A stretch of DNA of 64,000 nt. Origin: Polycladomyces zharkentensis (GTDB taxonomy: Bacteria > Bacillota > Bacilli > Thermoactinomycetales > JIR-001). Where the stretch lies: contig NZ_JAFHAP010000001.1 of NCBI RefSeq assembly GCF_016938855.1, forward strand, positions 1 through 64,000. The letters run 5' to 3'. Of the stretch, positions 1 to 64,000 are shown in pieces (positions within the stretch are counted from its first letter, which is position 1; each line of letters starts with the position of its first letter). A program made the position numbers and the translations under genes. The notes beneath the pieces are model-generated. The model had not been told where the DNA came from, did no database searches, and saw nothing but the letters and a program-made list of their open reading frames with translations.

Positions 1-235
1 TATTCACCAGACACGCCCTAATGGATTACGAAAGATGGGTAGAAAATAGAAAAACGCGGAATGAATCGCGCCTGCACGGAAGGGTTGGTTTTCCCCTAAA
101 AGCCCTCCACGTATTACGCCGCCTGTTCCTCCGGCGGGTTGGTATACCCTTGAATGTACCGTTGGGATCGGTGGTTCAACCCCTGAGCTTCAAACTTTGC
201 CTTTGTTCTTTTTTACAATGTTTTGTCATGCGCAT
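1..235. other. intergenic, no gene recognised
   Basis: No coding region with a plausible start, ribosome binding site and recognisable protein is visible before the his operon terminator. The stretch contains one short GC-rich inverted repeat near 119-140 (CCGCC and GGCGG arms). It may be the flank of a feature lying outside the window. Confidence 0.4.
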
Positions 236-269
236 AAAACAACCCCCACCATTGTACCGACGGTGGGGG
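236..269 (-). terminator. his operon terminator
   Basis: CCCCCACC (243-250) pairs with GGTGGGGG (262-269). On the minus strand the stem is followed by a T-rich run (TTGTTTTATG). It lies just after the hisIE stop codon, as expected for an intrinsic terminator ending the his operon. Confidence 0.8.
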
Positions 270-279
270 CTTTCATCGA

Positions 280-924
280 CTATTCCTTCTGATCGGCGTA
301 CCGCCCGCGCAATTCAGCCAATACGTCGTCCAACGGCAGCTTGGCGTGCCTGAGCAACACCAACAGATGGTATAGCAGATCGGCTGTTTCGTAGCGCAGT
401 TCTTCATGCGATTCGTTTTTGGCGGCGATGATCACCTCGGCTGCCTCTTCGCCCACTTTTTTCAGGATTTTGTCCAGTCCTTTTTCAAACAGATACGTGG
501 TGTAGGAACCTTCCGGGCGTTCCGCCTCACGCCGGGCGATCAGGGATTCCAACCGGTTGAGGATGTCGAATCGGTCTGTCGCCGTTACTTCCCCGGATGG
601 ATCAACGGGGCGAAAACAACTGACCGCACCAGTGTGGCAGGCCGGTCCGTTGGGGATCACCTTGACCAACAGAGCGTCCCGGTCACAATCCCAATGGAGG
701 GAAACAACGCGTTGCGTATGACCCGACGTTTCCCCTTTGTGCCAGAGCGATTGGCGTGAACGGCTCCAAAACCAGGTTTCCCCGGTGTCCATCGTTTTCT
801 TCAACGCGGTTTCGTTCATATAGGCCAGCGTCAGCACTTCCTTGCTCACCGCGTCCTGGACGATGACGGGAACAAGACCGCGTTCGTCCCATCGGATCGC
901 GCTTATGTCGATTTGACCGTCCAC
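280..924 (-). CDS. hisIE: HisIE, bifunctional PR-AMP cyclohydrolase / PR-ATP pyrophosphatase
   Basis: Catalyses steps 2 and 3 of histidine biosynthesis in the cytoplasm. The N-terminal ~110 residues are the HisI cyclohydrolase, with the metal-site motifs DCDRDALL and CHTGAVSCF. The C-terminal ~95 residues are the helical HisE pyrophosphatase ([15 protein letters not shown], then [13 protein letters not shown]). The 214-residue length is normal for the fused Bacillus-type enzyme. It probably starts at a GTG, with AAAGGAG upstream inside the end of hisF; the two genes overlap by 22 bases. Last gene of the his operon, directly before a strong terminator. Confidence 0.95.
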
Positions 925-1679
925 CGCACGTTCACTCCTTTGTCCGCCAAATACCGCTTCACTTCTTCGATGGAAAGCTCCTGATAGTGGAAGATGGACG
1001 CCGCCAGTGCCGCATCCGCTCCCGCTTCTTCGAAAGCCTCATAAAAGTGGCGTGCTTCCCCGGCCCCGCCGGAAGCGATGACCGGCACGCGTACCGCTTC
1101 CGCCACTGCGCGGGTGAGTGCCAAATCGTAACCGTCCTTTTGTCCGTCCTGGTCCATGCTGGTGAGCAGAATCTCGCCCGCTCCGCGATCGACCGCTTCC
1201 TTGGCCCATTCGACGGCACGTTTGCCTGTTTCCCGTCTGCCGCCGTGCGTGTAAACGAACCAATCGCCCCGTTCGGGATCGTATTTGGCGTCGATCGCAA
1301 CGACGATGCACTGGCTGCCGAACCGGCGGGCACCGTCTTCGATCAGCCGGGGATTCAAAATGGCGGAAGTATTGATCGACACCTTGTCCGCACCGGCACG
1401 AAGGAGCTGGAACATGTCCTCCACCGAACCGATGCCGCCTCCGACCGTAAAGGGGATCGTCAGTTGCGCCGCGGCGCTTTGCACCACGTCGACCATCGTT
1501 TTGCGCCCTTCGTGGGAAGCGGAGATATCCAGAAAGACCAGTTCATCCGCTCCTTCCCGGTCATACAGACGGGCCAGTTCCACGGGATCACCGGCATCAC
1601 GCAGTTGTTGGAAGGAAACACCCTTGACCACGCGTCCGTCTTTTACATCCAAGCAGGGAATGATCCGTTTGGTGATCAT
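903..1679 (-). CDS. hisF: HisF, imidazole glycerol phosphate synthase cyclase subunit
   Basis: Cyclase subunit of IGP synthase. It uses ammonia delivered by HisH to convert PRFAR into IGP and AICAR. A (beta-alpha)8 barrel with the two catalytic aspartates visible in PCLDV (D11) and AIDAKYD (about 130). C-terminal phosphate-binding loops read GGAGE and ASIFHY. Length 258 is typical. Its ATG overlaps the hisA stop by 4 bases, indicating translational coupling. Confidence 0.97.
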
Positions 1680-2422
1680 GGGGCTGTCTCCTCACTTTCA
1701 ACGGCACGAACCGCCTCGCTCAATCGGATGTCGCCGGTATACAGCGCCCGGCCCACGATGGCCCCGGCCACGCCTTCCTGTCGGTGGCTGGCCAGCTCCG
1801 CCAGATCGGACACGTCCCGCACGCCGCCGGATGCGATTACCTGCTTGCCGCAGGCGCGGGCCAGCGAGCGCACCGCTTCGACATTGGGACCTTGCAGCGT
1901 GCCGTCCCGAGAAATGTCCGTGAAAATGAACGTTTCCGCACCGTGTCTGGCCATCTCCACAGCCAATTCTTCGGCGCTCACTTCGGCCGTTTTCAACCAT
2001 CCGTGGGTGGCGACGCGTCCCTCCCGCGCATCGACACCCAGCGCAATTCGGTCCCCGTAATCGGCCAACGCCGCACGGACAAACTCCGGATCGTCAATGG
2101 CAGCGGAGCCGATCACCGCCCGCTGCACACCGATGGACCACAAACGCTCCAGCCGCTCGCGCGTGCGCACGCCGCCCCCCACTTGCACCGGGATGTCCAC
2201 CGCGGCCACAATGGCACGGATCACGTCCTCGTTGACCGCTTCACCGGAACGTGCCGCGTCCAGATCCACCACGTGGAGCCATCGCGCCCCCTCCCGCGCA
2301 AACTGCCGCGCCACTGCGACGGGATCTTGGGCGTACACCGTTTCCGCATCGTAATCGCCTTGGTATAAGCGGACGCATCGTCCGCCGCGCAAATCGATCG
2401 CCGGATATACGACGAAACTCAT
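1676..2422 (-). CDS. hisA: HisA, ProFAR isomerase
   Basis: Phosphoribosylformimino-AICAR-phosphate isomerase, an Amadori rearrangement on a TIM barrel. The catalytic Asp lies in PAIDLRGG near the N-terminus and the second in FTDISRDG. Phosphate loops GGGVRT and ASGGV are present. At 248 residues it has the usual length. It overlaps hisH and hisF by 4 bases each (ATGA-type junctions). Confidence 0.97.
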
Positions 2423-3045
2423 ACCATTCCCACCTTTTCCTGACAGCGCTCGGCAAATCGTTTCAGAAGGGCCAGGCCCAATTCACCGCTTTTCTCCGGA
2501 TGAAACTGCATACCCACGATATGGCCGCGACCCACAATCGCCGTGACGGGTCCGTGATAATCCGTCACCGCCCATACATCCTCGGGATTATCCGCCTGAA
2601 CGTGATAGGAGTGGACGAAATAGACGTGCCCTTCCTCGATGCCGCTGAAAAACGGATGCGGCCGGTCAAACGACAACCAGTTCCATCCCATGTGCGGCAC
2701 TTTCATCTCACCGGTAAACGGCACCACATGACCCGGCAGCAGGTTCAATCCTTGATGGTATCCGTGTTCCTCGCTGCTGGTAAACAGCAACTGCATCCCG
2801 AGGCAGATACCCAACAGCGGTTTGCCTGCCAATGCCTCCTCGCGGATGACGTTGTCCAAACCGCGCTCTCCCAGTTCCCGCATCGCGTCACCGAACGCAC
2901 CCACTCCGGGGAGAATCAGCGCGTCGGCATTTCGGAGCACTTCGGGATCTTCCGTCACCGCGTATTCAAATCCCATGCGTTCCAGCGCCTTGCTGACGCT
3001 GTGCAAATTGCCCATCCCGTAATCCACGATGGCAATCATCGTCAC
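2419..3045 (-). CDS. hisH: HisH, IGP synthase glutaminase subunit
   Basis: Class I glutamine amidotransferase that supplies ammonia to HisF. The nucleophile elbow GICLGMQ holds the catalytic Cys (about residue 80). The His-Glu of the triad lie in [11 protein letters not shown] near the C-terminus. The oxyanion region [10 protein letters not shown] is also present. 208 residues. The ORF opens [13 protein letters not shown] and overlaps hisB by 4 bases. Confidence 0.96.
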
Positions 3046-3624
3046 AGCACTCCTTTGGATGAAGGTACGCCTTTGACGCGCGGGTCGATCTGGGTCGCCT
3101 CGTCCAGCGCCCGTCCCGCCGCCTTGAACAGCGATTCGATCATATGGTGGGTGTTGCGTCCGTAATGCAGGATGATATGCAGGTTCATCCGCGCCGACAG
3201 CGCCAACTTCCAGAAAAACTCATGGACCAATTCAACGGTAAACGTACCGACCCGCCGATCGGGAAATTCGGCCCGGAACTCCAGGTGCGGCCGGTTGGAC
3301 AGATCGACGACCACCTGACCCAGCGTTTCATCCATCGGGACAAACGCGTTGCCGTAGCGGCGAATCCCTTTCTTGTCCCCCAGCGCTTCCGCCAATGCCA
3401 TGCCCAAACAAATGCCGATGTCCTCCACGGTATGGTGATCGTCAATGTGGATGTCCCCGCGTGCGGTCACTTCCAGATCAAACAGACCGTGTTTGGCGAA
3501 CAGATCCAACATGTGCTCCAAAAAAGGGACGCCTGTGTCCAATTGCGTCCGTCCCGTTCCGTCCAGATTGAGCCGGACCACAATGTCCGTTTCGTTGGTT
3601 TTCCGCTTGATTTCCGCCATTCGC

Positions 3625-3632
<8 letters not shown>
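3042..3632 (-). CDS. hisB: HisB, imidazoleglycerol-phosphate dehydratase
   Basis: Monofunctional Mn-dependent IGP dehydratase of about 196 residues. Duplicated metal motifs are visible: [20 protein letters not shown] and NTHHMIE. The open frame extends further upstream into hisD. The ATG at 3632 is chosen because AAGGGTG precedes it at normal spacing, and the resulting [11 protein letters not shown] start matches the family. It overlaps the hisD end by 8 bases. A second ATG at 3620 is possible but has a poorer site. Confidence 0.94.
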
Positions 3633-4916
<1,284 letters not shown>

Positions 4917-4920
<4 letters not shown>

Positions 4921-5558
4921 ACGCTCCCTCCTTGATGAACCGTGTCGGCCAACGAGCGGGTCAAGACATCAATCCGTTCACTTTTCATGCGATAGCTGGA
5001 GCGATTGGCGATCAGGCGCGAGGTGACGGTGGTGATGGTTTCCAGTTCCACCAATCCGTTTTCTTTCAGGGTACGCCCGGTTGACACGATATCCACGATC
5101 CGGTCGGCCAAACCGATCAAAGGAGCCAGCTCGATCGAACCGTTCAACCGGATCACTTCCACTTGCTGCCCCCGTTCGCGAAAATACCGGTCGGCAATGC
5201 GGGGATATTTCGTCGCCACCCGCGGATGGAGCGTCGGTTGCCAGTCCGGCAAACCGGCGACGGAAATCCGGCAAGGGCTGATGCGCAGATCGAGCAGCTC
5301 GTACACATCCCGCTCTTCTTCCAACAACACATCCTTGCCCACCACGCCCAGATCGGCCGTACCATACTCCACATAGGTCGGCACATCCATCGGTTTGGCG
5401 AGGAAAAAGGAAAGGCCGGCTTCCGGCACGGTGACGATCAATTTCCGCGAATCCTCGCTCAGCTCGTCCGGGATGGGAAAACCGGCTTCCCGCATCAGGT
5501 TGACGGCTTCCTCAAAAATCCTCCCTTTCGGCATCGCGATCGTCAACATGTCATTCAT
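4917..5558 (-). CDS. hisG: HisG, ATP phosphoribosyltransferase, short form
   Basis: First committed step: ATP plus PRPP gives PR-ATP. At 213 residues it is the short HisG lacking the C-terminal ACT-like regulatory domain, so it needs HisZ, encoded immediately upstream. Motifs include AMPKGRI at the N-terminus, [10 protein letters not shown] and the PRPP-binding [14 protein letters not shown]. It overlaps hisZ by 4 bases. Confidence 0.96.
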
Positions 5559-6733
5559 CGCCCTTCCTCCTCCCCGATGCGGATCACTTCGTCAAATAAC
5601 GCCAACCATTCGTCCGACGGATGTCCGCCCTCGTCATCACGCCACTGTAACACGACATGGTGTCCCTGTTCGCGCATCCGCTTGGCGACATGAATCGCCT
5701 CTGAACGGCGTGACCGGTCGAACAGAACAGCCACCCGCCGCCCCTGCGGTTCTGTCACTCCGCCTGCTTCCATGACGCGATCCAGCTTTACCGCAAACCC
5801 TGTCGCCGGAAGCGGACGGTCAAACCGCTCCAACAACCGGTCGTAACTTCCCCCGCTCAAGACGGGAAAGCCGAGAGAAGCCGTATATCCTTCAAAATAA
5901 ATGCCCGTATAATAACCCAAACTGCCAACCAATCCCAGATCCAGCACCACGTGCGGCGTCACACCGAAATCGTCGAGCGACGACCACATCGCTGAAAGCC
6001 GCTCCACCGCCGCCTGTGTCTCCGGAGACGATGTCACCAAGTTGAGCGACATCAACTTTGAGGGATTTCTCCGTACCTGAAGCAACGATGTCAATTCCCG
6101 TTTCACCGAATCGGGCAAGGAAAATCGCTCCAACAAACCAAAAAACCCAACCATATTGCGGGCTCCCAACGACTCTTTCAGTTCTTGGACCGCATCTTCA
6201 TCCGTCACTGCCTGCCGCAGCACTCCATCCAGCAGGCCCACATGACCCACAGCCAATTGAAACGCGTCCAACCCGCATGCCCGAATCGTTTCCACCGCAA
6301 GCGCGATCACTTCCGCTTCCGCTTCGGGCGAAGCCTCCCCGACGAGTTCCACGCCGGATTGGAAAAACTCGGCGTTGCGACCCGCGGAACGTTCCTGTGC
6401 CCGAAACACGCTGCCATGGTACAACAGTCGAAGCGGTACGGGCACCTCCCGCAACACGGACCCCACCATGCGCGCAATCGGTGCGGTTTGGTCGGGACGC
6501 AGCACGAGTGTTTTTCCTTCCCGGTCGATCAGCTTAAACAGTTTCTCTTCGGGAATGGCACTGGCGAGACCCACGGTGTCATGGTATTCCAGCGTCGGCG
6601 TAATCACTTCCTGATATCCCCAACGCTCGAAACACCGATGAATCCGCTGTTCCACCGCGCGTTTCTTCGCCGCCAATGACGGCGGAAAATCACGAAATCC
6701 GGTCGGTTTTTCAAATTCCCGCGGTTTTGCCAT
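5555..6733 (-). CDS. hisZ: HisZ, ATP phosphoribosyltransferase regulatory subunit
   Basis: A histidyl-tRNA synthetase paralogue that joins short HisG as regulatory subunit and confers histidine feedback. 392 residues with a class II synthetase-like core: motif 2-like region [14 protein letters not shown] and [12 protein letters not shown] near the C-terminus. The anticodon-binding domain of a true HisRS is missing, which separates it from hisS. First gene of the operon, 58 bases below a promoter. Confidence 0.95.
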
Positions 6734-6754
6734 CCCATTCCACTCCCAGCGATG

Positions 6755-6778
6755 CTTTAGTTTGCTAATAAATTAAAG
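6755..6778. promoter_or_regulatory. imperfect palindrome in his leader
   Basis: A 24-base inverted repeat (CTTTAGTTTGCTAATAAATTAAAG split as CTTTAGTTTGCT / AATAAATTAAAG) matches its complement at about 18 of 24 positions. It lies between the predicted his promoter and the hisZ start. It is a candidate repressor operator for the his operon; the regulator is not identified. Confidence 0.4.
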
Positions 6779-6790
6779 TATTTTTCTGGT

Positions 6791-6829
6791 AGTGTAACAC
6801 CGACTTCCACCAGCGTCAATCCCCCACCA
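6791..6829 (-). promoter_or_regulatory. his operon promoter
   Basis: Minus-strand TTGACG (6824-6829) and TACACT (6791-6796) are separated by exactly 17 bases. The site lies 58 bases upstream of hisZ, so it is the probable sigma-A promoter of the eight-gene his operon. No T-box leader is visible. Confidence 0.65.
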
Positions 6830-7005
6830 GAGGCATGGGGTCATCTCTTTCGATTACTGAGGATAACAATTTTTACCACATCATTGTCGCTCGCCCGAAA
6901 AACAAATGACCACCGATAGACGAACCAGAGATGCCCTAAATCTTCACCCCCGCTCTTTGATCCGGCGCCACCGCGAAAACTTTCTTCCCCGATTTCGGCC
7001 ACCCT

Positions 7006-7596
7006 TTACCGGGAAAAAAGATGGAAGCCTTCACGCTGTTGATTCAACAACCATTCCGCCATTTGCTCCAGTGCGCGGCTGCGATACGAATGCTTCATTT
7101 GTTCTTCAGGCGTCATCGCGGCCAACACCCGTGTTTCGCCGTCGGGGATAAAGATGGGATTGAATGGCAAGCCCGCTTCCGGTCGGATGTCATCGGGAAT
7201 CGGATCGAGGATGCGACCGGATGTCCGTGCGGAAAACAGACCGGTTCTCCCGTCCCAAGAAACAGCGATGCACCCTTCAAACCATGCCGTTCGATCTTCC
7301 CCTTCCAATAGTTTTCTCACTCCGCGGTAACCAATCCGGTCAAACACCCTTTTGGTCAACACACCGGGAAAATGGTCGTATGCGGCGAAAAAAATTCCGG
7401 CGTCATCCACCATGACACGGTCGTATCCCATTCGGCGAATTTGCCGCAGCTTTTCCATTGTGACCGTTTGGATTTCTCCACTGGAAGGCTCCCACAAATC
7501 GACGGGCAATCCGATCACGTCGATCCCGAATCGGGACAGTACCCGTTTCGCTTCTGCCAATTTTCCTTCATTTTGTGTGGCAAATTGCAACTTCAC
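7006..7596 (-). CDS. RdgB/HAM1-like non-canonical purine NTP pyrophosphatase
   Basis: Probably hydrolyses dITP/XTP-type nucleotides to monophosphates, cleaning the nucleotide pool. 196 residues with the HAM1 layout: N-terminal substrate motif ATQNEGKLAEAKRVL, the central acidic motif MVDDAGIFF (usually EDSGL), GLPFNPIFIP, and C-terminal HSYRSRALEQM. The central motif and low overall similarity make it a divergent member, so it may not be the housekeeping rdgB. It stands alone between the his operon and a small membrane gene. A plain ATG start is used. Confidence 0.8.
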   Translation of the reverse strand: MKLQFATQNEGKLAEAKRVLSRFGIDVIGLPVDLWEPSSGEIQTVTMEKLRQIRRMGYDRVMVDDAGIFFAAYDHFPGVLTKRVFDRIGYRGVRKLLEGEDRTAWFEGCIAVSWDGRTGLFSARTSGRILDPIPDDIRPEAGLPFNPIFIPDGETRVLAAMTPEEQMKHSYRSRALEQMAEWLLNQQREGFHLFSR

Positions 7597-7771
7597 TTCC
7601 CATTCCCCCGTTCCCGTACCATTATAATGGATGGCAGTCGGTATATGGGCAAAAAACCGTCATACTCAGAGGGCGACACTTTTTTTATACTTGAAGGGGA
7701 AATCACGGGTCCCATCTCCGTCTTCGCATTTCTCATACCCATAAGTCGATTTGAAACGGAGGAGGGAGAAC

Positions 7772-7918
7772 ATGAGCTCATTGGCCCATCTTTTCATCAT
7801 GATCGGCATCATCCTGGAATTGGCCGGTGCGTTTTTCCTGCTCCGAAGAAACAGCGCCGGTTGGGAAGCGGTGATTCTGGGGCTTCTCTGCCTGTTGGTC
7901 GGTATTCTGGCACGTTGA
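7772..7918 (+). CDS. 48-residue membrane protein
   Basis: Short ORF (MSSLAHLFIM to GILAR) preceded by GGAGGGAG at good spacing. It contains two hydrophobic segments (about residues 5-24 and 33-47) joined by a basic loop LRRNSAG, giving a small hairpin membrane protein. The coding potential looks real because of the strong ribosome binding site and clean hydrophobic pattern. I do not recognise a family and infer no function. It lies between the RdgB-like gene (divergent) and pyrD (same strand, 228 bases downstream). Confidence 0.6.
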   Translation: MSSLAHLFIMIGIILELAGAFFLLRRNSAGWEAVILGLLCLLVGILAR

Positions 7919-8146
7919 CAAAACGGGCTGACAAAGTCACCGGGTGGATCTTTCCCGCTCATCCCTTGGGATCAGGATCAGTATGATCCACATCGCCCCT
8001 TCGATTCGGTTCTCCGACCGCTACACCCTGGTTACCGGAAAAAGGCCGCTCTGTTTGTTCCGTCCTTTTCGATATCTGATTTGGGTACTTCTCCTCCCGA
8101 AAATGTGGTATCCTACCATACGAAACCCTGATCGGAAAGGACGCGA

Positions 8147-9235
8147 GTGCCCTTGTATGCAACATGGAAAAAATGGCTGTTTCGATTGGACCCGGAAACG
8201 GCACACGAGTGGACGATACGCAGTTTGCAGGCCATGCAGTCCGTCCCTGCACTTCTTGCCGCTGTCGAACGTCGCATGCGCGTAAAGGATGATCGGCTCG
8301 CCGTCTGTTGCTGGAATCGCATTTTTCCCAACCCCGTCGGTCTGGCGGCCGGGTTCGATAAACACGCGGGCGTATACCCGGCGTTGGCCGCTTTCGGGTT
8401 TGGATCGATCGAGGTAGGGACACTCACTCCACGCCCCCAACCGGGCAATCCGAAGCCACGCTTGTTCCGACTGCCGGAAGACGAGGCCATCGTGAATCGG
8501 ATGGGCTTCAACAACAGCGGCATTGAACATGCAGCCCGATCTTTTGTCAGTCTTCCCCGACCCGCCGTTCCCATTGGCATCAATTTGGGTAAAAACAAGG
8601 ACACCCCCAATGAACAGGCGTCCGACGACTACCGGATCGGACTGCGGACGCTGTACGGATACGGCGATTATTTCGTTATCAACATCAGTTCTCCCAATAC
8701 GCAAGGTTTGCGTGATCTTCAGCAAATGAACGCCCTGGACCGGCTGTTGCTTGAGGTGATGGCGGAAAAACGGCAACTGCAACAAGAAACGGGCGAAGAG
8801 CGCCCCATTCTGCTCAAGGTGGCTCCCGATATGCCGCTGGAGATGTTGTCCGACATGGTGCGGATCGGATTGCAACACCGCATCAACGGATTCATTGCCA
8901 CCAACACCACGTTGGCCCGGGAGGGATTGAAAAACGCGCATGCCGGAGAAACCGGCGGCTTGAGCGGGAAACCGCTCCGACGCCAATCCACCGAGTTCAT
9001 CCGGCACATCTACCGGGAATCCGAGGGCCGGGTACCCATCATCGGGGTAGGCGGCATCTTCACCGGTGAGGACGCCTACGAAAAAATCCGGGCAGGCGCC
9101 CGGCTGGTTCAGGTGTATACCGGCATGATCTACCGCGGCCCCGGCATCGCCAGAGAGATCAATCAAACGTTGATCCGTCTTTTGGAACGCGACGGATTGG
9201 ATTCCATTGAAGCAGCCGTCGGAGCGGACGTGTGA
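8147..9235 (+). CDS. pyrD: PyrD, dihydroorotate dehydrogenase (quinone, class 2)
   Basis: Oxidises dihydroorotate to orotate in pyrimidine synthesis, passing electrons to membrane quinone. 362 residues. The N-terminal amphipathic region (LYATWKKWLFRLDPE) is the membrane/quinone tunnel extension of class 2 enzymes. Motifs are AAGFDKHAG, VGTLTPRPQPGNPKPR, NRMGFNN, the catalytic serine region INISSPNT, and the FMN-phosphate loops GVGGIFTGEDA and VYTGMIYRGP. GTG start at 8147 with GGAAAGG about 6 bases upstream. It is separate from any pyr operon, unlike the NAD-type pyrD/pyrK of B. subtilis. Confidence 0.93.
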   Translation: MPLYATWKKWLFRLDPETAHEWTIRSLQAMQSVPALLAAVERRMRVKDDRLAVCCWNRIFPNPVGLAAGFDKHAGVYPALAAFGFGSIEVGTLTPRPQPGNPKPRLFRLPEDEAIVNRMGFNNSGIEHAARSFVSLPRPAVPIGINLGKNKDTPNEQASDDYRIGLRTLYGYGDYFVINISSPNTQGLRDLQQMNALDRLLLEVMAEKRQLQQETGEERPILLKVAPDMPLEMLSDMVRIGLQHRINGFIATNTTLAREGLKNAHAGETGGLSGKPLRRQSTEFIRHIYRESEGRVPIIGVGGIFTGEDAYEKIRAGARLVQVYTGMIYRGPGIAREINQTLIRLLERDGLDSIEAAVGADV

Positions 9236-9364
9236 TATGCTGTCTCGAATGATCCGGAGCATTTTGGTTTCCCAATTTCACTGTGCTACCCTTGGACGTG
9301 AGGAACGTTCCGGTGCGAAGGACCGTCCGCTCCTCGCCTTGTGCCATCAACAAGGCCCGTCCCA

Positions 9365-9394
9365 GACCCCGTTTATGAGGGTCGGCTTTTTTTT
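9365..9394 (+). terminator. pyrD terminator
   Basis: GACCC (9365-9369) pairs with GGGTC (9379-9383), followed by GGC and a run of eight T. It ends the pyrD transcript about 130 bases after the stop codon. From here to 9680 I see no gene. Confidence 0.65.
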
Positions 9395-9680
9395 ATGAGC
9401 CGAAATGTCGTCCATCAACCGACTCCATTTCCATCCGAGCGAACGGTCAAGTGCATCAGCCATTGGTTCAGCTGTTCGATTCGTCCCGCTGGAATCCGCG
9501 TGCCTTATACCCCTCCATCTTGCATATTTCTCCTTGCAAGACATGCCGTACAGGAAGCGCGATCTCTCCGCTTAGTTGGTGGAACTCTTCTGGAGACAGT
9601 GATGCAATGCATGAATGCAGAGCTTACCGCCGCAGCCCCGGATTGGCACTTTCTATCTCGGGAGATATTTCATTACTGTA

Positions 9681-9709
9681 TTGACATTTATTATAATTAT
9701 CAATATTAT
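9681..9709 (+). promoter_or_regulatory. promoter of the radical SAM / ATP-grasp / MFS cluster
   Basis: Consensus TTGACA (9681-9686) and TATTAT (9704-9709) with 17-base spacing. It sits in a strikingly AT-rich stretch containing two copies of ATTATAAT. This is the only strong promoter visible ahead of the cluster. Confidence 0.65.
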
Positions 9710-9736
9710 AATGAATTGAAAGGACATTTTACTGCA

Positions 9737-9772
9737 ATGGCGGAATTCGGCGTTGAAGAAGTCGAACGGTGA
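9737..9772 (+). CDS. possible 11-codon leader ORF
   Basis: ATG to TGA encoding MAEFGVEEVER, between the cluster promoter and the radical SAM gene. An AAAGGA lies upstream at slightly long spacing (about 12 bases). It could be a leader peptide, a tiny precursor, or chance. Nothing else supports translation. Confidence 0.2.
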   Translation: MAEFGVEEVER

Positions 9773-9832
9773 TTGCTCCGGTTGTTCTGTTCAAGTTCAC
9801 TCTCATCAGAACCGGATGTGGGGGGAGGAACA

Positions 9833-10963
9833 ATGAGAAACCCAAATCTGACTCAAACGGAATATGAACGGGAAATGTTGAAAAAAACAATCAAACGATT
9901 TCGTTCTAAAATGAGTCCAAGCCTGGCACGATTAGCAAAACAATCTGAAGCAGTAGCGAAGCAGTTTATTCCAAGCCCATATGAAGCACTGGATTTCGGT
10001 ACGGAAACACCCTTCGAGGCAGGAAAGAATAATCAAGGAATCTATGGTTTGGAACGGATATATGAAGACCGGGCTGTCATTACCCCTTATTTCGAGTGTT
10101 CAGCATACTGCCGATATTGTTTTAAAAAAACGAGAACATTGGCCGGTTCAGCTAAGCGGATGAGTGATGAAGATATTGAGAAAGCGGTTCAGTTTATTTC
10201 ATCCGACGAGAGAATCCGGACAGTGTTGATTACGGGTGGAGACCCTTTTCTCGATCCTGAATTACTAAAAAAAGTATTGGATAAAGTGTTCCCCATTCCC
10301 CATGTGCGCAATATCCGGATCGGAACGCGCAACATTTTGTTTTCGCCGGAATCAGTCACTGATGATTTAGCCAAAATGATCGCCAGTTATAAACGAATTG
10401 ATTATCATGACCCCCGATTATCAAAAAACATCTCCATCGGATTGTCCATCAATCATGTGGATGAATTGACAAAAGAGGTTGTACGTGCCTATCAGCGGTT
10501 GATCAAAGAAGGGATTACCGTTTGGGGACAGGTGGTCTTGCTGAAAGGAATCAATGATTCGGTACGTTCCATTCGCGATTTGGTGGAAGCTTTCCTGTCT
10601 ACGGGAATCATTCCTTACTACCTGTTCCATTGTATGCCGGTGGTTGGGGCCAAGCATTTCCGCACTTCTGTACAAAAAGGTCTGGATATCCTTCGAGAAC
10701 TGTCCCCTTATTCAGGAACTACCGCATTTCAATATGTATATGTTACGCCAATCGGGAAACACCGTATTGCGCCGGGACACCAATTGGAGTATGTGGACAT
10801 TGATGGACAAAGATATATTCGCTCAGTCACTCCATATAAGGCTGCCGATTTTTTGGAATTCTCCGATAGCGACCAACTTCCTCCGTTGCATGAAGTGAAT
10901 GAAGACGGCTATATCGTATCCCATTATCTTGACGGTCACGATGATGAGGAGATTTTGGCATGA
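9833..10963 (+). CDS. lysine-2,3-aminomutase-like radical SAM/PLP enzyme
   Basis: 376 residues from the ATG at 9833, which follows GGGGGAGG; an in-frame upstream start is rejected for lack of such a site. The KamA fold is clear: 4Fe-4S motif C89-x3-C93-x2-C96 (ECSAYCRYC), SAM-binding TGGDP at 134-138, IRIGTR at 161-166, and HFRT at 275-278. K309 in TPIGKH is the likely PLP lysine. In clostridial KamA two aspartates (D293 just before the HFRT motif, D330 before the PLP lysine) bind the lysine side-chain amine. Here the corresponding positions are M268 (HCMPV) and about T305. The substrate is therefore probably not lysine. It is translationally coupled (4-base overlap) to an ATP-grasp ligase. 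It is too short for typical KamA (about 416) and lacks the EpmB context. Confidence 0.85.
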   Translation: MRNPNLTQTEYEREMLKKTIKRFRSKMSPSLARLAKQSEAVAKQFIPSPYEALDFGTETPFEAGKNNQGIYGLERIYEDRAVITPYFECSAYCRYCFKKTRTLAGSAKRMSDEDIEKAVQFISSDERIRTVLITGGDPFLDPELLKKVLDKVFPIPHVRNIRIGTRNILFSPESVTDDLAKMIASYKRIDYHDPRLSKNISIGLSINHVDELTKEVVRAYQRLIKEGITVWGQVVLLKGINDSVRSIRDLVEAFLSTGIIPYYLFHCMPVVGAKHFRTSVQKGLDILRELSPYSGTTAFQYVYVTPIGKHRIAPGHQLEYVDIDGQRYIRSVTPYKAADFLEFSDSDQLPPLHEVNEDGYIVSHYLDGHDDEEILA

Positions 10964-12321
10964 ACAAAGCGATGGTTTTTGTCGAAAATCAGGCGTTTGG
11001 TATTTTGGTAAAATTGGCGAAACGTTCAAAGGAACGGGGATTTGATAACTTTGTGTTGTTTCGACCCATGCATCCCCATGAAAAAGAGCAGTTGAAGCAA
11101 TATGAACAAGCGTACAAACAGCCCCTGTTTGATCGCCTGGTAGAAACAGAGCGATGGGATTTCGATCATATCAAGAAGGCTGTCGAAGAGTTTGAAAAGG
11201 AAAAAAGCTTGGCGGGTCTGATCTGTGTGGGTGGTTTTTTCACTCAGGACGGTCTTCTTGGAGCCCATGTGGCAAAGTTGGCCGAAGAAAGGGGACTTCC
11301 CACACAGTCAGTGGAAGGGTTATACCGTTCCAATAATAAATATCTGACCAGGGACACGCTTTTCCACGCCGGTCTCAATACAGTCGATTTCGGTCTTGCC
11401 ACTGATGAAGAGAGTTTGCTCAGGCATGCGGAGCGAATTGGTTACCCCGTTATTCTAAAGCCGATTAACGGTTGCGCATCACAATTGGTGATCAAATGTG
11501 AAAACGAACAAGAATTGATTAAAGGATTTCATATGGGATTAAAAAAGTTGCCACAATCCTTGTACAAACACATGTACTCTTGCATTCACCGGTTTCCCGA
11601 CCAGAGCGGAAAGATGATCGAATTTAATCCCCTCACTTCCATGTTGGTTGAAGGTTATATTTCCGGCCGAGAAGCAAGTGTGGAAATCGTGGTAACGGAA
11701 ACTGAAGTGATTCCCCTATTGGTTCATGACAAGGTTTTGGTGACGGAAGGTGACAGAGTCGTATACGAACATTTACTGGTTGTTCCGCCCGTAAGGTTTC
11801 ATGATAAGGAAATCCAAAGAATGAAAGAATATGCGGTAAAAGTGGCGAAAGCAACGGGTATCAAAAACGCTCTTTGCCATGTGGAATTGCGCTATGACGA
11901 AAAAACCGGTCCTCAGCTCTTGGAAATCAATCCGCGAGTGGGTGGAATGCTTGTCACGCAGAGTTTGGAAACCATGATCGGTTTTTCCGTACCGGACGCT
12001 ATATTGGATTTGGCTCTTGGAACTTTCAAACCCGGCACTTATGACAGCATTTCCGATTTGCATGCCATGTTTACATTGTATCCGCCTCATTCGGGTTATT
12101 TCGAACGGGTGGAAGGACTCGACAAGTTGAAAAGGTTACCCGGCATTTTGTCCACCACATTGTTGTTCCCGGAAGGTTCATATATTCATGGTGACGATGA
12201 GGAAGTTTTTCTTTTAATGGGATGGATGAGGGGAAACAGTTACGAGGAAATTCTCTCCGTTTACGAGGAAGCAAAGAAAGTGGTTCGTTTCCATATCATC
12301 AAAAAAGAAAAGGGGAAATAA
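10960..12321 (+). CDS. ATP-grasp amino-acid ligase family protein
   Basis: 453-residue cytoplasmic ATP-grasp enzyme of the L-amino-acid/carboxylate-amine ligase type. N-terminal Rossmann-like domain to about residue 125 (GLICVGGFFTQDG). The ATP-binding lysine lies in GYPVILKPINGCAS (about 165). LVEGYISGREASVEIVV (about 230) and the Mg-binding LLEINPRVGG (about 322) follow. Such enzymes form an acyl phosphate and then an amide or peptide bond. It starts inside the end of the radical SAM gene (ATGA overlap). The likely role is to ligate the amino acid made by that enzyme to a partner; this is inference from position. Confidence 0.85.
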   Translation: MNKAMVFVENQAFGILVKLAKRSKERGFDNFVLFRPMHPHEKEQLKQYEQAYKQPLFDRLVETERWDFDHIKKAVEEFEKEKSLAGLICVGGFFTQDGLLGAHVAKLAEERGLPTQSVEGLYRSNNKYLTRDTLFHAGLNTVDFGLATDEESLLRHAERIGYPVILKPINGCASQLVIKCENEQELIKGFHMGLKKLPQSLYKHMYSCIHRFPDQSGKMIEFNPLTSMLVEGYISGREASVEIVVTETEVIPLLVHDKVLVTEGDRVVYEHLLVVPPVRFHDKEIQRMKEYAVKVAKATGIKNALCHVELRYDEKTGPQLLEINPRVGGMLVTQSLETMIGFSVPDAILDLALGTFKPGTYDSISDLHAMFTLYPPHSGYFERVEGLDKLKRLPGILSTTLLFPEGSYIHGDDEEVFLLMGWMRGNSYEEILSVYEEAKKVVRFHIIKKEKGK

Positions 12322-12350
12322 AGTCAGCCTTCTGCTAGGGAAGGCTGACT
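12322..12350 (+). terminator. perfect hairpin between ATP-grasp and MFS genes
   Basis: An 11-bp perfect stem (AGTCAGCCTTC / GAAGGCTGACT) with a 7-base loop starts immediately after the ATP-grasp stop codon. Only TTCTTC follows, so it is a weak or partial terminator, or an mRNA-processing/stabilising structure, within the cluster. Confidence 0.6.
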
Positions 12351-12369
12351 TCTTCGGGGAGTGGATAAA

Positions 12370-13644
12370 ATGGTGAATCGATTGTCATTAAAGAAAGACC
12401 CCATGTTCTATTTTTATATACTTGCTGCAAGCAAAGGGATTTCCGATATTGGAAACTTTCTAAACATGGTTATTTTTAATCTTTATGCTTATGTTTTGAC
12501 GGGCAGTGCTTGGGCCATGGGGCTTTTTATGGCGATTCGGCTTTTCGGAGGCTTTTTTTTCGGCTTTTTCTCCGGAATATTGGCTGATTGGATGAACAGG
12601 AAAACATTGATGATATTTGCCGACATCATTCGTGGTGTTGCACTCGTCTTGTTGGTTCTGGCTCCGATTCAGTGGTCAATGGTGCTGTTGGCAGTTACTT
12701 CTTTCATACTCGGTTCCTTTGGTCAAGTGTTTAACGTTGCTCTGCAATCCAGTATTCCGGTGATCGTGGGGAAAGAACAACTGGTAAAAGCAAATTCATT
12801 GATCAATGCGCTTCAATCTGTCGGAATGGTGATTGGTACTCTCACCGCCGGAATTGCTTTGAATGTGTTGGGATACCGTCCCCTGTTTCTTTTTGATGCC
12901 TTCACCTTTTTTCTGTCAGCAGTCATTTTGATTTTCCTCCCCATCCAAACCAGGGAACAAAATTTGGAGAACCAAGCCGGACCTGTTGAATCGAAAGTCA
13001 ACTTGATTAAGGAGGTAAAGATCTTATATCAGTATTTGAAGTTGCTGCCCATTTTGATGGCGCTCATGTTTATTCGTTTTATCGATACCTTTGGTTCCGC
13101 TTCTCATAATGTGGGTATGCCCGTTTTTTCTGCTCAATTAAAGCCTGATAAGCCTTCCTTCTATGCCGGGATCATCTGGGCGTCTTGGGCGGTGGGCAAC
13201 TTGATCGGAGCGCGCGGCTTGGTCAAATGGTTAAGCTTGAACAAAACCAAAGTGAGCGAAATGGCCTTTGGCATTTCCACTTTTTTCATGTCCGCCTTTT
13301 TTATCCTGTTATTTTGGGGTCAGCATTGGTCCTTCATCTTAATTTGTGCGTTACTTGCAGGTGTCTCTGACGGCATATCCGCGATTTGCTACAATTCACG
13401 CCTGCAAAATGAGCCTGATCATATCAGGGGAAGGATTTTCGGTGTCTCTTCCTCCTTCCACACTGTTGGTTTTGGGATCGGGATGCTTGTTTGCTCGCCG
13501 TTACTTGACGTTATTTCCCCATTTCAAACAGTAGCCATCATGCACGGTCTTCCGCTCATGATGTGTATCTGGTTTGTTGCATTTCACATGAAAAGAAGCA
13601 AATATGTTGAAAGGAAATGGCCAAGGGGAAAATCGATGAGTTAA
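12370..13644 (+). CDS. MFS exporter (EntS/MFS_3-like)
   Basis: 424-residue transporter with about 12 hydrophobic segments and the loop 2-3 signature region GILADWMNRKTLMI. It resembles the MFS_3 / macrolide and enterobactin-exporter group. The start at ATG 12370 is taken because GGGGAG lies 8 bases upstream; an in-frame GTG at 12361 would sit on the ribosome binding site. Third gene of the cluster, after a hairpin. By context it exports the product of the radical SAM and ATP-grasp enzymes or protects the cell from it (inference). Confidence 0.85.
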   Translation: MVNRLSLKKDPMFYFYILAASKGISDIGNFLNMVIFNLYAYVLTGSAWAMGLFMAIRLFGGFFFGFFSGILADWMNRKTLMIFADIIRGVALVLLVLAPIQWSMVLLAVTSFILGSFGQVFNVALQSSIPVIVGKEQLVKANSLINALQSVGMVIGTLTAGIALNVLGYRPLFLFDAFTFFLSAVILIFLPIQTREQNLENQAGPVESKVNLIKEVKILYQYLKLLPILMALMFIRFIDTFGSASHNVGMPVFSAQLKPDKPSFYAGIIWASWAVGNLIGARGLVKWLSLNKTKVSEMAFGISTFFMSAFFILLFWGQHWSFILICALLAGVSDGISAICYNSRLQNEPDHIRGRIFGVSSSFHTVGFGIGMLVCSPLLDVISPFQTVAIMHGLPLMMCIWFVAFHMKRSKYVERKWPRGKSMS

Positions 13645-13812
13645 ATTGTTACACAAAAAAAGATAGCCTGATTGAAACCGCCTTACCCTCAGTGACACCT
13701 TTGCTGTATTGAAATGGAGGAGAAGGTGGGATAGGAGTCCATGGATAAACAAACTGGATTTGTACGGGGCAAGGGGAAAGTGGATAACCAGCATCAAGAG
13801 TTGATCCCGTTG

Positions 13813-13838
13813 AAAAAAGAGGGAATATCCCGTTTTTC
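13813..13838 (+). terminator. terminator-like hairpin after the MFS gene
   Basis: AAAAAAGAGGGA pairs with TCCCGTTTTTCT across a very short loop, leaving a T-rich 3' side. It lies about 170 bases after the MFS stop, with no gene between, so it is the probable end of the cluster transcript. Confidence 0.5.
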
Positions 13839-13884
13839 TGTCGAAATTCCGATATCATGACACCTTCCAAAGCGAGGCGAACAA

Positions 13885-14229
13885 ATGATGGAGGACAGGA
13901 ACCGATCCGCCCGTTTCGGCTACGCTTGCTTCGTGACCGTTACGGGGGTCGTGTTGGGATTGTGGGGAACATGGAGCGACCTCGATCCGCGTGCCCCCCG
14001 ATTCCTTCCCCTTTTCCTTACGGAATGTGCAGTGTTGCAAGTAGTGCTGACGCTTCCGCCGATACTCGCCCGACTTCCTGCGGTCCAATCGTTGACCCTC
14101 AGCGGGGCATTCGCCACCGGCATTTTCGCCATCTTTATCGACACATACCACTGGTTCATCCCCAGCTTTTTGATCATGACCGGGGGATATTATGCAGTAG
14201 AGCAAACCAACACATCCTCTGCAAGATGA
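13885..14229 (+). CDS. 114-residue four-helix membrane protein
   Basis: Not recognised. The sequence has four hydrophobic segments (about residues 12-28, 40-62, 68-88 and 91-107) with short polar loops, and ends VEQTNTSSAR. The ribosome binding site is weak (AGGCG ahead of ATGATG). It lies alone between the radical SAM cluster and a small holin-like ORF. A true but uncharacterised integral membrane protein is the most likely reading. Confidence 0.5.
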   Translation: MMEDRNRSARFGYACFVTVTGVVLGLWGTWSDLDPRAPRFLPLFLTECAVLQVVLTLPPILARLPAVQSLTLSGAFATGIFAIFIDTYHWFIPSFLIMTGGYYAVEQTNTSSAR

Positions 14230-14476
14230 AAAGACCGTCACCAGAAGAAAAGCGGGAGCGGCGACGGTTGCCGCACCTCGGTTGCTTACTCACAATGTTC
14301 CGTGGAAACGGGTAATCCCTCTGATTGCATCGACTGCCTTGTGCCGTATCGCCACTGACCAAAAAAGAGTAAGGAAGGATTTCCCGCTCTTTGCGTGGAA
14401 ATGGTTGTAGAGGAGGAGTCCGAGGACGGGTCGCGTTCCTTTCTTCGTCACACGGCGAAGAAAGGAGGTGATGCTT

Positions 14477-14581
14477 GTGACGGAAACGATCGATTTGCTA
14501 TCGCTGGTGTTGCAAGTTGTTGCAACTACTGCGTTGGTGATACAAGTTGTCGTTCACGTCGTGACATCACGAAAAAAGTGA
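14477..14581 (+). CDS. 34-residue holin-like toxin candidate
   Basis: GTG ORF coding for one hydrophobic helix (LLSLVLQVVATTALVIQVVV) with an acidic N-terminus (MTETID) and basic end (SRKK). It is preceded by a near-perfect Shine-Dalgarno sequence AAAGGAGGTGAT. The final codons form the left arm of a terminator hairpin. Short hydrophobic proteins with this arrangement are seen in the Bacillus putative holin-like toxin / TxpA-BsrG-type group, whose expression is usually controlled by antisense RNA. No antisense promoter was identified. A closely placed upstream ATG at 14471 would overlap the ribosome binding site. Confidence 0.55.
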   Translation: MTETIDLLSLVLQVVATTALVIQVVVHVVTSRKK

Positions 14582-14618
14582 CCCGTGGGCCTGCCAACCT
14601 GAGGGTCACTTTTTCGTG
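14568..14618 (+). terminator. terminator overlapping the holin-like ORF end
   Basis: CACGAAAAAAGTGACCC (14568-14584) pairs almost perfectly with GGGTCACTTTTTCGTG (14603-14618). The A- and T-rich flanks make it a bidirectional intrinsic terminator that could also stop transcripts from the minus-strand RND gene. Confidence 0.75.
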
Positions 14619-14753
14619 ATCAATGGGTTGTAAGAACGCGGCCCTACTGAGGGCTCCTTCTCACTTATTTATATTATACGCATATGTTGGCAAAAAAATC
14701 AAACTCATTTGTGGTAGGAAACAGGCTGTGAAAAGTCCGTCGTTTTGCGCACC

Positions 14754-17700
14754 CTACTCCGTCGTCGCTTCCGTATGCCGATTCCGCGCCAACCGGTCTC
14801 TCATCCGTGTGAGCATGCTGTACATAATCGGAACGATAAAGAGGGTCAACAGAGTGGAGGAAGTCAGCCCCCCGATCACCACAACGGCCAATCCCTGTGA
14901 TATGAGTGACCCTTCACCATAACCCAGACCCAGTGGCAACAGGGCGAACACGGTGGCCAGCGCTGTCATCAGAATCGGTCGCAACCGGGTACCTGCCGCC
15001 TCCAACAGCGCCGAGCGGACGTCCAGACCACGTGCCCGTTGTTGCTGAACCCTGTCGATCAGCACGATCGCGTTGGTGACGACGATGCCGATCAGCATCA
15101 GCGCTCCGATCATCGCGGATACACTGATCGGCTGATCCGACAACCACAAACCGATCAAACCGCCGATCACAGCATACGGCAAGGAAAACAGGATCGTGAA
15201 CGGAGCAGTCGCTTCGCCAAAGGTAACGATCATCACCAAGTAGACGGCGGCCACAGCCACTATCATGGCCACTCCCAGCTGGCCAAAGCTTTTCTGCATC
15301 TCCTCCGTGTCGCCCCCCAGCGTTACCTTCACGCCGGACGGCAGTTTCACCCCGTTGATGATTTGCTGGACTTGCCGTGACAGCGCCCCTGTGTCCTTGC
15401 CGATCACGTCGCCGGAGACCTGGGCATACTGAGAGCCGTTTTCCTTTTGAATGGTGACAGGCCCCTGCTCAACCCGGACGGAGGCGATGTCCCCCAAGTT
15501 GACCATTTTGCCTGTCGGGGTCAACAATTGAATGGCTTTCAATCGCTCAACGGAGTGCAGGTCCTTGTTTTCCAACCCCAGTTTGATCTCCTCAGTCTGG
15601 TTCCCATTCTCCAGCTCGCCTACTTTGTCCGCCTGCAACAATCCGCGAATCGACATCGCCACCTGCATCGGCATCAAACCGTGTTGGGCCGCTTTGGCCT
15701 CATCGACATGGACGGTAACCAGTTCCTTTTGTTCACTCAGGTTGTTGGTCACGTTGGTAAGACCGCTCACATGCTTCATTCTGTCCGTCAGGATGTCGGC
15801 CGTTTTCCGGATGTCCGCCATTCGTTCCCCTTTGATGATCGCAACAATCTGGCTGGAAGGCGGTCCGATGCTTTTCACTTCGGATACTTGCAGTTCACCG
15901 TTTCCTTTGATTTTCCTTAAATCGTTTCGCACTTGGGACAAGAAACGGTCCATGTCCGTATCCGGATCGAGGTTGGCAAACAGGGACACCTTGTTGGTGC
16001 TGCCGATCGTACCATCCCCTGCCAGCTGTCCGCGCAAGTTGCCCACGGTCGTGGACACTTGCTTTACTTGGGGATAGGCGCGTAATTTCGCTTCCAGCTT
16101 GCGAGCCTGGGCGTCGGTGGTACGCAAAGCGGTCCCCGGCGGCAATTCCAGTTTCACTTGCAAAGCTTTGTCCTTTTCGGACGGAAGGAAGCTGGTTCCC
16201 ACCAACGGGATGAGAAACAGACTGGCGACAAGTGCCAAGGTGGACACCGACAGAACGATACCTTTGTGATCCAGTGCCCATGCCAACGCCCGTCGGTAAC
16301 CGGCCGCCATTCCGCTTTCCTTCTCTTTGAAGCGCCGCCGTTTTCCTTTGTTCAAGAGCATCAGTTTCGCCATCAACGGAACGACCGTGACGGCGACGAT
16401 CAGTGAACAAAGAAGGGCAAACACCACCGTCAGCGCAAACGGCAGAAACACTTTGCCGACGATGCCGCTCACCAATCCCAACGGTACAAATACCGCCACC
16501 GTCGTGAGGGTGGAAGATGTGATGGCCGCCCCCACTTCCTTGGTGGCACAGGCGATCAGATCGACGGTTCGCTCGCGGTTTTGCATCAAGTGGCGGTAAA
16601 TATTTTCAATCACGACGATGCTGTCGTCCACCACGCGCCCGATGGCAACAGCCAAACCGCCCAGGGTCATCACATTCAACGTGATGTCCGCCTGTTTAAG
16701 CAAAATCAGCGTGGCCAGCACCGACAGCGGAATCGAGACGACGGCGATCAATGTCGTTCGGAAATTGCGCAAGAACAAGAGAATCACAACGGACGCAAAC
16801 AGTGCACCCAACAAACCTTCCCGCACCATTGTGTGAATGGACGCCTTCACCGCACGCGACTGATCAAACAGCAGTGTGAATTGCACATCGGGATTCTGCT
16901 TTTTCAGCGTCCTCAGTTTGGCCGAGACCGCTTCAGCCGCTTCCACGATGTTGCCGTCGGGGTCCTTGATCAACTCGATGTTGACCGACGGCTTCCCGTT
17001 CATACGCGTAATCACGGTGTTGTCATGTCGCGATTCGCTGATGTCGGCGATCTCGGACAGTTTGACCGTCTGAATTTGTGCTTCCTTGATTTCCGGTTTG
17101 CCGCTTGTTTTCGGTTGCTCCCCCATTCCGCGCGGGACTCCGCCTGCTGGTGCCCCCTTGGGTTGCGGCATCTGCTTTTGCAGTTGGCTCAGCTGTGCAT
17201 TGAGCTGTTTCAGCGCTTGCATCTCGGCGGCCACTTTCGGTTTCAACTGCGCCACCTGTGCGGCTGCTTCCTGATCCTGCGGGTTTTGCTTGAGCCGCAT
17301 TTCCGCGGCGTTAAGTGCGATTTGATCCCCCAACAGCTGTGCCTGCAGTTGCTGTGCCGCCTGCAAGATCCGCACCTGAGCCTGCAACAGCCCCACACCT
17401 TGGCCCACTTCACCCAATCCCCGGCCCAGTTGACCCATCGACTGGCCCAGTCCGCCGACAGCCTGACCCAATCCCTGCATGCCTTGGCCGATCTGGTTGA
17501 AGGCATCCTCCATCCCTTCCTGCGGATTGGGTTGGATGGTGAGGCGCAGATTTCTCAGTTGATCCACCGACGTGATCTTCTGATCCACCCGCACCGGCAA
17601 GTCCAACCGACCGGATGACAGTTCGCCCACCGGGATGGAAACGTTGCTCGCTTGGAGCGCTTGTTGGACCTGTTGCGCCGTCAGGTTGTACTTTTTCAGC

Positions 17701-18272
17701 TGATCCTGCTTCAGCCGGACATACACCGCTTTGGGTCCCTGCCCCTTGATCTGCACCTGACCCACGCCATCCGCTGATTTCAGGATTGGTTCAGCCGTTT
17801 CCTTCACCCATTTTTCCAGTTCGTCCGGGGTTTTGGTTTTGCTCGTCACCCCCAGAATCATGAACGGAAACGTGTTGAACCCGAACCGGCTGAACGACGG
17901 TTTCATCGCACCGTCCGGCAGGGAAACACGGTCGATCGCTTCCTGCATCTCCTGCTTGGCCTTGTCCAGATCCGTGTCGAAATCATACTCCACGACCACA
18001 ACCGAGGTGCTGTCCGCAGACACCGAACTGATCTTCTTGGCTCCGGCGATTCCCTGCAACGATTGCTCGATCGGCTGAGTTACTTTTTGGTCGACGTCCT
18101 GCGGCGACGCCCCCGGATACGGCGTGATCACCACGATGACCGGGAACGTGATGTCGGGCATCGCTTCCATTTTCAGCTGTGTTGCCGTATACAATCCACC
18201 AAAGGTGACCAGCAAAACCAGGATCAGCACGGCAGCGGTGTTTCGCAGGGAGAACCGAGTCAGTACGCTCAC
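14754..18272 (-). CDS. swrC: SwrC/AcrB-type RND efflux transporter
   Basis: Proton-driven inner membrane RND pump of the HAE family, related to B. subtilis SwrC (surfactin and drug export). Starts at GTG 18272, with AAAGGAGGGG upstream, giving 1172 residues. TM1 (about 12-30), two large extracellular loops and helix clusters near 440-620 and 940-1110 are evident. TM4 carries the family signature GLAVAIGRVVDDSIVVIE. Odd feature: about 140 residues (about 253-395) rich in Gly, Gln and Leu, beginning GQGMQGLGQAV, interrupt the loop that in AcrB links the docking subdomain to the conserved LRDVA-like strand (here LSEIADI). The insert looks like a coiled coil. Preceded by a tetR gene, 29 bases away. 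Confidence 0.88.
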   Translation of the reverse strand: MSVLTRFSLRNTAAVLILVLLVTFGGLYTATQLKMEAMPDITFPVIVVITPYPGASPQDVDQKVTQPIEQSLQGIAGAKKISSVSADSTSVVVVEYDFDTDLDKAKQEMQEAIDRVSLPDGAMKPSFSRFGFNTFPFMILGVTSKTKTPDELEKWVKETAEPILKSADGVGQVQIKGQGPKAVYVRLKQDQLKKYNLTAQQVQQALQASNVSIPVGELSSGRLDLPVRVDQKITSVDQLRNLRLTIQPNPQEGMEDAFNQIGQGMQGLGQAVGGLGQSMGQLGRGLGEVGQGVGLLQAQVRILQAAQQLQAQLLGDQIALNAAEMRLKQNPQDQEAAAQVAQLKPKVAAEMQALKQLNAQLSQLQKQMPQPKGAPAGGVPRGMGEQPKTSGKPEIKEAQIQTVKLSEIADISESRHDNTVITRMNGKPSVNIELIKDPDGNIVEAAEAVSAKLRTLKKQNPDVQFTLLFDQSRAVKASIHTMVREGLLGALFASVVILLFLRNFRTTLIAVVSIPLSVLATLILLKQADITLNVMTLGGLAVAIGRVVDDSIVVIENIYRHLMQNRERTVDLIACATKEVGAAITSSTLTTVAVFVPLGLVSGIVGKVFLPFALTVVFALLCSLIVAVTVVPLMAKLMLLNKGKRRRFKEKESGMAAGYRRALAWALDHKGIVLSVSTLALVASLFLIPLVGTSFLPSEKDKALQVKLELPPGTALRTTDAQARKLEAKLRAYPQVKQVSTTVGNLRGQLAGDGTIGSTNKVSLFANLDPDTDMDRFLSQVRNDLRKIKGNGELQVSEVKSIGPPSSQIVAIIKGERMADIRKTADILTDRMKHVSGLTNVTNNLSEQKELVTVHVDEAKAAQHGLMPMQVAMSIRGLLQADKVGELENGNQTEEIKLGLENKDLHSVERLKAIQLLTPTGKMVNLGDIASVRVEQGPVTIQKENGSQYAQVSGDVIGKDTGALSRQVQQIINGVKLPSGVKVTLGGDTEEMQKSFGQLGVAMIVAVAAVYLVMIVTFGEATAPFTILFSLPYAVIGGLIGLWLSDQPISVSAMIGALMLIGIVVTNAIVLIDRVQQQRARGLDVRSALLEAAGTRLRPILMTALATVFALLPLGLGYGEGSLISQGLAVVVIGGLTSSTLLTLFIVPIMYSMLTRMRDRLARNRHTEATTE

Positions 18273-18301
18273 ATACGCCCCTCCTTTGACCAATATGTCA
18301 A

Positions 18302-18928
18302 TCAATCATCGTCCGTTCCCCCGCCTGTTTTCACCAGACCGAACAATGTAATTTCCATCAACGGATCAATATGCTCCGGTGTAATCATGTTTTCGTTATC
18401 GAGTGCACCGTACAACACACTGAAAAACATCCGCTCCGCAACCTGAGGGTCCACGTCGCGCAGTTCCCCCTTGCGAACCCCCTCTTCGATCAGGCGGCGA
18501 AAGGGCACAAACATATGTTGCTCGTAATGGGACATCACTTCTGTGGCTTCATCTGGAAATACGACACGCAGATTGCGGGAGATGGTAGTGTGGAAATAGG
18601 TGATTTCCGGATGTTGCAGTGCCTGTACGCACATCTCCTTCAAGTATCGCGCCAGTCGTTCGGCAACGGGCAAATCGGCGTCCAAGATTCCCTTCGCACG
18701 TTCCTGCCATGCCTCCAATGTATGACGGATGAGTGTCAAAAACAAATCCTTCTTGTTGCGGAAGTAATAATAGATCAATCCGCGTCCCAGGCCTGCCACG
18801 CGGGCAATCTCCCCAATTTCGGCTCCGTGATATCCCCGTGCGCGATATACTTTTAACGCGGCATCCAGTATCTGCTGAATACGCTTTTCCCGTATGGCCG
18901 CATTTTGCTCGGGTGTTCGCGGCGACAT
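18302..18928 (-). CDS. TetR-family regulator
   Basis: 208-residue repressor with an N-terminal helix-turn-helix (residues about 15-60: IREKRIQQILDAALKVY, then LIYYYFRNKKDLF) and a C-terminal ligand-binding helical domain. It sits directly upstream of the RND pump on the same strand and most likely represses both. Ribosome binding site GAGGTGG. A TGACA-N4-TGTCA palindrome lies just above its start within the promoter region. Confidence 0.92.
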   Translation of the reverse strand: MSPRTPEQNAAIREKRIQQILDAALKVYRARGYHGAEIGEIARVAGLGRGLIYYYFRNKKDLFLTLIRHTLEAWQERAKGILDADLPVAERLARYLKEMCVQALQHPEITYFHTTISRNLRVVFPDEATEVMSHYEQHMFVPFRRLIEEGVRKGELRDVDPQVAERMFFSVLYGALDNENMITPEHIDPLMEITLFGLVKTGGGTDDD

Positions 18929-18951
18929 GGCTCCACCTCTTTCGTTTAGAC

Positions 18952-18965
18952 TGACACTGATGTCA
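18952..18965. promoter_or_regulatory. TetR operator candidate
   Basis: TGACACTGATGTCA: inverted TGACA/TGTCA arms around a 4-base spacer, 24 bases upstream of the tetR start and just downstream of a predicted -10. Its position suits autorepression of the tetR-RND operon. Confidence 0.5.
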
Positions 18966-18970
18966 ATCTC

Positions 18971-19000
18971 ATTTTATTTCCGCTTAGACCAACGAGTCAA
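18971..19000 (-). promoter_or_regulatory. tetR-RND promoter
   Basis: Minus-strand TTGACT (18995-19000) and TAAAAT (18971-18976) are separated by 18 bases. It drives toward tetR and the RND gene. Confidence 0.55.
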
Positions 19001-19029
19001 ACAAAACAACTGTGACAGTCAGTTGCTCA

Positions 19030-19150
19030 GGACATGTCCGGTGAATCTGTCCGCATCGTTTTCCGAGTTCGCTCCAACTGCCCTGCCGGTAAGCAGATGA
19101 TGACCGCTCCGACCCTGAGGACAGAACGCGGGCAAAGTACGCTTCGCTTG
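19030..19150 (+). repeat. F2 repeat, copy a
   Basis: Member of a dispersed repeat family. Shared pieces, in order: GTCCGGTGAATC, TTTTCCGAGTTCGCTCC, then GAACGCGGGCAAAGTACGCT. Similar strings recur near 34740, 39300, 44540 and, reversed, 45280. It encodes nothing recognisable. Confidence 0.5.
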
Positions 19151-19407
19151 GAGGAATCCTGGCGATTCCATTCCTGTGCATTCCATTTGTCTTCACTCGG
19201 TCGAACTTGAAGGAGTCATGGCGCCTGATCCACCGAAAAGCGGTTAGGATCAAGACGAATGGCCAATGGCTATGTGTCTGGAAGGAGCCACCGCACAGAT
19301 GTGGTTCTATCAGTCCCAAGTGAAACCGTGGAGCAGGCGTATGGGTGAGCAACCAACTTGAGGATGATCCGGACGGTACTCGGGTGAATTTTATCGTTCA
19401 ATGAAAA

Positions 19408-19436
19408 AAAGAGCTACCCGCTAAGGGTAGTTCTTT
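19408..19436. terminator. 12-bp stem-loop, bidirectional terminator
   Basis: AAAGAGCTACCC pairs with GGGTAGTTCTTT around a 5-base loop, with A-rich and T-rich flanks. It is free-standing between repeat copies; the transcript it ends is unclear. Confidence 0.55.
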
Positions 19437-19512
19437 GTGAGTTTCGGGGGATCTCTCAAATGGTCGGTAAACTTGCCCTGATAAGACAATGAATATGAAC
19501 ACCGAAACTGTC

Positions 19513-19794
19513 GTGACTTGCCCACACGGCCGAAGAACCGGCGTCACTCCCTTTGGTTTGACCTTCTTACTTCATCCGGCGTGACAGCCCGCATTCATCC
19601 AATGGCTTCATCCAAGTCCGTGTGATTTTCATTTCACGGGCTTTTGCTCGCCTGGCAGCTTTCAGTGTTTGCGCATTTCTCGACTCGTTTGTACCCACAT
19701 TCGGCCGGTGCGAGAGGGACCAACCCCTCCCACGTCCGACGTCCGCTTTCATCCCATCCCCGAAAGGTTGGGTTTTCCCGCTCGCTCTTCATAA
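19513..19794 (+). repeat. F1 repeat, copy A
   Basis: About 282-bp copy of repeat family F1. It runs from GTGACTTGCCCACACGG to the end module GCTCGCTCTTCATAA. It matches the 35.0-kb copy through GCTTCATCC, TTTTGCTCGCCTGGC, GCGAGAGGGACCAA and CTTTCATCCCA. The distal part forms the hairpin before GGGTTTTCC. The C-terminus of the neighbouring minus-strand membrane protein gene lies inside it. Confidence 0.8.
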
Positions 19795-20333
19795 CCTGTC
19801 CCCTTCGGAGAACGTATGCTCCAATTAAGGCTGAGGGGATGATCACGGAAGTATCCGTTTCTTGATCCATTCCACCAGAGGAGGCCAAATGCAATTCCCG
19901 CGCTCATCGGAAATGCATATAACTCCACGAAGTAACTGAATGTATGAAATGCCCTAAACTGATGAAAGAAGTTAGGTGGATGCTGAAATTGCATGGTAAA
20001 AATACCAGCCGGAACAAAGCACAAGACGACTCCGACCAGAGAATACAGCAGTGCCCCTCGCTTTCGCCCATAACATTGATCCAAGAGCAGAAAGACAAGG
20101 AGATACAAAGGAAGAAACACAAGGACAAATACCAGGACCCACACAAATAGCACGATATCGTGTTGAGACACCGTTCTCCATAATTTTCGCAAGGAGAAAT
20201 CTTCAATAATCGTGACGAGCCAGATGGTGTACCTGATAACGAGTTGGATGCAGAAAGCGATGACACCAAACAAGAAACTCGTCAAAGCAACTTGAAGGAA
20301 TCTTTTTAGAAAGATCTTGGCAGATTCTTTCAT
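19749..20333 (-). CDS. integral membrane protein with repeat-derived C-terminus
   Basis: About 194 residues from the ATG at 20333, chosen because GGGGGAGAG precedes it; an in-frame ATG at 20402 has no good site. Four to five hydrophobic segments are visible: TSFLFGVIAFCIQLVIRY, IVLFVWVLVFVLVFLPLYLL, LLYSLVGVVLCFVPAGIF and PMSAGIAFGLLWW. I do not recognise the family. The last ~15 codons (GYEERAGKPNLSG) are encoded by the inserted F1 repeat, so the native C-terminus has been replaced. Local sequence is AT-richer than its neighbours. Confidence 0.5.
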   Translation of the reverse strand: MKESAKIFLKRFLQVALTSFLFGVIAFCIQLVIRYTIWLVTIIEDFSLRKLWRTVSQHDIVLFVWVLVFVLVFLPLYLLVFLLLDQCYGRKRGALLYSLVGVVLCFVPAGIFTMQFQHPPNFFHQFRAFHTFSYFVELYAFPMSAGIAFGLLWWNGSRNGYFRDHPLSLNWSIRSPKGTGYEERAGKPNLSGMG

Positions 20334-20402
20334 ACTCTCCCCCAGCCTTTTCTGTATAATTTGATACAAACAAGGCTTTTCTTGATCATCCGCGAATTTC
20401 AT

Positions 20403-20803
20403 CCTTCATTGGTTATCAACCAAATTCAGTTCACAAATGTGATTCTCCAAACGGAAAGTCTATGCGGTACTTGTTCCCATCCAAAATATACGTTGTAATT
20501 TTCTGATCTTTTCTGCAATAATTCAACCTGACCTTTACAAGCTCCACTGCTCCAACCTCTGCTCACTTTTTCCCATTCACCAGAAAGCTCAGTTGATGTG
20601 TCAGTATTCCTTCAGGTTGTATCTCTCCATGAACGTTATCACGATTGTCTCCACCAAAAGCCCTGCCTACAAAAAGCGATATAGATAAACACAACCACCA
20701 ATCACCCGCCAATGACCCACGACTTCTCGTTGCTCATACATGACCTCCATTCTATATGCGGATGAATCATACTAAACGTTTGGTTTGTTTTATTGTAGAA
20801 TGA
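20403..20803. other. AT-rich intergenic region
   Basis: No supported gene, RNA or repeat seen in these 400 bases. Short overlapping open frames lack ribosome binding sites and family resemblance. Confidence 0.4.
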
Positions 20804-20857
20804 TTGATGACAGGATTCAACAGGAAAAATGGATATTCCCCAGGGAAGGAGAACGTC

Positions 20858-21105
20858 ATGAAAAACAAGTCCGGTAAACAGACGAAACAACAACGGGCAT
20901 GGGAAGCGTTTATGGCGATTGTCATCCAGCGCGGCCAGGAGCTGAGGCAAATTCGGTCGGATATCGATGCCCGGGTCATCGGCAACTTGATCATCGGGGC
21001 GTTTCAGAGTACGAAATCCGTTCCACTGTGGCTCCTGAACTCGATATGTTTGAACAACGGCATGCGATTGAAGCCTTTTTCATAAAAGATCCGGAAAATT
21101 GTTGA
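20858..21105 (+). pseudogene. TetR-type regulator remnant (C-terminal part)
   Basis: After a good ribosome binding site (GGAAGGAG) the frame gives MKNKSGKQTKQQRAWEAF and continues through RGQELRQIRSDID and RVIGNLIIGAFQ. This is typical of the C-terminal dimerisation domain of TetR regulators (a Gly-Glu-Ile/Leu-Arg segment then a helix). The helix-turn-helix is absent. After GAFQ the reading continues better in another frame (APELDMFEQRHAIEAFF), implying a frameshift. It reads as a decayed regulator just upstream of the macrodomain gene. Confidence 0.5.
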
Positions 21106-21184
21106 GCTTTTCCGAAAAAAAGGCGTTTCATGTTCTTTGCAAAATGAAACAACGGATTGAAAAGGAAATCATCAGGAGTAAACC

Positions 21185-21625
21185 ATGATTCGGTATGTAC
21201 GAGGAAATATACTGGAAGCGGATGTAGAAGCGCTTGTGAATCCTGTCAATTGTGTCGGAGTGATGGGAAAAGGTTTGGCTTTCGCATTCAAAGCGGCATA
21301 TCCTGCCAATTTCGCTGCGTATGTTTTGGCATGTCAAACCGGCAAAATGAAACCGGGTGCGGTTTACCCGGTTTTCGAACGAGGAAAATGGATTTTAAAC
21401 TTCCCCACAAAAAAGCATTGGCGGCAGAAATCCCGATTGGAATACATCGAAACAGGGTTGCGGGATCTGGTAAGGGTCATCGAGACAAAAGGAATCGAAT
21501 GCATCGCCGTTCCGGCCCTCGGGTGTGGGTTGGGCGGACTGGACTGGCGTGAAGTGAAAAAGTTAATAGAGCAATATCTGGGCGGCCTGGATATCGATGT
21601 CTATGTATTTGAACCCCATGTTTAA
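21185..21625 (+). CDS. DarG-type macrodomain ADP-ribosylglycohydrolase
   Basis: 146-residue stand-alone macrodomain. The ADP-ribose-binding features are IRYVRGNILEADVEALVNPVN, the catalytic/phosphate loop GVMGKGLAFAFKAAYP, INFPTK-like LNFPTKKHWR, and ALGCGLGGLDW. These match the macrodomain of DarG, which removes ADP-ribose from thymidine in DNA. The second DarG domain and a darT toxin gene are absent here. Good site AGGAG ahead of the ATG. It could detoxify ADP-ribosylated nucleic acid or be a toxin-antitoxin leftover. Confidence 0.85.
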   Translation: MIRYVRGNILEADVEALVNPVNCVGVMGKGLAFAFKAAYPANFAAYVLACQTGKMKPGAVYPVFERGKWILNFPTKKHWRQKSRLEYIETGLRDLVRVIETKGIECIAVPALGCGLGGLDWREVKKLIEQYLGGLDIDVYVFEPHV

Positions 21626-21640
21626 CAGGTGCCAAGCGGA

Positions 21641-22144
21641 TTACTCGGGAGAAGACGCTCCCTCCCGCCATCGGATGAAGCGCGCCGGATTACCCGCGAC
21701 AAACGCTCCCGCCGGGACATCCTTCGTCACGACCGAGCCGGCGCCGACCACCGCCCGATCTCCGATCCGTACCCCCGGCAGGATGGTGGTGTTGGCGCCG
21801 ATCATCACATGATCACCGATCTCCACATCGCCGATCCGATACTCCTCTACCAGATATTCGTGTGTCAACAGGGTCGTGTTGTAGCCGATGATCGTGTTGT
21901 TGCCGATACGAATCCGTTCGGGGAACAGGACATCCACCACCACTTTAAATGCCAGGGCGGTTTTGTCGCCGATCCGCATCCCCAAGAATGTCCGGTATAC
22001 CCAGTTTTTGAATCCCAGGTGCGGATTGTATCGGTTTAACTCCCCGATGACCACATTGCGCAATACCTTCCAGAAGGAAACCGTCCGGTATAGCTGCCAC
22101 AAAGCATTGCTGCCCTCGACGGGAAAACGTTCCGTCCGCCGCAT
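21641..22144 (-). CDS. yvoF: YvoF-like hexapeptide-repeat acyltransferase
   Basis: 167 residues from the ATG at 22144, after AAAGGGGGG; the frame extends upstream without a site. C-terminal left-handed beta-helix repeats are visible (RIGNNTIIGYN, VEIGDHVMIGANTTI, RIGDRAVVGAGSVVTKDVP). It ends with the usual AGNPARFIR. It likely O-acetylates a sugar or envelope substrate. In B. subtilis the order hprK-lgt-ppaX-yvoF is conserved; the same order occurs here, supporting the name. Confidence 0.82.
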   Translation of the reverse strand: MRRTERFPVEGSNALWQLYRTVSFWKVLRNVVIGELNRYNPHLGFKNWVYRTFLGMRIGDKTALAFKVVVDVLFPERIRIGNNTIIGYNTTLLTHEYLVEEYRIGDVEIGDHVMIGANTTILPGVRIGDRAVVGAGSVVTKDVPAGAFVAGNPARFIRWREGASSPE

Positions 22145-22418
22145 ATTCGCCCCCCCTTTTGCCCAATCCCATGACACTGTTTTCCCATTTTCCCTGTTCG
22201 GGAGAATGAGGCTTTTTCCTCCAACTCCCGCGAACTCCATGTGCATATGGGATGGTCCATTTGCTTCGGGTGAGCCGGTTTCTTCTCTCTTGAATCGTTA
22301 CGCTCAAGCAGCGCTCATGGGAAACCGACTACCCTTTACACTGATCAGCGGTTGACCGCATACACCCAGCCGCTTTTCTGAAAAGCTTTCGCTCTTATAC
22401 AGAATTCAAAAATTCAAA

Positions 22419-23081
22419 TCAGGATGTTCCTTTCGGACCGATCCCGGCCAAGCCCAGCAAATCCTCCGGCGAATTCAACACGTATTCCGGTTCCAACGCG
22501 CGCAATTCAGCCGAGTCATGCATACTCCAACCAACCAGCGCGGAGGCCACACCGGCTCGTTTACCCGCCATCAGGTCGTATTTGCTGTCTCCGACCATCA
22601 ATGTTTGATCGGGCTTTCCGTGAAGCCGTTTCATCGCTGTCAAAACAGGGTCGGGGTGCGGCTTGGCCTTCGCCGTCTCGCCAAAACAAATCACGGTTTG
22701 CATCAGTTTCTCCACACCCAGCAACCGCAATCCCATCTCGGCCGTCTTGCGCTGTTTGTTGGTGACGACCCCCATTTTGACGCCCGCTTCCGCCAAGCGA
22801 TGCAATACGTCCACCACACCGGGAAATGCACTTGCATATTCATCGTGATGTTGGATGTTGTGCTCCCGATAGGTATGTACCATCGCCTCAGCTTGATCCG
22901 GGTCAAAACGACGCATCTGATCGATGAGCGGTTCCCCCATGTACCGGATCACGTCTTCGCGGGTGTATTTCCCCGGACAATGCCGTTCCAGTGTGTGCAT
23001 GAACGAAGCGAGAATCAGTTCGTGTGTATCAATCAACGTGCCATCCAAGTCGAAAAGCATCACGGTATACCGTTTGGACAC
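22419..23081 (-). CDS. ppaX: PpaX, pyrophosphatase (HAD family)
   Basis: Hydrolyses pyrophosphate, including that formed when HprK removes phosphate from HPr-Ser-P by phosphorolysis. HAD motifs: MLFDLDGTLIDTHE with nucleophile Asp, VVTNKQRKTAEMG with the Thr, KAKPHPDP with the Lys, and MVGDSKYDLMAGKRAG. Taken from GTG 23081 (220 residues), because AAAGGGGG lies 9 bases upstream. An ATG at 23090 directly abuts the ribosome binding site. An intrinsic terminator lies immediately before it, so its expression may depend on readthrough or its own promoter. Confidence 0.88.
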   Translation of the reverse strand: MSKRYTVMLFDLDGTLIDTHELILASFMHTLERHCPGKYTREDVIRYMGEPLIDQMRRFDPDQAEAMVHTYREHNIQHHDEYASAFPGVVDVLHRLAEAGVKMGVVTNKQRKTAEMGLRLLGVEKLMQTVICFGETAKAKPHPDPVLTAMKRLHGKPDQTLMVGDSKYDLMAGKRAGVASALVGWSMHDSAELRALEPEYVLNSPEDLLGLAGIGPKGTS

Positions 23082-23100
23082 CCGGTTCATCCCCCTTTGC

Positions 23101-23128
23101 AAAAAAGACTCGCTCCCCCTGGAGCGAG
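23101..23128 (-). terminator. terminator between lgt and ppaX
   Basis: CTCGCTCC pairs with GGAGCGAG around a 4-base loop, with TCTTTTTTG on the minus-strand 3' side. The T run ends only a few bases before the ppaX ribosome binding site. That placement is compatible with attenuation of ppaX; the 150 bases between lgt and here hold no gene. Confidence 0.75.
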
Positions 23129-23283
23129 CGAGACTGCCAAAACCCTGCGGTGATTTGCCCAACAAGACTGAAGCTCGTGGGCTTCCCGATTCATCCGGGT
23201 CAATCACAAAGGGCTCGTCCAAGCCTGAATAAGCCGTATCCCTGATCGATTTCCCGTGGCATCCATTTCATCCGAGAAGCAGA

Positions 23284-24207
23284 TCACTCCGCCCGGCTGA
23301 CGGATGTGTCGTTGATCTCCGCCTTCGAAAGATACGGTTCCGTATTCCCCCGTATCCGCCGAACGACGATCAGCAGGATACCGGCCAACACCAACGTAAC
23401 GCTGACCAATTGGGCGATGCGGATGTTGCCGTCCATCATGATTCCCGGTGTGAACTTCACCGTCATCGGGGACCAGAGCAGATTGAGCAGGTGAGCCAGC
23501 CAGTCCGGTCCATTGAACGTCAGGCTGTCCGTACGCAGTCCCTCGATGAAGAAACGACCCATCGAATACCAGATCAGATAGCTGAAAAAGACTTCGCCGC
23601 GCCGCGGATTCCATCTCTGAAGCAGAATCAGCAGCAGAAAGCCGACGAAATCCCAGATGGATTCGTACAGGAACGTCGGGTGGTAATAAACGCCCTGGAT
23701 ATTCATCTGCTGGATGATCCAGTCAGGCAAGTGCAGGCTTTGCAAAAATGCGAGACTGACCGGTGAGCCGTGCGCCTCCTGGTTGATGAAATTGCCCCAC
23801 CGGCCGATCGCTTGTCCCAAAATAATGCTGGGTGCCACGATGTCGGCAAGGTGGAGGTAGCGAACCGCCTTTTTTTTCACGAAGAAATAACCGGCGATCA
23901 ATGCGCCGATCAATCCGCCATGGATGGCCAACCCGCCTTTCCACACGGCGATGATGTCTGCGGGGTGAAGGGCGTAATACTCCCATTCAAACAGCACGTA
24001 ATACAGACGCGCGCCGACGATCGCGGATGGAATCACCCAGATCATCATATCCAAGAACAGTTCGCTGTCCAATCCGTGCCGTCTTCCCTCCCGAATGGCC
24101 AACCACAATCCGAGCAGTGCGGCTGTGCCCATGATGATGCCGTACCAGTGGATTTGCAAAGGGCCGAGGGAAAAGGCGACAGGATCGATGACCATGGCCA
24201 AGTGCAT
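23284..24207 (-). CDS. lgt: Lgt, prolipoprotein diacylglyceryl transferase
   Basis: Transfers diacylglycerol from phosphatidylglycerol to the lipobox cysteine of prolipoproteins in the membrane. 307 residues with seven hydrophobic segments. Family motifs: [13 protein letters not shown] and the signature [13 protein letters not shown] with essential arginine/asparagine. [13 protein letters not shown] and [14 protein letters not shown] follow. The N-terminus [16 protein letters not shown] has GAAGGGAG upstream. Part of the conserved hprK-lgt-ppaX block, here with an acyltransferase inserted between hprK and lgt. Confidence 0.95.
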
Positions 24208-24372
24208 GTGTGGTCGCTCTCCCTTCTCAATAGCGTGTCCGTTCTCGTTCAGATCTTCTCAGATCTTCCATGACGATGCAATGATCGCCTCGTCATCCGC
24301 CATGTTTGCTTTTACCATTTTACATTACTTCCACGGCAAATGAAAATGAACGGGTGATTAAAATGAAAACCG

Positions 24373-24395
24373 AAAAAAATGCCCACCGAGTGGGC
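24373..24395 (-). terminator. acyltransferase gene terminator
   Basis: GCCCAC and GTGGGC form a tight stem with a 3-base loop, followed on the minus strand by ATTTTTTT. It lies 30 bases after the acyltransferase stop, separating it from lgt. Confidence 0.75.
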
Positions 24396-24425
24396 TTGCA
24401 TACCGACAGGCCTCTGTTTTTCTCG

Positions 24426-25457
24426 TCACTTTCCTTTCAGCAATTCACCGTACGGCATCCGGCTGATCACCCACACCATCGCCCAAGACAGCCCCGTCAC
24501 CATCACCAGCATAAACGAAAACTCCTGCCAGGAAGCTTCCGGAAACAGATGCGGCGTCACACGGCTCAACAGGTTGAGCAAAAATGGGTGGACAAGATAC
24601 AACCCGTAAGAGTATCGACCCAGTACCGCGACCCACGACCGTTTCCACCGTTCCCCCAGCTGAAACCACAAGATCAATGAAGCGATGGAATAAATCGAGA
24701 CGGTGAAGTTGTAAAAGCCGAACCGCCCGCGAAAAAAGCTCTCGGCCAACGTCAGGATGACCATTGATCCAAAAATGAGAGAGACGCCCGTCGTTGACAA
24801 TCGGTCAATCATCCGCTTCAGCCGTTCCACCCGTTGGCCCAACCATCCGCCCAGACAAAAGTAAAAAAGCCACGTGGGAAACAAAGAAATCGCGTTTTCC
24901 GTGTATTCCTTGCTCCATTCAGGACGACCGGCGCCGTCCCACCATGTGATCACCTCTGACAGCGCATACACCATCAGTGCCAAAGCCACCATGGTGAGAC
25001 CGCCGAACCGGCGATAACCCCAAAACAGGACGGGCAAAATCAGGTAAAACTGCACCATCACAAACACAAAATAGAGGTGGTAGTAAGCACGGCCCGTCAA
25101 CAGCGCCATCACGAAGTCCTCCGCTGTATGTGGTGCCGTCTCCGGATGAAAGGTCCATGCGTACGCAACATAAAATACGGACCAGATCAGATAGGGAACG
25201 AGGATGTAACGGGCTCGTTTTTTCAGAAATCGTGCCATTGAAAATCCGGAGCCATAATACCGGTGAAACAAAAACAATCCCGACAGCATGAAAAAAACCG
25301 GTACGCTGAACCGGCTGATCTGGTTGATCGCCAGGTAGATACCGCCGTCGGCGGTCGGCACCGTATCCCGCAAACTGAATGCAGTCACATGAATCAAAAT
25401 GACCCCGAGGATGGCAATCCCCTTGATGAAATCCGCTTCCCGGATTCGTGTTTCCAT
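24426..25457 (-). CDS. acyltransferase 3 (OafA/OatA-like) membrane protein
   Basis: 343 residues, about ten hydrophobic segments, acyltransferase_3 family. The N-terminal signature READFIKGIAILGVILIHVT contains the family histidine. VFFMLSGLFLFHRYYG and YFCLGGWLG are also typical. These enzymes move acetyl or other acyl groups from cytoplasmic donors to extracytoplasmic sugars or wall polymers. No SGNH hydrolase domain is attached. It interrupts the usual hprK-lgt neighbourhood. Confidence 0.82.
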   Translation of the reverse strand: METRIREADFIKGIAILGVILIHVTAFSLRDTVPTADGGIYLAINQISRFSVPVFFMLSGLFLFHRYYGSGFSMARFLKKRARYILVPYLIWSVFYVAYAWTFHPETAPHTAEDFVMALLTGRAYYHLYFVFVMVQFYLILPVLFWGYRRFGGLTMVALALMVYALSEVITWWDGAGRPEWSKEYTENAISLFPTWLFYFCLGGWLGQRVERLKRMIDRLSTTGVSLIFGSMVILTLAESFFRGRFGFYNFTVSIYSIASLILWFQLGERWKRSWVAVLGRYSYGLYLVHPFLLNLLSRVTPHLFPEASWQEFSFMLVMVTGLSWAMVWVISRMPYGELLKGK

Positions 25458-25538
25458 GGTATGCCCCCCATATCCACCGAAATTCCGGACGCCTGTCTCT
25501 CAGGGTCTCTTTTCCCTATCAGGGGAAAAGGAAAACGT

Positions 25539-26474
25539 TTAATCCAATTCATCTGCGTCTTCGATCGCTTGACCCAATTTTTGTGCAAATTGTTGGGCGG
25601 CGTTGTATCCCATCCGTTTCAGCCGGAAATTCATAGCGGCCACTTCGACGATGACCGCCAGGTTTCGCCCCGGTCGAACCGGCACGGTCAGCTGCGGAAG
25701 CTCGGTGTCGATGATGCGAATTCGCTCTTCATCCAGTCCGAGGCGGTCATATTGCCGGTTTTCCTGCCAGTTTTCCAGTTTGATCGCGAGGGAGATCTTC
25801 TTGTATTCCCGAACGGCCCCCGCACCGAACAACGTCATCACGTTGATGATGCCCAACCCGCGGATTTCCAGCAGGTGACGGATCAACTCGGGTGCATGCC
25901 CGACCAACTCATCCTCTTCGGTCTGCATGATTTCCACCGCATCGTCAGCCACCAGCCGGTGTCCCCGTTTGACCAGCTCCAGTGCGGTTTCGCTTTTGCC
26001 GATTCCGCTGTTGCCCATGATCAGCACACCCACCCCATACACGTCGACCAGTACGCCGTGAACAGTGGTGGTGGGCGCCAGACGCTTCTCCAGATAGTTG
26101 GTCACTTTGCTTCCAAATTTGGTGGTGGCCATGGATGTACGCAACACCGGAATCTTTTTCTCTTTGGCCGCCTCCACCAATTCTTTCGGGGCATTCATAT
26201 CCCGGGTGATGCAAAAGCACGGGGTCGATTCATGACACAACCGCCACAGCCGTTCCTTCCGTTCTTCCTCAGTCAGGCCGTTGATGAACGTCAATTCGGT
26301 TTTCCCCAACAGCATCAGCCGCTCAGCGGGATAATACGTGAAAAAACCCGCCAATTCCATCCCGGGTCGGTATAAATCGCTCACCGTCAGCGGACGCTCC
26401 AACCCTTCCCAACCGCAGATGACTTCCAAGTTGAATTGCTGGACCAGCTCTTTCACCGTAATCGTTTTGCCCAT
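25539..26474 (-). CDS. hprK: HprK, HPr kinase/phosphorylase
   Basis: Bifunctional sensor that phosphorylates HPr on Ser46 and reverses it by phosphorolysis, setting CcpA-dependent catabolite repression. 311 residues from the ATG at 26474, after AAGAGGGG; the upstream in-frame ATG has no site. Walker A is GNSGIGKSE (about 155). The HprK signature is [19 protein letters not shown]. The acidic VADDAVEI stretch is also present. Downstream ppaX removes the pyrophosphate product. Confidence 0.96.
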
Positions 26475-26622
26475 GACTTTCCCCTCTTTTCCACATTCCA
26501 CGAACAACATCGGACGGAATGATCAATCTGTCTCCGCCATGTACGTTTTGTCAACAGTGTAGCATGTTCCCGAGGTGGATGCCACCGGCCGTGATCCCAA
26601 AATTTCAAACGCTCTCCCGAAA

Positions 26623-26656
26623 CAACAAACCGTTTCCCGGACAACGCGGGAAACGG
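26623..26656 (-). terminator. terminator of the ABC ATPase gene
   Basis: CCGTTTCCCG (26630-26639) pairs with CGGGAAACGG (26647-26656). The minus-strand 3' side reads TTTGTTGTTT. It lies about 180 bases after the MsmX-like stop codon, with a partial F1 repeat between them. Confidence 0.7.
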
Positions 26657-26716
26657 CTGATACACTTGTTAAAAGCCGCTTGCAGAAAAATGTCGCCTTC
26701 CCTGCAAAGCGGACGA

Positions 26717-26806
26717 GTGACTTGCATCACACGGCCAAAACACCGGAGCACTCACTTTGGTCCCGTGGCGTGGCAACCCACGTCCATCCACGACCGCTTT
26801 CGTCAT
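26717..26806 (+). repeat. F1 repeat, partial copy E
   Basis: Contains only the left portion of F1: GTGACTTGC, CACACGGC, CACCGGAG, CTTTGGTC and ATCCACGACC. It lies between hprK and the ABC ATPase gene; the right hairpin module is missing. Confidence 0.6.
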
Positions 26807-26837
26807 CATCAACATCACCCGCATGAACGCCGTTGGG

Positions 26838-27947
26838 TCACAACACTGTCTGTTCGGTGTCTTTGTCAAAGATGTGCATTTTGTTCATGTCGAAGGCCAA
26901 TTCCACTTCCACTCCCGGCGTAAAGTTCATCCGTGGGTTGACGCGGGCCGTTACCCACTTGTCTGCGATGCCGCTCAGATAGAGGTACATTTCCGCCCCC
27001 ATGTTCTCGGCCACTTCCACTTTGGCACGGAAGGTGCTGTCCGGAGAAGATTCCACAAACAGCGGCTCGTCATGAATGTTTTCCGGACGGATCCCGAATA
27101 CCACTTCTTTGCCGACATATCCCTTTTCACGCAACAGCTTGGCTTTACCCTGCGGCACTTTCACCTGCAATCCCTGACTGCGGAAATAGACGTCCCCGGC
27201 TTCTTCAAACAGCGTCCCGTCAATGAAGTTCATCGCCGGCGATCCGATGAAGCCCGCAACAAACATGTTGGCGGGGTTGCTGTAGATTTCCGAGGGCGTC
27301 GCCGCTTGCTGGATCACACCGTCCTTCATGACGACGATCCGGTCGCCCATCGTCATCGCTTCCGTTTGATCGTGGGTAACATAAATGACGGTGGTTTCCA
27401 AACGCTGATGCAGTTTGCTGATTTCCGTGCGCATCTGTACGCGCAATTTGGCATCCAGGTTGGACAACGGCTCATCCATCAGGAATACCTGCGGTTCCCG
27501 AACGATGGCCCGTCCCAACGCCACCCGCTGGCGCTGACCGCCGGAGAGTGCCTTGGGCTTCCGGTCGAGCAAATGTTCAATGTCCAGAATCCGGGCCGCC
27601 TCGCGCACCCGCTTGTCGATCTCCTCTTTTTTGAACTTGCGCAGTTTCAATCCGAACGCCATGTTTTGGTAGACGTTCATGTGCGGATACAAGGCGTAGC
27701 TTTGGAAAACCATCGCAATATCGCGATCCTTCGGCGGCACGTCGTTGACCAAACGATCCCCTATGTACAGCTCTCCTTCAGAAATTTCCTCCAAACCGGC
27801 GATCATGCGCAACGTGGTCGATTTCCCGCAGCCGGACGGACCGACCAACACCAAAAATTCCTTGTCCTGAATCTCCAGATGGAAATCCTTCACGGCCGTC
27901 ACATCACCGAACCGTTTATACACATGATTCAACCGGACCTGTGCCAT
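26838..27947 (-). CDS. MsmX/UgpC-type sugar ABC transporter ATPase
   Basis: 369-residue CUT1-family ATPase that energises carbohydrate importers, often shared between several permeases. Walker A GPSGCGKST, Q-loop MVFQSYALYPHM, signature LSGGQRQRVALGRA, Walker B VFLMDEPLSNLD, switch VTHDQTEAM. A C-terminal TOBE domain follows. Starts at ATG 27947 with GGGAGGGG upstream. No cognate permease or binding protein is encoded nearby, which fits a multipurpose MsmX role. Confidence 0.9.
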   Translation of the reverse strand: MAQVRLNHVYKRFGDVTAVKDFHLEIQDKEFLVLVGPSGCGKSTTLRMIAGLEEISEGELYIGDRLVNDVPPKDRDIAMVFQSYALYPHMNVYQNMAFGLKLRKFKKEEIDKRVREAARILDIEHLLDRKPKALSGGQRQRVALGRAIVREPQVFLMDEPLSNLDAKLRVQMRTEISKLHQRLETTVIYVTHDQTEAMTMGDRIVVMKDGVIQQAATPSEIYSNPANMFVAGFIGSPAMNFIDGTLFEEAGDVYFRSQGLQVKVPQGKAKLLREKGYVGKEVVFGIRPENIHDEPLFVESSPDSTFRAKVEVAENMGAEMYLYLSGIADKWVTARVNPRMNFTPGVEVELAFDMNKMHIFDKDTEQTVL

Positions 27948-28066
27948 GTTCGTCCCCTCCCGTGTAAGCGCTGTCTTGACTTGATTGTAACGAAAGGAAC
28001 CGATCACGGGCCATGGTCAAACCGCACAAAATTTGTCGCCATTGTTTGAACAATCTGCCGAAAGGT

Positions 28067-29056
28067 TTATTCCTCATGCGCCTCTGTCGCCGTCAACAGC
28101 AAAACCGTATAGATATAAACGGCATCTTCAAATCGGCGGGCATCCAGACCGGTTTCCTGTTTCAATCTCTCCAACCGGTAGAGCAACGTGTTCCGGTGTA
28201 CATACAACGCTCGGGCCGTCTCGCTCAGATTCAGGTTGTGACGAAACAACGCCGTCAATGTCTCTCTGAGTTCCCCGTCCTCCCAAAACGGTGTCGGAGA
28301 TTGTGTCAGCCACTGACGAACGGCGTCATCGGGAATTTCCATCAATAACCGCTCCATCCGGGCATTCCATGTGGCAATCACCGCCCGTTGGGGGTGGAAA
28401 CGCCGACCCAGCCGCCAAGCGGCTCTGAGTTCCTTCACCGCAACCGGCAATTGATCAGGATCGAACAACGGCGGATGGATCACAACCGTCACCGTCTCTC
28501 CGATCTCGGCTGCAGCCACTTCGACCAATCCTTCCCCGGCTCGGTACAACTCCTCGGTCAATGTGGTTTCCTCGTCCGTTTGGATGAGAGAAGCCGGTAC
28601 CAATACCAGCAACTCCCGCTCCCGCATCGGTACCAGCCAAGCCTGCCGTTCAAAATAGGATTCGAGGACAGCCAGCGCAGCCGGTGGGAAAGCCGCCTTC
28701 GCATGCATGACCAACAGTGGAACGCGCCCCTCCCAATCCCGCTCCGACAGCTCGATCGGCACGGGTGTATCCGGGTCACGTTCTGCGTCATGCAGCCATC
28801 GCGCGATCCGTTCCGCAAATCCTTCCCTTTTCGCGGACGATTCATTTTCATGGGTCCATTCCGTCAACAACGCGGTGACCAGTTTACGCTCGCGTTCTGT
28901 CAACGGAGCGGCGATCTCCAGCGACCACCATTCGGCTTCTGGTATGGGGAGGTATGCATGTTGCGTGTTTCGGGCTTCTCCCGTGCGGACGATGCGAACC
29001 TCCGCCCCCAGCATCTGCCGGAGGCGAAGTGCCCATGACACCCACTTTTGGTTCAT
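28067..29056 (-). CDS. CdaR/PucR-type transcriptional regulator
   Basis: 329 residues. The C-terminal ~55 residues are an HTH_30 domain (LNLSETARALYVHRNTLLYRLERLK) followed by DAVYIYTVLL, the hallmark of PucR/CdaR regulators. The N-terminal ~250 residues show no recognisable ligand domain. Starts at ATG 29056 after AAAGGAA and overlaps the upstream membrane gene by 4 bases, so the two are cotranscribed. Its target may be the neighbouring ABC ATPase gene, 119 bases downstream; this is inference. Confidence 0.8.
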   Translation of the reverse strand: MNQKWVSWALRLRQMLGAEVRIVRTGEARNTQHAYLPIPEAEWWSLEIAAPLTERERKLVTALLTEWTHENESSAKREGFAERIARWLHDAERDPDTPVPIELSERDWEGRVPLLVMHAKAAFPPAALAVLESYFERQAWLVPMRERELLVLVPASLIQTDEETTLTEELYRAGEGLVEVAAAEIGETVTVVIHPPLFDPDQLPVAVKELRAAWRLGRRFHPQRAVIATWNARMERLLMEIPDDAVRQWLTQSPTPFWEDGELRETLTALFRHNLNLSETARALYVHRNTLLYRLERLKQETGLDARRFEDAVYIYTVLLLTATEAHEE

Positions 29057-29406
29057 CGGGCGATTCCTTTCCAAATGATGTTCAACACCCAAGAGACCAA
29101 GCTGACAAAGATCGCGCCCAAAATCGCACCGAGAAAGCTGGTCACGTAAAACCCTTGAATGACATGTCCCACCAGCCAAAACAGAAATCCGTTGATGATG
29201 AACGTGAACAACCCCAGCGTCATGATGTTGAGCGGTAACGTCAGGACCACCAAAATCGGACGGATCAAAGCATTCACAATTCCCAGCACCAGTGCGACGA
29301 GCAATGCCGTACCGTATCCCTTCACCTGAACGCCGGGTATCCACATCGCGGCCAAGAAAACGGCCAAACCATTGATCAACCATTTGACAATCCAGCCCAC
29401 GCGCAA
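29053..29406 (-). CDS. phage-holin-4-superfamily membrane protein
   Basis: 117 residues, four hydrophobic segments, PF04020-type: WIVKWLINGLAVFLAAMWIPG, then the conserved LGIVNALIRPIL and LPLNIMTLGLFTFIINGF. These widespread small proteins are not phage lysis holins despite the name, and their role is unknown. Coupled by a 4-base overlap to the CdaR-type regulator. Confidence 0.85.
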   Translation of the reverse strand: MRVGWIVKWLINGLAVFLAAMWIPGVQVKGYGTALLVALVLGIVNALIRPILVVLTLPLNIMTLGLFTFIINGFLFWLVGHVIQGFYVTSFLGAILGAIFVSLVSWVLNIIWKGIAR

Positions 29407-29806
29407 TCCTCCTTTTGATTGCTACCGTATATATTCTACCCTTCCGAGGATCATGGAGACACTTCTTTTTGCCTTATTCCCGGCATAATCCATTGGTGAA
29501 CGTTTTTGGGAAATGTGTGTTGCTGACAACAAAACCCGGCTGAGGTGGAACGGATCTCCAATTACCCATTGATTTCATTTCATACCGCGTCTTTTGCAGG
29601 CGAACTTTCGTTGTTCAAGCATGGAGTTGCAGAGCCGGCGGCACATGCCCAGTGTCCTTTCCATCTTCTCGATTTGCTCTTTCGTTGGTTTCAGCCTGAA
29701 TTTGCAGGTTCTCATCACCGTGATCGACTCTTTGTACGGTCTTTTTCTTGTATGTTACGTGATTCTACCGGCATTTTCAGAATGGATCAGAATTACTTGG
29801 AACAAT
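29407..29806. other. intergenic, probable decayed sequence
   Basis: No supported gene. A hydrophobic plus-strand frame (from about 29650) runs into the F1 repeat without a clear ribosome binding site. It partly resembles the middle of F1, so it is probably repeat decay. Confidence 0.35.
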
Positions 29807-29910
29807 GTCGGACTTGATAGAGCTGAGACCCTCCCGCGTCCGACGCTCGCTTTCATCCCAACCCTAAAAGGCCGGGTCAAGGGCTGGGTTTTCCCGCACG
29901 CTCTTTATAA
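29807..29910 (+). repeat. F1 repeat, right-end copy B
   Basis: Right-hand part of F1: GTCGGAC ... GTCCGAC hairpin, then CTTTCATCCCAACCC and the terminal GCACGCTCTTTATAA. It contains an extra 10-base duplication around GGGTCAAGGGCTGGG. Left portion absent or too diverged. Confidence 0.65.
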
Positions 29911-29949
29911 CCGCTGACATAAGATTCGAAAGAAAAGGTATTGCATAAA

Positions 29950-29963
29950 TGATAACGTTTCCA
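29950..29963 (+). promoter_or_regulatory. cre-like site upstream of gntK
   Basis: TGATAACGTTTCCA matches the catabolite-responsive element TGWAANCGNTNWCA at 12 of 14 positions, about 100 bases upstream of gntK. It suggests CcpA control of gluconate genes. Confidence 0.45.
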
Positions 29964-30063
29964 TTATCCTTTGATTACGGAAACAGGCCACCCCCTCTGT
30001 TCAATTCAATCAGGCCGGTCCCCTCATTCATACCAGACTCGACCTACCCACAGGAGGTTTGTT

Positions 30064-31587
30064 ATGACTTCTCCATCCGTCGTCATCGGTGTAGACATTG
30101 GCACAACGAGCACCAAAGCAGTTGTTTTCGACTTTTACGGAAACGTTTTGGGACTAGGTACCACGGGCTATCCACTGATTCAACCACATCCCGGTTGGGT
30201 GGAACAAGACCCCGATGAGATCGTGCAAGCTGTTATGCACAGTGTAAGAACAGCTGTCGATGCGGCCGGCATCTCCCCGGAAAAAGTGGCCGCCGTCGGA
30301 TTCAGTGCGGCGATGCACGCTTTGATCGCCGTAGATTCCGACGGAAATCCGCTCACCCGTGCATGGATCTGGGCGGACAACCGCGGGGCGGAGCAGGCGG
30401 AAAAACTGCGTACCCTGCCGTTCGGCCGTGATTGTTACCGACGGACGGGGACACCCGTTCATCCGATGTCCCCACTGGTCAAATTGTTGTGGATGAAAGA
30501 ACGAGAGCCGGACTTATTTCGACGTACTTCCAAATTCGTCTCGATCAAGGAGTACATATGGTATCGGATGTTCGGTCGTTGGGCCACAGACGCCTCTGTC
30601 GCTTCCGCAACGGGGCTGTACAATTTGTCCTCCCGCGACTGGGACCCGGACATCCTGCACTTTGTCGGCATCGCATCGGATCGCCTCTCACCCGTCGTTT
30701 CTCCGACCGAGGTTTTTACGGGGTTGCGACGGGATTGTGCGCAACGGATGGGTCTCTCCCCCGACACCCCCTTCGTCATCGGTGCCAGTGACGGCGTTCT
30801 GGCCAACGTGGGCGTTGGAGCGATCCAACCTGGACAATTGGCTGTCACCGTGGGAACGAGCGGTGCGGTTCGGACGGCGGCTTTCTCTCCGGCGACCGAT
30901 GAAAACGCTCGCACGTTTTGTTATGCCTTGACAAATGACCGGTGGGTGATCGGCGGAGCCACCAACAGCGGTGGAGACATGTTGCGCTGGCTGTCCGAAT
31001 CCGTGTTCAAGGGCGCCTCCGACTCGTCTCCTCCCTCCGTCGACCGCCTGTTGTCCCTTGCCGAATCGGTTCCACCCGGTGCTGATGGATTGCTGTTTCT
31101 CCCCTTTTTGACCGGTGAGCGCGCCCCTTATTGGGACCCTGACGCCCGTGGAGCTTGGGTGGGTTTGCGTTTGCACCACCAAACCGCCCATCTGGCACGG
31201 GCGGCATTGGAAGGCGTAACGTTCACCCTGCGCGCCATCACTGATGCCGTACGTGACGTGAGCGGCGCACAAACTGAAACGATCCGGGCATCGGGCGGAT
31301 TTGTCCGATCCCCATTTTGGTTGCAACTGACGGCAGATGTATTGAATGCCACCGTCGAAGTGCCGGAAAACAAGGAGGCCTCGGCGATGGGCGCGGCTGT
31401 ATTGGCTTTGACGGCCATCCGGGCGATGGACGATTTGTCCCGCGTGAGCGAGTGGCTCCGCATCACACGACGCATGCATCCGGACCCGGAACGGGTACGC
31501 CTGTACCGACAATGGTTTCCGTTGTTTGAAGAAACCTACCGTCGTTTGCGACCGTCTTTTCACACTCTATCCCAATGGCAACAATAG
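30064..31587 (+). CDS. gntK: GntK, gluconate kinase (FGGY family)
   Basis: Phosphorylates D-gluconate to 6-phosphogluconate with ATP. 507 residues from the ATG at 30064, preceded by ACAGGAGG; the open frame extends upstream without a site. FGGY landmarks: GVDIGTTSTKAVVFD (phosphate 1 loop), WIWADNRG, IGASDGVLANVG and VTVGTSGAVR in the second domain. RASGGFVRSPFW near the C-terminus is also family-typical. First gene of gntK-gntP-gnd; no gntR is linked. Confidence 0.9.
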   Translation: MTSPSVVIGVDIGTTSTKAVVFDFYGNVLGLGTTGYPLIQPHPGWVEQDPDEIVQAVMHSVRTAVDAAGISPEKVAAVGFSAAMHALIAVDSDGNPLTRAWIWADNRGAEQAEKLRTLPFGRDCYRRTGTPVHPMSPLVKLLWMKEREPDLFRRTSKFVSIKEYIWYRMFGRWATDASVASATGLYNLSSRDWDPDILHFVGIASDRLSPVVSPTEVFTGLRRDCAQRMGLSPDTPFVIGASDGVLANVGVGAIQPGQLAVTVGTSGAVRTAAFSPATDENARTFCYALTNDRWVIGGATNSGGDMLRWLSESVFKGASDSSPPSVDRLLSLAESVPPGADGLLFLPFLTGERAPYWDPDARGAWVGLRLHHQTAHLARAALEGVTFTLRAITDAVRDVSGAQTETIRASGGFVRSPFWLQLTADVLNATVEVPENKEASAMGAAVLALTAIRAMDDLSRVSEWLRITRRMHPDPERVRLYRQWFPLFEETYRRLRPSFHTLSQWQQ

Positions 31588-31599
31588 GAGGAGATCCGG

Positions 31600-32931
31600 A
31601 TGAGCTTGTTGCTGCTTGCCGCACTGTCCATTGTCGTATTGCTCATACTCATCACTTGGGTGAAATGGCATCCGTTCGTCAGCCTGATCGTAACCGCTGT
31701 CGGTCTCGGACTTGTCGCCGGTATGCCGCTCTCCGATATTGTCAAATCCCTCAAGGAAGGCATGGGAAATACCCTTGGCTTCATCGCCACCGTGCTGGCA
31801 TTGGGCACCATGTTGGGGAAAATGATGGCCGAATCGGGCGGAGCGGAGCAAATTGCCAATACCTTGATTCGCCGGTTCGGACGCCGCCGCGTACATTGGG
31901 CGATGATGACGGTGGCATTTCTCGTCGGAATCCCCGTCTTTTTTCAAGTGGGGTTTGTCCTGCTCATTCCGCTGGTATTTACCATCGCTGCTGAAACGGG
32001 CCTTTCCTTGGTGATGATCGGTATTCCGCTGGTGGCGGGGTTGTCCGTGGTGCACGGGTTGGTTCCGCCCCATCCGGCCGCCATGGCGGCGGTGGACATC
32101 TATCACGCCGATGTGGGTAAGACCATTTTCTATGCCCTCTTGGTTGGCCTGCCCGCCGCTGCTGTCGCCGGCCCCCTGTACGGGCAATGGATCGGCAAAC
32201 GGATTCATAAGTCCGTTCCCGAAAAAATGGCCGCTTCTTTCTCCGTTCGCCGCCGGGAGGGAAATCTGCCCGGTTTCGCCAACACCCTGTTTACCATTTT
32301 GTTGCCCGTCATTCTGATGTTGGTCGCCACTGTGGCAGAAATTTTCCTGCCGAAAAATGGGGTGCTCTCTTCCGTGTTGTCGTTTGTCGGCGATCCCATC
32401 GTTTCCTTGCTGATCGCCACCTTGTACGCTTTCTTCAGCTTGGGAACCCTGCAGGGGACAAACCGCGAGACGATACAACGCTGGGCAAACGATTGTCTGG
32501 CTCCCACCGCCTCCATCCTGTTGGTGATCGGCGGAGGTGGTGCGTTCAACAAAGTGCTGATCGACTCCGGGGTTGGTGAAGCCGTGGGCCAATTGGCGGC
32601 AAAATCCCATTTGTCACCCATTCTGCTCGCTTGGGTGATCGCCGCGGCAATCCGTGTGGCAACCGGTTCGGCCACCGTTTCGATGTTGACGGCAGCCGGG
32701 ATTGTCGCTCCCATCGCCCAGGCCGTACCGGGAACATCACCCGAATTGCTCGTGTTGGCCACCGGGGCGGGCTCGATCATTTTGTCTCATGTGAATGACT
32801 CGGGATTCTGGATGATCAAGGAATATTTTGGGATTAGCCTGAAAGAGACGTTTTGGACCTGGACCGCGGCGGAAACCCTGCTGTCCGTCGTTGCCTTGCC
32901 GTTGATTTTGTTGTTAAATGGGATAGTGTAA
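31600..32931 (+). CDS. gntP: GntP, gluconate permease
   Basis: Gluconate:proton symporter of the GntP family. 443 residues, about 12-14 hydrophobic segments, with GMPLSDIVKSLKEGMGNTLG, VPPHPAAMAAVDIYHADVG and the C-terminal SHVNDSGFWMIKEYFG, all typical. Ribosome binding site AGGAGGAGA 12 bases after gntK. It feeds GntK directly. Confidence 0.93.
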   Translation: MSLLLLAALSIVVLLILITWVKWHPFVSLIVTAVGLGLVAGMPLSDIVKSLKEGMGNTLGFIATVLALGTMLGKMMAESGGAEQIANTLIRRFGRRRVHWAMMTVAFLVGIPVFFQVGFVLLIPLVFTIAAETGLSLVMIGIPLVAGLSVVHGLVPPHPAAMAAVDIYHADVGKTIFYALLVGLPAAAVAGPLYGQWIGKRIHKSVPEKMAASFSVRRREGNLPGFANTLFTILLPVILMLVATVAEIFLPKNGVLSSVLSFVGDPIVSLLIATLYAFFSLGTLQGTNRETIQRWANDCLAPTASILLVIGGGGAFNKVLIDSGVGEAVGQLAAKSHLSPILLAWVIAAAIRVATGSATVSMLTAAGIVAPIAQAVPGTSPELLVLATGAGSIILSHVNDSGFWMIKEYFGISLKETFWTWTAAETLLSVVALPLILLLNGIV

Positions 32932-32952
32932 CAGCTGAAGGAGATGAAGATA

Positions 32953-33852
32953 ATGAAGTTCGGCATGATCGGTCTCGGCAAAATGGGGATGAACCTCGTC
33001 CTGAACGCCTTGGACCACGGTCACGAGGTGGTCGTCCACGACGTCAACCCCGAACCCGTACAAACCCTGGCAGAAAAGGGCGCCATCCCCGCTGACAGTA
33101 TCGAAACATTGGCCCGGAAGCTGTCGCGCCCACGCATCGTGTGGCTGATGGTGCCCGCGGGGGACATCGTGGATCAGGTGTTGGAATCGGTGGTCCCCGT
33201 GCTGGAGGAAGGCGACATCGTCATTGACGGCGGCAACTCCCACTACCGTGATTCCATCGTCCGGGCCGAGCGTCTCGGTGACCGGGGAATTCGCTTTTTC
33301 GACGTCGGCACGTCCGGCGGAATGGAAGGAGCACGTCACGGCGCCTGTTTCATGATTGGCGGCGACAAGGAGACGTTTGGGCAACATTTGGAGCCATTGT
33401 TCCGTGACCTCGCCGTGGAAAACGGTTATCTCTACGCGGGACGTACCGGCAGCGGCCATTTTCTCAAAATGGTGCACAACGGAATCGAGTACGGCATGAT
33501 GCAGGCGATCGCCGAGGGCTTCGAGATTTTGGACAAATCCCAGTTCGACTTTGATTACGAAGAAGTGGCCCGCGTATGGTCGAACGGTTCCGTCATCCGG
33601 GGTTGGTTGATGGAGTTGACCCGAAACGCTTTCGCCAAAGATCCCCGGCTGGAAGGGATTCGCGGTGTCATGCATTCTTCCGGCGAAGGATTGTGGACGG
33701 TGCAGACGGCTTTGGATGTCCAGGCCAGTGCCCCGGTCATCGCGATGTCGCTGTTCATGCGCTACCGCTCGTTGGAAGACGACACCTTCCACGGAAAAGT
33801 CGTCGCCGCCTTGCGCAACGAATTCGGCGGACACGCAGTGGAGAAAAAGTGA
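32953..33852 (+). CDS. gnd: 6-phosphogluconate dehydrogenase, short NAD-type (YqeC/GndA-like)
   Basis: Oxidative decarboxylation of 6-phosphogluconate to ribulose 5-phosphate. 299 residues, the short bacterial form rather than the ~470-residue GntZ. N-terminal Rossmann motif GLGKMGMN, substrate loop VIDGGNSHYRD, GTSGGMEGARHG and catalytic lysine in GHFLKMVHNGIEYG. ATG 32953 is preferred since AAGGAG sits 9 bases upstream; an ATG at 32944 overlaps the site. Completes the gluconate operon and is followed by a strong terminator. Confidence 0.9.
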   Translation: MKFGMIGLGKMGMNLVLNALDHGHEVVVHDVNPEPVQTLAEKGAIPADSIETLARKLSRPRIVWLMVPAGDIVDQVLESVVPVLEEGDIVIDGGNSHYRDSIVRAERLGDRGIRFFDVGTSGGMEGARHGACFMIGGDKETFGQHLEPLFRDLAVENGYLYAGRTGSGHFLKMVHNGIEYGMMQAIAEGFEILDKSQFDFDYEEVARVWSNGSVIRGWLMELTRNAFAKDPRLEGIRGVMHSSGEGLWTVQTALDVQASAPVIAMSLFMRYRSLEDDTFHGKVVAALRNEFGGHAVEKK

Positions 33853-33864
33853 CGACAAACATCC

Positions 33865-33887
33865 GACCCCCGCACTTGGCGGGGGTC
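33865..33887 (+). terminator. gluconate operon terminator
   Basis: GACCCCCGC pairs with GCGGGGGTC around a 5-base loop. The T-tract is weak (TCGTCATT). It lies 12 bases after the gnd stop and before a convergent gene, so it may work in both directions. Confidence 0.65.
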
Positions 33888-33902
33888 TCGTCATTCCAGT
33901 GA

Positions 33903-34295
33903 TCAACCCTTGGCCTCATCAAGAGCACAAACCAGTGTTGATTCCACCTCTTTGGCGATACGCTGCAAATGTTCGTCCTCCGTCAATGCAAACAGCGCAG
34001 TTGGTCGACTCAGGCCGATTTGTGTCTTTCCCGTATTTACATCCGTATATACCACGATTTTGCAAGGGAGAAAATGGCCCGCCTGCTGATTGCGGGTCAA
34101 AACTTTTTTGGCTATATCCGGGTTAAACACTTCCAACACGCGATACGATTGATCAAAATGGATTCCTTTCTCCAACAGTTTGGTCGGAATGTCCAATTGC
34201 CACAACACACTGAATTTTCGCTTGGCACAAGCCTCTTCCACCGCACGAACAGCCTCGTCCACCGTTTTTTCTGTCTCTACAGTATAGTGGAACAT
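33903..34295 (-). CDS. DUF302 family protein
   Basis: 130 residues of the DUF302 fold: FHYTVETEKTVDEAV at the N-terminus, then FSVLWQLDIPTKL and FLPCKIVVYTD. The central cysteine and aspartates are those conserved in the family. Function unknown; DUF302 proteins are small cytoplasmic or periplasmic dimers. No signal peptide here. Clear AGGGGT ribosome binding site; single gene convergent to the gnt operon. Confidence 0.85.
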   Translation of the reverse strand: MFHYTVETEKTVDEAVRAVEEACAKRKFSVLWQLDIPTKLLEKGIHFDQSYRVLEVFNPDIAKKVLTRNQQAGHFLPCKIVVYTDVNTGKTQIGLSRPTALFALTEDEHLQRIAKEVESTLVCALDEAKG

Positions 34296-34375
34296 TTCTA
34301 ACCCCTCCTATTCCAGGCAACTTCCCTTCCACCACCATTTTACCCGAAAGGAGGGTTGGCCGACTGCGGTTTTGA

Positions 34376-34648
34376 TCAAGTATGTGCTTTCATGCTGTTT
34401 TCCAGCTTCACCATCAGACTTTGTACAAGATTGACTTCATGTTCGTTTCTGCAATCGCACGCCTCTTCAAAGCGATCTGACAACTTTTTGATCAAATACG
34501 CATACTCTTTTTGGTCAAAAGACAGATGGGGGTTTACCAATTTATTGAGAATGGAGAGATTGAGCCTCCGCTCTCCGTTCATGGCCGTCCGTTGTAGTGA
34601 AGCGACGAATTTCCCCAGAAACAGGCGTTCCCGCAAGGTGATGTACAT
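34376..34648 (-). CDS. 90-residue hypothetical protein
   Basis: Not recognised. The ORF MYITLRERLFLGKF to NSMKAHT has an excellent ribosome binding site, AAGGAGGTC. The protein is polar and mostly helical, with two cysteines in a CDC pair (EEACDCRNEH). It could be a small regulatory or spore-associated protein, but nothing in the sequence proves this. It is a lone gene beside DUF302. Confidence 0.55.
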   Translation of the reverse strand: MYITLRERLFLGKFVASLQRTAMNGERRLNLSILNKLVNPHLSFDQKEYAYLIKKLSDRFEEACDCRNEHEVNLVQSLMVKLENSMKAHT

Positions 34649-34729
34649 GTTTTCGACCTCCTTGCGCTTTTATATACGATTAATCCTATCATATTAATAG
34701 GAATTAGGGAAGTGGGTTGGGGCCTGTCC

Positions 34730-34862
34730 GGCAAATATCACCTGATACTTTTCCGGCTCGATCCACCCGCACCCGCAAGGAAGCAACGCAAGACGCTCCA
34801 AACGTTCAGGCTCAGGACGCGGCCAACGTACGCTTTTCCAAGAGGAAATTGCCCACTATTCC
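34730..34862 (+). repeat. F2 repeat, copy b
   Basis: GTCCGGCAAAT, then TTTTCCGGCTCGATCCACCC, GCAAGGAAGCAACGCAAG, GGACGCGGCCAACGTACGCT and AGGAAATTGCCC. It is the best preserved F2 copy together with the 39.3-kb one. Confidence 0.55.
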
Positions 34863-35008
34863 ATTACTGAGCTTTATCAATGTACAATCGGGTTGGGGCT
34901 TGTCACTGCATGGAAAAACAATGCCCCTTTTGGAATGACCAGACACTTCTTTACCGATTCACAAAACAGCCCGTACCTTTGTTATTGCGGTACGGGTACA
35001 TCCACCAT

Positions 35009-35298
35009 GTGACTTGCCCCACACGGCTGAAGCACCGGAGGCACTTCCTTCGAACGCTGTGAGCTTCTCGCTTCATCCGGCGTTAGCCCACCTCCATCCA
35101 CGATGGCTTCATCCAGGCGCGGGTGTTTTTTCGTTTCACGAGTTTTTGCTCGCCTGGCGGTTTTCAGTGTTTTCGCCCTTCACGACTCGATGGTACCCAA
35201 ATGCTGTCGGACTTGCGAGAGGGACCAAGCCCCCCGCGTCCGACGCTCGCTTTCATCCCAATCTTGAAGGGTTGGGTGTTTACGCTCGCTCTATATAA
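35009..35298 (+). repeat. F1 repeat, full copy C
   Basis: About 290 bp, the most complete F1. Left end GTGACTTGCCCCACACGG; internal ATCCACGATGGCTTCATCC and GAGTTTTTGCTCGCCTGGC. Hairpin arms GTCGGAC and GTCCGAC enclose GCGAGAGGGACCAAGC. A second stem-loop (CCCAATCTTGAAGGGTTGGG) is followed by the terminal GCTCGCTCTATATAA. The right end provides the last codons and stop of treA. Confidence 0.8.
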
Positions 35299-36965
35299 AA
35301 AGCCACCGATTCATATGGACGTAATTTCAGATGGTGCAATTGGTTTTCCGTGTCCGGATAATTGGATATCAATATGCGATGCCGCCCGCCAAGATTGAGA
35401 TGCTCAGGCAAATGAAAGGTCGTTTCCACCCCGTAAAAGTTGTTGATCACCAACAGCGTTTCCTGACGATAGTGACGGAGATACGCATAGATGTGGGGAT
35501 GGTCTTCCAAAATCCATTCATAATCCCCATAGGCGATCACATCGTATTCTTTGCGTAACCGGATCAGTTTTTGATAGTGATAAAAAATCGAATCCGGGTC
35601 CTTTAAAGCTTGTTCCACATTGATTTCCTCATAGTTGGGCGCGAGACCAATCCACGGGGTTCCACTCGAAAAGCCTGCATTCTCTTCACTGCTCCATTGC
35701 ATGGGCGTACGCGCATTGTCCCGTGATTTTTGCTTCAAGGCGGCCATCACGGTTTTCTCGTCTTTTCCCTGCGCCCGCAGCAGATGATAGGCATTGATGG
35801 ACTCCACATCCCGATAATCCTCGATATTGTCAAAACAGGGATTGGTCATGCCGATTTCTTCTCCCTGATAGATAAAGGGAGTCCCCTGCAACAAGTGGAT
35901 GGCGGTTGCCAGCATTTTGGCCGATTCCTTATGGTACTTCCGGTCATCGCCAAATCGGGAGACCACCCTCGGTTGATCATGGTTGCACCAAAACAGGGCA
36001 TTCCATCCTCCGCCCCGCTGCATTCCATATTGCCAATCGCTTAAAATCCTTTTTAATCGGAGAAAGTCAAAATCAGCGGCGACCCATTTTTCCCCGTTCG
36101 GATAATCTACCTTGAGATGATGGAAACTGAAAACCATGTTCAGTTCCTTTTCATCCGGATGGGTGTATTTGATACAGTTTTCAATTGTCGTCGAGGACAT
36201 CTCTCCCACCGTCAGAAGCTCAGGATTCCCGGCAAACACGCGTCGGTTCATTTCCTTTAAAAACTCGTGTATACGCGGGCCGTCCGTATAGAATTTGCGT
36301 CCGTCGTCCAATGGCGTTTCCAGCGTATCATCGGGGAAACGCTGATCCTTGGAAATGAGGTTGATCACATCCAGCCGAAATCCATCCACGCCCTTGTCGA
36401 TCCAGAATCGCATCATTTCATAGATGCGCTCGCGAAGCTCCGGGTTCTCCCAGTTCAAATCGGCTTGTGTCACATCAAACAAATGCAGATAATACTGCCC
36501 CGTTCGTTTATCATACTGCCATGCACTCCCGCCGAATTTGGATTGCCAGTTGTTTGGCGGTCCTCCATTCACTCCGTCTTTCCAAATGTAGAAGTCACGA
36601 TAGGGATTTTCCCTCGACCTGGCCGAATCCCGGAACCATGGATGTTCGGTGGAAGTATGGTTCACCACGATATCCATAATCACTTTGATCCCTTTGTCAT
36701 GCGCCTGCTTAAGGAGTCTTTCGAATGTCTCCATCGTGCCGTATTCCGGATTGATCCGGTAATAATCACTGATGTCATAACCGTTATCCCTTTGCGGGGA
36801 TTCATAGATGGGCGTCAACCAAATCACGTCGACCCCCAATGTTTTCAGATAGTCGAGCTTTTCGATGATCCCCTGCAGATCGCCCACACCGTTCCCGGTC
36901 GTATCTTTGAAGCTCTTCGGGTAGATTTGGTACACGACTGCTTTTTTCCACCAGGGTTGCGTCAT
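35280..36965 (-). CDS. treA: TreA/TreC, trehalose-6-phosphate hydrolase
   Basis: Cleaves trehalose 6-phosphate, delivered by TreP, to glucose and glucose 6-phosphate. 561-residue GH13 enzyme. Catalytic nucleophile Asp in GFRLDVINLI, acid/base Glu in TVGEMSS, third Asp in WCNHDQPRVVSRFGDD. YQIYPKSFKDTTGNGVGDL and GYDISDYYRI are also typical. Starts MTQPWWKKAVVYQ. The natural end appears to be near VAFYI; the last residues ERA and stop codon come from the inserted F1 repeat. Second gene of treP-treA. Confidence 0.95.
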   Translation of the reverse strand: MTQPWWKKAVVYQIYPKSFKDTTGNGVGDLQGIIEKLDYLKTLGVDVIWLTPIYESPQRDNGYDISDYYRINPEYGTMETFERLLKQAHDKGIKVIMDIVVNHTSTEHPWFRDSARSRENPYRDFYIWKDGVNGGPPNNWQSKFGGSAWQYDKRTGQYYLHLFDVTQADLNWENPELRERIYEMMRFWIDKGVDGFRLDVINLISKDQRFPDDTLETPLDDGRKFYTDGPRIHEFLKEMNRRVFAGNPELLTVGEMSSTTIENCIKYTHPDEKELNMVFSFHHLKVDYPNGEKWVAADFDFLRLKRILSDWQYGMQRGGGWNALFWCNHDQPRVVSRFGDDRKYHKESAKMLATAIHLLQGTPFIYQGEEIGMTNPCFDNIEDYRDVESINAYHLLRAQGKDEKTVMAALKQKSRDNARTPMQWSSEENAGFSSGTPWIGLAPNYEEINVEQALKDPDSIFYHYQKLIRLRKEYDVIAYGDYEWILEDHPHIYAYLRHYRQETLLVINNFYGVETTFHLPEHLNLGGRHRILISNYPDTENQLHHLKLRPYESVAFYIERA

Positions 36966-36988
36966 TTTCCATCACCTTTTTGATGTGG

Positions 36989-38401
36989 TTATGCGGATTT
37001 CTTTTTCGATTTTCCCCATACGATCGTCAGGGCGAAAGGCACGATCAACGCAATGGCCATCCCGATGAAGAACACACCCCAATACTGAGGGAAAATGGAC
37101 AGGAATCCGGGGAGACCGCCCACGCCGATCGAAGAAGCTTTGACATGTTGCGAAGTGATGACCACTGCTCCGATGGCGGACCCGATCATGCCGCAATAAA
37201 AAGGATAGCGGTAGCGGATGTTGATCCCAAACATCGCCGGTTCCGTGATGCCGAGATAAGCGGAGATCGTGGAGACCAAAGACATTCCTTTGACCTTTTC
37301 CTCTTTGGAAACAAACATCATGGCCAACGCCGCCGATCCCTGAGAGATATTGGACAACGCCAGGATCGGCCACAGGAAGGTGCCGCCCGTGCTTGCGATC
37401 AGCTGCAGATCCACGGCCAGGAACGTATGGTGCATGCCGGTGACCACCAAAGGCGCATAGAATGCACCATAAATCAGTCCCCCAATCAACGGCAATTGAT
37501 GGAAGACCCAGACAAATGCAGATGTAATCGCTTTCCCAACGGCAAATGTAACAGGACCGATCACGATGAAAGCCAGAAATCCGGTGATCAAAAGCGCGAT
37601 CGGTGCCACCAACAGCAGTTGAAAACCTTCCGGTACCCGTTTTCGCAAATACAATTCAATCTTGGTCAACACGAAAGCGGATACAAGTACCGGCAAGACT
37701 TGACCTTGGTATCCGATTTTTTGGATACTCAACCCAAATACGTTCCAGTAAGGAACGGTTCCTTTGGAGACGGCTTCGGCGTAACTCCAGGCATTCATCA
37801 AATCCGGATGGATCAGCATCAATCCCAGTACGATGCCCAAAAGCTCACTGCCCCCAAAACGTTTGACGGCAGACCAACCGATCAGTCCCGGCAAGAAAAC
37901 AAAGGCGGTGTTGGCGATCAAATTGATGATGCCGGCGAAATCCTTCCATTCCGGATGGACGTCGATCAAGGCCTGATTGGGATAGAAAATGCCCTTTCCC
38001 GTCAATACATTGTTGATCCCCATCAACAGACCCGCGCTGACAATCGCCGGCAGAAGCGGAATAAAGATATCTCCCAATGTTTTGATGAGTCTTTGGAGAG
38101 GATTCAGTTTTTTCTCGGCTTCGCTTTTGACTTCTTCCTTGGTGGCATGTTGCATACCCGTGATTTCACGCAAATATCCGTAAGCCTTCTCAACGCCCGA
38201 ACCGATGACAATCTGAAACTGTCCGTTGGCGGAGAAGGAACCTTTCACCACATCCACACGTTCCAGTGCATCTTTGTCAACTTTCCCTTCATCTTTCAAG
38301 ACCAGCCGCAACCGCGTGACACAATGGGTGGCGGTGACGATGTTGTCCTTGCCCCCAACGGCTTGAACGATCCGTTCCACCGAATGCTTCATCGCATCCA
38401 T
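36989..38401 (-). CDS. treP: TreP, PTS trehalose EIIBC
   Basis: Imports trehalose with phosphorylation to trehalose 6-phosphate. 470 residues from ATG 38401, which follows CAGGAGGAG. The EIIB domain at residues 1-85 carries the phosphorylated Cys in ATHCVTRLRL. The EIIC membrane domain follows, with IPLLPAIVSAGLLMG and the GITEPAMFGI loop. There is no EIIA domain, so it relies on a glucose-type EIIA encoded elsewhere, as known for B. subtilis TreP. Promoter region holds two TreR operators and a cre site. Confidence 0.95.
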   Translation of the reverse strand: MDAMKHSVERIVQAVGGKDNIVTATHCVTRLRLVLKDEGKVDKDALERVDVVKGSFSANGQFQIVIGSGVEKAYGYLREITGMQHATKEEVKSEAEKKLNPLQRLIKTLGDIFIPLLPAIVSAGLLMGINNVLTGKGIFYPNQALIDVHPEWKDFAGIINLIANTAFVFLPGLIGWSAVKRFGGSELLGIVLGLMLIHPDLMNAWSYAEAVSKGTVPYWNVFGLSIQKIGYQGQVLPVLVSAFVLTKIELYLRKRVPEGFQLLLVAPIALLITGFLAFIVIGPVTFAVGKAITSAFVWVFHQLPLIGGLIYGAFYAPLVVTGMHHTFLAVDLQLIASTGGTFLWPILALSNISQGSAALAMMFVSKEEKVKGMSLVSTISAYLGITEPAMFGINIRYRYPFYCGMIGSAIGAVVITSQHVKASSIGVGGLPGFLSIFPQYWGVFFIGMAIALIVPFALTIVWGKSKKKSA

Positions 38402-38415
38402 GTTGTTTCTCCTCC

Positions 38416-38429
38416 TGTATCCGCTTACA
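38416..38429 (-). promoter_or_regulatory. cre site in treP leader
   Basis: On the minus strand TGTAAGCGGATACA matches TGWAANCGNTNWCA at 13 of 14 positions. It lies between the treP -10 and start codon, a roadblock position typical for CcpA repression. Confidence 0.65.
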
Positions 38430-38441
38430 TATTTCGACACT

Positions 38442-38471
38442 ATGATAACTTGTATATACAAGTTTCGTCAA
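38442..38471 (-). promoter_or_regulatory. treP promoter
   Basis: TTGACG (minus of 38466-38471) and TATCAT (minus of 38442-38447) with an 18-base spacer. TreR operator 1 fills the spacer, so TreR binding would exclude RNA polymerase. Confidence 0.65.
38447..38464. promoter_or_regulatory. TreR operator 1
   Basis: AACTTGTATATACAAGTT is a perfect 18-base palindrome of the TTGTATATACAA type recognised by TreR in B. subtilis. It lies between the -35 and -10 of treP. Confidence 0.85.
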
Positions 38472-38473
38472 TG

Positions 38474-38487
38474 CTTGTCTATACAAG
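38474..38487. promoter_or_regulatory. TreR operator 2
   Basis: CTTGTCTATACAAG repeats the operator arms with one central change, 27 bases from operator 1 (centre to centre about 25). It lies just upstream of the treP -35, allowing cooperative binding. Confidence 0.75.
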
Positions 38488-38494
38488 TTATCAT

Positions 38495-38518
38495 AAAAAA
38501 AGTCGCCTTATCGGCGAC
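38495..38518 (-). terminator. treR terminator
   Basis: GTCGCC/GGCGAC stem with a 5-base loop, followed on the minus strand by seven T. It overlaps the last codons of treR and separates treR from the treP promoter. Confidence 0.8.
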
Positions 38519-39221
38519 GGGCAAATTCCGTAAAAACAAATCGATCGGGTCGGTGGCGGGATTCGGTATATTCAAACCGGGTTCCATCATATAAATGGAC
38601 GAAATTCTTCACCACCACGACAAAGGGATTGTTCGGCTGGAGGTCCAGATATTCCTTGTCTTTCGAAGTAGCCGGTTCGACCTGGATCACTCTTCGGGCA
38701 AATCCGATTTTGAGTTGCAACGTTTGTTCCATATATTCGTAGATGGAGTTTTCCGCGATCTCCTTTGTCAGGTCGGTCACGACATCCTTTAAAAAATAGT
38801 TGATGTCCAAAATGATGTTTTCCCCATCCAACTCGCGAACACGATACAGATGATACGCCTCTTCCCCGAGAGGCAGTTGGGTTTTTTTGTGAAGAGGAGG
38901 GCTGATCATCACGCTTTCCAACTTGGGGACATGGGTGACAAAGGCTTGGCCACTCAATTTGCTGGCCTCCTTGAAGCTGACGAGTCCCCCCACCGAAAAG
39001 GTGATCGGTTTGTTTTCCAACACGTAAACGCCTTTCCCGTGCAGACTGTGGATCAGTCCCTCTTCGGCCAATAAATCCAACGCTCTTCGAATGGTTCCTC
39101 TACTGACTCCGTAATGTCGGCACAAGTCATTTTCAGACGGCAACTTATCGCCGGGAAGATAATGATATTCCAATATTTTCCCTTTGATATCCTCATATAT
39201 CCGGATATATCTCCGGCTCAT
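38508..39221 (-). CDS. treR: TreR, trehalose operon repressor (GntR/UTRA)
   Basis: 237-residue GntR-family repressor. N-terminal winged helix (PSENDLCRHYGVSRGTIRRALD) and C-terminal UTRA effector domain that binds trehalose 6-phosphate in known homologues (RVRELDGENIILDINYF, DRTRFEYTESRHRPDRF-like end). It precedes treP-treA on the same strand, whereas B. subtilis has treR last. The matching palindromic operators lie directly downstream. Confidence 0.93.
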   Translation of the reverse strand: MSRRYIRIYEDIKGKILEYHYLPGDKLPSENDLCRHYGVSRGTIRRALDLLAEEGLIHSLHGKGVYVLENKPITFSVGGLVSFKEASKLSGQAFVTHVPKLESVMISPPLHKKTQLPLGEEAYHLYRVRELDGENIILDINYFLKDVVTDLTKEIAENSIYEYMEQTLQLKIGFARRVIQVEPATSKDKEYLDLQPNNPFVVVVKNFVHLYDGTRFEYTESRHRPDRFVFTEFARRR

Positions 39222-39252
39222 GTTCTCCCCCCTTTTCCGGTCGTGCCCGCAT

Positions 39253-39275
39253 AAAAAGCGCCGCCTACCGGCGGC
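39253..39275 (-). terminator. uvrBA terminator
   Basis: GCCGCC/GGCGGC stem with loop TACC, followed on the minus strand by GCTTTTTAT. It lies about 280 bases beyond the uvrA stop, after an F2 repeat copy, and just ahead of treR. Confidence 0.7.
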
Positions 39276-39291
39276 TCAGATTTTTGACAAA

Positions 39292-39440
39292 GTGCGTCTG
39301 TCCAGATCGTGTGCATGATTTTCCCGGCTCGCCCGACCTGCATCCGCAAGGAAGCAACGCAAGGCCGCTCCGAACCGGAGACGCAGAACGCGGGCATAGT
39401 CTTCGCTCAAAAAGGACATGCCCGCTGTGGGCTCCTGCAC
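39292..39440 (+). repeat. F2 repeat, copy c
   Basis: GTCCAGATC, TTTTCCCGGCTCGCCCGACC, GCAAGGAAGCAACGCAAGGC, then AGAACGCGGGCATAGTCTTC. It shares an 18-base identical core with the 34.7-kb copy. Lies between uvrA and treR. Confidence 0.55.
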
Positions 39441-39555
39441 CTTTCCGAACCGATGCCCGGTCGGGCTTGATCCATCGCTCGCCCGGGAAAACATGGCCGC
39501 CTGAGGGAATGGTCAGGCACAGCAGAGACGGAAACAAACCACTTCCCTTTGGATC

Positions 39556-42435
39556 TCAGGATGATGCGGACACCTTGCGCTCCAATTCCTTCATCCACTG
39601 TTCCATCCGTTGACGATCCCGTTCCAGGATGGGCTTCAGGTAACGTCCAGTGTGGGAGGCCTTGACTTCCACCACTTCTTCGGGAGTGCCTGCGGCGACG
39701 ATGGTGCCTCCCCCGGCTCCGCCTTCCGGTCCGAGGTCGATGATGTAGTCGGCTGTTTTGATCACGTCCAGATTGTGTTCGATCACCAGCACCGTGTCCC
39801 CGTTGTCCACCAACCGTTGCAGGACTTGGAGCAGGCGGGCGATATCGTCGATATGCAGACCGGTGGTCGGTTCATCCAGGATGTAAAGCGTTCGGCCATT
39901 GCTCCGTTTGTACAACTCGGAAGCCAGTTTGACGCGCTGGGCTTCCCCGCCGGAAAGCGTCGTCGCCGGTTGACCCAGTTTCATGTATCCCAATCCGACA
40001 TCGTACAAGGTTTGGAGTTTTCGCTTGATGCGCGGGATGTTTTGGAAGAACTCCAACGCTTCCTCCACGGTCATCTCCAGCACATCAGCCACGTTCTTCC
40101 CTTTGTATTTGATCTCCAACGTGTCGCGGTTGTACCGTTTGCCTTTGCACTCTTCACACGGTACATAGACGTCGGGCAAAAAGTGCATCTCGATCTTGAT
40201 GATTCCGTCTCCGCGGCAGGCTTCACAACGGCCTCCCTTGACGTTGAAGCTGAAACGCCCTTTCTTGTAACCGCGGACTTTGGCCTCCGGCGTCGACGCG
40301 AACACTTCGCGGATATCGTCAAACACGCCGGTGTAGGTGGCCGGGTTGGAACGCGGCGTGCGCCCGATCGGCGATTGGTCGATATCGATCACTTTGTCCA
40401 AATGCTCAATCCCGAAGATTTCGTCGTGGGCGCCGGGAATCACTTTGGCCTTGTTCAGTTGACGGGCCAACGCCTTGTGCAGCACTTCATTGACCAGCGT
40501 ACTTTTGCCGGAACCGGAAACGCCCGTCACACAGGTAAACACTCCGAGCGGGATGCGGACGTCGATGTTTTTCAGGTTGTTCTCTCTGGCACCGCGCACC
40601 TCCAGCCACTTGCCGTTGGGCTTGCGCCGCTCTTCGGGGAGCGGGATGAATTTGCGCCCGCTCAGATATTGCCCGGTCAACGAATCGGGATGGCGCATCA
40701 CCTCTTCCGGTGTGCCTGCCGCCACGACACGCCCCCCGTGTGCACCGGCACCCGGCCCGATGTCAATGATGTAGTCGGCGGCCAGCATCGTGTCTTCATC
40801 GTGCTCCACGACGATCAGTGTGTTGCCCAGATCACGCATCCGCTCCAACGTTTCGATCAGACGGTTGTTGTCCCGTTGGTGCAGTCCGATGCTCGGCTCG
40901 TCCAAAATGTAGAGGACCCCCATCAATGAAGAGCCGATCTGGGTGGCCAAACGGATCCGCTGGGCTTCTCCACCGGAGAGCGTGCCCGCCGAGCGGTGCA
41001 GGGTGAGGTAATCCAGTCCCACGTTGACCAGAAATCCGAGACGTTCCCGGATTTCTTTCAACACTTGACGGGCGATCTGTTGTTCCTTTTCATTCAGTTC
41101 CAGGTTGTCGAAAAAAGCAAGTGCGTCACGGACGGACAGCCGCGTCACATAGTCGATGTTTTTCCCGCCGACAAAGACATGCAGGCTTTCTTTGCGCAGA
41201 CGGGCTCCCTTGCAGGTGGGGCAAGCCTTGGTGCTCATATAGTTTTCGATCATTTCGCGAACCGAATCGGAACCGGTCTCATGATAGCGACGTTGCAGGT
41301 TATTGACCACGCCCTCGAAACGCACCTGGGTTTCGCGCCGATGACCCAGATCGTTGGTGTAGCGGAACGGAATCCGCTCTTGCGTACCATACAACAAGAG
41401 ATTTCGCTCTTCCTGCGACAGTTCGGCAAAGGGCCGGTCCATGTCGATGCCGAAATGGTCGCAGACCGTTTCCAACAGTTGTTCGTAATAATTGCTGGAC
41501 GAATGGGCCCACGGCTCCAGCGCGCCTTCCCGAATCGTTTTCTCCGGGTCCGGTACCACCAGCTCGGGGTCGATTTCCATCCGGCTGCCCAATCCGTCGC
41601 AGGTCGGACACGCACCAAACGGGCTGTTGAACGAGAACATCCGGGGCGAAAGCTCGTCGATGCTGAATCCGCACTCCGGGCAAGCCAGGTTTTGGCTGAA
41701 CAACAGTTCCTCCCCGTCCACCACATCGATCAATACCTGGCCATCGGTAAGTCCCAGTGCCGTTTCGATTGAGTCGGTCAGTCGGGTCTCGATCCCCGGT
41801 TTGACGACGAGACGGTCCACGACCACTTCAATGGTGTGTTTTTTGTTCTTCTCCAGTTTGATTTCTTCGGACAAGTCCCGGATCTCCCCGTCAATCCGCA
41901 CCCGGACAAACCCCTGTTTGCCGATGTCCTGCAACAGTTTGACATGTTCCCCTTTCCGTCCCTTCACCATGGGGGCCAGAACCTGAATCCTCGTCCGCTC
42001 AGGCAGTTCCATGATCCGGTCCACCATTTGCTGTACCGTCTGCGAGGAAATCTCGATTCCGTGTTCGGGACAGACGGGGCGACCGATACGAGCGAACAAC
42101 AGGCGGAGGTAATCGTAAATCTCCGTCACCGTCCCCACCGTTGAACGCGGGTTGCGGCTGGTCGTTTTCTGATCGATGGAAATGGCCGGAGACAATCCCT
42201 CGATGGCGTCGACGTCGGGTTTGTCCATCTGGCCGAGGAACTGGCGGGCATAGGCGGAGAGGGATTCCACATAACGACGTTGCCCCTCCGCATAGATGGT
42301 GTCGAAGGCAAGCGAAGATTTGCCCGATCCGCTCAATCCCGTCAACACGACAAATTTGTCCCGCGGAATGGTGACGTCGATATTTTTCAGGTTGTGCACT
42401 CGCGCACCGCGAACCACAATGTGTTCCTGTGCCAT
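39556..42435 (-). CDS. uvrA: UvrA, excinuclease ABC subunit A
   Basis: DNA damage recognition ATPase of nucleotide excision repair; a UvrA dimer loads UvrB. 959 residues. Two ABC modules: Walker [15 protein letters not shown] and [13 protein letters not shown]; signatures [12 protein letters not shown] and [12 protein letters not shown]. Zinc finger cysteines are visible ([29 protein letters not shown]). It starts 4 bases after the uvrB stop and is cotranscribed with it. Confidence 0.98.
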
Positions 42436-42439
42436 GTGT

Positions 42440-44422
42440 TCATGCTCCCTCCGCTTTCAGTTCGATGATCATGTCCCGAAGTTCCGCCGCCCGCTCGAAC
42501 TCCAACTCCTTGGCCGCCGCTTTCATCTCTTTTTCCAGCTGAGCGATCAACCGTTGACGCTCTTTTTTGGTCATCTTCGCGACCCGGTTGGCCGTTTCAT
42601 ATGTGGGCTTATCTTCTGCCACCTTGGTCGCTTCAATCACATCGCGCACTTTTTTGCGCACCGTCTGCGGTGTGATGCCATGCTGCTCGTTGTACGCGAT
42701 CTGGATGCGGCGACGCCGTTCCGTCTCGTCGATTGCCTTTCGCATCGATTTGGTGATGGTGTCGGCGTACATGATGACTTCGCCGTTAGCATTGCGGGCC
42801 GCACGGCCGATCGTCTGGATCAGGGAACGCTCCTCGCGCAAGAAACCTTCCTTGTCCGCATCCAGGATGGCCACCAACGACACCTCGGGCAGGTCCAATC
42901 CTTCCCGGAGCAGGTTGATCCCCACCAAGACATCGAATTCGCCCAACCGCAAGTCGCGCAGGATCTGCATCCGCTCAATCGTTTTGATGTCCGAATGCAA
43001 ATAGCGCACCTTGATACCGACGTCTTTCAGATAGTCCGTCAAATCCTCGGCCATCTTTTTGGTCAGGGTGGTGACCAGCACCCGCTCGTCCCGTTCGATC
43101 CGCTTGTGGATTTCACCGATCAGATCATCGATCTGCCCCTCAATCGGCCGCACATGCACTTTGGGGTCGACCAGACCGGTGGGACGGATGATCTGCTCCA
43201 CGACGTCAGGTGCTTTTTCCAGTTCATATGGACCCGGTGTGGCCGAAACGAAGATGACCTGATTGATCCGTTCCTCAAACTCCTCAAACTTGAGCGGTCG
43301 GTTATCCTTGGCCGAGGGCAGCCGGAAGCCGTGCTCCACCAATACCTCTTTGCGCGACATGTCTCCGTTGTACATCCCACGGATCTGGGGCACGGTAACG
43401 TGCGATTCGTCGATGACGATCAGATAGTCATCGGGGAAATAATCCAGCAGCGTATACGGCGGTTCACCCGCTTTTTTGCCCACCAGGTGACGGGAGTAGT
43501 TCTCGATGCCCGAACAGAATCCCATCTCCCGCATCATCTCCATGTCGTAGCGGGTGCGCTGCTCGAGCCGCTGGGCTTCGAGCAGTTTGCCCTGCTCGCG
43601 CAATTCGGCCAACCGCTCCTGCAGCTCCTGTTCGATATCGCGGAGCGCACGACGCATGACTTCTTCCCGCGTCACATAGTGCGACGCGGGGAAGATGGCC
43701 ACATGTTCGCGATCCCCGATAATTTCACCGGTGACGACGTCGATCTCGCGAATCCGGTCGATCTCGTCACCGAAAAATTCAACCCTCACTGCCTGCTCGC
43801 TCCGTGAAACGGGGAAGATCTCCAACACGTCGCCCCGTACACGGAAAGTGCCGCGGACAAAGTTGATGTCATTGCGCTGGTACTGGATATCCACCAGTTT
43901 GCGCAGAACCTCGTTTCGATCCCGCTCCATCCCGACGCGCAGGGAGAGCACCTGGTCACGGTACTCGTCCGGTGAACCCAAGCCGTAGATGCAGGAGACA
44001 CTCGCCACGATGATGACGTCCCGCCGCTCCAACAATGCACTCGTGGCGGAGTGGCGCAATTTGTCGATCTCATCGTTGATGGACGCGTCTTTCTCGATAT
44101 ATGTGTCCGTTTGCGGCACATAGGCTTCCGGTTGATAGTAATCATAATAACTGACGAAATACTCCACCGCATTGTGCGGGAAAAACTCTTTCAGCTCCCC
44201 GCACAGCTGGGCGGCCAGCGTTTTGTTGGGTGCAATCACAAGGGTCGGTTTGTTCACGCGGGCGATCGTGTGTGCGATCGTGAACGTTTTCCCCGTTCCG
44301 GTAGCTCCCAGCAGGGTCTGAAACTTTTTTCCCGATAAAACGCCTTGTGCAAGCTGTTCGATCGCTTTCGGCTGATCGCCGCACGGCTCGTATTCGGAAA
44401 CCAATTGAAACTTTCGTTCCAA
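42440..44422 (-). CDS. uvrB: UvrB, excinuclease ABC subunit B
   Basis: Helicase-like damage-verification subunit. 660 residues: Walker [19 protein letters not shown], helicase motifs [11 protein letters not shown] and [28 protein letters not shown] and QTIGRAARN. The C-terminal UVR domain ([23 protein letters not shown]) binds UvrC. Starts at TTG 44422 with GAGGTGATGG upstream. An extended -10 promoter and a LexA box lie just above. Confidence 0.98.
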
Positions 44423-44458
44423 GGCCCATCACCTCGGCTCCGTTTCGTCATCCTTTTC

Positions 44459-44467
44459 ATTATATCA
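44459..44467 (-). promoter_or_regulatory. uvrB extended -10 promoter
   Basis: Minus-strand TGATATAAT gives a TGn plus perfect TATAAT, 37 bases above the uvrB start. The -35 region is poor and is overlapped by the LexA box. Confidence 0.6.
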
Positions 44468-44485
44468 TAAGAAAAACCAGGTAAG

Positions 44486-44499
44486 GGAACATCCGTTCT
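44486..44499. promoter_or_regulatory. LexA (SOS) box upstream of uvrBA
   Basis: Minus-strand AGAACGGATGTTCC matches the Bacillus LexA consensus CGAACRNRYGTTYC at 13 of 14 positions. It lies over the -35 region of the uvrB promoter, which explains damage induction of uvrBA. Confidence 0.8.
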
Positions 44500-44532
44500 A
44501 GGATGTATTTGGAAAATAGCACACACATCACA

Positions 44533-44620
44533 TTCCCGACTCGTTCCACCAGTACCCTGCTAAGAAGGAAACCGAGCGGCACAAGAGATGGGCAACACAC
44601 GCTTCGTACAGCGGAGATTG
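44533..44620 (+). repeat. F2 repeat, diverged copy d
   Basis: TTCCCGACTCGTTCCACC, GGAAACCGAGCGG, ACACGCTTCGTACAG and GAGATTGCC follow the F2 order with several changes. It abuts the GAPDH remnant exactly where other copies end. Confidence 0.4.
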
Positions 44621-44621
44621 C

Positions 44622-44754
44622 CGGCGAAGCCCCACTCGTTATCGTACCAAGAGACCATTTTCACCCTGTTGCCTTCCAGAACCATGGTGGACAAATCATC
44701 CACGATCGAAGAACGGTTTTCCGGATCCATGCTCGAGCCTGGATCGTCGTTCAT
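44622..44754 (-). pseudogene. GAPDH (gap) 3' remnant
   Basis: About 40 codons of a glyceraldehyde-3-phosphate dehydrogenase C-terminal region: DPENRSSIVDDLSTMVLEG, then KMVSWYDNEWGFA, both diagnostic of the family. The frame runs into F2 sequence right after GFAGN. The catalytic cysteine domain and NAD domain are absent, so it is a relic. Upstream the reading dissolves after about NDDPGSS. Confidence 0.75.
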
Positions 44755-45006
44755 TCGAAAAAAACATTGCCCCTAGTGAAATTGTCCCTGCATACGAAAC
44801 TGTTTCCTTCCTTATCGTTGCCGCAAACAGGTCATTTTCAAACCATCTCTTCCGTGCCGGTGTGCGAACAACCATCTTTCACGCTTCTCCATACTTTCAC
44901 GACCATAGTCACCCGTCCGGGGGAAACATTTTCCCTCTTCAAAGGCACTCTTAAAAGGTCGCACTACTGTACCATTCCCTATGCTTCTTCCTCGTCACCG
45001 CCGCCA

Positions 45007-45034
45007 ACAAAACAACGCTCCCGAAACGGGAGCG
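45007..45034 (-). terminator. minJ terminator
   Basis: CGCTCCCG/CGGGAGCG stem with a 3-base loop (AAA) on 45016-45034, followed on the minus strand by TTGTTTTGTT. It sits 265 bases beyond minJ, after reversed F2 copy e. Confidence 0.7.
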
Positions 45035-45169
45035 ATCTGATCACAATAGCTGCCAATCATACCAGACGTGTCCGGTAAATCCATGAAGGATCAAAAGTTT
45101 TCCCAGACAAGCGACAGACACGCCCTGCCGGGCGAAGACCCGAAAAGCGCAGAAGGGAATCACGGGCAA

Positions 45170-45288
45170 TTTCCTTAGAGCATAGCGTACTTTGCCGGCA
45201 TCCCGCACTTACCGGGGCGGAGCGCCATGATCTGCTTGCTTGCTGGACACGGGTGGAGCGAGCCGGGAACGGAATTGGACCGTATTCA
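45170..45288 (-). repeat. F2 repeat, reversed copy e
   Basis: On the minus strand: TTCCCGGCTCGCTCCACCCG, GGCGCTCCGCCCC, GCCGGCAAAGTACGCTATGC and AGGAAATTGCCC. A second start-like string, GTGTCCGGTAAATCC, lies on the plus strand at about 45067, so two partial elements may face each other. Confidence 0.55.
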
Positions 45289-45298
45289 AACACACTCC

Positions 45299-46459
45299 CT
45301 AGGGAGAAACCGCCTCCGAAACAGGTGAGGAGATCCGAGTGATCGGGCCCGGTGAGGGGATCACACCGAGGTCTGACGGGTCCCCCTCGTATACCGCCCG
45401 TTGTACCAGTCTCGTTTCCCCCATTTCATCCACCACTTCCAGCTTGCAGTAAGCGGGCGACTTTTGCATCGCCAACCGTATATCGTCCACCGTCCGAATG
45501 TGAACACCGTTCATCCTGGTAATCCGTTCACCGGGACGAATCCCCATCTGTGACGCCGGCGTATCCGGCAACACGGCCAACACGGACATTCCGCGAAAAT
45601 GGGAGGCAAACCGTGGTTCTCTCCTTTTTTCCCGCCATTTCCCAATCAGATAGATGGCCTCATGACCCACCACGGAAAAAACAGCAGCCACCCATATCAA
45701 AGGTGTCCACCATGTGGAAGCCCAGGTCAACCCGGCCAATACAAGCGCATACAGCAAGGCAAAAGTGGATGCCCGCCGTTTTTGTTGCTGATGAAGCATC
45801 GACAGATTGAGACGAGAGAAGCCCAGCAACAAGGGCAATGGCAACCATCCGCCCGCAGTCGGAACAATGAGCGGAACCGCCCACAGCTTTTGCAGTCGGA
45901 ATCCGCCGACCATGTACCCGTCACGGTGCCGGACTGTTTCCGGAATGAACCCGGCCAAACCGTCCATTCGGATTAACAACCACTCCAGCACATGCAGCAA
46001 TCCAATCAAATATAACCAGTCCCGCTCGGTGACCATGGAGAATCTCCGCCATACGTCCAGCCATTCCGGCGGCACCTGCTCAGCCGACACGTGTGACGCA
46101 ACAAGCGCGAACAAGACAAGCAATCCGCCTCCATAAGCGACACACGCCCAACGCAGCCGGAATAAACCGAGCACCACCGTCCATCCCCAAATCCACCACA
46201 ACTCCATGGGGCGGACTTCCCACTGCCAAAATGAAATGAGAACCGAACACACTCCACCGCTCACCGCTCCCAAAAAAACCGTACGCAACAACAACGGCGT
46301 GGGCGGGTCCAGACGCCGACCGTATTTTCGCCATTCCCGCAAGCCTTTAAACACGAATTGCATCAACACGCACATCAAAGCCGTCCACCACAGCGGATGG
46401 ACCAACAAGGCTTTCCATGTGTTCGGTGACGACAATGGAGAAGCCAACCATGAAATCAA
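45299..46459 (-). CDS. minJ: MinJ-like division topology protein (PDZ, membrane)
   Basis: 386 residues from TTG 46459, chosen because AGGAGGG lies 7 bases upstream; an ATG 30 bases further up has no site. Six to eight hydrophobic segments are followed by a C-terminal PDZ domain (about 285-360: VLAVLPDTPASQMGIRPGE, then RITRMNGVHIRTVDDIRLAM). In B. subtilis MinJ bridges DivIVA and MinD to restrict division to midcell. The ctpB-minJ-uvrBA neighbourhood is conserved, supporting the assignment. Confidence 0.82.
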   Translation of the reverse strand: MISWLASPLSSPNTWKALLVHPLWWTALMCVLMQFVFKGLREWRKYGRRLDPPTPLLLRTVFLGAVSGGVCSVLISFWQWEVRPMELWWIWGWTVVLGLFRLRWACVAYGGGLLVLFALVASHVSAEQVPPEWLDVWRRFSMVTERDWLYLIGLLHVLEWLLIRMDGLAGFIPETVRHRDGYMVGGFRLQKLWAVPLIVPTAGGWLPLPLLLGFSRLNLSMLHQQQKRRASTFALLYALVLAGLTWASTWWTPLIWVAAVFSVVGHEAIYLIGKWREKRREPRFASHFRGMSVLAVLPDTPASQMGIRPGERITRMNGVHIRTVDDIRLAMQKSPAYCKLEVVDEMGETRLVQRAVYEGDPSDLGVIPSPGPITRISSPVSEAVSP

Positions 46460-46487
46460 GCCGATCCCTCCTGGGCAAATTGCAATC

Positions 46488-46516
46488 AAAACCCCACGGC
46501 GAATCTCGTCGTGGGG
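46488..46516 (-). terminator. ctpB terminator
   Basis: CCCCACG (46492-46498) pairs with CGTGGGG (46510-46516); on the minus strand TTTTGATT follows. It sits between ctpB and minJ, overlapping the upstream frame of minJ. Confidence 0.7.
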
Positions 46517-46554
46517 TTGATTTTCGACAACCGGTTTGATTTTCCTTTTTTTAT

Positions 46555-48027
46555 TTAGTGGATCTTTTTCTTGGTCGCTTCAATGGCCACTTGTAATTGC
46601 ACGTCATTTGCCGGGTCGCGCAACATCGCAATAAACACATCCTGCATTTTGGCGGCGGTTTTGTCATCCACCACTCCGGTCATGGGCAAGCCCTCGGTTT
46701 TTTGGAAGGCTTTGACGGCCAATTCCGTTTTCTGATCAAAGTAACCGTCTTTTCGACCCGGATTGAATCCCAAGCCATCCAGCACCATCTGCAGGTTGCG
46801 CACTGCAGAAGAATTCATATCCCGCTTCAGCGTCTGTCCTGGAGACGGGGGCGTTGCCTGTGCGTATTCCGGAGACTTCACCGGGATCGTCGGTTGGATT
46901 CCTGCGGTACCGCCATGCTGGTCGATCCAGGTTCCTCCGGGTGTCAGCCATTTGGCTACGGTCAGCTTCAGGTTGCTGCCGTCGTCAAAGTCCTTCACCG
47001 TCTGTACCGTTCCCTTGCCGAACGACTTCTCGCCCACCACTTGCGCTCCGGCGGATTCCTTCAACGCGGCGGCCAGAATCTCCGACGCGCTGGCACTGCC
47101 CTTATCGATCAGGACGGTGATCGGATACGATTTTTTCCCTTGCAGCTTCGATTTATAAACGACTTTGTTTCCGGCTTTGTCTTGCGTGACCAGCACATTT
47201 TTCCCGCCAGGCACCAGCTGATCGGCAATATCGAGCACCGCAGGCAACAAACCGCCCGGATTGCCACGCACGTCGATAACCAGCCCTTTTATCCCCTTGC
47301 TTTCCAGCTGTTTCAGCTGGTTACCGAAATCTTTCGCCGTGTCGTTGGAAAACTGCGTAATCTGAATGTAGCCGATTTGTTGCGGCATCATTTTGGATTC
47401 GACCGTCTTGATGGGAATGTTGTCCCGCTTGACGTTGATGTGCAATACCCCACTGTAACCGGGACGGATCACTTCCAGCTTGGCAATGGTCCCCTTGGGC
47501 CCGCGAATCTTCATCACCGCTTCATTCAGGCTCATTCCTTCCAAGCTGACGCCGTTCACCTTGATCACTTGATCGTTGGGGCGCAATCCCGCTTTTTCCG
47601 CCGGTGAATCCTTAAACGGGGAGACGATCGTCACCTTTCCGTTTCTCATGGTGACTTCCGCCCCGATTCCCTGGAATGACGATTCCAGAGTAGACTCAAA
47701 CTGTTTGGCCGTAGTCGGGTCCATATAGGCGGAATAGGGATCTCCGAGCGAATCCACCATCCCTTGGATGGCACCGTCGATCAGTTTTTTGTCGTTTGCT
47801 CCCCGTACATATTGGGACTTGATCACGGCATACGCCGTTTTTAATTTTTCAAATCCGTCAACATCACCTTGCACGGCGGCGGAAAAATCACCGTTCAACC
47901 ACAGGGCCGGCGCTCCTGTCAACCGATCCCAAATGCCGCCGTCTTTGACCACCGCTGCTGTCGCGGCACTGCTGAGGACGATGGAAACGATCACCATCAG
48001 CGCCACCGTCCGTCCGCGAAATTGCAT
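46555..48027 (-). CDS. ctpB: CtpB, C-terminal processing protease (S41)
   Basis: 490 residues. N-terminal signal/anchor (RTVALMVIVSIVLSSAATAA). PDZ domain about 95-175 (KAGLRPNDQVIKVNGVSL). S41 serine protease domain with catalytic serine in DKGSASASEILAAAL and lysine in GEKSFGKGTVQ. A C-terminal peptidoglycan-binding domain (LQMVLDGLGFNPGRKDGYFD, then AVKAFQKTEGLPMTG) extends it. In B. subtilis CtpB cleaves SpoIVFA during sporulation. It acts outside the membrane, next to division and wall genes. Confidence 0.93.
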   Translation of the reverse strand: MQFRGRTVALMVIVSIVLSSAATAAVVKDGGIWDRLTGAPALWLNGDFSAAVQGDVDGFEKLKTAYAVIKSQYVRGANDKKLIDGAIQGMVDSLGDPYSAYMDPTTAKQFESTLESSFQGIGAEVTMRNGKVTIVSPFKDSPAEKAGLRPNDQVIKVNGVSLEGMSLNEAVMKIRGPKGTIAKLEVIRPGYSGVLHINVKRDNIPIKTVESKMMPQQIGYIQITQFSNDTAKDFGNQLKQLESKGIKGLVIDVRGNPGGLLPAVLDIADQLVPGGKNVLVTQDKAGNKVVYKSKLQGKKSYPITVLIDKGSASASEILAAALKESAGAQVVGEKSFGKGTVQTVKDFDDGSNLKLTVAKWLTPGGTWIDQHGGTAGIQPTIPVKSPEYAQATPPSPGQTLKRDMNSSAVRNLQMVLDGLGFNPGRKDGYFDQKTELAVKAFQKTEGLPMTGVVDDKTAAKMQDVFIAMLRDPANDVQLQVAIEATKKKIH

Positions 48028-48246
48028 GTCGACACCACCTTTGTCAGCCTGTATGTCTTCCGTTCATCCCCGATCGCAGGTCGAAGATAATATATGATAG
48101 ACAGGCCGGGAATAGTCAGGAATTCCAACAGGCATATCGAAAAAGAAAGACTGTCCAGTCCGTGGAACTGTACAGTTCTTTTCGGATTGGTTCGTTCATC
48201 CATTTATTATAGCGCAATGTGTCACCGGAATCATCCCCGTGCTTCC

Positions 48247-49332
48247 TCAATGGGAAAGGTACAGAACAGGGTTGACCGCTTTCTCTCCCAACCGCACCTC
48301 AAAATGGAGATGCGGACCCGTGGAAAAACCGTTGCTGCCAATCCCGGAGATGCGCTGTCCCCGCTTCACTTCGTCGCCTTCATGCACCAAAACCTGATTT
48401 TCGTAACTGTGACCATACCAGGTAAAAAGGTCTTGTCCCCCTTTTTTCCCGTGGTAAATGACAATAATCCAACCGTAGCCGAGTGACGGCCCGCTTCTCA
48501 CCACCACTCCGCCGGCCGCCGCATATACCGGATCGTTGTAGTTTCCGTGGATGTCGATCCCCATATGCGGTCGCATCACCCCTTTGAGCGGGTGGACGCG
48601 CGGTCCATACGGGGACGTGATCTCATGACTGTTGGCAGGCCAACGAAGAGGGCCGCCCTCGTACGGAAAGGACAACCGGCCACTGTGCAGCAAGCTGAGA
48701 TTGATCCGACGCACTTCGTCTTCTTTGATATCTTCCAACCCCTCCAGCTCGGCAAGCCGTACCCGGTTTTTCTTCAGGTCGGCCAACATTCGGTCATATG
48801 CCGCTTTGGCTTCTTCGGCTTTCTTTTTTTGTTCGGCCTTCAATTGAACCAGTGAGGATTCGTAACGGGTTTTGGCTTGCTTCCATTTAAAATAAGAGTC
48901 GAACAGGTTCCGATCCTGTTTGACGATCAGGCGCATCGTCTCAAAACGGGTGAGAAACGCCTGAAAGGAATCGGCTGTCAACAAGGTGCGCATGAAGCCG
49001 AAATCCCCTTGCTCATACAAACGGCGAACCCGTTGTTTGAAAATGGCTTGCTGGCGGGTCAACTTTGCGTTGATCTGACGGATCTCTTGCTGCGTCCGCA
49101 GAATCTCGTCATCAATTCGGTAACTTTCTTTCTCCAAACGTTCCAGCTCCGCCTGGTTGGCTTTCATCTTCTCGTTCAACTGTTTGATTTTCCCCTGCAC
49201 CTGTCCTTTTTGCTGACGTACCTGATTGAGCTCACTCTTCGATTTCACTGCTGAGGAGGGAACCGCCCATGCCGGAGAAGAAATGAACAGTCCCAAGCAA
49301 ACCGCTGCCGCCAACAGGATTCCTTTCCGCAT
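48247..49332 (-). CDS. secreted coiled-coil M23 (LytM) peptidase 1
   Basis: 361 residues from ATG 49332 (GGAGG about 10 bases upstream). Cleavable signal MRKGILLAAAVCLGLF to AWA, then a long coiled coil (about 30-230) like EnvC/CwlO stalks. The C-terminal LytM domain (about 255-361) has zinc ligands in HMGID and HLHFEV. Probably a peptidoglycan endopeptidase or an FtsEX-controlled activator. Catalytic residues are intact, unlike EnvC. Distal gene of the ftsEX-M23 group. Confidence 0.88.
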   Translation of the reverse strand: MRKGILLAAAVCLGLFISSPAWAVPSSAVKSKSELNQVRQQKGQVQGKIKQLNEKMKANQAELERLEKESYRIDDEILRTQQEIRQINAKLTRQQAIFKQRVRRLYEQGDFGFMRTLLTADSFQAFLTRFETMRLIVKQDRNLFDSYFKWKQAKTRYESSLVQLKAEQKKKAEEAKAAYDRMLADLKKNRVRLAELEGLEDIKEDEVRRINLSLLHSGRLSFPYEGGPLRWPANSHEITSPYGPRVHPLKGVMRPHMGIDIHGNYNDPVYAAAGGVVVRSGPSLGYGWIIVIYHGKKGGQDLFTWYGHSYENQVLVHEGDEVKRGQRISGIGSNGFSTGPHLHFEVRLGEKAVNPVLYLSH

Positions 49333-49567
49333 CTTTCTCTGTTCCTCCATCTCTCCTGGTTGTGCTGATTTTCTTCTCTGTGAGTGGCCTTTTTCCCGCC
49401 CACTCCCGCAACGGTCGCGTTCCGGAAAAAGGCCACTCTGCTCATGGAGCTGATCCCTGCAGGTAACGGATCGGATTTTGCAGATGTATGCGAGGACCCG
49501 GCATTTTCCGCGATCACCTGGCCGCAGCATCCGTTTGCCCGCACTCACGCGTACCGAACTATGCCCA

Positions 49568-49712
49568 TCCAACATGGTGAAACCGCCTGATCCAGAATGA
49601 CGGCCCGCCGTAGCCGCTTGCGGGGTGACTTTCCTTCACCGCAGCAGCATGAATCGGTGTGCCATGGGTCCGTCGAAATCGACTCCTGCCTCCCGGTAAC
49701 GGGATGAACACA
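49568..49712 (-). pseudogene. decayed M23 peptidase fragment
   Basis: Three frames in succession spell pieces of a LytM domain: VHPVTG (near 49692-49710), EAGVDF, then HGTPIHAAA and ESHPASGYG. These match the order in the neighbouring M23 genes (HPVTG, GVDF, PIYAAASGKVIE, PSNGYG). Multiple frameshifts, so it is a relic of a further paralogue, located just upstream of the intact M23 gene 1. Confidence 0.6.
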
Positions 49713-50061
49713 CCCATGTTCCCGCTCTTTTCTTCTGATCCGTCTTGATTTCCCCGTAACGATACGCCTGCCGGCCCTCCCGAAACACCAGACTGAGCAC
49801 CATCACCCCTGTCTACCCTCCTCGATTCATTCCATCCTCTCCTTGCGCGTGATCCTTTTGTCTGTATCGTTATTCTCTTCGAATATTCCCTCAAAATGGA
49901 ATCCAGTGTCAAAAAGGTGTTTCCATTCGCATGTTTTGAATGCTGCCATTCAGCGAATGAATCAGTATGTGCATTGTCCGTCTGATCGAACCATACCAAC
50001 TCTGGACACGCCCTGGACGTGGCCACCGGCTCTCGTTTCGCTACACATCAATGTGATACTT
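49713..50061. other. intergenic
   Basis: No supported gene. Minus-strand open frame here is the diffuse upstream continuation of the decayed M23 fragment and shows no family resemblance. Confidence 0.35.
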
Positions 50062-50417
50062 TTATGAAGAGCGTGCAGGAAAACCCATCCCTTCAGGGTT
50101 GGGATGAAAGCGAGCTGTGCATTGAGCTGTTTCAGCGCTTGCATCTCGGCGGCCACTTTCGGTTTCAACTGCGCCACCTATGCGGCTGCTTCCTGATCCT
50201 GCGGGTTTTGCTTGTCCGACAGAATTTTGGTGCAATCGAGTCAAGAAGTGCGAAAACACTTAAAACTGCTATGCGAGCAAAAACTCGTGAAACGAAAATT
50301 GCCCAGGCATGACGAAACCATCGTGGATGGATGTGGGCTGCCACGCCAGATGAAGCGAAAAGACCACGACGACCAAAGGGAGTGCCTCCGGTGCTTCAGC
50401 CGTGTGGGGCAAGTCAC
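50062..50417 (-). repeat. F1 repeat, copy D carrying a swrC segment
   Basis: Reversed F1 copy: right end TTATGAAGAGCGTGC at 50062, left end GTGACTTGCC on the minus strand at 50417. Where other copies have one GTCGGAC arm and the loop, this one has 102 bases (50113-50214) identical at 101 positions to 17191-17292 in the RND transporter gene. The single change turns a CAG codon into TAG. Junctions show short shared bases (AGC at one side). Confidence 0.85.
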
Positions 50418-50424
50418 GAAAAAA

Positions 50425-50523
50425 GTCGACCCGTTCCCGGATCGGCAAATGGTTGATCGATTGTGTTCCTGTTGGATTTTTCATCCACCACCGATAATAT
50501 CTTGGGCCACCGGGTGGGTCGAC
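50425..50523 (-). terminator. long-loop terminator after M23 gene 2
   Basis: GTCGACCC (50425-50432) pairs with GGGTCGAC (50516-50523) across a long loop, with TTTTTT following on the minus strand. A homologous structure follows M23 gene 3 at 51717-51805. The F1 copy D begins immediately after the T run. Confidence 0.55.
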
Positions 50524-50547
50524 TTGTTGCTTGATTGAGACAATGGA

Positions 50548-51612
50548 CTATCTCGACAGATAATACACAGGATTCTGCAACTTGCCGTTTTTCCGCACTT
50601 CGAAGTGGCAGTGCGGGCCGGTGCCGGTGCCGTTGTTGCCCACTTCCGCGATCTTTTGACCGCGAGCCACGCGATCACCCACATTGACCGTCACCGTGTT
50701 GCCATACATATGAGCATACAAGGTGGACAATCCGCCGTGGTCAATGACAACAATCCACCCATATCCGCTGGACGGACGGCTTTCGATCACCTTCCCGCTG
50801 GCCGCGGCACGAATGGACGCTCCCATCGGGCAACCAATGTCCACACCATCATGGTGTTTGTATCCCCCCGTCACCGGGTGTGGCCGCCAACCGAAGGGGG
50901 ACGTGATCGGCCCGTTGCACGGTCTCGACAATTTTCCGCCACTCCACATCCCACTGCTGTAAGCCAGCTCTGCGTTGATCTTGTCCAGCTCTTCCTGCTT
51001 GATTTCTTCTTCTTCCTCCAGTTGGCTCAACGCCTTTTCGTGCTGTTTCACCAAGGTGACAATCTTTTGATATTCTTCATCCGCCTTGGCCTTTTCCTCT
51101 TTCAATTTGTTTTGCTCCGCCAACAACCTTTGCTGATCCTTCTCTTTTTTCTCCCAGGCCTCGAAATAATGATTCAACAGGGTACGGTCCTGTTTGACGA
51201 TCAGGCGGACCGTCTCAAATCGGACCAGGAATTCGTTGAAGGATTCGGCTGAAAACAAGGCCTTCATGTATCCCATGTCGCCTTTCATGTAAATCTCGCG
51301 GACTCGTTGTTTGAAGATGGCCGCATGCTGATTGAGTTCTTTTTCCGCTTTCCGGAGATCTTTTTTCGCTTTCTCCACCTTTTTGTTCTGTTCGTCCAAT
51401 TTTTTCTCCAGCTCATTCAGTTTTTGTTCCCTGGCATCCAGTTGCTCCTTCACCTTTTCCAGATCCGCTTCCTTCTGCGACTTCCGGTTCCGAATATCCT
51501 GCAATTCCTTTTTGGTCTTGTCCACTTTGCTCTCCGCGTTCACCCCGTTGACCGTCAGCCCGCTGAAAACCAAGCTGACAGCCAATACCATTGCAAGCAA
51601 CGTGCGCTTCAT
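50548..51612 (-). CDS. secreted coiled-coil M23 (LytM) peptidase 2
   Basis: 354 residues. Signal MKRTLLAMVLAVSLVFSG, coiled coil about 28-220 rich in Lys/Glu/Gln, LytM domain with ligands in HHDGVD and the HxH of PHCHFEV. Nearly identical over its first ~220 residues to peptidase 3, indicating recent tandem duplication; the catalytic domain has diverged more (CMGAS- versus CMGSP-type loops). Ribosome binding site GAGAGGG. Has its own terminator downstream. Confidence 0.9.
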   Translation of the reverse strand: MKRTLLAMVLAVSLVFSGLTVNGVNAESKVDKTKKELQDIRNRKSQKEADLEKVKEQLDAREQKLNELEKKLDEQNKKVEKAKKDLRKAEKELNQHAAIFKQRVREIYMKGDMGYMKALFSAESFNEFLVRFETVRLIVKQDRTLLNHYFEAWEKKEKDQQRLLAEQNKLKEEKAKADEEYQKIVTLVKQHEKALSQLEEEEEIKQEELDKINAELAYSSGMWSGGKLSRPCNGPITSPFGWRPHPVTGGYKHHDGVDIGCPMGASIRAAASGKVIESRPSSGYGWIVVIDHGGLSTLYAHMYGNTVTVNVGDRVARGQKIAEVGNNGTGTGPHCHFEVRKNGKLQNPVYYLSR

Positions 51613-51716
51613 TCAACCCTCTCTCCATATGTTTTTTTCAGGTGTCAACGAAAACCGTCGGGGACTTGCCCGGCATCTCGTTTGATCACCGAATACTAAA
51701 AATACTATATAAAAAA

Positions 51717-51805
51717 GTCGACCCGCTCCCGGATCAGGACGGATGCCCCGTTCGCATTTCCTGCATCTATCCCGGCGTTTGATTGAACCAATCGGGCGGG
51801 TCGAC
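51717..51805 (-). terminator. long-loop terminator after M23 gene 3
   Basis: GTCGACCCGC pairs with GCGGGTCGAC (51796-51805) around about 70 bases, followed on the minus strand by TTTTTTATATAG. Homologous to the structure after M23 gene 2, so the duplicated unit comprised gene plus terminator. Confidence 0.6.
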
Positions 51806-51835
51806 TTATTGCTGGATTTGAAAAAGGAAGAATGA

Positions 51836-52897
51836 TTACCTTAAATACTTCGCCGGATCCTGCAATCTTCCGTTTTTCCGCACTTCAAAGTGAAGGTGCG
51901 GTCCGGTGGAACGCCCGTTGTTCCCCACTTCCGCGATTTTTTGACCGCGAGCCACGCGTTCACCCACATTGACCGTAACCGTGTTGCCATACATGTGAGC
52001 ATACAAGGTGGACAATCCGCCGTGGTCAATGACAACAATCCATCCATACCCGTTGGACGGACGGTTTTCGATCACCTTTCCGCTGGCCGCGGCATAGATC
52101 GGCGATCCCATTGGACAGCCGAAGTCCACGCCTTCGTGGAATTTGGCTTCCCCGGTCACCGGGTGAACGCGCCAACCGTAGGGGGACGTCATCGGTCCGT
52201 CGCACGGACGTGACAAATATCCGCCATTCCACAGGCCGCGGCTGTAGGCCAATTGCGCGTTGATCTTGTCCAGCTCTTCCTGCTTGATTTCTTCTTCTTC
52301 CTCCAGCTGGTGCAAAGACGCTTCGTGCTGTTTCACCAAGGCGACGAGCTTTTGATATTCTTCATCCGCCTTGGCCTTTTCCTCTTTCAATTTGTTTTGC
52401 TCTGCCAACAACCTTTGCTGATCTTTCTCTTTTTTCTCCCTGGCTTCGAAATAATGATTCAACAGGGTGCGATCCTGTTTGACGATCAGGCGGATCGTCT
52501 CAAAACGGACCAGGAATTCGTTGAAGGAGCCGGCTGAAAACAAGGCCTTCATGTATCCCATGTCGCCTTTCATGTAAATCTCACGGACTCGTTGTTTGAA
52601 GATGGCCGCATGCTGATTGAGTTCTTTTTCCGCTTGCTGGAGATCTTTTTTCGCTTTCTCCACCTTTTTGTTCTGTTCGTCCAATTTTTTCTCCAGCTCA
52701 TTCAGTTTTTGTTCCCTGGCATCAAGCTGTTCCTTCACTTTTTCCAGATCCGCTTCCTTCTGTGACTTCCGGTTCCGAATATCCTGCAATTCCTTTTTGG
52801 TCTTGTCCACTTTGCTCTCCGCGTTCACCCCGTTGACCGTCAGCCCGCTGAAAACCAAGCTGACAGCCAATACCATTGCAAGCAACGTGCGCTTCAT
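51836..52897 (-). CDS. secreted coiled-coil M23 (LytM) peptidase 3
   Basis: 353 residues from ATG 52897, following CAGGGAGAGGG; in-frame upstream ATG ignored. Same architecture as peptidase 2: signal, coiled coil, LytM with HEGVDFG and PHLHFEVRKNG. Zinc ligands complete. The tandem pair differs mainly in the last third, so the enzymes may cut or localise differently while sharing a stalk and presumably the same FtsX partner. Confidence 0.9.
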   Translation of the reverse strand: MKRTLLAMVLAVSLVFSGLTVNGVNAESKVDKTKKELQDIRNRKSQKEADLEKVKEQLDAREQKLNELEKKLDEQNKKVEKAKKDLQQAEKELNQHAAIFKQRVREIYMKGDMGYMKALFSAGSFNEFLVRFETIRLIVKQDRTLLNHYFEAREKKEKDQQRLLAEQNKLKEEKAKADEEYQKLVALVKQHEASLHQLEEEEEIKQEELDKINAQLAYSRGLWNGGYLSRPCDGPMTSPYGWRVHPVTGEAKFHEGVDFGCPMGSPIYAAASGKVIENRPSNGYGWIVVIDHGGLSTLYAHMYGNTVTVNVGERVARGQKIAEVGNNGRSTGPHLHFEVRKNGRLQDPAKYLR

Positions 52898-52939
52898 CCA
52901 ACCCTCTCCCTGTGTTGTGTTCTTCCAGTTGTCCACGGA

Positions 52940-54097
52940 TCATCTGAAATAAGGCAGGGGATCGACGGGTTCTCCGTTTTTGTGAACTTCAAAATGGAGG
53001 TGGGGTCCCGTGGACACCCCATTATTGCCAACCGCCGCAATCACCTGGCCCCGCGATACGTGCTGTCCCACGCTGACCCGCACATCCTGAGGATATACAT
53101 GTGCGTACAACGTGGCCAAGTTGTTGCCGTGATAGATGACAACGATCCAACCGTAACCACTGGCGGGACGGGATTCCATCACCACGCCGTCAGCGGCGGC
53201 GTGAATCGGCGATCCCAGACGGTCGGCAATGTCGATTCCCGCGTGAAGACGCCACCGATGCTTGATCGGATGGTAACGAAGGCCGAATTTGGATGTCAAG
53301 CGGCCACCGTCCACAGGCCAGTAAAATTTCCCGCCTTGATATTTGGGTTTCTGAACGCCTTTGTCACCGCCGGATGCACGCTTTTCCAACTCACGTTCCC
53401 TTTGTGCGATCAACTGCTGAACCTGCCGGGTGTCCTGCTCGTTCAGTTCTTCCAAATGCGACCGCTGCTGTTCCAACTGGGCCAATTGCGCTTCGTTCCG
53501 ACGATATTCGGCGATCAGTTGTTTATGTAAACCCTCTGCTGCGGCCATCTGCTGTTTTTTCTGTTTCAACTGCTGCTCGATGAGGGATTTTTGACGCGCG
53601 ACTTCTTGCCGGTTTTTCTGAAACCCCGCAATCAATTGCCGGTCGGCCTTGACCACTTCGCGTACCCAATAAAGCCGGGAGAGGAATTGTGCGAACGAGT
53701 CGGAGCTCATCAGCGCTTCGAAGTAAAACATGTTGCCCTGCATATACAACTGTCGTACCCGATTTCGAAACAGCGCCTGCCGCTCCTCCAGCTGCTTTTC
53801 CAGTTGCGACAGACGCGCCTTCGACTGTTGTAACTGCTGTTCTGATCGGTATACCTGATCATTCAATGCCGCCAGCCGTTGTTTCATCTCATCGATTTGC
53901 TTCACCAGCGACTGCAAATCTTCGGCTTTCACCTTTTTCTCTTTTTCGATTTGCTGAATCTGCTTGTCCCGCTCTTTGATGGCTTCCTTTTTCCGATCGA
54001 TTTCACTCGGCCCGGATTGAGCCGAAGCGCCGGCAGGCGGCAAGACGACTCCCAAGGCCAAACAAACGCTTACCGCCAACAAAAAGAAGCGCTTCAC
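52940..54097 (-). CDS. secreted coiled-coil M23 (LytM) peptidase 4
   Basis: 385 residues from GTG 54097 (GGAGGGG 6 bases upstream). Signal VKRFFLLAVSVCLALG to ASA, then a Gln-rich coiled coil (about 40-250) and a LytM domain with HAGIDIA and PHLHFEVHKNGE. It is the paralogue nearest ftsX (about 30 bases away), and the best candidate for the direct FtsEX-activated hydrolase. More diverged from peptidases 2 and 3 than those are from each other. Confidence 0.9.
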   Translation of the reverse strand: MKRFFLLAVSVCLALGVVLPPAGASAQSGPSEIDRKKEAIKERDKQIQQIEKEKKVKAEDLQSLVKQIDEMKQRLAALNDQVYRSEQQLQQSKARLSQLEKQLEERQALFRNRVRQLYMQGNMFYFEALMSSDSFAQFLSRLYWVREVVKADRQLIAGFQKNRQEVARQKSLIEQQLKQKKQQMAAAEGLHKQLIAEYRRNEAQLAQLEQQRSHLEELNEQDTRQVQQLIAQRERELEKRASGGDKGVQKPKYQGGKFYWPVDGGRLTSKFGLRYHPIKHRWRLHAGIDIADRLGSPIHAAADGVVMESRPASGYGWIVVIYHGNNLATLYAHVYPQDVRVSVGQHVSRGQVIAAVGNNGVSTGPHLHFEVHKNGEPVDPLPYFR

Positions 54098-54128
54098 ACC
54101 ATTCCCCTCCAAAACGTTTTTGGCATGA

Positions 54129-55025
54129 TCAGACTTTCAGGAATCGGCGAATCGACATGATACTTCCCCAGACTCCGATCACAACACCCAACGCCATGGT
54201 CAACAGCGTGACATACAGAGACAGGGGCCACATGTCCAACGCTTTGAAGAAGTTGTACCCCTGACCCGCATCCATGATGTGGAGGAACGCGTTATACACC
54301 ACCAACACGATCGTCACCGGCACAATCGATCCCAAAATCCCGATCAAGGCACCTTCAATGAAAAACGGCCAACGAATAAACCAGTTACTCGCCCCCACCA
54401 ACCGCATGATCTCAATTTCACGGCGGCGGGCGAAGATGGTCAGTTTGATGGTGTTGGAGATCAGGAACGCAGCCAAGACGGCCAACCCGGTTCCGAAGAC
54501 CAACACCACGATACGGACGTAATAGGACAGATCGAGCAGTTTGTCGGAGACCCCGTCACCGGAGTCGGCATCATCGATTTGGTTGAGCTGTTTGATCTTG
54601 CTCTCCAATTCCTCGATTTTTTGCGGGTTTTTGGGCACAATACGGAACATGTCAGGCAACGGGTTCTGGTTCCCTTCCAATCCTTCCAGGAATGTGGAAT
54701 CTTTCCCCCATTGCTTTTTCATCTGTTCCAGTCCCGCCGATTTGGGGACGAATTCCACGCTTTTCACTTCCGGCATCTGCGAGATCTGTTTTTTCAACGC
54801 ATCCACGTCATACGTAGTGGCCGTCTGCGAGACGAACGCCGTTACACCCATCTGTTTGTCCAATTCGCCGGCCCAATAGCTGACATTGAAGGCAAACACG
54901 AGAAAGAATCCGAAAATGAGCAAGGTGACGGCCACCGCACTGACCGCGGCGAACGTCATCCACGAGTTTCTGCGTAAACTTTTGACCGCCTCGCGAGCAT
55001 GGCGGAACATCGTATCAATCTTCAT
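54129..55025 (-). CDS. ftsX: FtsX, ABC-like permease of FtsEX
   Basis: 298-residue membrane partner of FtsE. TM1 about 23-45 (TFAAVSAVAVTLLIFGFFLV), an extracellular domain about 50-170, then three TM segments (IVVLVFGTGLAVLAAFLI, ALIGILGSIVPVTIVLVV, LLTMALGVVIGVWG). No substrate transport: it transmits FtsE ATPase cycles to wall hydrolases outside. Overlaps the ftsE end by 11 bases. Downstream genes encode coiled-coil LytM proteins. Confidence 0.95.
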   Translation of the reverse strand: MKIDTMFRHAREAVKSLRRNSWMTFAAVSAVAVTLLIFGFFLVFAFNVSYWAGELDKQMGVTAFVSQTATTYDVDALKKQISQMPEVKSVEFVPKSAGLEQMKKQWGKDSTFLEGLEGNQNPLPDMFRIVPKNPQKIEELESKIKQLNQIDDADSGDGVSDKLLDLSYYVRIVVLVFGTGLAVLAAFLISNTIKLTIFARRREIEIMRLVGASNWFIRWPFFIEGALIGILGSIVPVTIVLVVYNAFLHIMDAGQGYNFFKALDMWPLSLYVTLLTMALGVVIGVWGSIMSIRRFLKV

Positions 55026-55701
55026 AACCGTATTCCCCCTGCCACTCGTCCCTCACAATGACGCCTTGTTCGATGGCGATGACGCGCTTGCGCATCGTGT
55101 TCACGATCTCTTTGTTGTGGGTCGCCATCACGATGGTCGTTCCACGGTTGTTGATCTCCTGCAGCAAATACATAATGTCCCACGAGTTTTCGGGGTCCAG
55201 GTTCCCCGTAGGCTCGTCCGCAATCAGGAAACTGGGATTGTTTACAATCGCCCGGGCGATGGAGACCCGTTGCTGTTCCCCACCGGACAATTGGGACGGG
55301 AGGGCGTGCATCCGATCCTGCAAACCGACCAGCTCCAAGACTTCCTCCACGCGCCGGCGAATCTGCCGTCTCGGCGCCTCAATCGCCTCCATGGCGAAAG
55401 CGACGTTCTCATACGCTGTCATGTTGGGCAACAATTTGTAATCTTGGAATACCACTCCAATATTGCGACGCAAATACGGAATTTTCCAATCCCGAACGCG
55501 TTTGACATTGACGCCGTTGATCAGGATGACACCGCTGGATGGCTTTTCTTCCCGGTACATGAGCTTGATAAAGGTACTCTTACCCGCACCACTCGGTCCG
55601 ACAATGTAGACGAATTCTCCCTGTTCGATCTTGACGTCAATTCCACGCAACGCCTCAACACCGTTCGGGTATCTTTTCCAAACATCATGCATTTCGATCA
55701 C
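55015..55701 (-). CDS. ftsE: FtsE, ABC ATPase of FtsEX
   Basis: 228 residues: Walker A GPSGAGKSTFIK, Q-loop VFQDYKLLPNM, signature LSGGEQQRVSIARA, Walker B FLIADEPTGNLD, switch MATHNKEIV. Drives FtsX conformational change to activate peptidoglycan hydrolases in division or elongation. First gene of the cluster; a sigma-A-like promoter lies about 90 bases upstream. Confidence 0.97.
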   Translation of the reverse strand: MIEMHDVWKRYPNGVEALRGIDVKIEQGEFVYIVGPSGAGKSTFIKLMYREEKPSSGVILINGVNVKRVRDWKIPYLRRNIGVVFQDYKLLPNMTAYENVAFAMEAIEAPRRQIRRRVEEVLELVGLQDRMHALPSQLSGGEQQRVSIARAIVNNPSFLIADEPTGNLDPENSWDIMYLLQEINNRGTTIVMATHNKEIVNTMRKRVIAIEQGVIVRDEWQGEYGYED

Positions 55702-55789
55702 AATATCACCTCAAGCCTCGTGTACCTGGTTTTCTATGAAACTATGTAACAAACTCCCCATCCTATCACACGCATCAAATCACATTACT

Positions 55790-55817
55790 ATTATAGTATA
55801 GCATCTTTATCCCGCAA
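55790..55817 (-). promoter_or_regulatory. ftsE promoter
   Basis: Minus-strand TTGCGG (55812-55817) and perfect TATAAT (55790-55795), spacer 16. Lies about 90 bases above ftsE. Confidence 0.6.
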
Positions 55818-56034
55818 TCCCAGCCGCCTTTCCTGTTCGTTCGCTAATTCGACAAAAGCAAAACGAAAGAAACCCACTACCCTCCCGCAGTGGACTGCTG
55901 ACAATGGGAAACGGGTCGTTTTTTCGACCCTTGCTCCCTCTCCCGGACAAATGTCGTCCGCATCTTGTCAACACCCTGACTGCCGTCAGGCAAGGGTTTC
56001 TATATCCGATTTCGGTTGATAGAAATCCATTTCA
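55818..56034. other. ftsE-argH intergenic region
   Basis: Contains CCTGAC/GTCAGG (55975-55990), a short hairpin downstream of argH, and GGGTCG/CGACCC around six T near 55914-55931. Either could act as a weak terminator for argGH. No gene seen. Confidence 0.35.
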
Positions 56035-57438
56035 TTAATCAATAACGTGATCTAACCACGTATGGGTTTCATCGATTTTCGATTTTTTTTCTTCGATCGC
56101 GGCCAAAACGGCTTGACGCCCCGTACCGCCGGGGATATTTCGCGCGTCCACCACCCGTTCCAATTGAAGTGCTTCATAAACGTCCGCCTCAATCAGCGGG
56201 CAGGCGGCCTTGAATTCCGCCAATTCACAATCCGTCAATGTCTTGCCCCGTTCCAGGCAATGCAGTACCAAACGCCCGACGACTTCATGCGCTTCGCGGA
56301 ACGGCAAGCCTTTCTTCACCAGATAATCAGCCAGATCAGTGGCGTTGGCAAACCCGCTTTGCGCATTTTCCCGCATTTTCTCCACATTCACTTTCATGCT
56401 GGAAAGCATCGGCGCCGTTAACGCGAGCGCCCCGGTCAGCGTGTCCACCGTATCGAACACGCCCTCTTTGTCTTCCTGTATATCCTTGTTGTAAGTGAGT
56501 GGCAAGGCCTTCAATGCAGTGAGTAACGCCACCAGATGACCGATGACGCGTCCTGTTTTCCCCCGGACCAGTTCGGGGACGTCCGGATTTTTCTTCTGCG
56601 GCATCATGCTGCTGCCCGTACAGAAGGCATCATCCAACTCGATGTAACCGAACTCTTCACTGGACCACAGGATCAACTCTTCGGACAGACGGGAGAGATG
56701 AACCATGATGAGCGAAGCGATGGAGAGAAACTCCACCAGATAGTCACGATCGCTGACGGCGTCCATGCTGTTGTCATAGATACCGTCGAAGCCGAGTTCC
56801 TCCGCTACCATGTACCGGTCGATCGGAAAGGTCGTCCCGGCGATCGCACCGGCACCCAACGGCGAAATGTTGACCCGTTTGTAACTGTCCATCAACCGCT
56901 CGATATCACGCTGAAACATGGAAACGTAAGCCAACAGGTGATGGGCCAGCCGCACGGGCTGGGCACGCTGCAGGTGGGTGTATCCCGGCAGGATGGTATC
57001 CACGTGCACTTCCGCCTGTGCGATGAGCGCTTCCTGCACGCCGACAAGCAAACGGACCAGTTCAACGGTTTGATGACGAACGTACAGGTGCATATCCAAC
57101 GCCACCTGATCATTGCGGCTGCGACCCGTATGCAGTTTGCCGCCGACGGGACCGATTTCCTCGATCAACAGTTTCTCGATGTTCATGTGTATGTCTTCAT
57201 TCTCGACCGAAAACGACACTTCCCCGCGGCGGATGCGTTCCCGGATCGTTTCCAACCCGGAAAGGATGGTCTTCGTCTCTTCCTTCGTCAAAATGCCACA
57301 GGCGCCCAGCATGCGCACATGGGCCATACTCCCCCGGATATCTTCTTCGGCCAGCCGTTGATCAAACCCGATCGATGCGGTGTATTCCTCAACCAACTGG
57401 TTGGTCGGCTTGGTAAATCGCCCGCCCCAGAGCTTCAT
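56035..57438 (-). CDS. argH: ArgH, argininosuccinate lyase
   Basis: Splits argininosuccinate into arginine and fumarate. 467 residues from ATG 57438, after AAGGAGG; the frame continues upstream inside argG but the MKLWGGRF start is family-typical. Motifs: [27 protein letters not shown] and the superfamily signature [12 protein letters not shown]. Overlaps argG by 50 bases. Confidence 0.96.
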
Positions 57439-58645
57439 CGTGATCCTCCTTCTTCGGGTTGACGGTGGCGAATACTTGCGTCGGCAATCCCCACAGACGG
57501 ATAAAACCGACGGCTGCCTGATGATCGAAGGTGTCCTCCGGCGTGTAGGTGGCCAGCTTTTCATTGTACAGAGATCGATCCGACTTACGGCCGGTGACCA
57601 CGGCATGCCCTTTGAACAGCTTGACGCGCACCGTTCCGCTGACGGTTTCTTGCGTCACGTCGATAAAGGCGTCCAATGCTTTTTTGAGCGGGGAGAACCA
57701 CAAGCCTTCATAGATCAATTTGCCCCATTGCTGTTCCACGATCGGCTTGAACTGGGCAATCTCCCGGGTTTGCGTCAGAAACTCCAGTTCCCGGTGAGCC
57801 GTGATCAGTGTAATGGCTCCCGGACACTCGTACACCTCACGCGATTTGATGCCCACCAGCCGGTTTTCCACGTGATCGATCCGGCCGACACCGTGTTTCC
57901 CGGCGATCTGGTTCAACGCGGCAATCAGCTCATGAAGCGGCATCGTTTGCCCGTCCAATGCGACAGGAAGTCCCTTTTCAAATGTGATCTCCACTTCATC
58001 AGGCTGATCGGGCGTATCGGCCAGTGAAGCTGTCCATTCATACGCTTCCTCCGGCGGCTCCGCCCACGGATTTTCCAAAATGCCGCACTCACAACTTCTT
58101 CCCCACAAGTTCTGGTCGATGCTGTAGGGATTATCCAAATCGACCGGGATCGGAATACCGTGTTTTTTGGCGTATTCGATCTCTTCGTCCCTGGACATCG
58201 CCCACTCCCGAACCGGTGCGATCACTTTCAGGTGTGGATTCAATGCGGCGACGGACACATCGAACCGTACCTGGTCATTCCCTTTCCCGGTACAACCGTG
58301 CGCCACGGCAACCGCACCTTCTTTTTCCGCCACTTGCACCAGCACTTCCGAGATGAGCGGACGGGACAGCGCGGACACCAACGGATATTTGCCTTCATAC
58401 ATCGCATTGGCCTTCAGTGCCGGCGCCAGATATTTCTCGGCAAACCACTGCCGCGCATCGACGACCAGCGACTTGACCGCACCCACTTTCAACGCTTTGG
58501 CTTTGACAAAATCCAAATCCTTGCCCTCTCCCACATCAAGGGCGACGGCGACAACATCATAACCGTAGTGCTCCTGCAACCACTTGATGGCGACCGATGT
58601 ATCTAAACCCCCGGAATATGCCAGGATCACCTTATCTTTTGCCAC
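57389..58645 (-). CDS. argG: ArgG, argininosuccinate synthase
   Basis: ATP-dependent condensation of citrulline and aspartate. 418 residues, P-loop [16 protein letters not shown] near the N-terminus, [14 protein letters not shown], and [17 protein letters not shown] start at 58645 with GGAGAGG upstream. The C-terminus is a little longer than usual and overlaps argH by 50 bases. A probable ArgR box lies between promoter and start. Confidence 0.96.
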
Positions 58646-58658
58646 GTTTGACCTCTCC

Positions 58659-58674
58659 CTTATAAAAATTCATC
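58659..58674. promoter_or_regulatory. ArgR/AhrC box upstream of argG
   Basis: CTTATAAAAATTCATC contains the ATAAAAATTCA core of the B. subtilis AhrC operator. It lies just downstream of the predicted -10, between promoter and argG start, suiting arginine repression. Confidence 0.5.
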
Positions 58675-59082
58675 TTAGTGTATTATTATACATACCAACC
58701 GATAAAAGTCCATGTTTTTTTCGAGTGTCAAGCAAATGTCACACATTTTGATCCGGGGGGCGATCCACATGTCGGACTGCCTTTTCCGGTTTTTCGCCCA
58801 CTCCCGATACAACGGCTGTTTTCCCTCAACAGAATCCAACTTTGAGGATGGAAAATATTGAATCAACCAGTTCACAAAATCATCATGCGTAGGCCCAACA
58901 GCCCATTCACATGCCAACCCATTGACTTGTACCGAAGCAGATTGATGACAAAGCGGCTGACTCCGATTTCCCGTCTGTAGCTCCGCGATGGACGGAAATT
59001 TCGCTCCGTTCCCCGAAATTGCGTGAGGTCCGACCACACTGTCAACAGTCTCGTCTTGAAGGCGTTTTTTTGCTATCCTCAA
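58675..59082 (-). CDS. possible hypothetical protein or remnant
   Basis: Open frame of 135 codons without a clear ribosome binding site and no recognised family. A middle part (ACEWAVGPTHDDFVNWLIQ) looks protein-like. Its 3' end would overlap the argG promoter, which argues against an intact gene. It may be a decayed gene. Confidence 0.2.
   Translation of the reverse strand: MRIAKKRLQDETVDSVVGPHAISGNGAKFPSIAELQTGNRSQPLCHQSASVQVNGLACEWAVGPTHDDFVNWLIQYFPSSKLDSVEGKQPLYREWAKNRKRQSDMWIAPRIKMCDICLTLEKNMDFYRLVCIIIH
58685..58713 (-). promoter_or_regulatory. argG promoter
   Basis: Perfect minus-strand TATAAT (58685-58690), with a weak -35 (ATGGAC, 58708-58713) 17 bases upstream. Confidence 0.5.
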
Positions 59083-59314
59083 AGGGAGTCCATCTTTTGG
59101 TTGGTGATGGCGTGAACTTTTATCCTTCCCATTCCCAAAAAGGATGGGCTTATTATCCCTGCTTAGAAAGTAGTAATAATGTAAAGTTGTTGCTTTTCGT
59201 AACGAGCAAATTGTAATATCATATCAATTAGTCAGAAGCAAATTTGCTTCTTTTTCTCGGAATGAAAAGTTTCGTAAAATTAACTTTATCTTAATCTTTA
59301 CGGACGTTCAAAAG

Positions 59315-59358
59315 AAAAACCTGATTCCCTTCGTTTTCCCAAAGGAAATCAGGTTTTT
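59315..59358 (-). terminator. glcU-gdh-nitroreductase operon terminator
   Basis: AAAAACCTGATT pairs with AATCAGGTTTTT (with a GG/CC extension) around about 15 bases; T-rich on the minus-strand side. It lies 45 bases beyond the nitroreductase stop. Confidence 0.75.
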
Positions 59359-59402
59359 CAGAACTGTAGCCCTTAGTCAGTTTAAAAATGGCTTGTCATT
59401 AA

Positions 59403-60068
59403 TTATTTGAAGAATTTAACACGTTCTTCCAACGGCTTGAATTCTTTATCTCCAGGTGTAGTAATCGGCTTACCAAACGGCATTTGAGCAATAAGTGTCC
59501 ATTCGTTGGGGATATTCCACTCTCTTTTCACTTCATCATCAATGAGTGGGTTATAGTGTTGCAAAGAGGCGCCAAATCCTTCGATTTCTAATGATGTCCA
59601 AATCACATATTGGAGCATACCCGAAGATTGATGAGCCCAAATCGGGAAATTCTTCGCATAAGATGGGAATTGTTGTTGCAGACCTTGAATTACACGTTCG
59701 TCTTCAAAGAACAAAACTGTCCCATAGCCACTACGGAATGAGTTGTTTATTTTTTCTTCCGTTGAAGCGAATCGATCTGCAGGAACGATTTTTCTTAACG
59801 TTTCCTTAGTAATATCCCATAACTTGTTGTGATGCTCTCCTAACAACAGAACTACTCGTGCACTCTGGGAATTAAATGCAGATGGTGTGTATTTGACAGC
59901 ATGGTCAATCACTTCTTTAATTCTTTCATCAGAAACGGGTGCTTCTTTGCTGATCCCGTAATAAGTGCGTCGATCTTTCACTGCTGTATAGAAATCTTTT
60001 GCGCTATTCGCCATGCCACTCGCCCCCGGTTTCATTTTATTTCCGAATACATTATCTAAGAATCCCAT
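59403..60068 (-). CDS. nitroreductase family protein (HBN1/Frm2-like)
   Basis: 221-residue FMN-dependent nitroreductase-fold enzyme. Features: DFYTAVKDRRTYYGISKE, VIDHAVKYTPSAFNSQSAR (FMN phosphate region), YVIWTSLEIEGFGASLQHYNP and a C-terminal GKPITTPGDKEF. Members reduce quinones or nitro compounds; the physiological substrate is unknown. Third gene of an AT-rich minus-strand operon, 29 bases after gdh. Confidence 0.85.
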   Translation of the reverse strand: MGFLDNVFGNKMKPGASGMANSAKDFYTAVKDRRTYYGISKEAPVSDERIKEVIDHAVKYTPSAFNSQSARVVLLLGEHHNKLWDITKETLRKIVPADRFASTEEKINNSFRSGYGTVLFFEDERVIQGLQQQFPSYAKNFPIWAHQSSGMLQYVIWTSLEIEGFGASLQHYNPLIDDEVKREWNIPNEWTLIAQMPFGKPITTPGDKEFKPLEERVKFFK

Positions 60069-60097
60069 TTAACACATCTCCTTAACTATTCTAAAGT

Positions 60098-61773
<1,676 letters not shown>

Positions 61774-62451
61774 TGGTTGAACCCTTCTTTCATGATGTAC
61801 TTTGATAATATACTTTACTTTAGTTAGTTGATTATTTTACGTAACCAATAGTACCACTTGCGTTTCTAATAGTCAATTAGTAAAAAATAGAAGCCTTTAT
61901 TTGAACTGATGAGGTCACGAAAGGGAAACTACGAAAACTGATTGAACTCGCTCAATACACAAAAAAATAGAGGGTTTCCTCTCTCCCCAACACCCGTTAA
62001 ATCAGTATAAGCTAGGAGCCGCCCCCTTGGAGATCCGCACTGAAAACCGAACAAAAAAACGCCCCACATGGGACGATCACCATTGTCATCCATCACGTCT
62101 CCCCCTTAGTCAAACTCTGGTGACGCAAGCATCAAGTCAATTTCCTCGTCAGTACTGGTCGATCCAATACGCCTGTCCATCTATAACATACGCCCATCCG
62201 GCCACACAATCTCTCGCTGCTCCCCATGACGAACTTTTTTCTTTCCACTCCTCCCATCGCGCCAAAGACCACGGACAGAGTAGCACTTCCCTCGCTTGTA
62301 CTGGCGACCAACATACCGGTGTTTCCCCATCGCCAAACTTTTTAAAGTTTTATTCTGCACATACATTCCATTTACTCCCTTTGTTCTATGGACGGAGTTT
62401 TCTGTTTTTTGTAAGATGAAGACTGTTGAAAAATATTGAAGAGGTGGAAGG
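61774..62451. other. intergenic, no supported gene
   Basis: The AT-rich first 90 bases are the glcU leader with repeated ACTTTA/TTAGTTAG strings. A tryptophan-rich minus-strand frame (about 62140-62335, WSLARWEEWKEKSSSWG then GWAYVIDGQAYWIDQY) looks protein-like but has no start or ribosome binding site. It may be a remnant. Confidence 0.35.
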
Positions 62452-63633
62452 ATGAAACGGATCGTCGGAATGTTGGTCCTCATGTTATCGCTTATGATCA
62501 GCACCGGGTGTTCCGGCCTCCTGTCCGCCGGTTCCCCTCAGGAAGCGGTGCAGAAAAAGAAACCCGCCGGGCCGGAAGAGTTCAAAGCAGCGACAACCGT
62601 GGAGGGGATGCTGAGAGAGGGGCCGGGGAAATACGCGGGCAACAAATACGACAAAGCAAAGGTACAGGCGGAACTGGACAAGTTTCCGAAAGGTCTCTCC
62701 GCCCGTGAGGTATATAACCGCTTGATCTATTACCTGGCGGAGGATTACAAGCCCATCCTGAAAAAGGTGGAGGAGTTCAACCCGGCGGTGCCCACCGACG
62801 CCAAAATGCCGGCGTCCGACATCAACAAGGATGTCAAGGTGCAGAACATGAATGTGGAAATCCTGCTGGACTCCAGCGGAAGCATGGCGGAAAAGACGGA
62901 CGGGGCACAGCGGATGGAACTGGCCAAACAGGCCATTCGCGATTTCGTCTCCTCCCTGCCGAAAGGGGCGCGGGTCTCCCTTCGGGTATACGGGCACAAG
63001 GGGACCAACAGTCCAAAGGACAAGGCGCTCTCCTGCAAGAGCAGTGAACTGGCCTACCCGTTGTCGGAATATGATGCAGGCAAATTCAACCGGGCATTGG
63101 ACAGCTTCAAGCCGGGCGGATGGACGCCTTTGGCCGCTTCCATCCAAGCCGCTCAAATGGATCTGGAAAAAGAAGCGGGGAAAGACACGCAAAATATCGT
63201 CTATGTCGTCAGTGACGGCGTGGAAACCTGCGGCGGCGATCCGGTGAAGGCCGCCCAGTCGTTGTATCAATCCGACATCCAGGCGGTGGTCAACATCATC
63301 GGATTCGACGTGGATGACGCGGGGCAGCAAGCCCTGCAAAAAGTGGCGGAAGCAGGCGGCGGGACCTACCGAACCGTTCGTACCAAAGAGGATCTGAAAG
63401 CGGAACTGGAACGGCGGTACAAGGAGCTGCGGCAGGAGTGGGAAATCTACGAAAGCCAAGTGAGATGGGACATGCTCTTTAACAGGATCGACAAGCAGGA
63501 TGAGGCTGACCGGATCATCGGATTGCCCGACGGACTGTTTCGAAATACTTGGCGTAAAGAAGATGAACATCTACGTGCCGCCCGGGATTACCTGGAGGAA
63601 AAAGGGATTATCGACTCATCACACCTCAGTTGA
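62452..63633 (+). CDS. vWA-domain lipoprotein, apparently frameshifted at the end
   Basis: 393 codons. Signal with lipobox-like end (MKRIVGMLVLMLSLMISTGC), so probably anchored outside the membrane after Lgt processing. The von Willebrand A domain (about 133-320) has an intact metal site: LLDSSGSMAEK, the Thr in GGWTPLAAS and VSDGVETCGGDP. Resembles B. subtilis YwmC/YwmD-type proteins of unknown role. Ribosome binding site GAGGTGG. The stop at 63631 is followed, in another frame, by 57 more charged codons (VEVGKLIQDRKSKLEHYRS onward), suggesting the real protein is longer and a frameshift lies near the AAAAAGGG run at 63599. Confidence 0.8.
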   Translation: MKRIVGMLVLMLSLMISTGCSGLLSAGSPQEAVQKKKPAGPEEFKAATTVEGMLREGPGKYAGNKYDKAKVQAELDKFPKGLSAREVYNRLIYYLAEDYKPILKKVEEFNPAVPTDAKMPASDINKDVKVQNMNVEILLDSSGSMAEKTDGAQRMELAKQAIRDFVSSLPKGARVSLRVYGHKGTNSPKDKALSCKSSELAYPLSEYDAGKFNRALDSFKPGGWTPLAASIQAAQMDLEKEAGKDTQNIVYVVSDGVETCGGDPVKAAQSLYQSDIQAVVNIIGFDVDDAGQQALQKVAEAGGGTYRTVRTKEDLKAELERRYKELRQEWEIYESQVRWDMLFNRIDKQDEADRIIGLPDGLFRNTWRKEDEHLRAARDYLEEKGIIDSSHLS

Positions 63634-63805
63634 GGTCGGCAAACTGATCCAAGACCGGAAATCGAAGCTGGAACATTACCGCTCCGAGGAACGGAAGCGT
63701 CTGTTCAAGGAAATTGATGCCTTCCAAAAACGGATGGAAGATATGGCGAAACGTCGGAGGCAACAGGCGGAAGAGAAAATCAATCAAAATCTGGGCAAAC
63801 ATTGA
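63634..63805 (+). pseudogene. out-of-frame C-terminal extension of the vWA lipoprotein
   Basis: This frame continues from about 63600 as VEVGKLIQDRKSKLEHY, EERKRLFKEIDAFQKRMED and ends QNLGKH. It is a highly charged coiled-coil tail with no start or ribosome binding site of its own. Best explained as the displaced C-terminus of the preceding gene. Confidence 0.55.
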
Positions 63806-63815
63806 CGAAGACACC

Positions 63816-63851
63816 AAAACCGGAGACCAAAACCGCTGGCCTCCGGTTTTT
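63816..63851 (+). terminator. vWA lipoprotein terminator
   Basis: AAAACCGGAG pairs with CTCCGGTTTT (63841-63850) followed by T. It lies 10 bases after the stop of the out-of-frame extension, supporting that extension as the natural gene end. Confidence 0.75.
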
Positions 63852-64000
63852 AGTACATTTTTCGGGTTCATCCCCGATCTCTTCTCCTTCCACCAACTGG
63901 GCCGCGTTTATTTCCTGCGTCTGATTGGAAAAGGAACTCGGACAGAGGATAAGATGCCCATCCCATGTTACTTGGAAAATGCCCACGTGTTGATGGAACA

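Follow-up and report, generated by a model that had tools for sequence, protein, structure and literature searches.

A three-gene cassette of Polycladomyces zharkentensis encoding a KamA-like radical SAM protein, an ATP-grasp ligase-like protein and an MFS transporter

Introduction

Canonical KamA enzymes supply beta-lysine osmolytes. In lysine 2,3-aminomutase (KamA/AblA; structure 2a5h), D293 and D330 bind the side-chain amine of lysine, R134 holds the substrate carboxylate, and C268 is the zinc cysteine. No natural radical SAM 2,3-aminomutase is known for small neutral amino acids, alanine among them. EpmB and AblA_like_2, which belong to the beta-lysylation of EF-P, are KamA-family proteins without the zinc cysteine, and their partner is the lysyl-tRNA-synthetase-like protein GenX/EpmA (seen adjoining AblA_like_2). 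BacD, BL00235 and RizA have the ATP-grasp fold of L-amino-acid ligases.

The locus described here lies in a 64,000-nucleotide stretch of the P. zharkentensis genome (contig NZ_JAFHAP010000001.1, positions 1 to 64,000; hereafter the window), where a KamA-like radical SAM/PLP protein (RS) is encoded together with an ATP-grasp amino-acid-ligase-like protein (AG) and a transporter of the major facilitator superfamily (MFS). RS shares with lysine 2,3-aminomutase the radical SAM core, the CX3CX2C motif, the PLP lysine, R116 (R80 in RS) and the overall fold; however, the two are ~27% identical over the fold alignment, and D293, D330 and R134 are M268, V304 and K98 in RS. The glutamate and arginine 2,3-aminomutases (TIGR04368 and TIGR04468) belong to the same superfamily and are among the best NCBIfam scores of RS, but they occupy a separate branch of the tree, and positions 293/330, which are Met/Val in RS, are D/T in BlsG and K/N in a glutamate-type homologue (L017). 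Like EpmB and AblA_like_2, RS is without the zinc cysteine, whereas its partner is an ATP-grasp ligase. AG has the fold of BacD, BL00235 and RizA, although at full length it is only 15-19% identical to them in fold alignments. The pairing of ligase and MFS exporter resembles BacD/BacE of bacilysin; in bacilysin, however, the amino-acid modifiers are the Bac anticapsin enzymes, whereas the cassette has a radical SAM aminomutase homologue. The original prediction had named no described system with exactly these three genes, and a full-text search of open-access papers likewise found no described RS-AG-MFS system; the cassette is built from known kinds of enzymes in a new combination.

Results

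Layout of the locus

The original prediction placed three genes with an upstream promoter between 9681 and 13644 of the window, and the genes were found there, all co-directional. The features of the locus are as follows.

9236..13814, no strand: accessory block; BLASTN finds no counterpart for it at the orthologous site in two congeners
9681..9709, + strand: sigma-70-type promoter match, TTGACA-17-TATTAT, agreeing with the consensus at 11 of 12 positions (a consensus match only)
9833..10963, + strand: RS, KamA-like radical SAM/PLP protein of 376 aa, with CX3CX2C cysteines C89/C93/C96 and PLP lysine K309; from profile scores, alignment, fold match and tree
10960..12321, + strand: AG, ATP-grasp amino-acid-ligase-like protein of 453 aa, found only in RS-bearing genomes among the Bacilli sampled; from profile and fold matches
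12322..12354, + strand: hairpin between AG and MFS, a perfect 13 pairs, GTCAGCCTTC..GAAGGCTGAC and then TTCTTC, -21.6 kcal/mol
12370..13644, + strand: MFS transporter of 424 aa, exporter type, from profile scores and synteny; TIGR00900, EntS and Mef-like scores below cut-offs

RS most likely starts at the ATG at 9833, which is preceded by GGGGGGAGGA, a strong ribosome-binding site, and this start was preferred to an upstream TTG at 9773; the MFS gene most likely starts at the ATG at 12370, preceded by GGGGAG. The 4-base overlap of RS and AG that had been predicted is present, with the RS stop codon TGA (10961-10963) and the AG start codon ATG (10960-10962) having ATGA in common. The promoter with its consensus -35 element was also recovered, and because dinucleotide shuffling of the 597 bases upstream gave an equally good match in only 0.4% of cases, this candidate promoter exceeds chance. 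The block is locally AT-richer, again as predicted, with 43.9% GC over 9833-13644 compared to 53.4% in the window outside 9236-13814. The hairpin is a possible attenuator or weak terminator, and no counterpart was found at this position in the Kroppenstedtia and Caldalkalibacillus loci. The hairpin and the absence of the block from two congeners, described below, go beyond the original prediction. A search of the cassette region for a riboswitch or T-box leader returned 0 Rfam matches up to E = 1.

Shared occurrence and gene order of the cassette

Members of the RS clade were found in 13 of 399 sampled Bacilli genomes, representing 8 genera, at 60-100% identity, and the next best matches were at 35%. 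An AG profile searched against 398 Bacilli genomes with a threshold of E <= 1e-50 identified AG in 12 of them, every one an RS carrier (hypergeometric P ~5e-22, a value that ignores the relatedness of the genomes), and the pairwise distances of RS and AG were correlated with r = 0.95 (12 taxa, 66 pairs). Of the 13 RS-bearing Bacilli, 11 have RS, AG and MFS directly next to one another; one genome (G133) has RS-MFS without AG, and another (G127) has RS-AG without MFS. Nine of the 11 Bacilli junctions listed retain the ATGA overlap, and the two junctions without it belong to Tumebacillus loci with two or three AGs, where RS and AG are 2 bases apart. The RS-AG-MFS order was also observed in a deltaproteobacterial metagenome-assembled genome (MAG) and in Archangium violaceum, and the neighbours beyond the three genes vary among lineages. 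The co-occurrence of the three families, which a neighbourhood search had been proposed to reveal, was therefore seen as contiguous genes across distant bacteria; co-occurrence and synteny exclude chance neighbours, and genome comparison shows RS, AG and MFS to be a conserved unit that appears to move between distant bacteria. The cassette is present in Brevibacillus laterosporus and other culturable bacilli, and thus its product is open to direct search.

Three Tumebacillus-type loci carry one or two additional AG paralogues 3' of the MFS gene (e.g., L036:12023-14888). Two leads offered by neighbouring genes were rejected. A histidine link, considered for the his genes or hisS located upstream in the window, Tumebacillus and Kroppenstedtia, is weak, because pyrD intervenes in the window and the congeners keep this arrangement without the cassette. 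A carnosine-like product, considered for the Beta-Ala-His dipeptidase adjoining the Brevibacillus cassettes, is unsupported, because the dipeptidase gene also occurs in a genome of that genus that lacks the cassette, and is missing from other carriers of the cassette.

RS is a separate KamA clade with an altered pocket

At the level of family, the KamA-like reading of RS held. RS scored 49.4 bits against the Radical_SAM domain PF04055 (cut-off 29.5), and the cluster cysteines C89, C93 and C96 are invariant in the 13 aligned members of the clade. G308-K309 is invariant in 13/13 and aligned with the GGGGK motif of lysine 2,3-aminomutase, K309 being the equivalent of the PLP lysine K337, and R80, the equivalent of R116, is invariant in the same 13 members. 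An AlphaFold model of RS (pLDDT 85.7) had lysine 2,3-aminomutase 2a5h as its best solved fold match (E 4.6e-22).

RS and four relatives nevertheless scored below the cut-off of every curated aminomutase family. RS reached 175.8 bits against a cut-off of 199.2 for TIGR00238 (general KamA), where the four clade or sister relatives scored 173-190, 171 bits against the equivalog cut-off of 525.4 for TIGR03820 (lysine 2,3-aminomutase), 188.5 bits against 650 for TIGR04368 (glutamate 2,3-aminomutase), and 176 bits against 600 for TIGR04468 (arginine 2,3-aminomutase). In a maximum-likelihood tree, the RS clade, together with Diapherotrites and phage relatives, was split with 100/100 support from the lysine, glutamate-type, arginine and EpmB/AblA-like-2 enzymes, and the branch to the other KamA groups had a length of 1.43. 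RS therefore did not cluster with an already characterised pathway, but formed a separate clade, distinct from all the aminomutase groups included, and on sequence criteria it represents a new subfamily of KamA. Its profile scores, its pocket residues and its place in the tree rule out a canonical lysine, glutamate, arginine or EpmB enzyme.

The pocket of RS differs from that of lysine 2,3-aminomutase. The equivalents of D293 and D330 are M268 and V304 in 13/13 aligned members, T305 pairs with A331, and an equivalent of the zinc cysteine C268 was absent from RS in the alignment with lysine 2,3-aminomutase. The equivalent of R134 is K98 in 12/13 members, the exception being the archaeal one, and K98 is unique to the RS clade among the homologues aligned. 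RS also has an extended C-terminus, marked by an invariant YLDG motif, that was not seen in the aminomutases compared. These residues predict that lysine, bound in the canonical mode, cannot be the substrate, and K98 in place of R134 could mean that the carboxylate is held in another geometry or that the substrate has no free carboxylate at that place; as aligned, RS keeps no residue that would name its substrate.

The kept catalytic residues, the altered pocket and the fold together argue for RS as a 2,3-aminomutase whose substrate is a non-cationic amino acid. It is also conceivable that RS, as a PLP/radical SAM enzyme descended from KamA, catalyses another reaction (e.g., elimination, epimerisation or fragmentation), the product of which AG conjugates. 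The clade-wide changes at K98, M268 and V304, the uniqueness of K98, the long branch and the C-terminal extension would suit such an enzyme; however, RS keeps the PLP lysine, cluster motif and R116 equivalent and matches lysine 2,3-aminomutase best in fold, and we consider another reaction unlikely. If RS is an aminomutase as preferred here, its clade would add a new substrate specificity to the natural radical SAM aminomutases. Aminomutases that accept neutral amino acids are of interest for biocatalysis, and alanine 2,3-aminomutases have been obtained by mutating an active-site Asp, not necessarily at the D293 or D330 position, in two lysine 2,3-aminomutases (PMC9850924).

AG and the MFS transporter

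AG scored 64.3 bits against ATP-grasp_4 (PF13535; cut-off 27) and keeps H307/E309/R311 and E322/N324/R326, of which the metal and catalytic residues E309, E322, N324 and R326 are invariant in the AG alignment. The match to LAL_C2 (PF18603, the LAL C-terminal domain) was weak, at 25.8 bits against a cut-off of 29.4, whereas the fold match covers the full length. The model of AG (pLDDT 93.9) had the L-amino-acid ligase BL00235 as its best fold match, and the top seven fold matches also include BacD and RizA (L-amino-acid ligases matched: 3vot, BacD and RizA). A sequence search among solved structures likewise placed BL00235 and BacD closest to AG. The predicted ATP-grasp ligase was thus confirmed at family level as closest to the L-amino-acid ligases, and the modelled structure presents AG as an amino-acid-ligase-like ATP-grasp protein whose fold is nearest to that of L-amino-acid dipeptide ligases.

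Instead of forming a dipeptide, AG might couple the beta-amino acid with a different amine or acid, or with a further molecule of the same beta-amino acid, yielding an amide or a short beta-peptide. Acceptors vary among ATP-grasp families, the sequence matches of AG are weak, as for LAL_C2, and Tumebacillus has two or three AG copies; however, three L-amino-acid ligases are among the top fold matches and BL00235 and BacD rank first by sequence, which makes a product other than a dipeptide rather improbable.

The transporter had been assigned to MFS_3. Its MFS_3 score is above the cut-off (33.0 versus 27 bits), but its best score is to MFS_1 (109.6 bits), so MFS_3 stands as a match and not as the best one. 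The reading as an exporter-type MFS protein holds at the level of family, with scores to exporter models such as TIGR00900, EntS and Mef that stay below their cut-offs. An MFS protein of this family could also export another compound or give resistance.

Proposed pathway

Our main reading, to which we assign a probability of about 0.6, is that the locus is a horizontally moving biosynthetic cassette of three genes in which RS makes a beta-amino acid, AG makes a dipeptide and the MFS protein exports it; the genes, their conserved order and coupling, the folds, the kept and altered residues and the accessory distribution are observed, and from these we infer the catalytic steps, the substrate and the product. 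In the first step, K309 of RS would carry PLP, the substrate, a neutral and non-cationic amino acid, would form an external aldimine, and a 5'-deoxyadenosyl radical would shift its amino group from the alpha to the beta carbon. AG would then use ATP to activate a carboxylate as acyl-phosphate and join the beta-amino acid and an amino acid into a beta-residue-containing dipeptide; longer peptides could result in lineages with two or three AG copies. In the third step, the product would be exported by the MFS protein. The secreted beta-amino-acid dipeptide or amide originally predicted is partly supported by the family assignments, the co-occurrence and the separate RS clade, while the product itself is deduced from them. 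If the reading is true, three genes suffice for making and secreting a small peptide containing a beta residue.

A broader proposal, which we put forward tentatively and at somewhat less than even odds, is that aminomutase, dipeptide ligase and exporter make up a minimal natural-product pathway for secreted beta-amino-acid peptides without a nonribosomal peptide synthetase (NRPS) or the ribosome, and that the RS substrate is new to natural radical SAM 2,3-aminomutases, e.g., alanine or another small neutral amino acid. A pathway for an osmolyte or a storage compound, like N-acetyl-beta-lysine synthesis, in place of a secreted metabolite, would agree with the role of canonical KamA enzymes in feeding beta-lysine osmolytes and with the canonical AblA-like gene that the window's genome also has (L088). 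However, no acetyltransferase partner was seen, the cassette has a conserved exporter-type MFS gene instead, and its distribution is patchy; such a pathway is therefore very improbable.

The cassette is part of an accessory block

BLASTN left 9236-13814 unmatched in two congeneric genomes, in which ~550-700 bases stand at this place instead, whereas the flanks, pyrD to the left and the sequence starting at 13815 to the right, align with both congeners at ~89-92% identity (85.6% for one downstream flank piece of the congener L066). Because of its lower GC content and its absence from the two congeners, the three-gene block is an accessory cassette that was probably acquired. Occurrence is sparse: the RS clade was present in 4 of 42 genomes of the window's order and in 1 of 398 genomes sampled across the phylum, that one being the window's own. 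The GC shift, the absence from congeners and this sparse occurrence indicate a likely gain by transfer, for which loss of the cassette in the congeners is a possible alternative.

Plasmid-borne spread was considered and rejected, as no member of the RS clade was found in PLSDB; all 134 matched records were below 60% identity, with 33.6% the best among the matches listed. A search of the flanks for the signature of an inserted element found weak imperfect repeats of 14-22 nt, none of which clearly brackets the block.

Related loci

On the Rhizobium leguminosarum symbiotic plasmid pRlvC (L080:1430-4038), a gene of another KamA subfamily adjoins an ATP-grasp gene of AG's broad family (hhalign 99.7%), and therefore aminomutases and ligases may be paired more widely. 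Unlike RS, however, this KamA scores well over TIGR00238 and near AblA (464 bits) and keeps D293, and no MFS gene was found near it in the 7 kb examined. Similar KamA matches are on many rhizobial plasmids.

In a Pseudolabrys MAG (L051:9431-11555), RS and AG were found with no MFS match, and AG overlaps a gene for a JmjC_2-domain protein (57 bits), an overlap that suggests a hydroxylated variant of the product. A Diapherotrites archaeon MAG (L053:7974-9095) has RS alone, 45% identical, with neither AG nor MFS within 8 kb on either side. A KamA-like protein on a 112-kb IMG/VR viral contig (L059:3889-6077) groups with the RS clade on a very long branch, at 29% identity and with the same KYLDG C-terminal end. 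Its gene lies directly 3' of a gene read as AMP-binding from its sequence (0 Pfam matches), PIG-L-like and hexapeptide-repeat genes are nearby, and the viral locus possibly serves phage surface decoration.

Follow-up and report, generated by a model that had tools for sequence, protein, structure and literature searches.

Palindrome-associated transposable elements (PATEs) are archaeal elements described from Haloquadratum walsbyi (PMC3119063). As characterized in the portions of that report drawn on here, they are short and protein-less, lack terminal inverted repeats, carry palindromes near their termini, have a short 5′ target motif, and possess ends in common with IS605/IS1341-type elements, and in these respects they resemble F1, a dispersed repeat of the bacterium Polycladomyces zharkentensis in which the near-terminal palindromes are putative (PMC3119063). 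Small repeats insert within PATE palindromes, as a second dispersed repeat (F2) does in F1; the same portions describe core deletions and nested repeats but no host-gene pieces, whereas F1 copies hold such pieces (PMC3119063). A PATE-like element of Halanaerobium hydrogeniformans is similar to F1 in its size of about 271 bases, its left-end hairpin, and its full right end, but it keeps the last 58 bases of tnpB, is present as one copy, and is presented, in the part of the account used, with no host-gene piece (PMC7290912). In Borrelia, IS605 stem-loops near lipoprotein genes are, according to the relevant part of that study, hairpins that occur apart from the transposase and are joined to host genes; there the hairpin lies beside the gene, whereas in F1 the gene piece lies inside the element (PMC2775950). 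Plant Pack-TYPE transposons are, like F1, non-autonomous DNA elements with host-gene pieces between their ends, although the sections cited emphasize efficient capture and shuffling of coding DNA, whereas each captured form of F1 was found once, with no spread (PMC8903248). No report of host-gene pieces inside PATEs or IS605-type MITEs was found among the open-licence literature matches listed.

The window, that is, the whole stretch of DNA analysed, comprises 64,000 nucleotides at the start of one P. zharkentensis contig. A preliminary description had proposed that one F1 copy in it holds a piece of an RND transporter gene located 33 kb away, and we compared this locus with the remainder of the genome (G000) and with two congeners (G001 and G002).

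Kinship of F1 with tnpB elements

The left end of F1, including a palindrome that we call hairpin 2, and its right end also flank tnpB at C2:22061-23588 and C8:546848-548243, and the ORF of the former contains OrfB_IS605, Cas12f1-like_TNB, and HTH_OrfB_IS605 domains as judged by domain search. Left ends with no paired right end precede tnpB sequence on C20, on C21 (where the tnpB differs), and in the window, where the start of a truncated tnpB (about 29570-29830) comes after an F1-type left end (29830-29910, minus strand). Elements begin directly after TT[T/G]AT, an anchor found in 50 of 81 elements and visibly misplaced in a few of these. Their right end reads ...CAAGTCAC with the terminus AGTCAC, after which the flank is unrelated (58 rows, selected by that end). 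The short target motif is therefore fixed at the left end and no target duplication is seen, given TT[T/G]AT on the left, unrelated flank on the right, and an empty site in G001. The target of ISDra2 is TTGAT. Palindromes near the termini are visible both in the sequence and in predicted folds, the z-scores of which are modest (−0.72 and −1.43). Because its ends are common with tnpB elements and because it starts after TT[T/G]AT and ends in AGTCAC, F1 is very likely a short, protein-less, PATE-like derivative of an IS200/IS605-type tnpB element, with a capture from the RND gene in one copy. This kinship was absent from the preliminary description.

End pairs assigned by a left-right pairing rule number at least 48 in the P. 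zharkentensis genome and at least 33 in the two congeners, these counts being lower bounds because each search (in P. zharkentensis, with F1 and with its two parts) scored no more than 40 candidates per genome and query, out of as many as 132. P. zharkentensis has dozens of F1 copies yet no full-length match to a Y1 transposase, with three partial matches in its genome and several full ones in G002. F1 has no match in Rfam, and none was found in plasmids and phages at an E value of 1e-5. Covariation gave no support to F1 as a structured RNA: three of 40 predicted pairs had changes on both sides, and the covariation term was unfavourable.

The short form has a central part of about 90 bases, in which TTGGTACAAT is conserved, that was not seen on reading the tnpB elements. 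PATEs with guide RNAs have reportedly been described in Geobacillus. The short-form middle, GTGCGAAAACACTTAAAACT...CGAGCGAAAACTCG, recurs with other left ends in other genera of the order (L132-L136), in two of which it adjoins a hairpin and a TATAAT-like box; it may be a guide-RNA gene that stands by itself and has a promoter of its own. Separately, the tnpB element on C2 contains an ORF for a 59-residue ribbon-helix-helix protein (L071:573-752, minus strand) that is divergent to tnpB and matches Antitox_RHH with an E value of 7.8e-06, just below the Pfam cut-off. The same stretch also occurs at C17:6280 and on C20.

The F1 copy with a piece of the RND gene

By BLAST, alignment, and consensus, the F1 copy in question spans 50066-50417 on the plus strand. 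It had been delimited as 50062-50417; the right bound stands, and the left bound moves because TTTAT at 50061-50065 constitutes the TT[T/G]AT-type insertion site directly before the element, as indicated by the consensus of the 50 left-anchored elements, the sequence itself, and the empty site in G001. At 352 bases and with no tnpB sequence, the copy is too short to encode a transposase. Its left-end palindrome (hairpin 1, 50086-50106) is intact, although weakly predicted as a DNA fold (z-score −0.72). The RND piece follows at 50113-50214. It replaces two parts of hairpin 2, the left arm and the loop, whereas the right arm, GTCCGAC, survives at 50214-50220. The remainder of F1 (50214-50417) includes a TTGGTRCAAT-like motif (50227-50236) that alignment reveals to be conserved in the short form and that may have a promoter role, and its last ~115 bases correspond to the right end of tnpB elements, presumably a guide-RNA scaffold. 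Other window features used for comparison, all on the minus strand, are a copy with an ordinary hairpin 2 (35009-35302), a further copy (19513-19794), and a right-end remnant of an F1-type element (26717-26806).

A repeat search of the window places 50113-50214 and 17191-17292 in one 102-base family (99%), with identity at 101 of 102 bases. A BLAST search of the whole genome (3.32 Mb, 22 contigs) for 181 bases that include the RND stretch, in which all 11 candidates were scored, returned two matches only, and that to the F1 place at 50113-50214 had an E value of 3.9e-46. Both the near-identity and the replacement of one hairpin arm plus the loop relative to other F1 copies, as originally reported, are borne out.

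The gene at 14754-18305 (minus strand) clearly encodes an AcrB-type transporter (ACR_tran, PF00873, E value 1.7e-230), and the shared stretch at 17191-17292 lies in its coiled-coil insert at about residues 338-372. This stretch is present in the RND genes of both congeners, once each among the matches listed, and the P. zharkentensis gene agrees with that of G001 at 97 of 102 positions and with that of G002 at 93 of 102. At the one mismatched position it is F1 that has the derived base, A instead of the G found in all three RND genes. Because the RND genes of both congeners hold the stretch and the mismatch is derived in F1, the proposed direction of capture, from RND into F1, is supported. 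The claim of a recent event likewise agrees with one change in 102 bases, against five in 102 between the RND genes of P. zharkentensis and G001. The captured copy postdates the divergence of the three species. In the reading frame of RND the F1-side change creates the stop codon TAG, so the piece is, as read from its sequence, not kept as protein. The orientation had been given as sense, which is wrong or at best ambiguous: the left-to-right direction of F1 is that of the plus strand, whereas RND is encoded on the minus strand, and in the F1 direction the captured piece is consequently antisense to its source gene.

The right flank in G001 reads TTAT followed immediately by GAAAAAGTCGACCCG, with F1 absent. 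However, about 580 bases of the left flank in P. zharkentensis do not align to G001 and align only partially to G002, so that of the two sides of the G001 empty site just the right one is clean. An assembly error that fused the RND piece to F1 could be envisioned for a draft genome of 22 contigs in which F1 is repeated, but one base distinguishes the piece from its source, the RND stretch has no further copy, a second case involving purL carries six differences, and the right flank agrees with G001. We therefore assign an almost negligible probability to such an error. As a separate observation on this neighborhood, 48247-52936 (minus strand) contains three neighbouring M23 peptidase-type repeats that all share DNA, two of which were identified by domain search as M23 with a PcsB coiled coil.

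Further inserts and the position of hairpin 2

The preliminary description had suggested looking for gene fragments in F1 copies elsewhere, and the genomes contain at least two more copies with cellular-gene sequence. The F1 copy at C4:439072-439416 (minus strand) contains 86 bases matching C3:32369-32454, within purL (NF002290). The purL gene on C3 is also on the minus strand, and the piece is again antisense in the F1 direction. The two agree at 80 of 86 positions, whereas purL of P. zharkentensis differs from that of G002 at one of 86 and from that of G001 at five, and alignment places all six changes on the F1 side. The captured piece has one copy besides its gene in the genome. In both congeners the corresponding site is empty, lacking this F1 copy as well as the 480-base repeat next to it. 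That repeat (G000:C4:439430-439908) is arranged head to head with the F1 copy that holds the purL piece, has a right-end motif in common with F1, and occurs in many copies in G001 (90-93%). The other case is an element of G001 (C1:139385-140215) in which F1-type ends surround a 632-base insert with an intact gene for a 156-residue AHSA1-family protein (PF08327, E value 1.5e-17).

F2 occupies the same place as the captures in two F1 copies (C8:630843 and G001:C1:2715357). This repeat also has copies in the window at 19048-19184, 34748-34946, 39320-39520, and 45067-45269. Thus, among the at least 81 end pairs of the three genomes, three contain cellular-gene sequence and two another repeat, and the concern that F1 copies elsewhere might never vary at this site is countered. 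When coverage was assessed against tnpB elements and the consensus, six of 77 elements shorter than 1400 bases had an uncovered stretch of at least 25 bases (four elements of at least 1400 bases were left out); one of these stretches, of 40 bases, was judged to be diverged F1, and the other five are the RND, purL, AHSA1, and two F2 inserts. These comparisons indicate that separate F1 copies carry host-gene pieces, and no multiplication of the RND or purL piece with its element was found in the P. zharkentensis genome. We also considered larger captures before right ends that have no left end, with an extra 5-8.5 kb at C11, C4, and C8, but rejected them because no convincing left end was present. 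A weak 21-base left-end match (L270:5163, E value 0.001) lies beside an older right end.

Hairpin 2 of other F1 copies reads GTCGGACGC...AAGTCCGAC and occupies positions 56-95 of the 293-position consensus. The left junctions of the five inserts, determined partly by eye, fall at about 55, 76-80, 78, 85-88, and 100 of the consensus, and all are therefore in or near this hairpin. Five of five junctions within 55-100 would be expected about once in 10,000 if positions were uniform over the element (hand arithmetic) and about once in 100 if only the interior from 55 to 170 tolerates inserts. The clustering serves only as a hint because the interval was picked after the data had been seen. Several F1 copies have deletions with one end at hairpin 2, and two right ends that have no left end start in its right arm (C11:126077 and C11:246984). 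The DNA fold of this region in an ordinary copy is not exceptional (z-score −1.43). Hairpin nucleases such as SbcCD cut palindromes.

Possible origin and role of the inserts

We consider it likely that the RND piece was copied into hairpin 2 of a tnpB-derived, PATE-like F1 when damage to the hairpin was healed by trapping an ectopic copy, a repair step that we infer. Hairpin 2 would have stalled replication or been broken, the damage would have been healed without homology by Ku-type end joining or template switching, and a short ectopic DNA copy would have been trapped as filler, with no loss from the source gene. Because that gene is intact, the insert stems either from a copy of it or from a stray fragment. 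Ku is encoded in all three genomes, which makes end joining plausible. Within G000:C8:329250-330861, the Ku gene (C8:330319-330861) has a decayed F1-type copy at a distance of about 1 kb.

The joints of the RND piece had been taken to suggest template switching or micro-homology repair. By eye, they share only three bases (AGC) on the left and one (G) on the right, overlaps that often arise by chance; neither process is therefore favoured, and the claim is weak. Replication template switching at the hairpin, with no double-strand break, would account for the intact source, the sharp ends of the piece, the three bases shared at the left joint, and the hairpin at the junction. Against it stand the single base shared at the right joint, an RND source 33 kb away, and a purL source on another contig, and it explains the 632-base AHSA1 insert no better than end joining does. 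We give this route rather less than an even chance as an account of the RND insert, and between a break-repair step and template switching the choice is about even.

A TnpA-type transposase or a guide-directed TnpB event might instead have brought the gene piece into the element, given that F1 belongs to a tnpB family and that Y1 transposase matches exist in the genus. This route is unlikely because the source pieces have no element-like ends and because the Y1 matches in the P. zharkentensis genome are just three and partial. Moreover, when the 16-base flanks of 45 right ends were compared with the RND and purL regions, no match with two or fewer mismatches was found. We therefore regard a transposase or TnpB origin as very improbable. 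Flank matches with three mismatches were examined as candidates for a guide-directed origin and rejected, as they fall outside the captured parts and have no TTNAT neighbour.

Whichever form the proposed hairpin repair took, the captured piece most likely has no function. It might be retained as an antisense RNA that targets the mRNA of RND (and of purL), since both gene fragments of this genome are antisense in the F1 direction and the RND match is near-perfect, but two of two in one orientation has a probability of 1/4 by chance. In addition, a promoter scan of 49500-50600 listed no promoter-like site upstream of the piece, which itself precedes the conserved −10-like motif, each captured form occurs once, and there is no sign of selection, the purL copy at 80 of 86 suggesting that the pieces drift. 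An antisense role thus seems to us a very slim prospect.

A far broader proposal is that protein-less elements derived from tnpB act as a low-rate trap for gene pieces in bacteria, with hairpin 2 as a break hot spot that repeatedly takes in 90-600 bases of host sequence, on occasion an entire gene, thereby generating new mobile cargo or antisense RNAs as a bacterial counterpart of Pack-TYPE transposons; we judge this unlikely. Small mobile elements of bacteria can acquire host-gene bits, probably as accidents of DNA repair. If several separate host-gene captures did take place at one hairpin, they would provide a datable record of how hairpin damage is healed in bacteria, and they would represent a route by which IS200/IS605-type elements may gain cargo.
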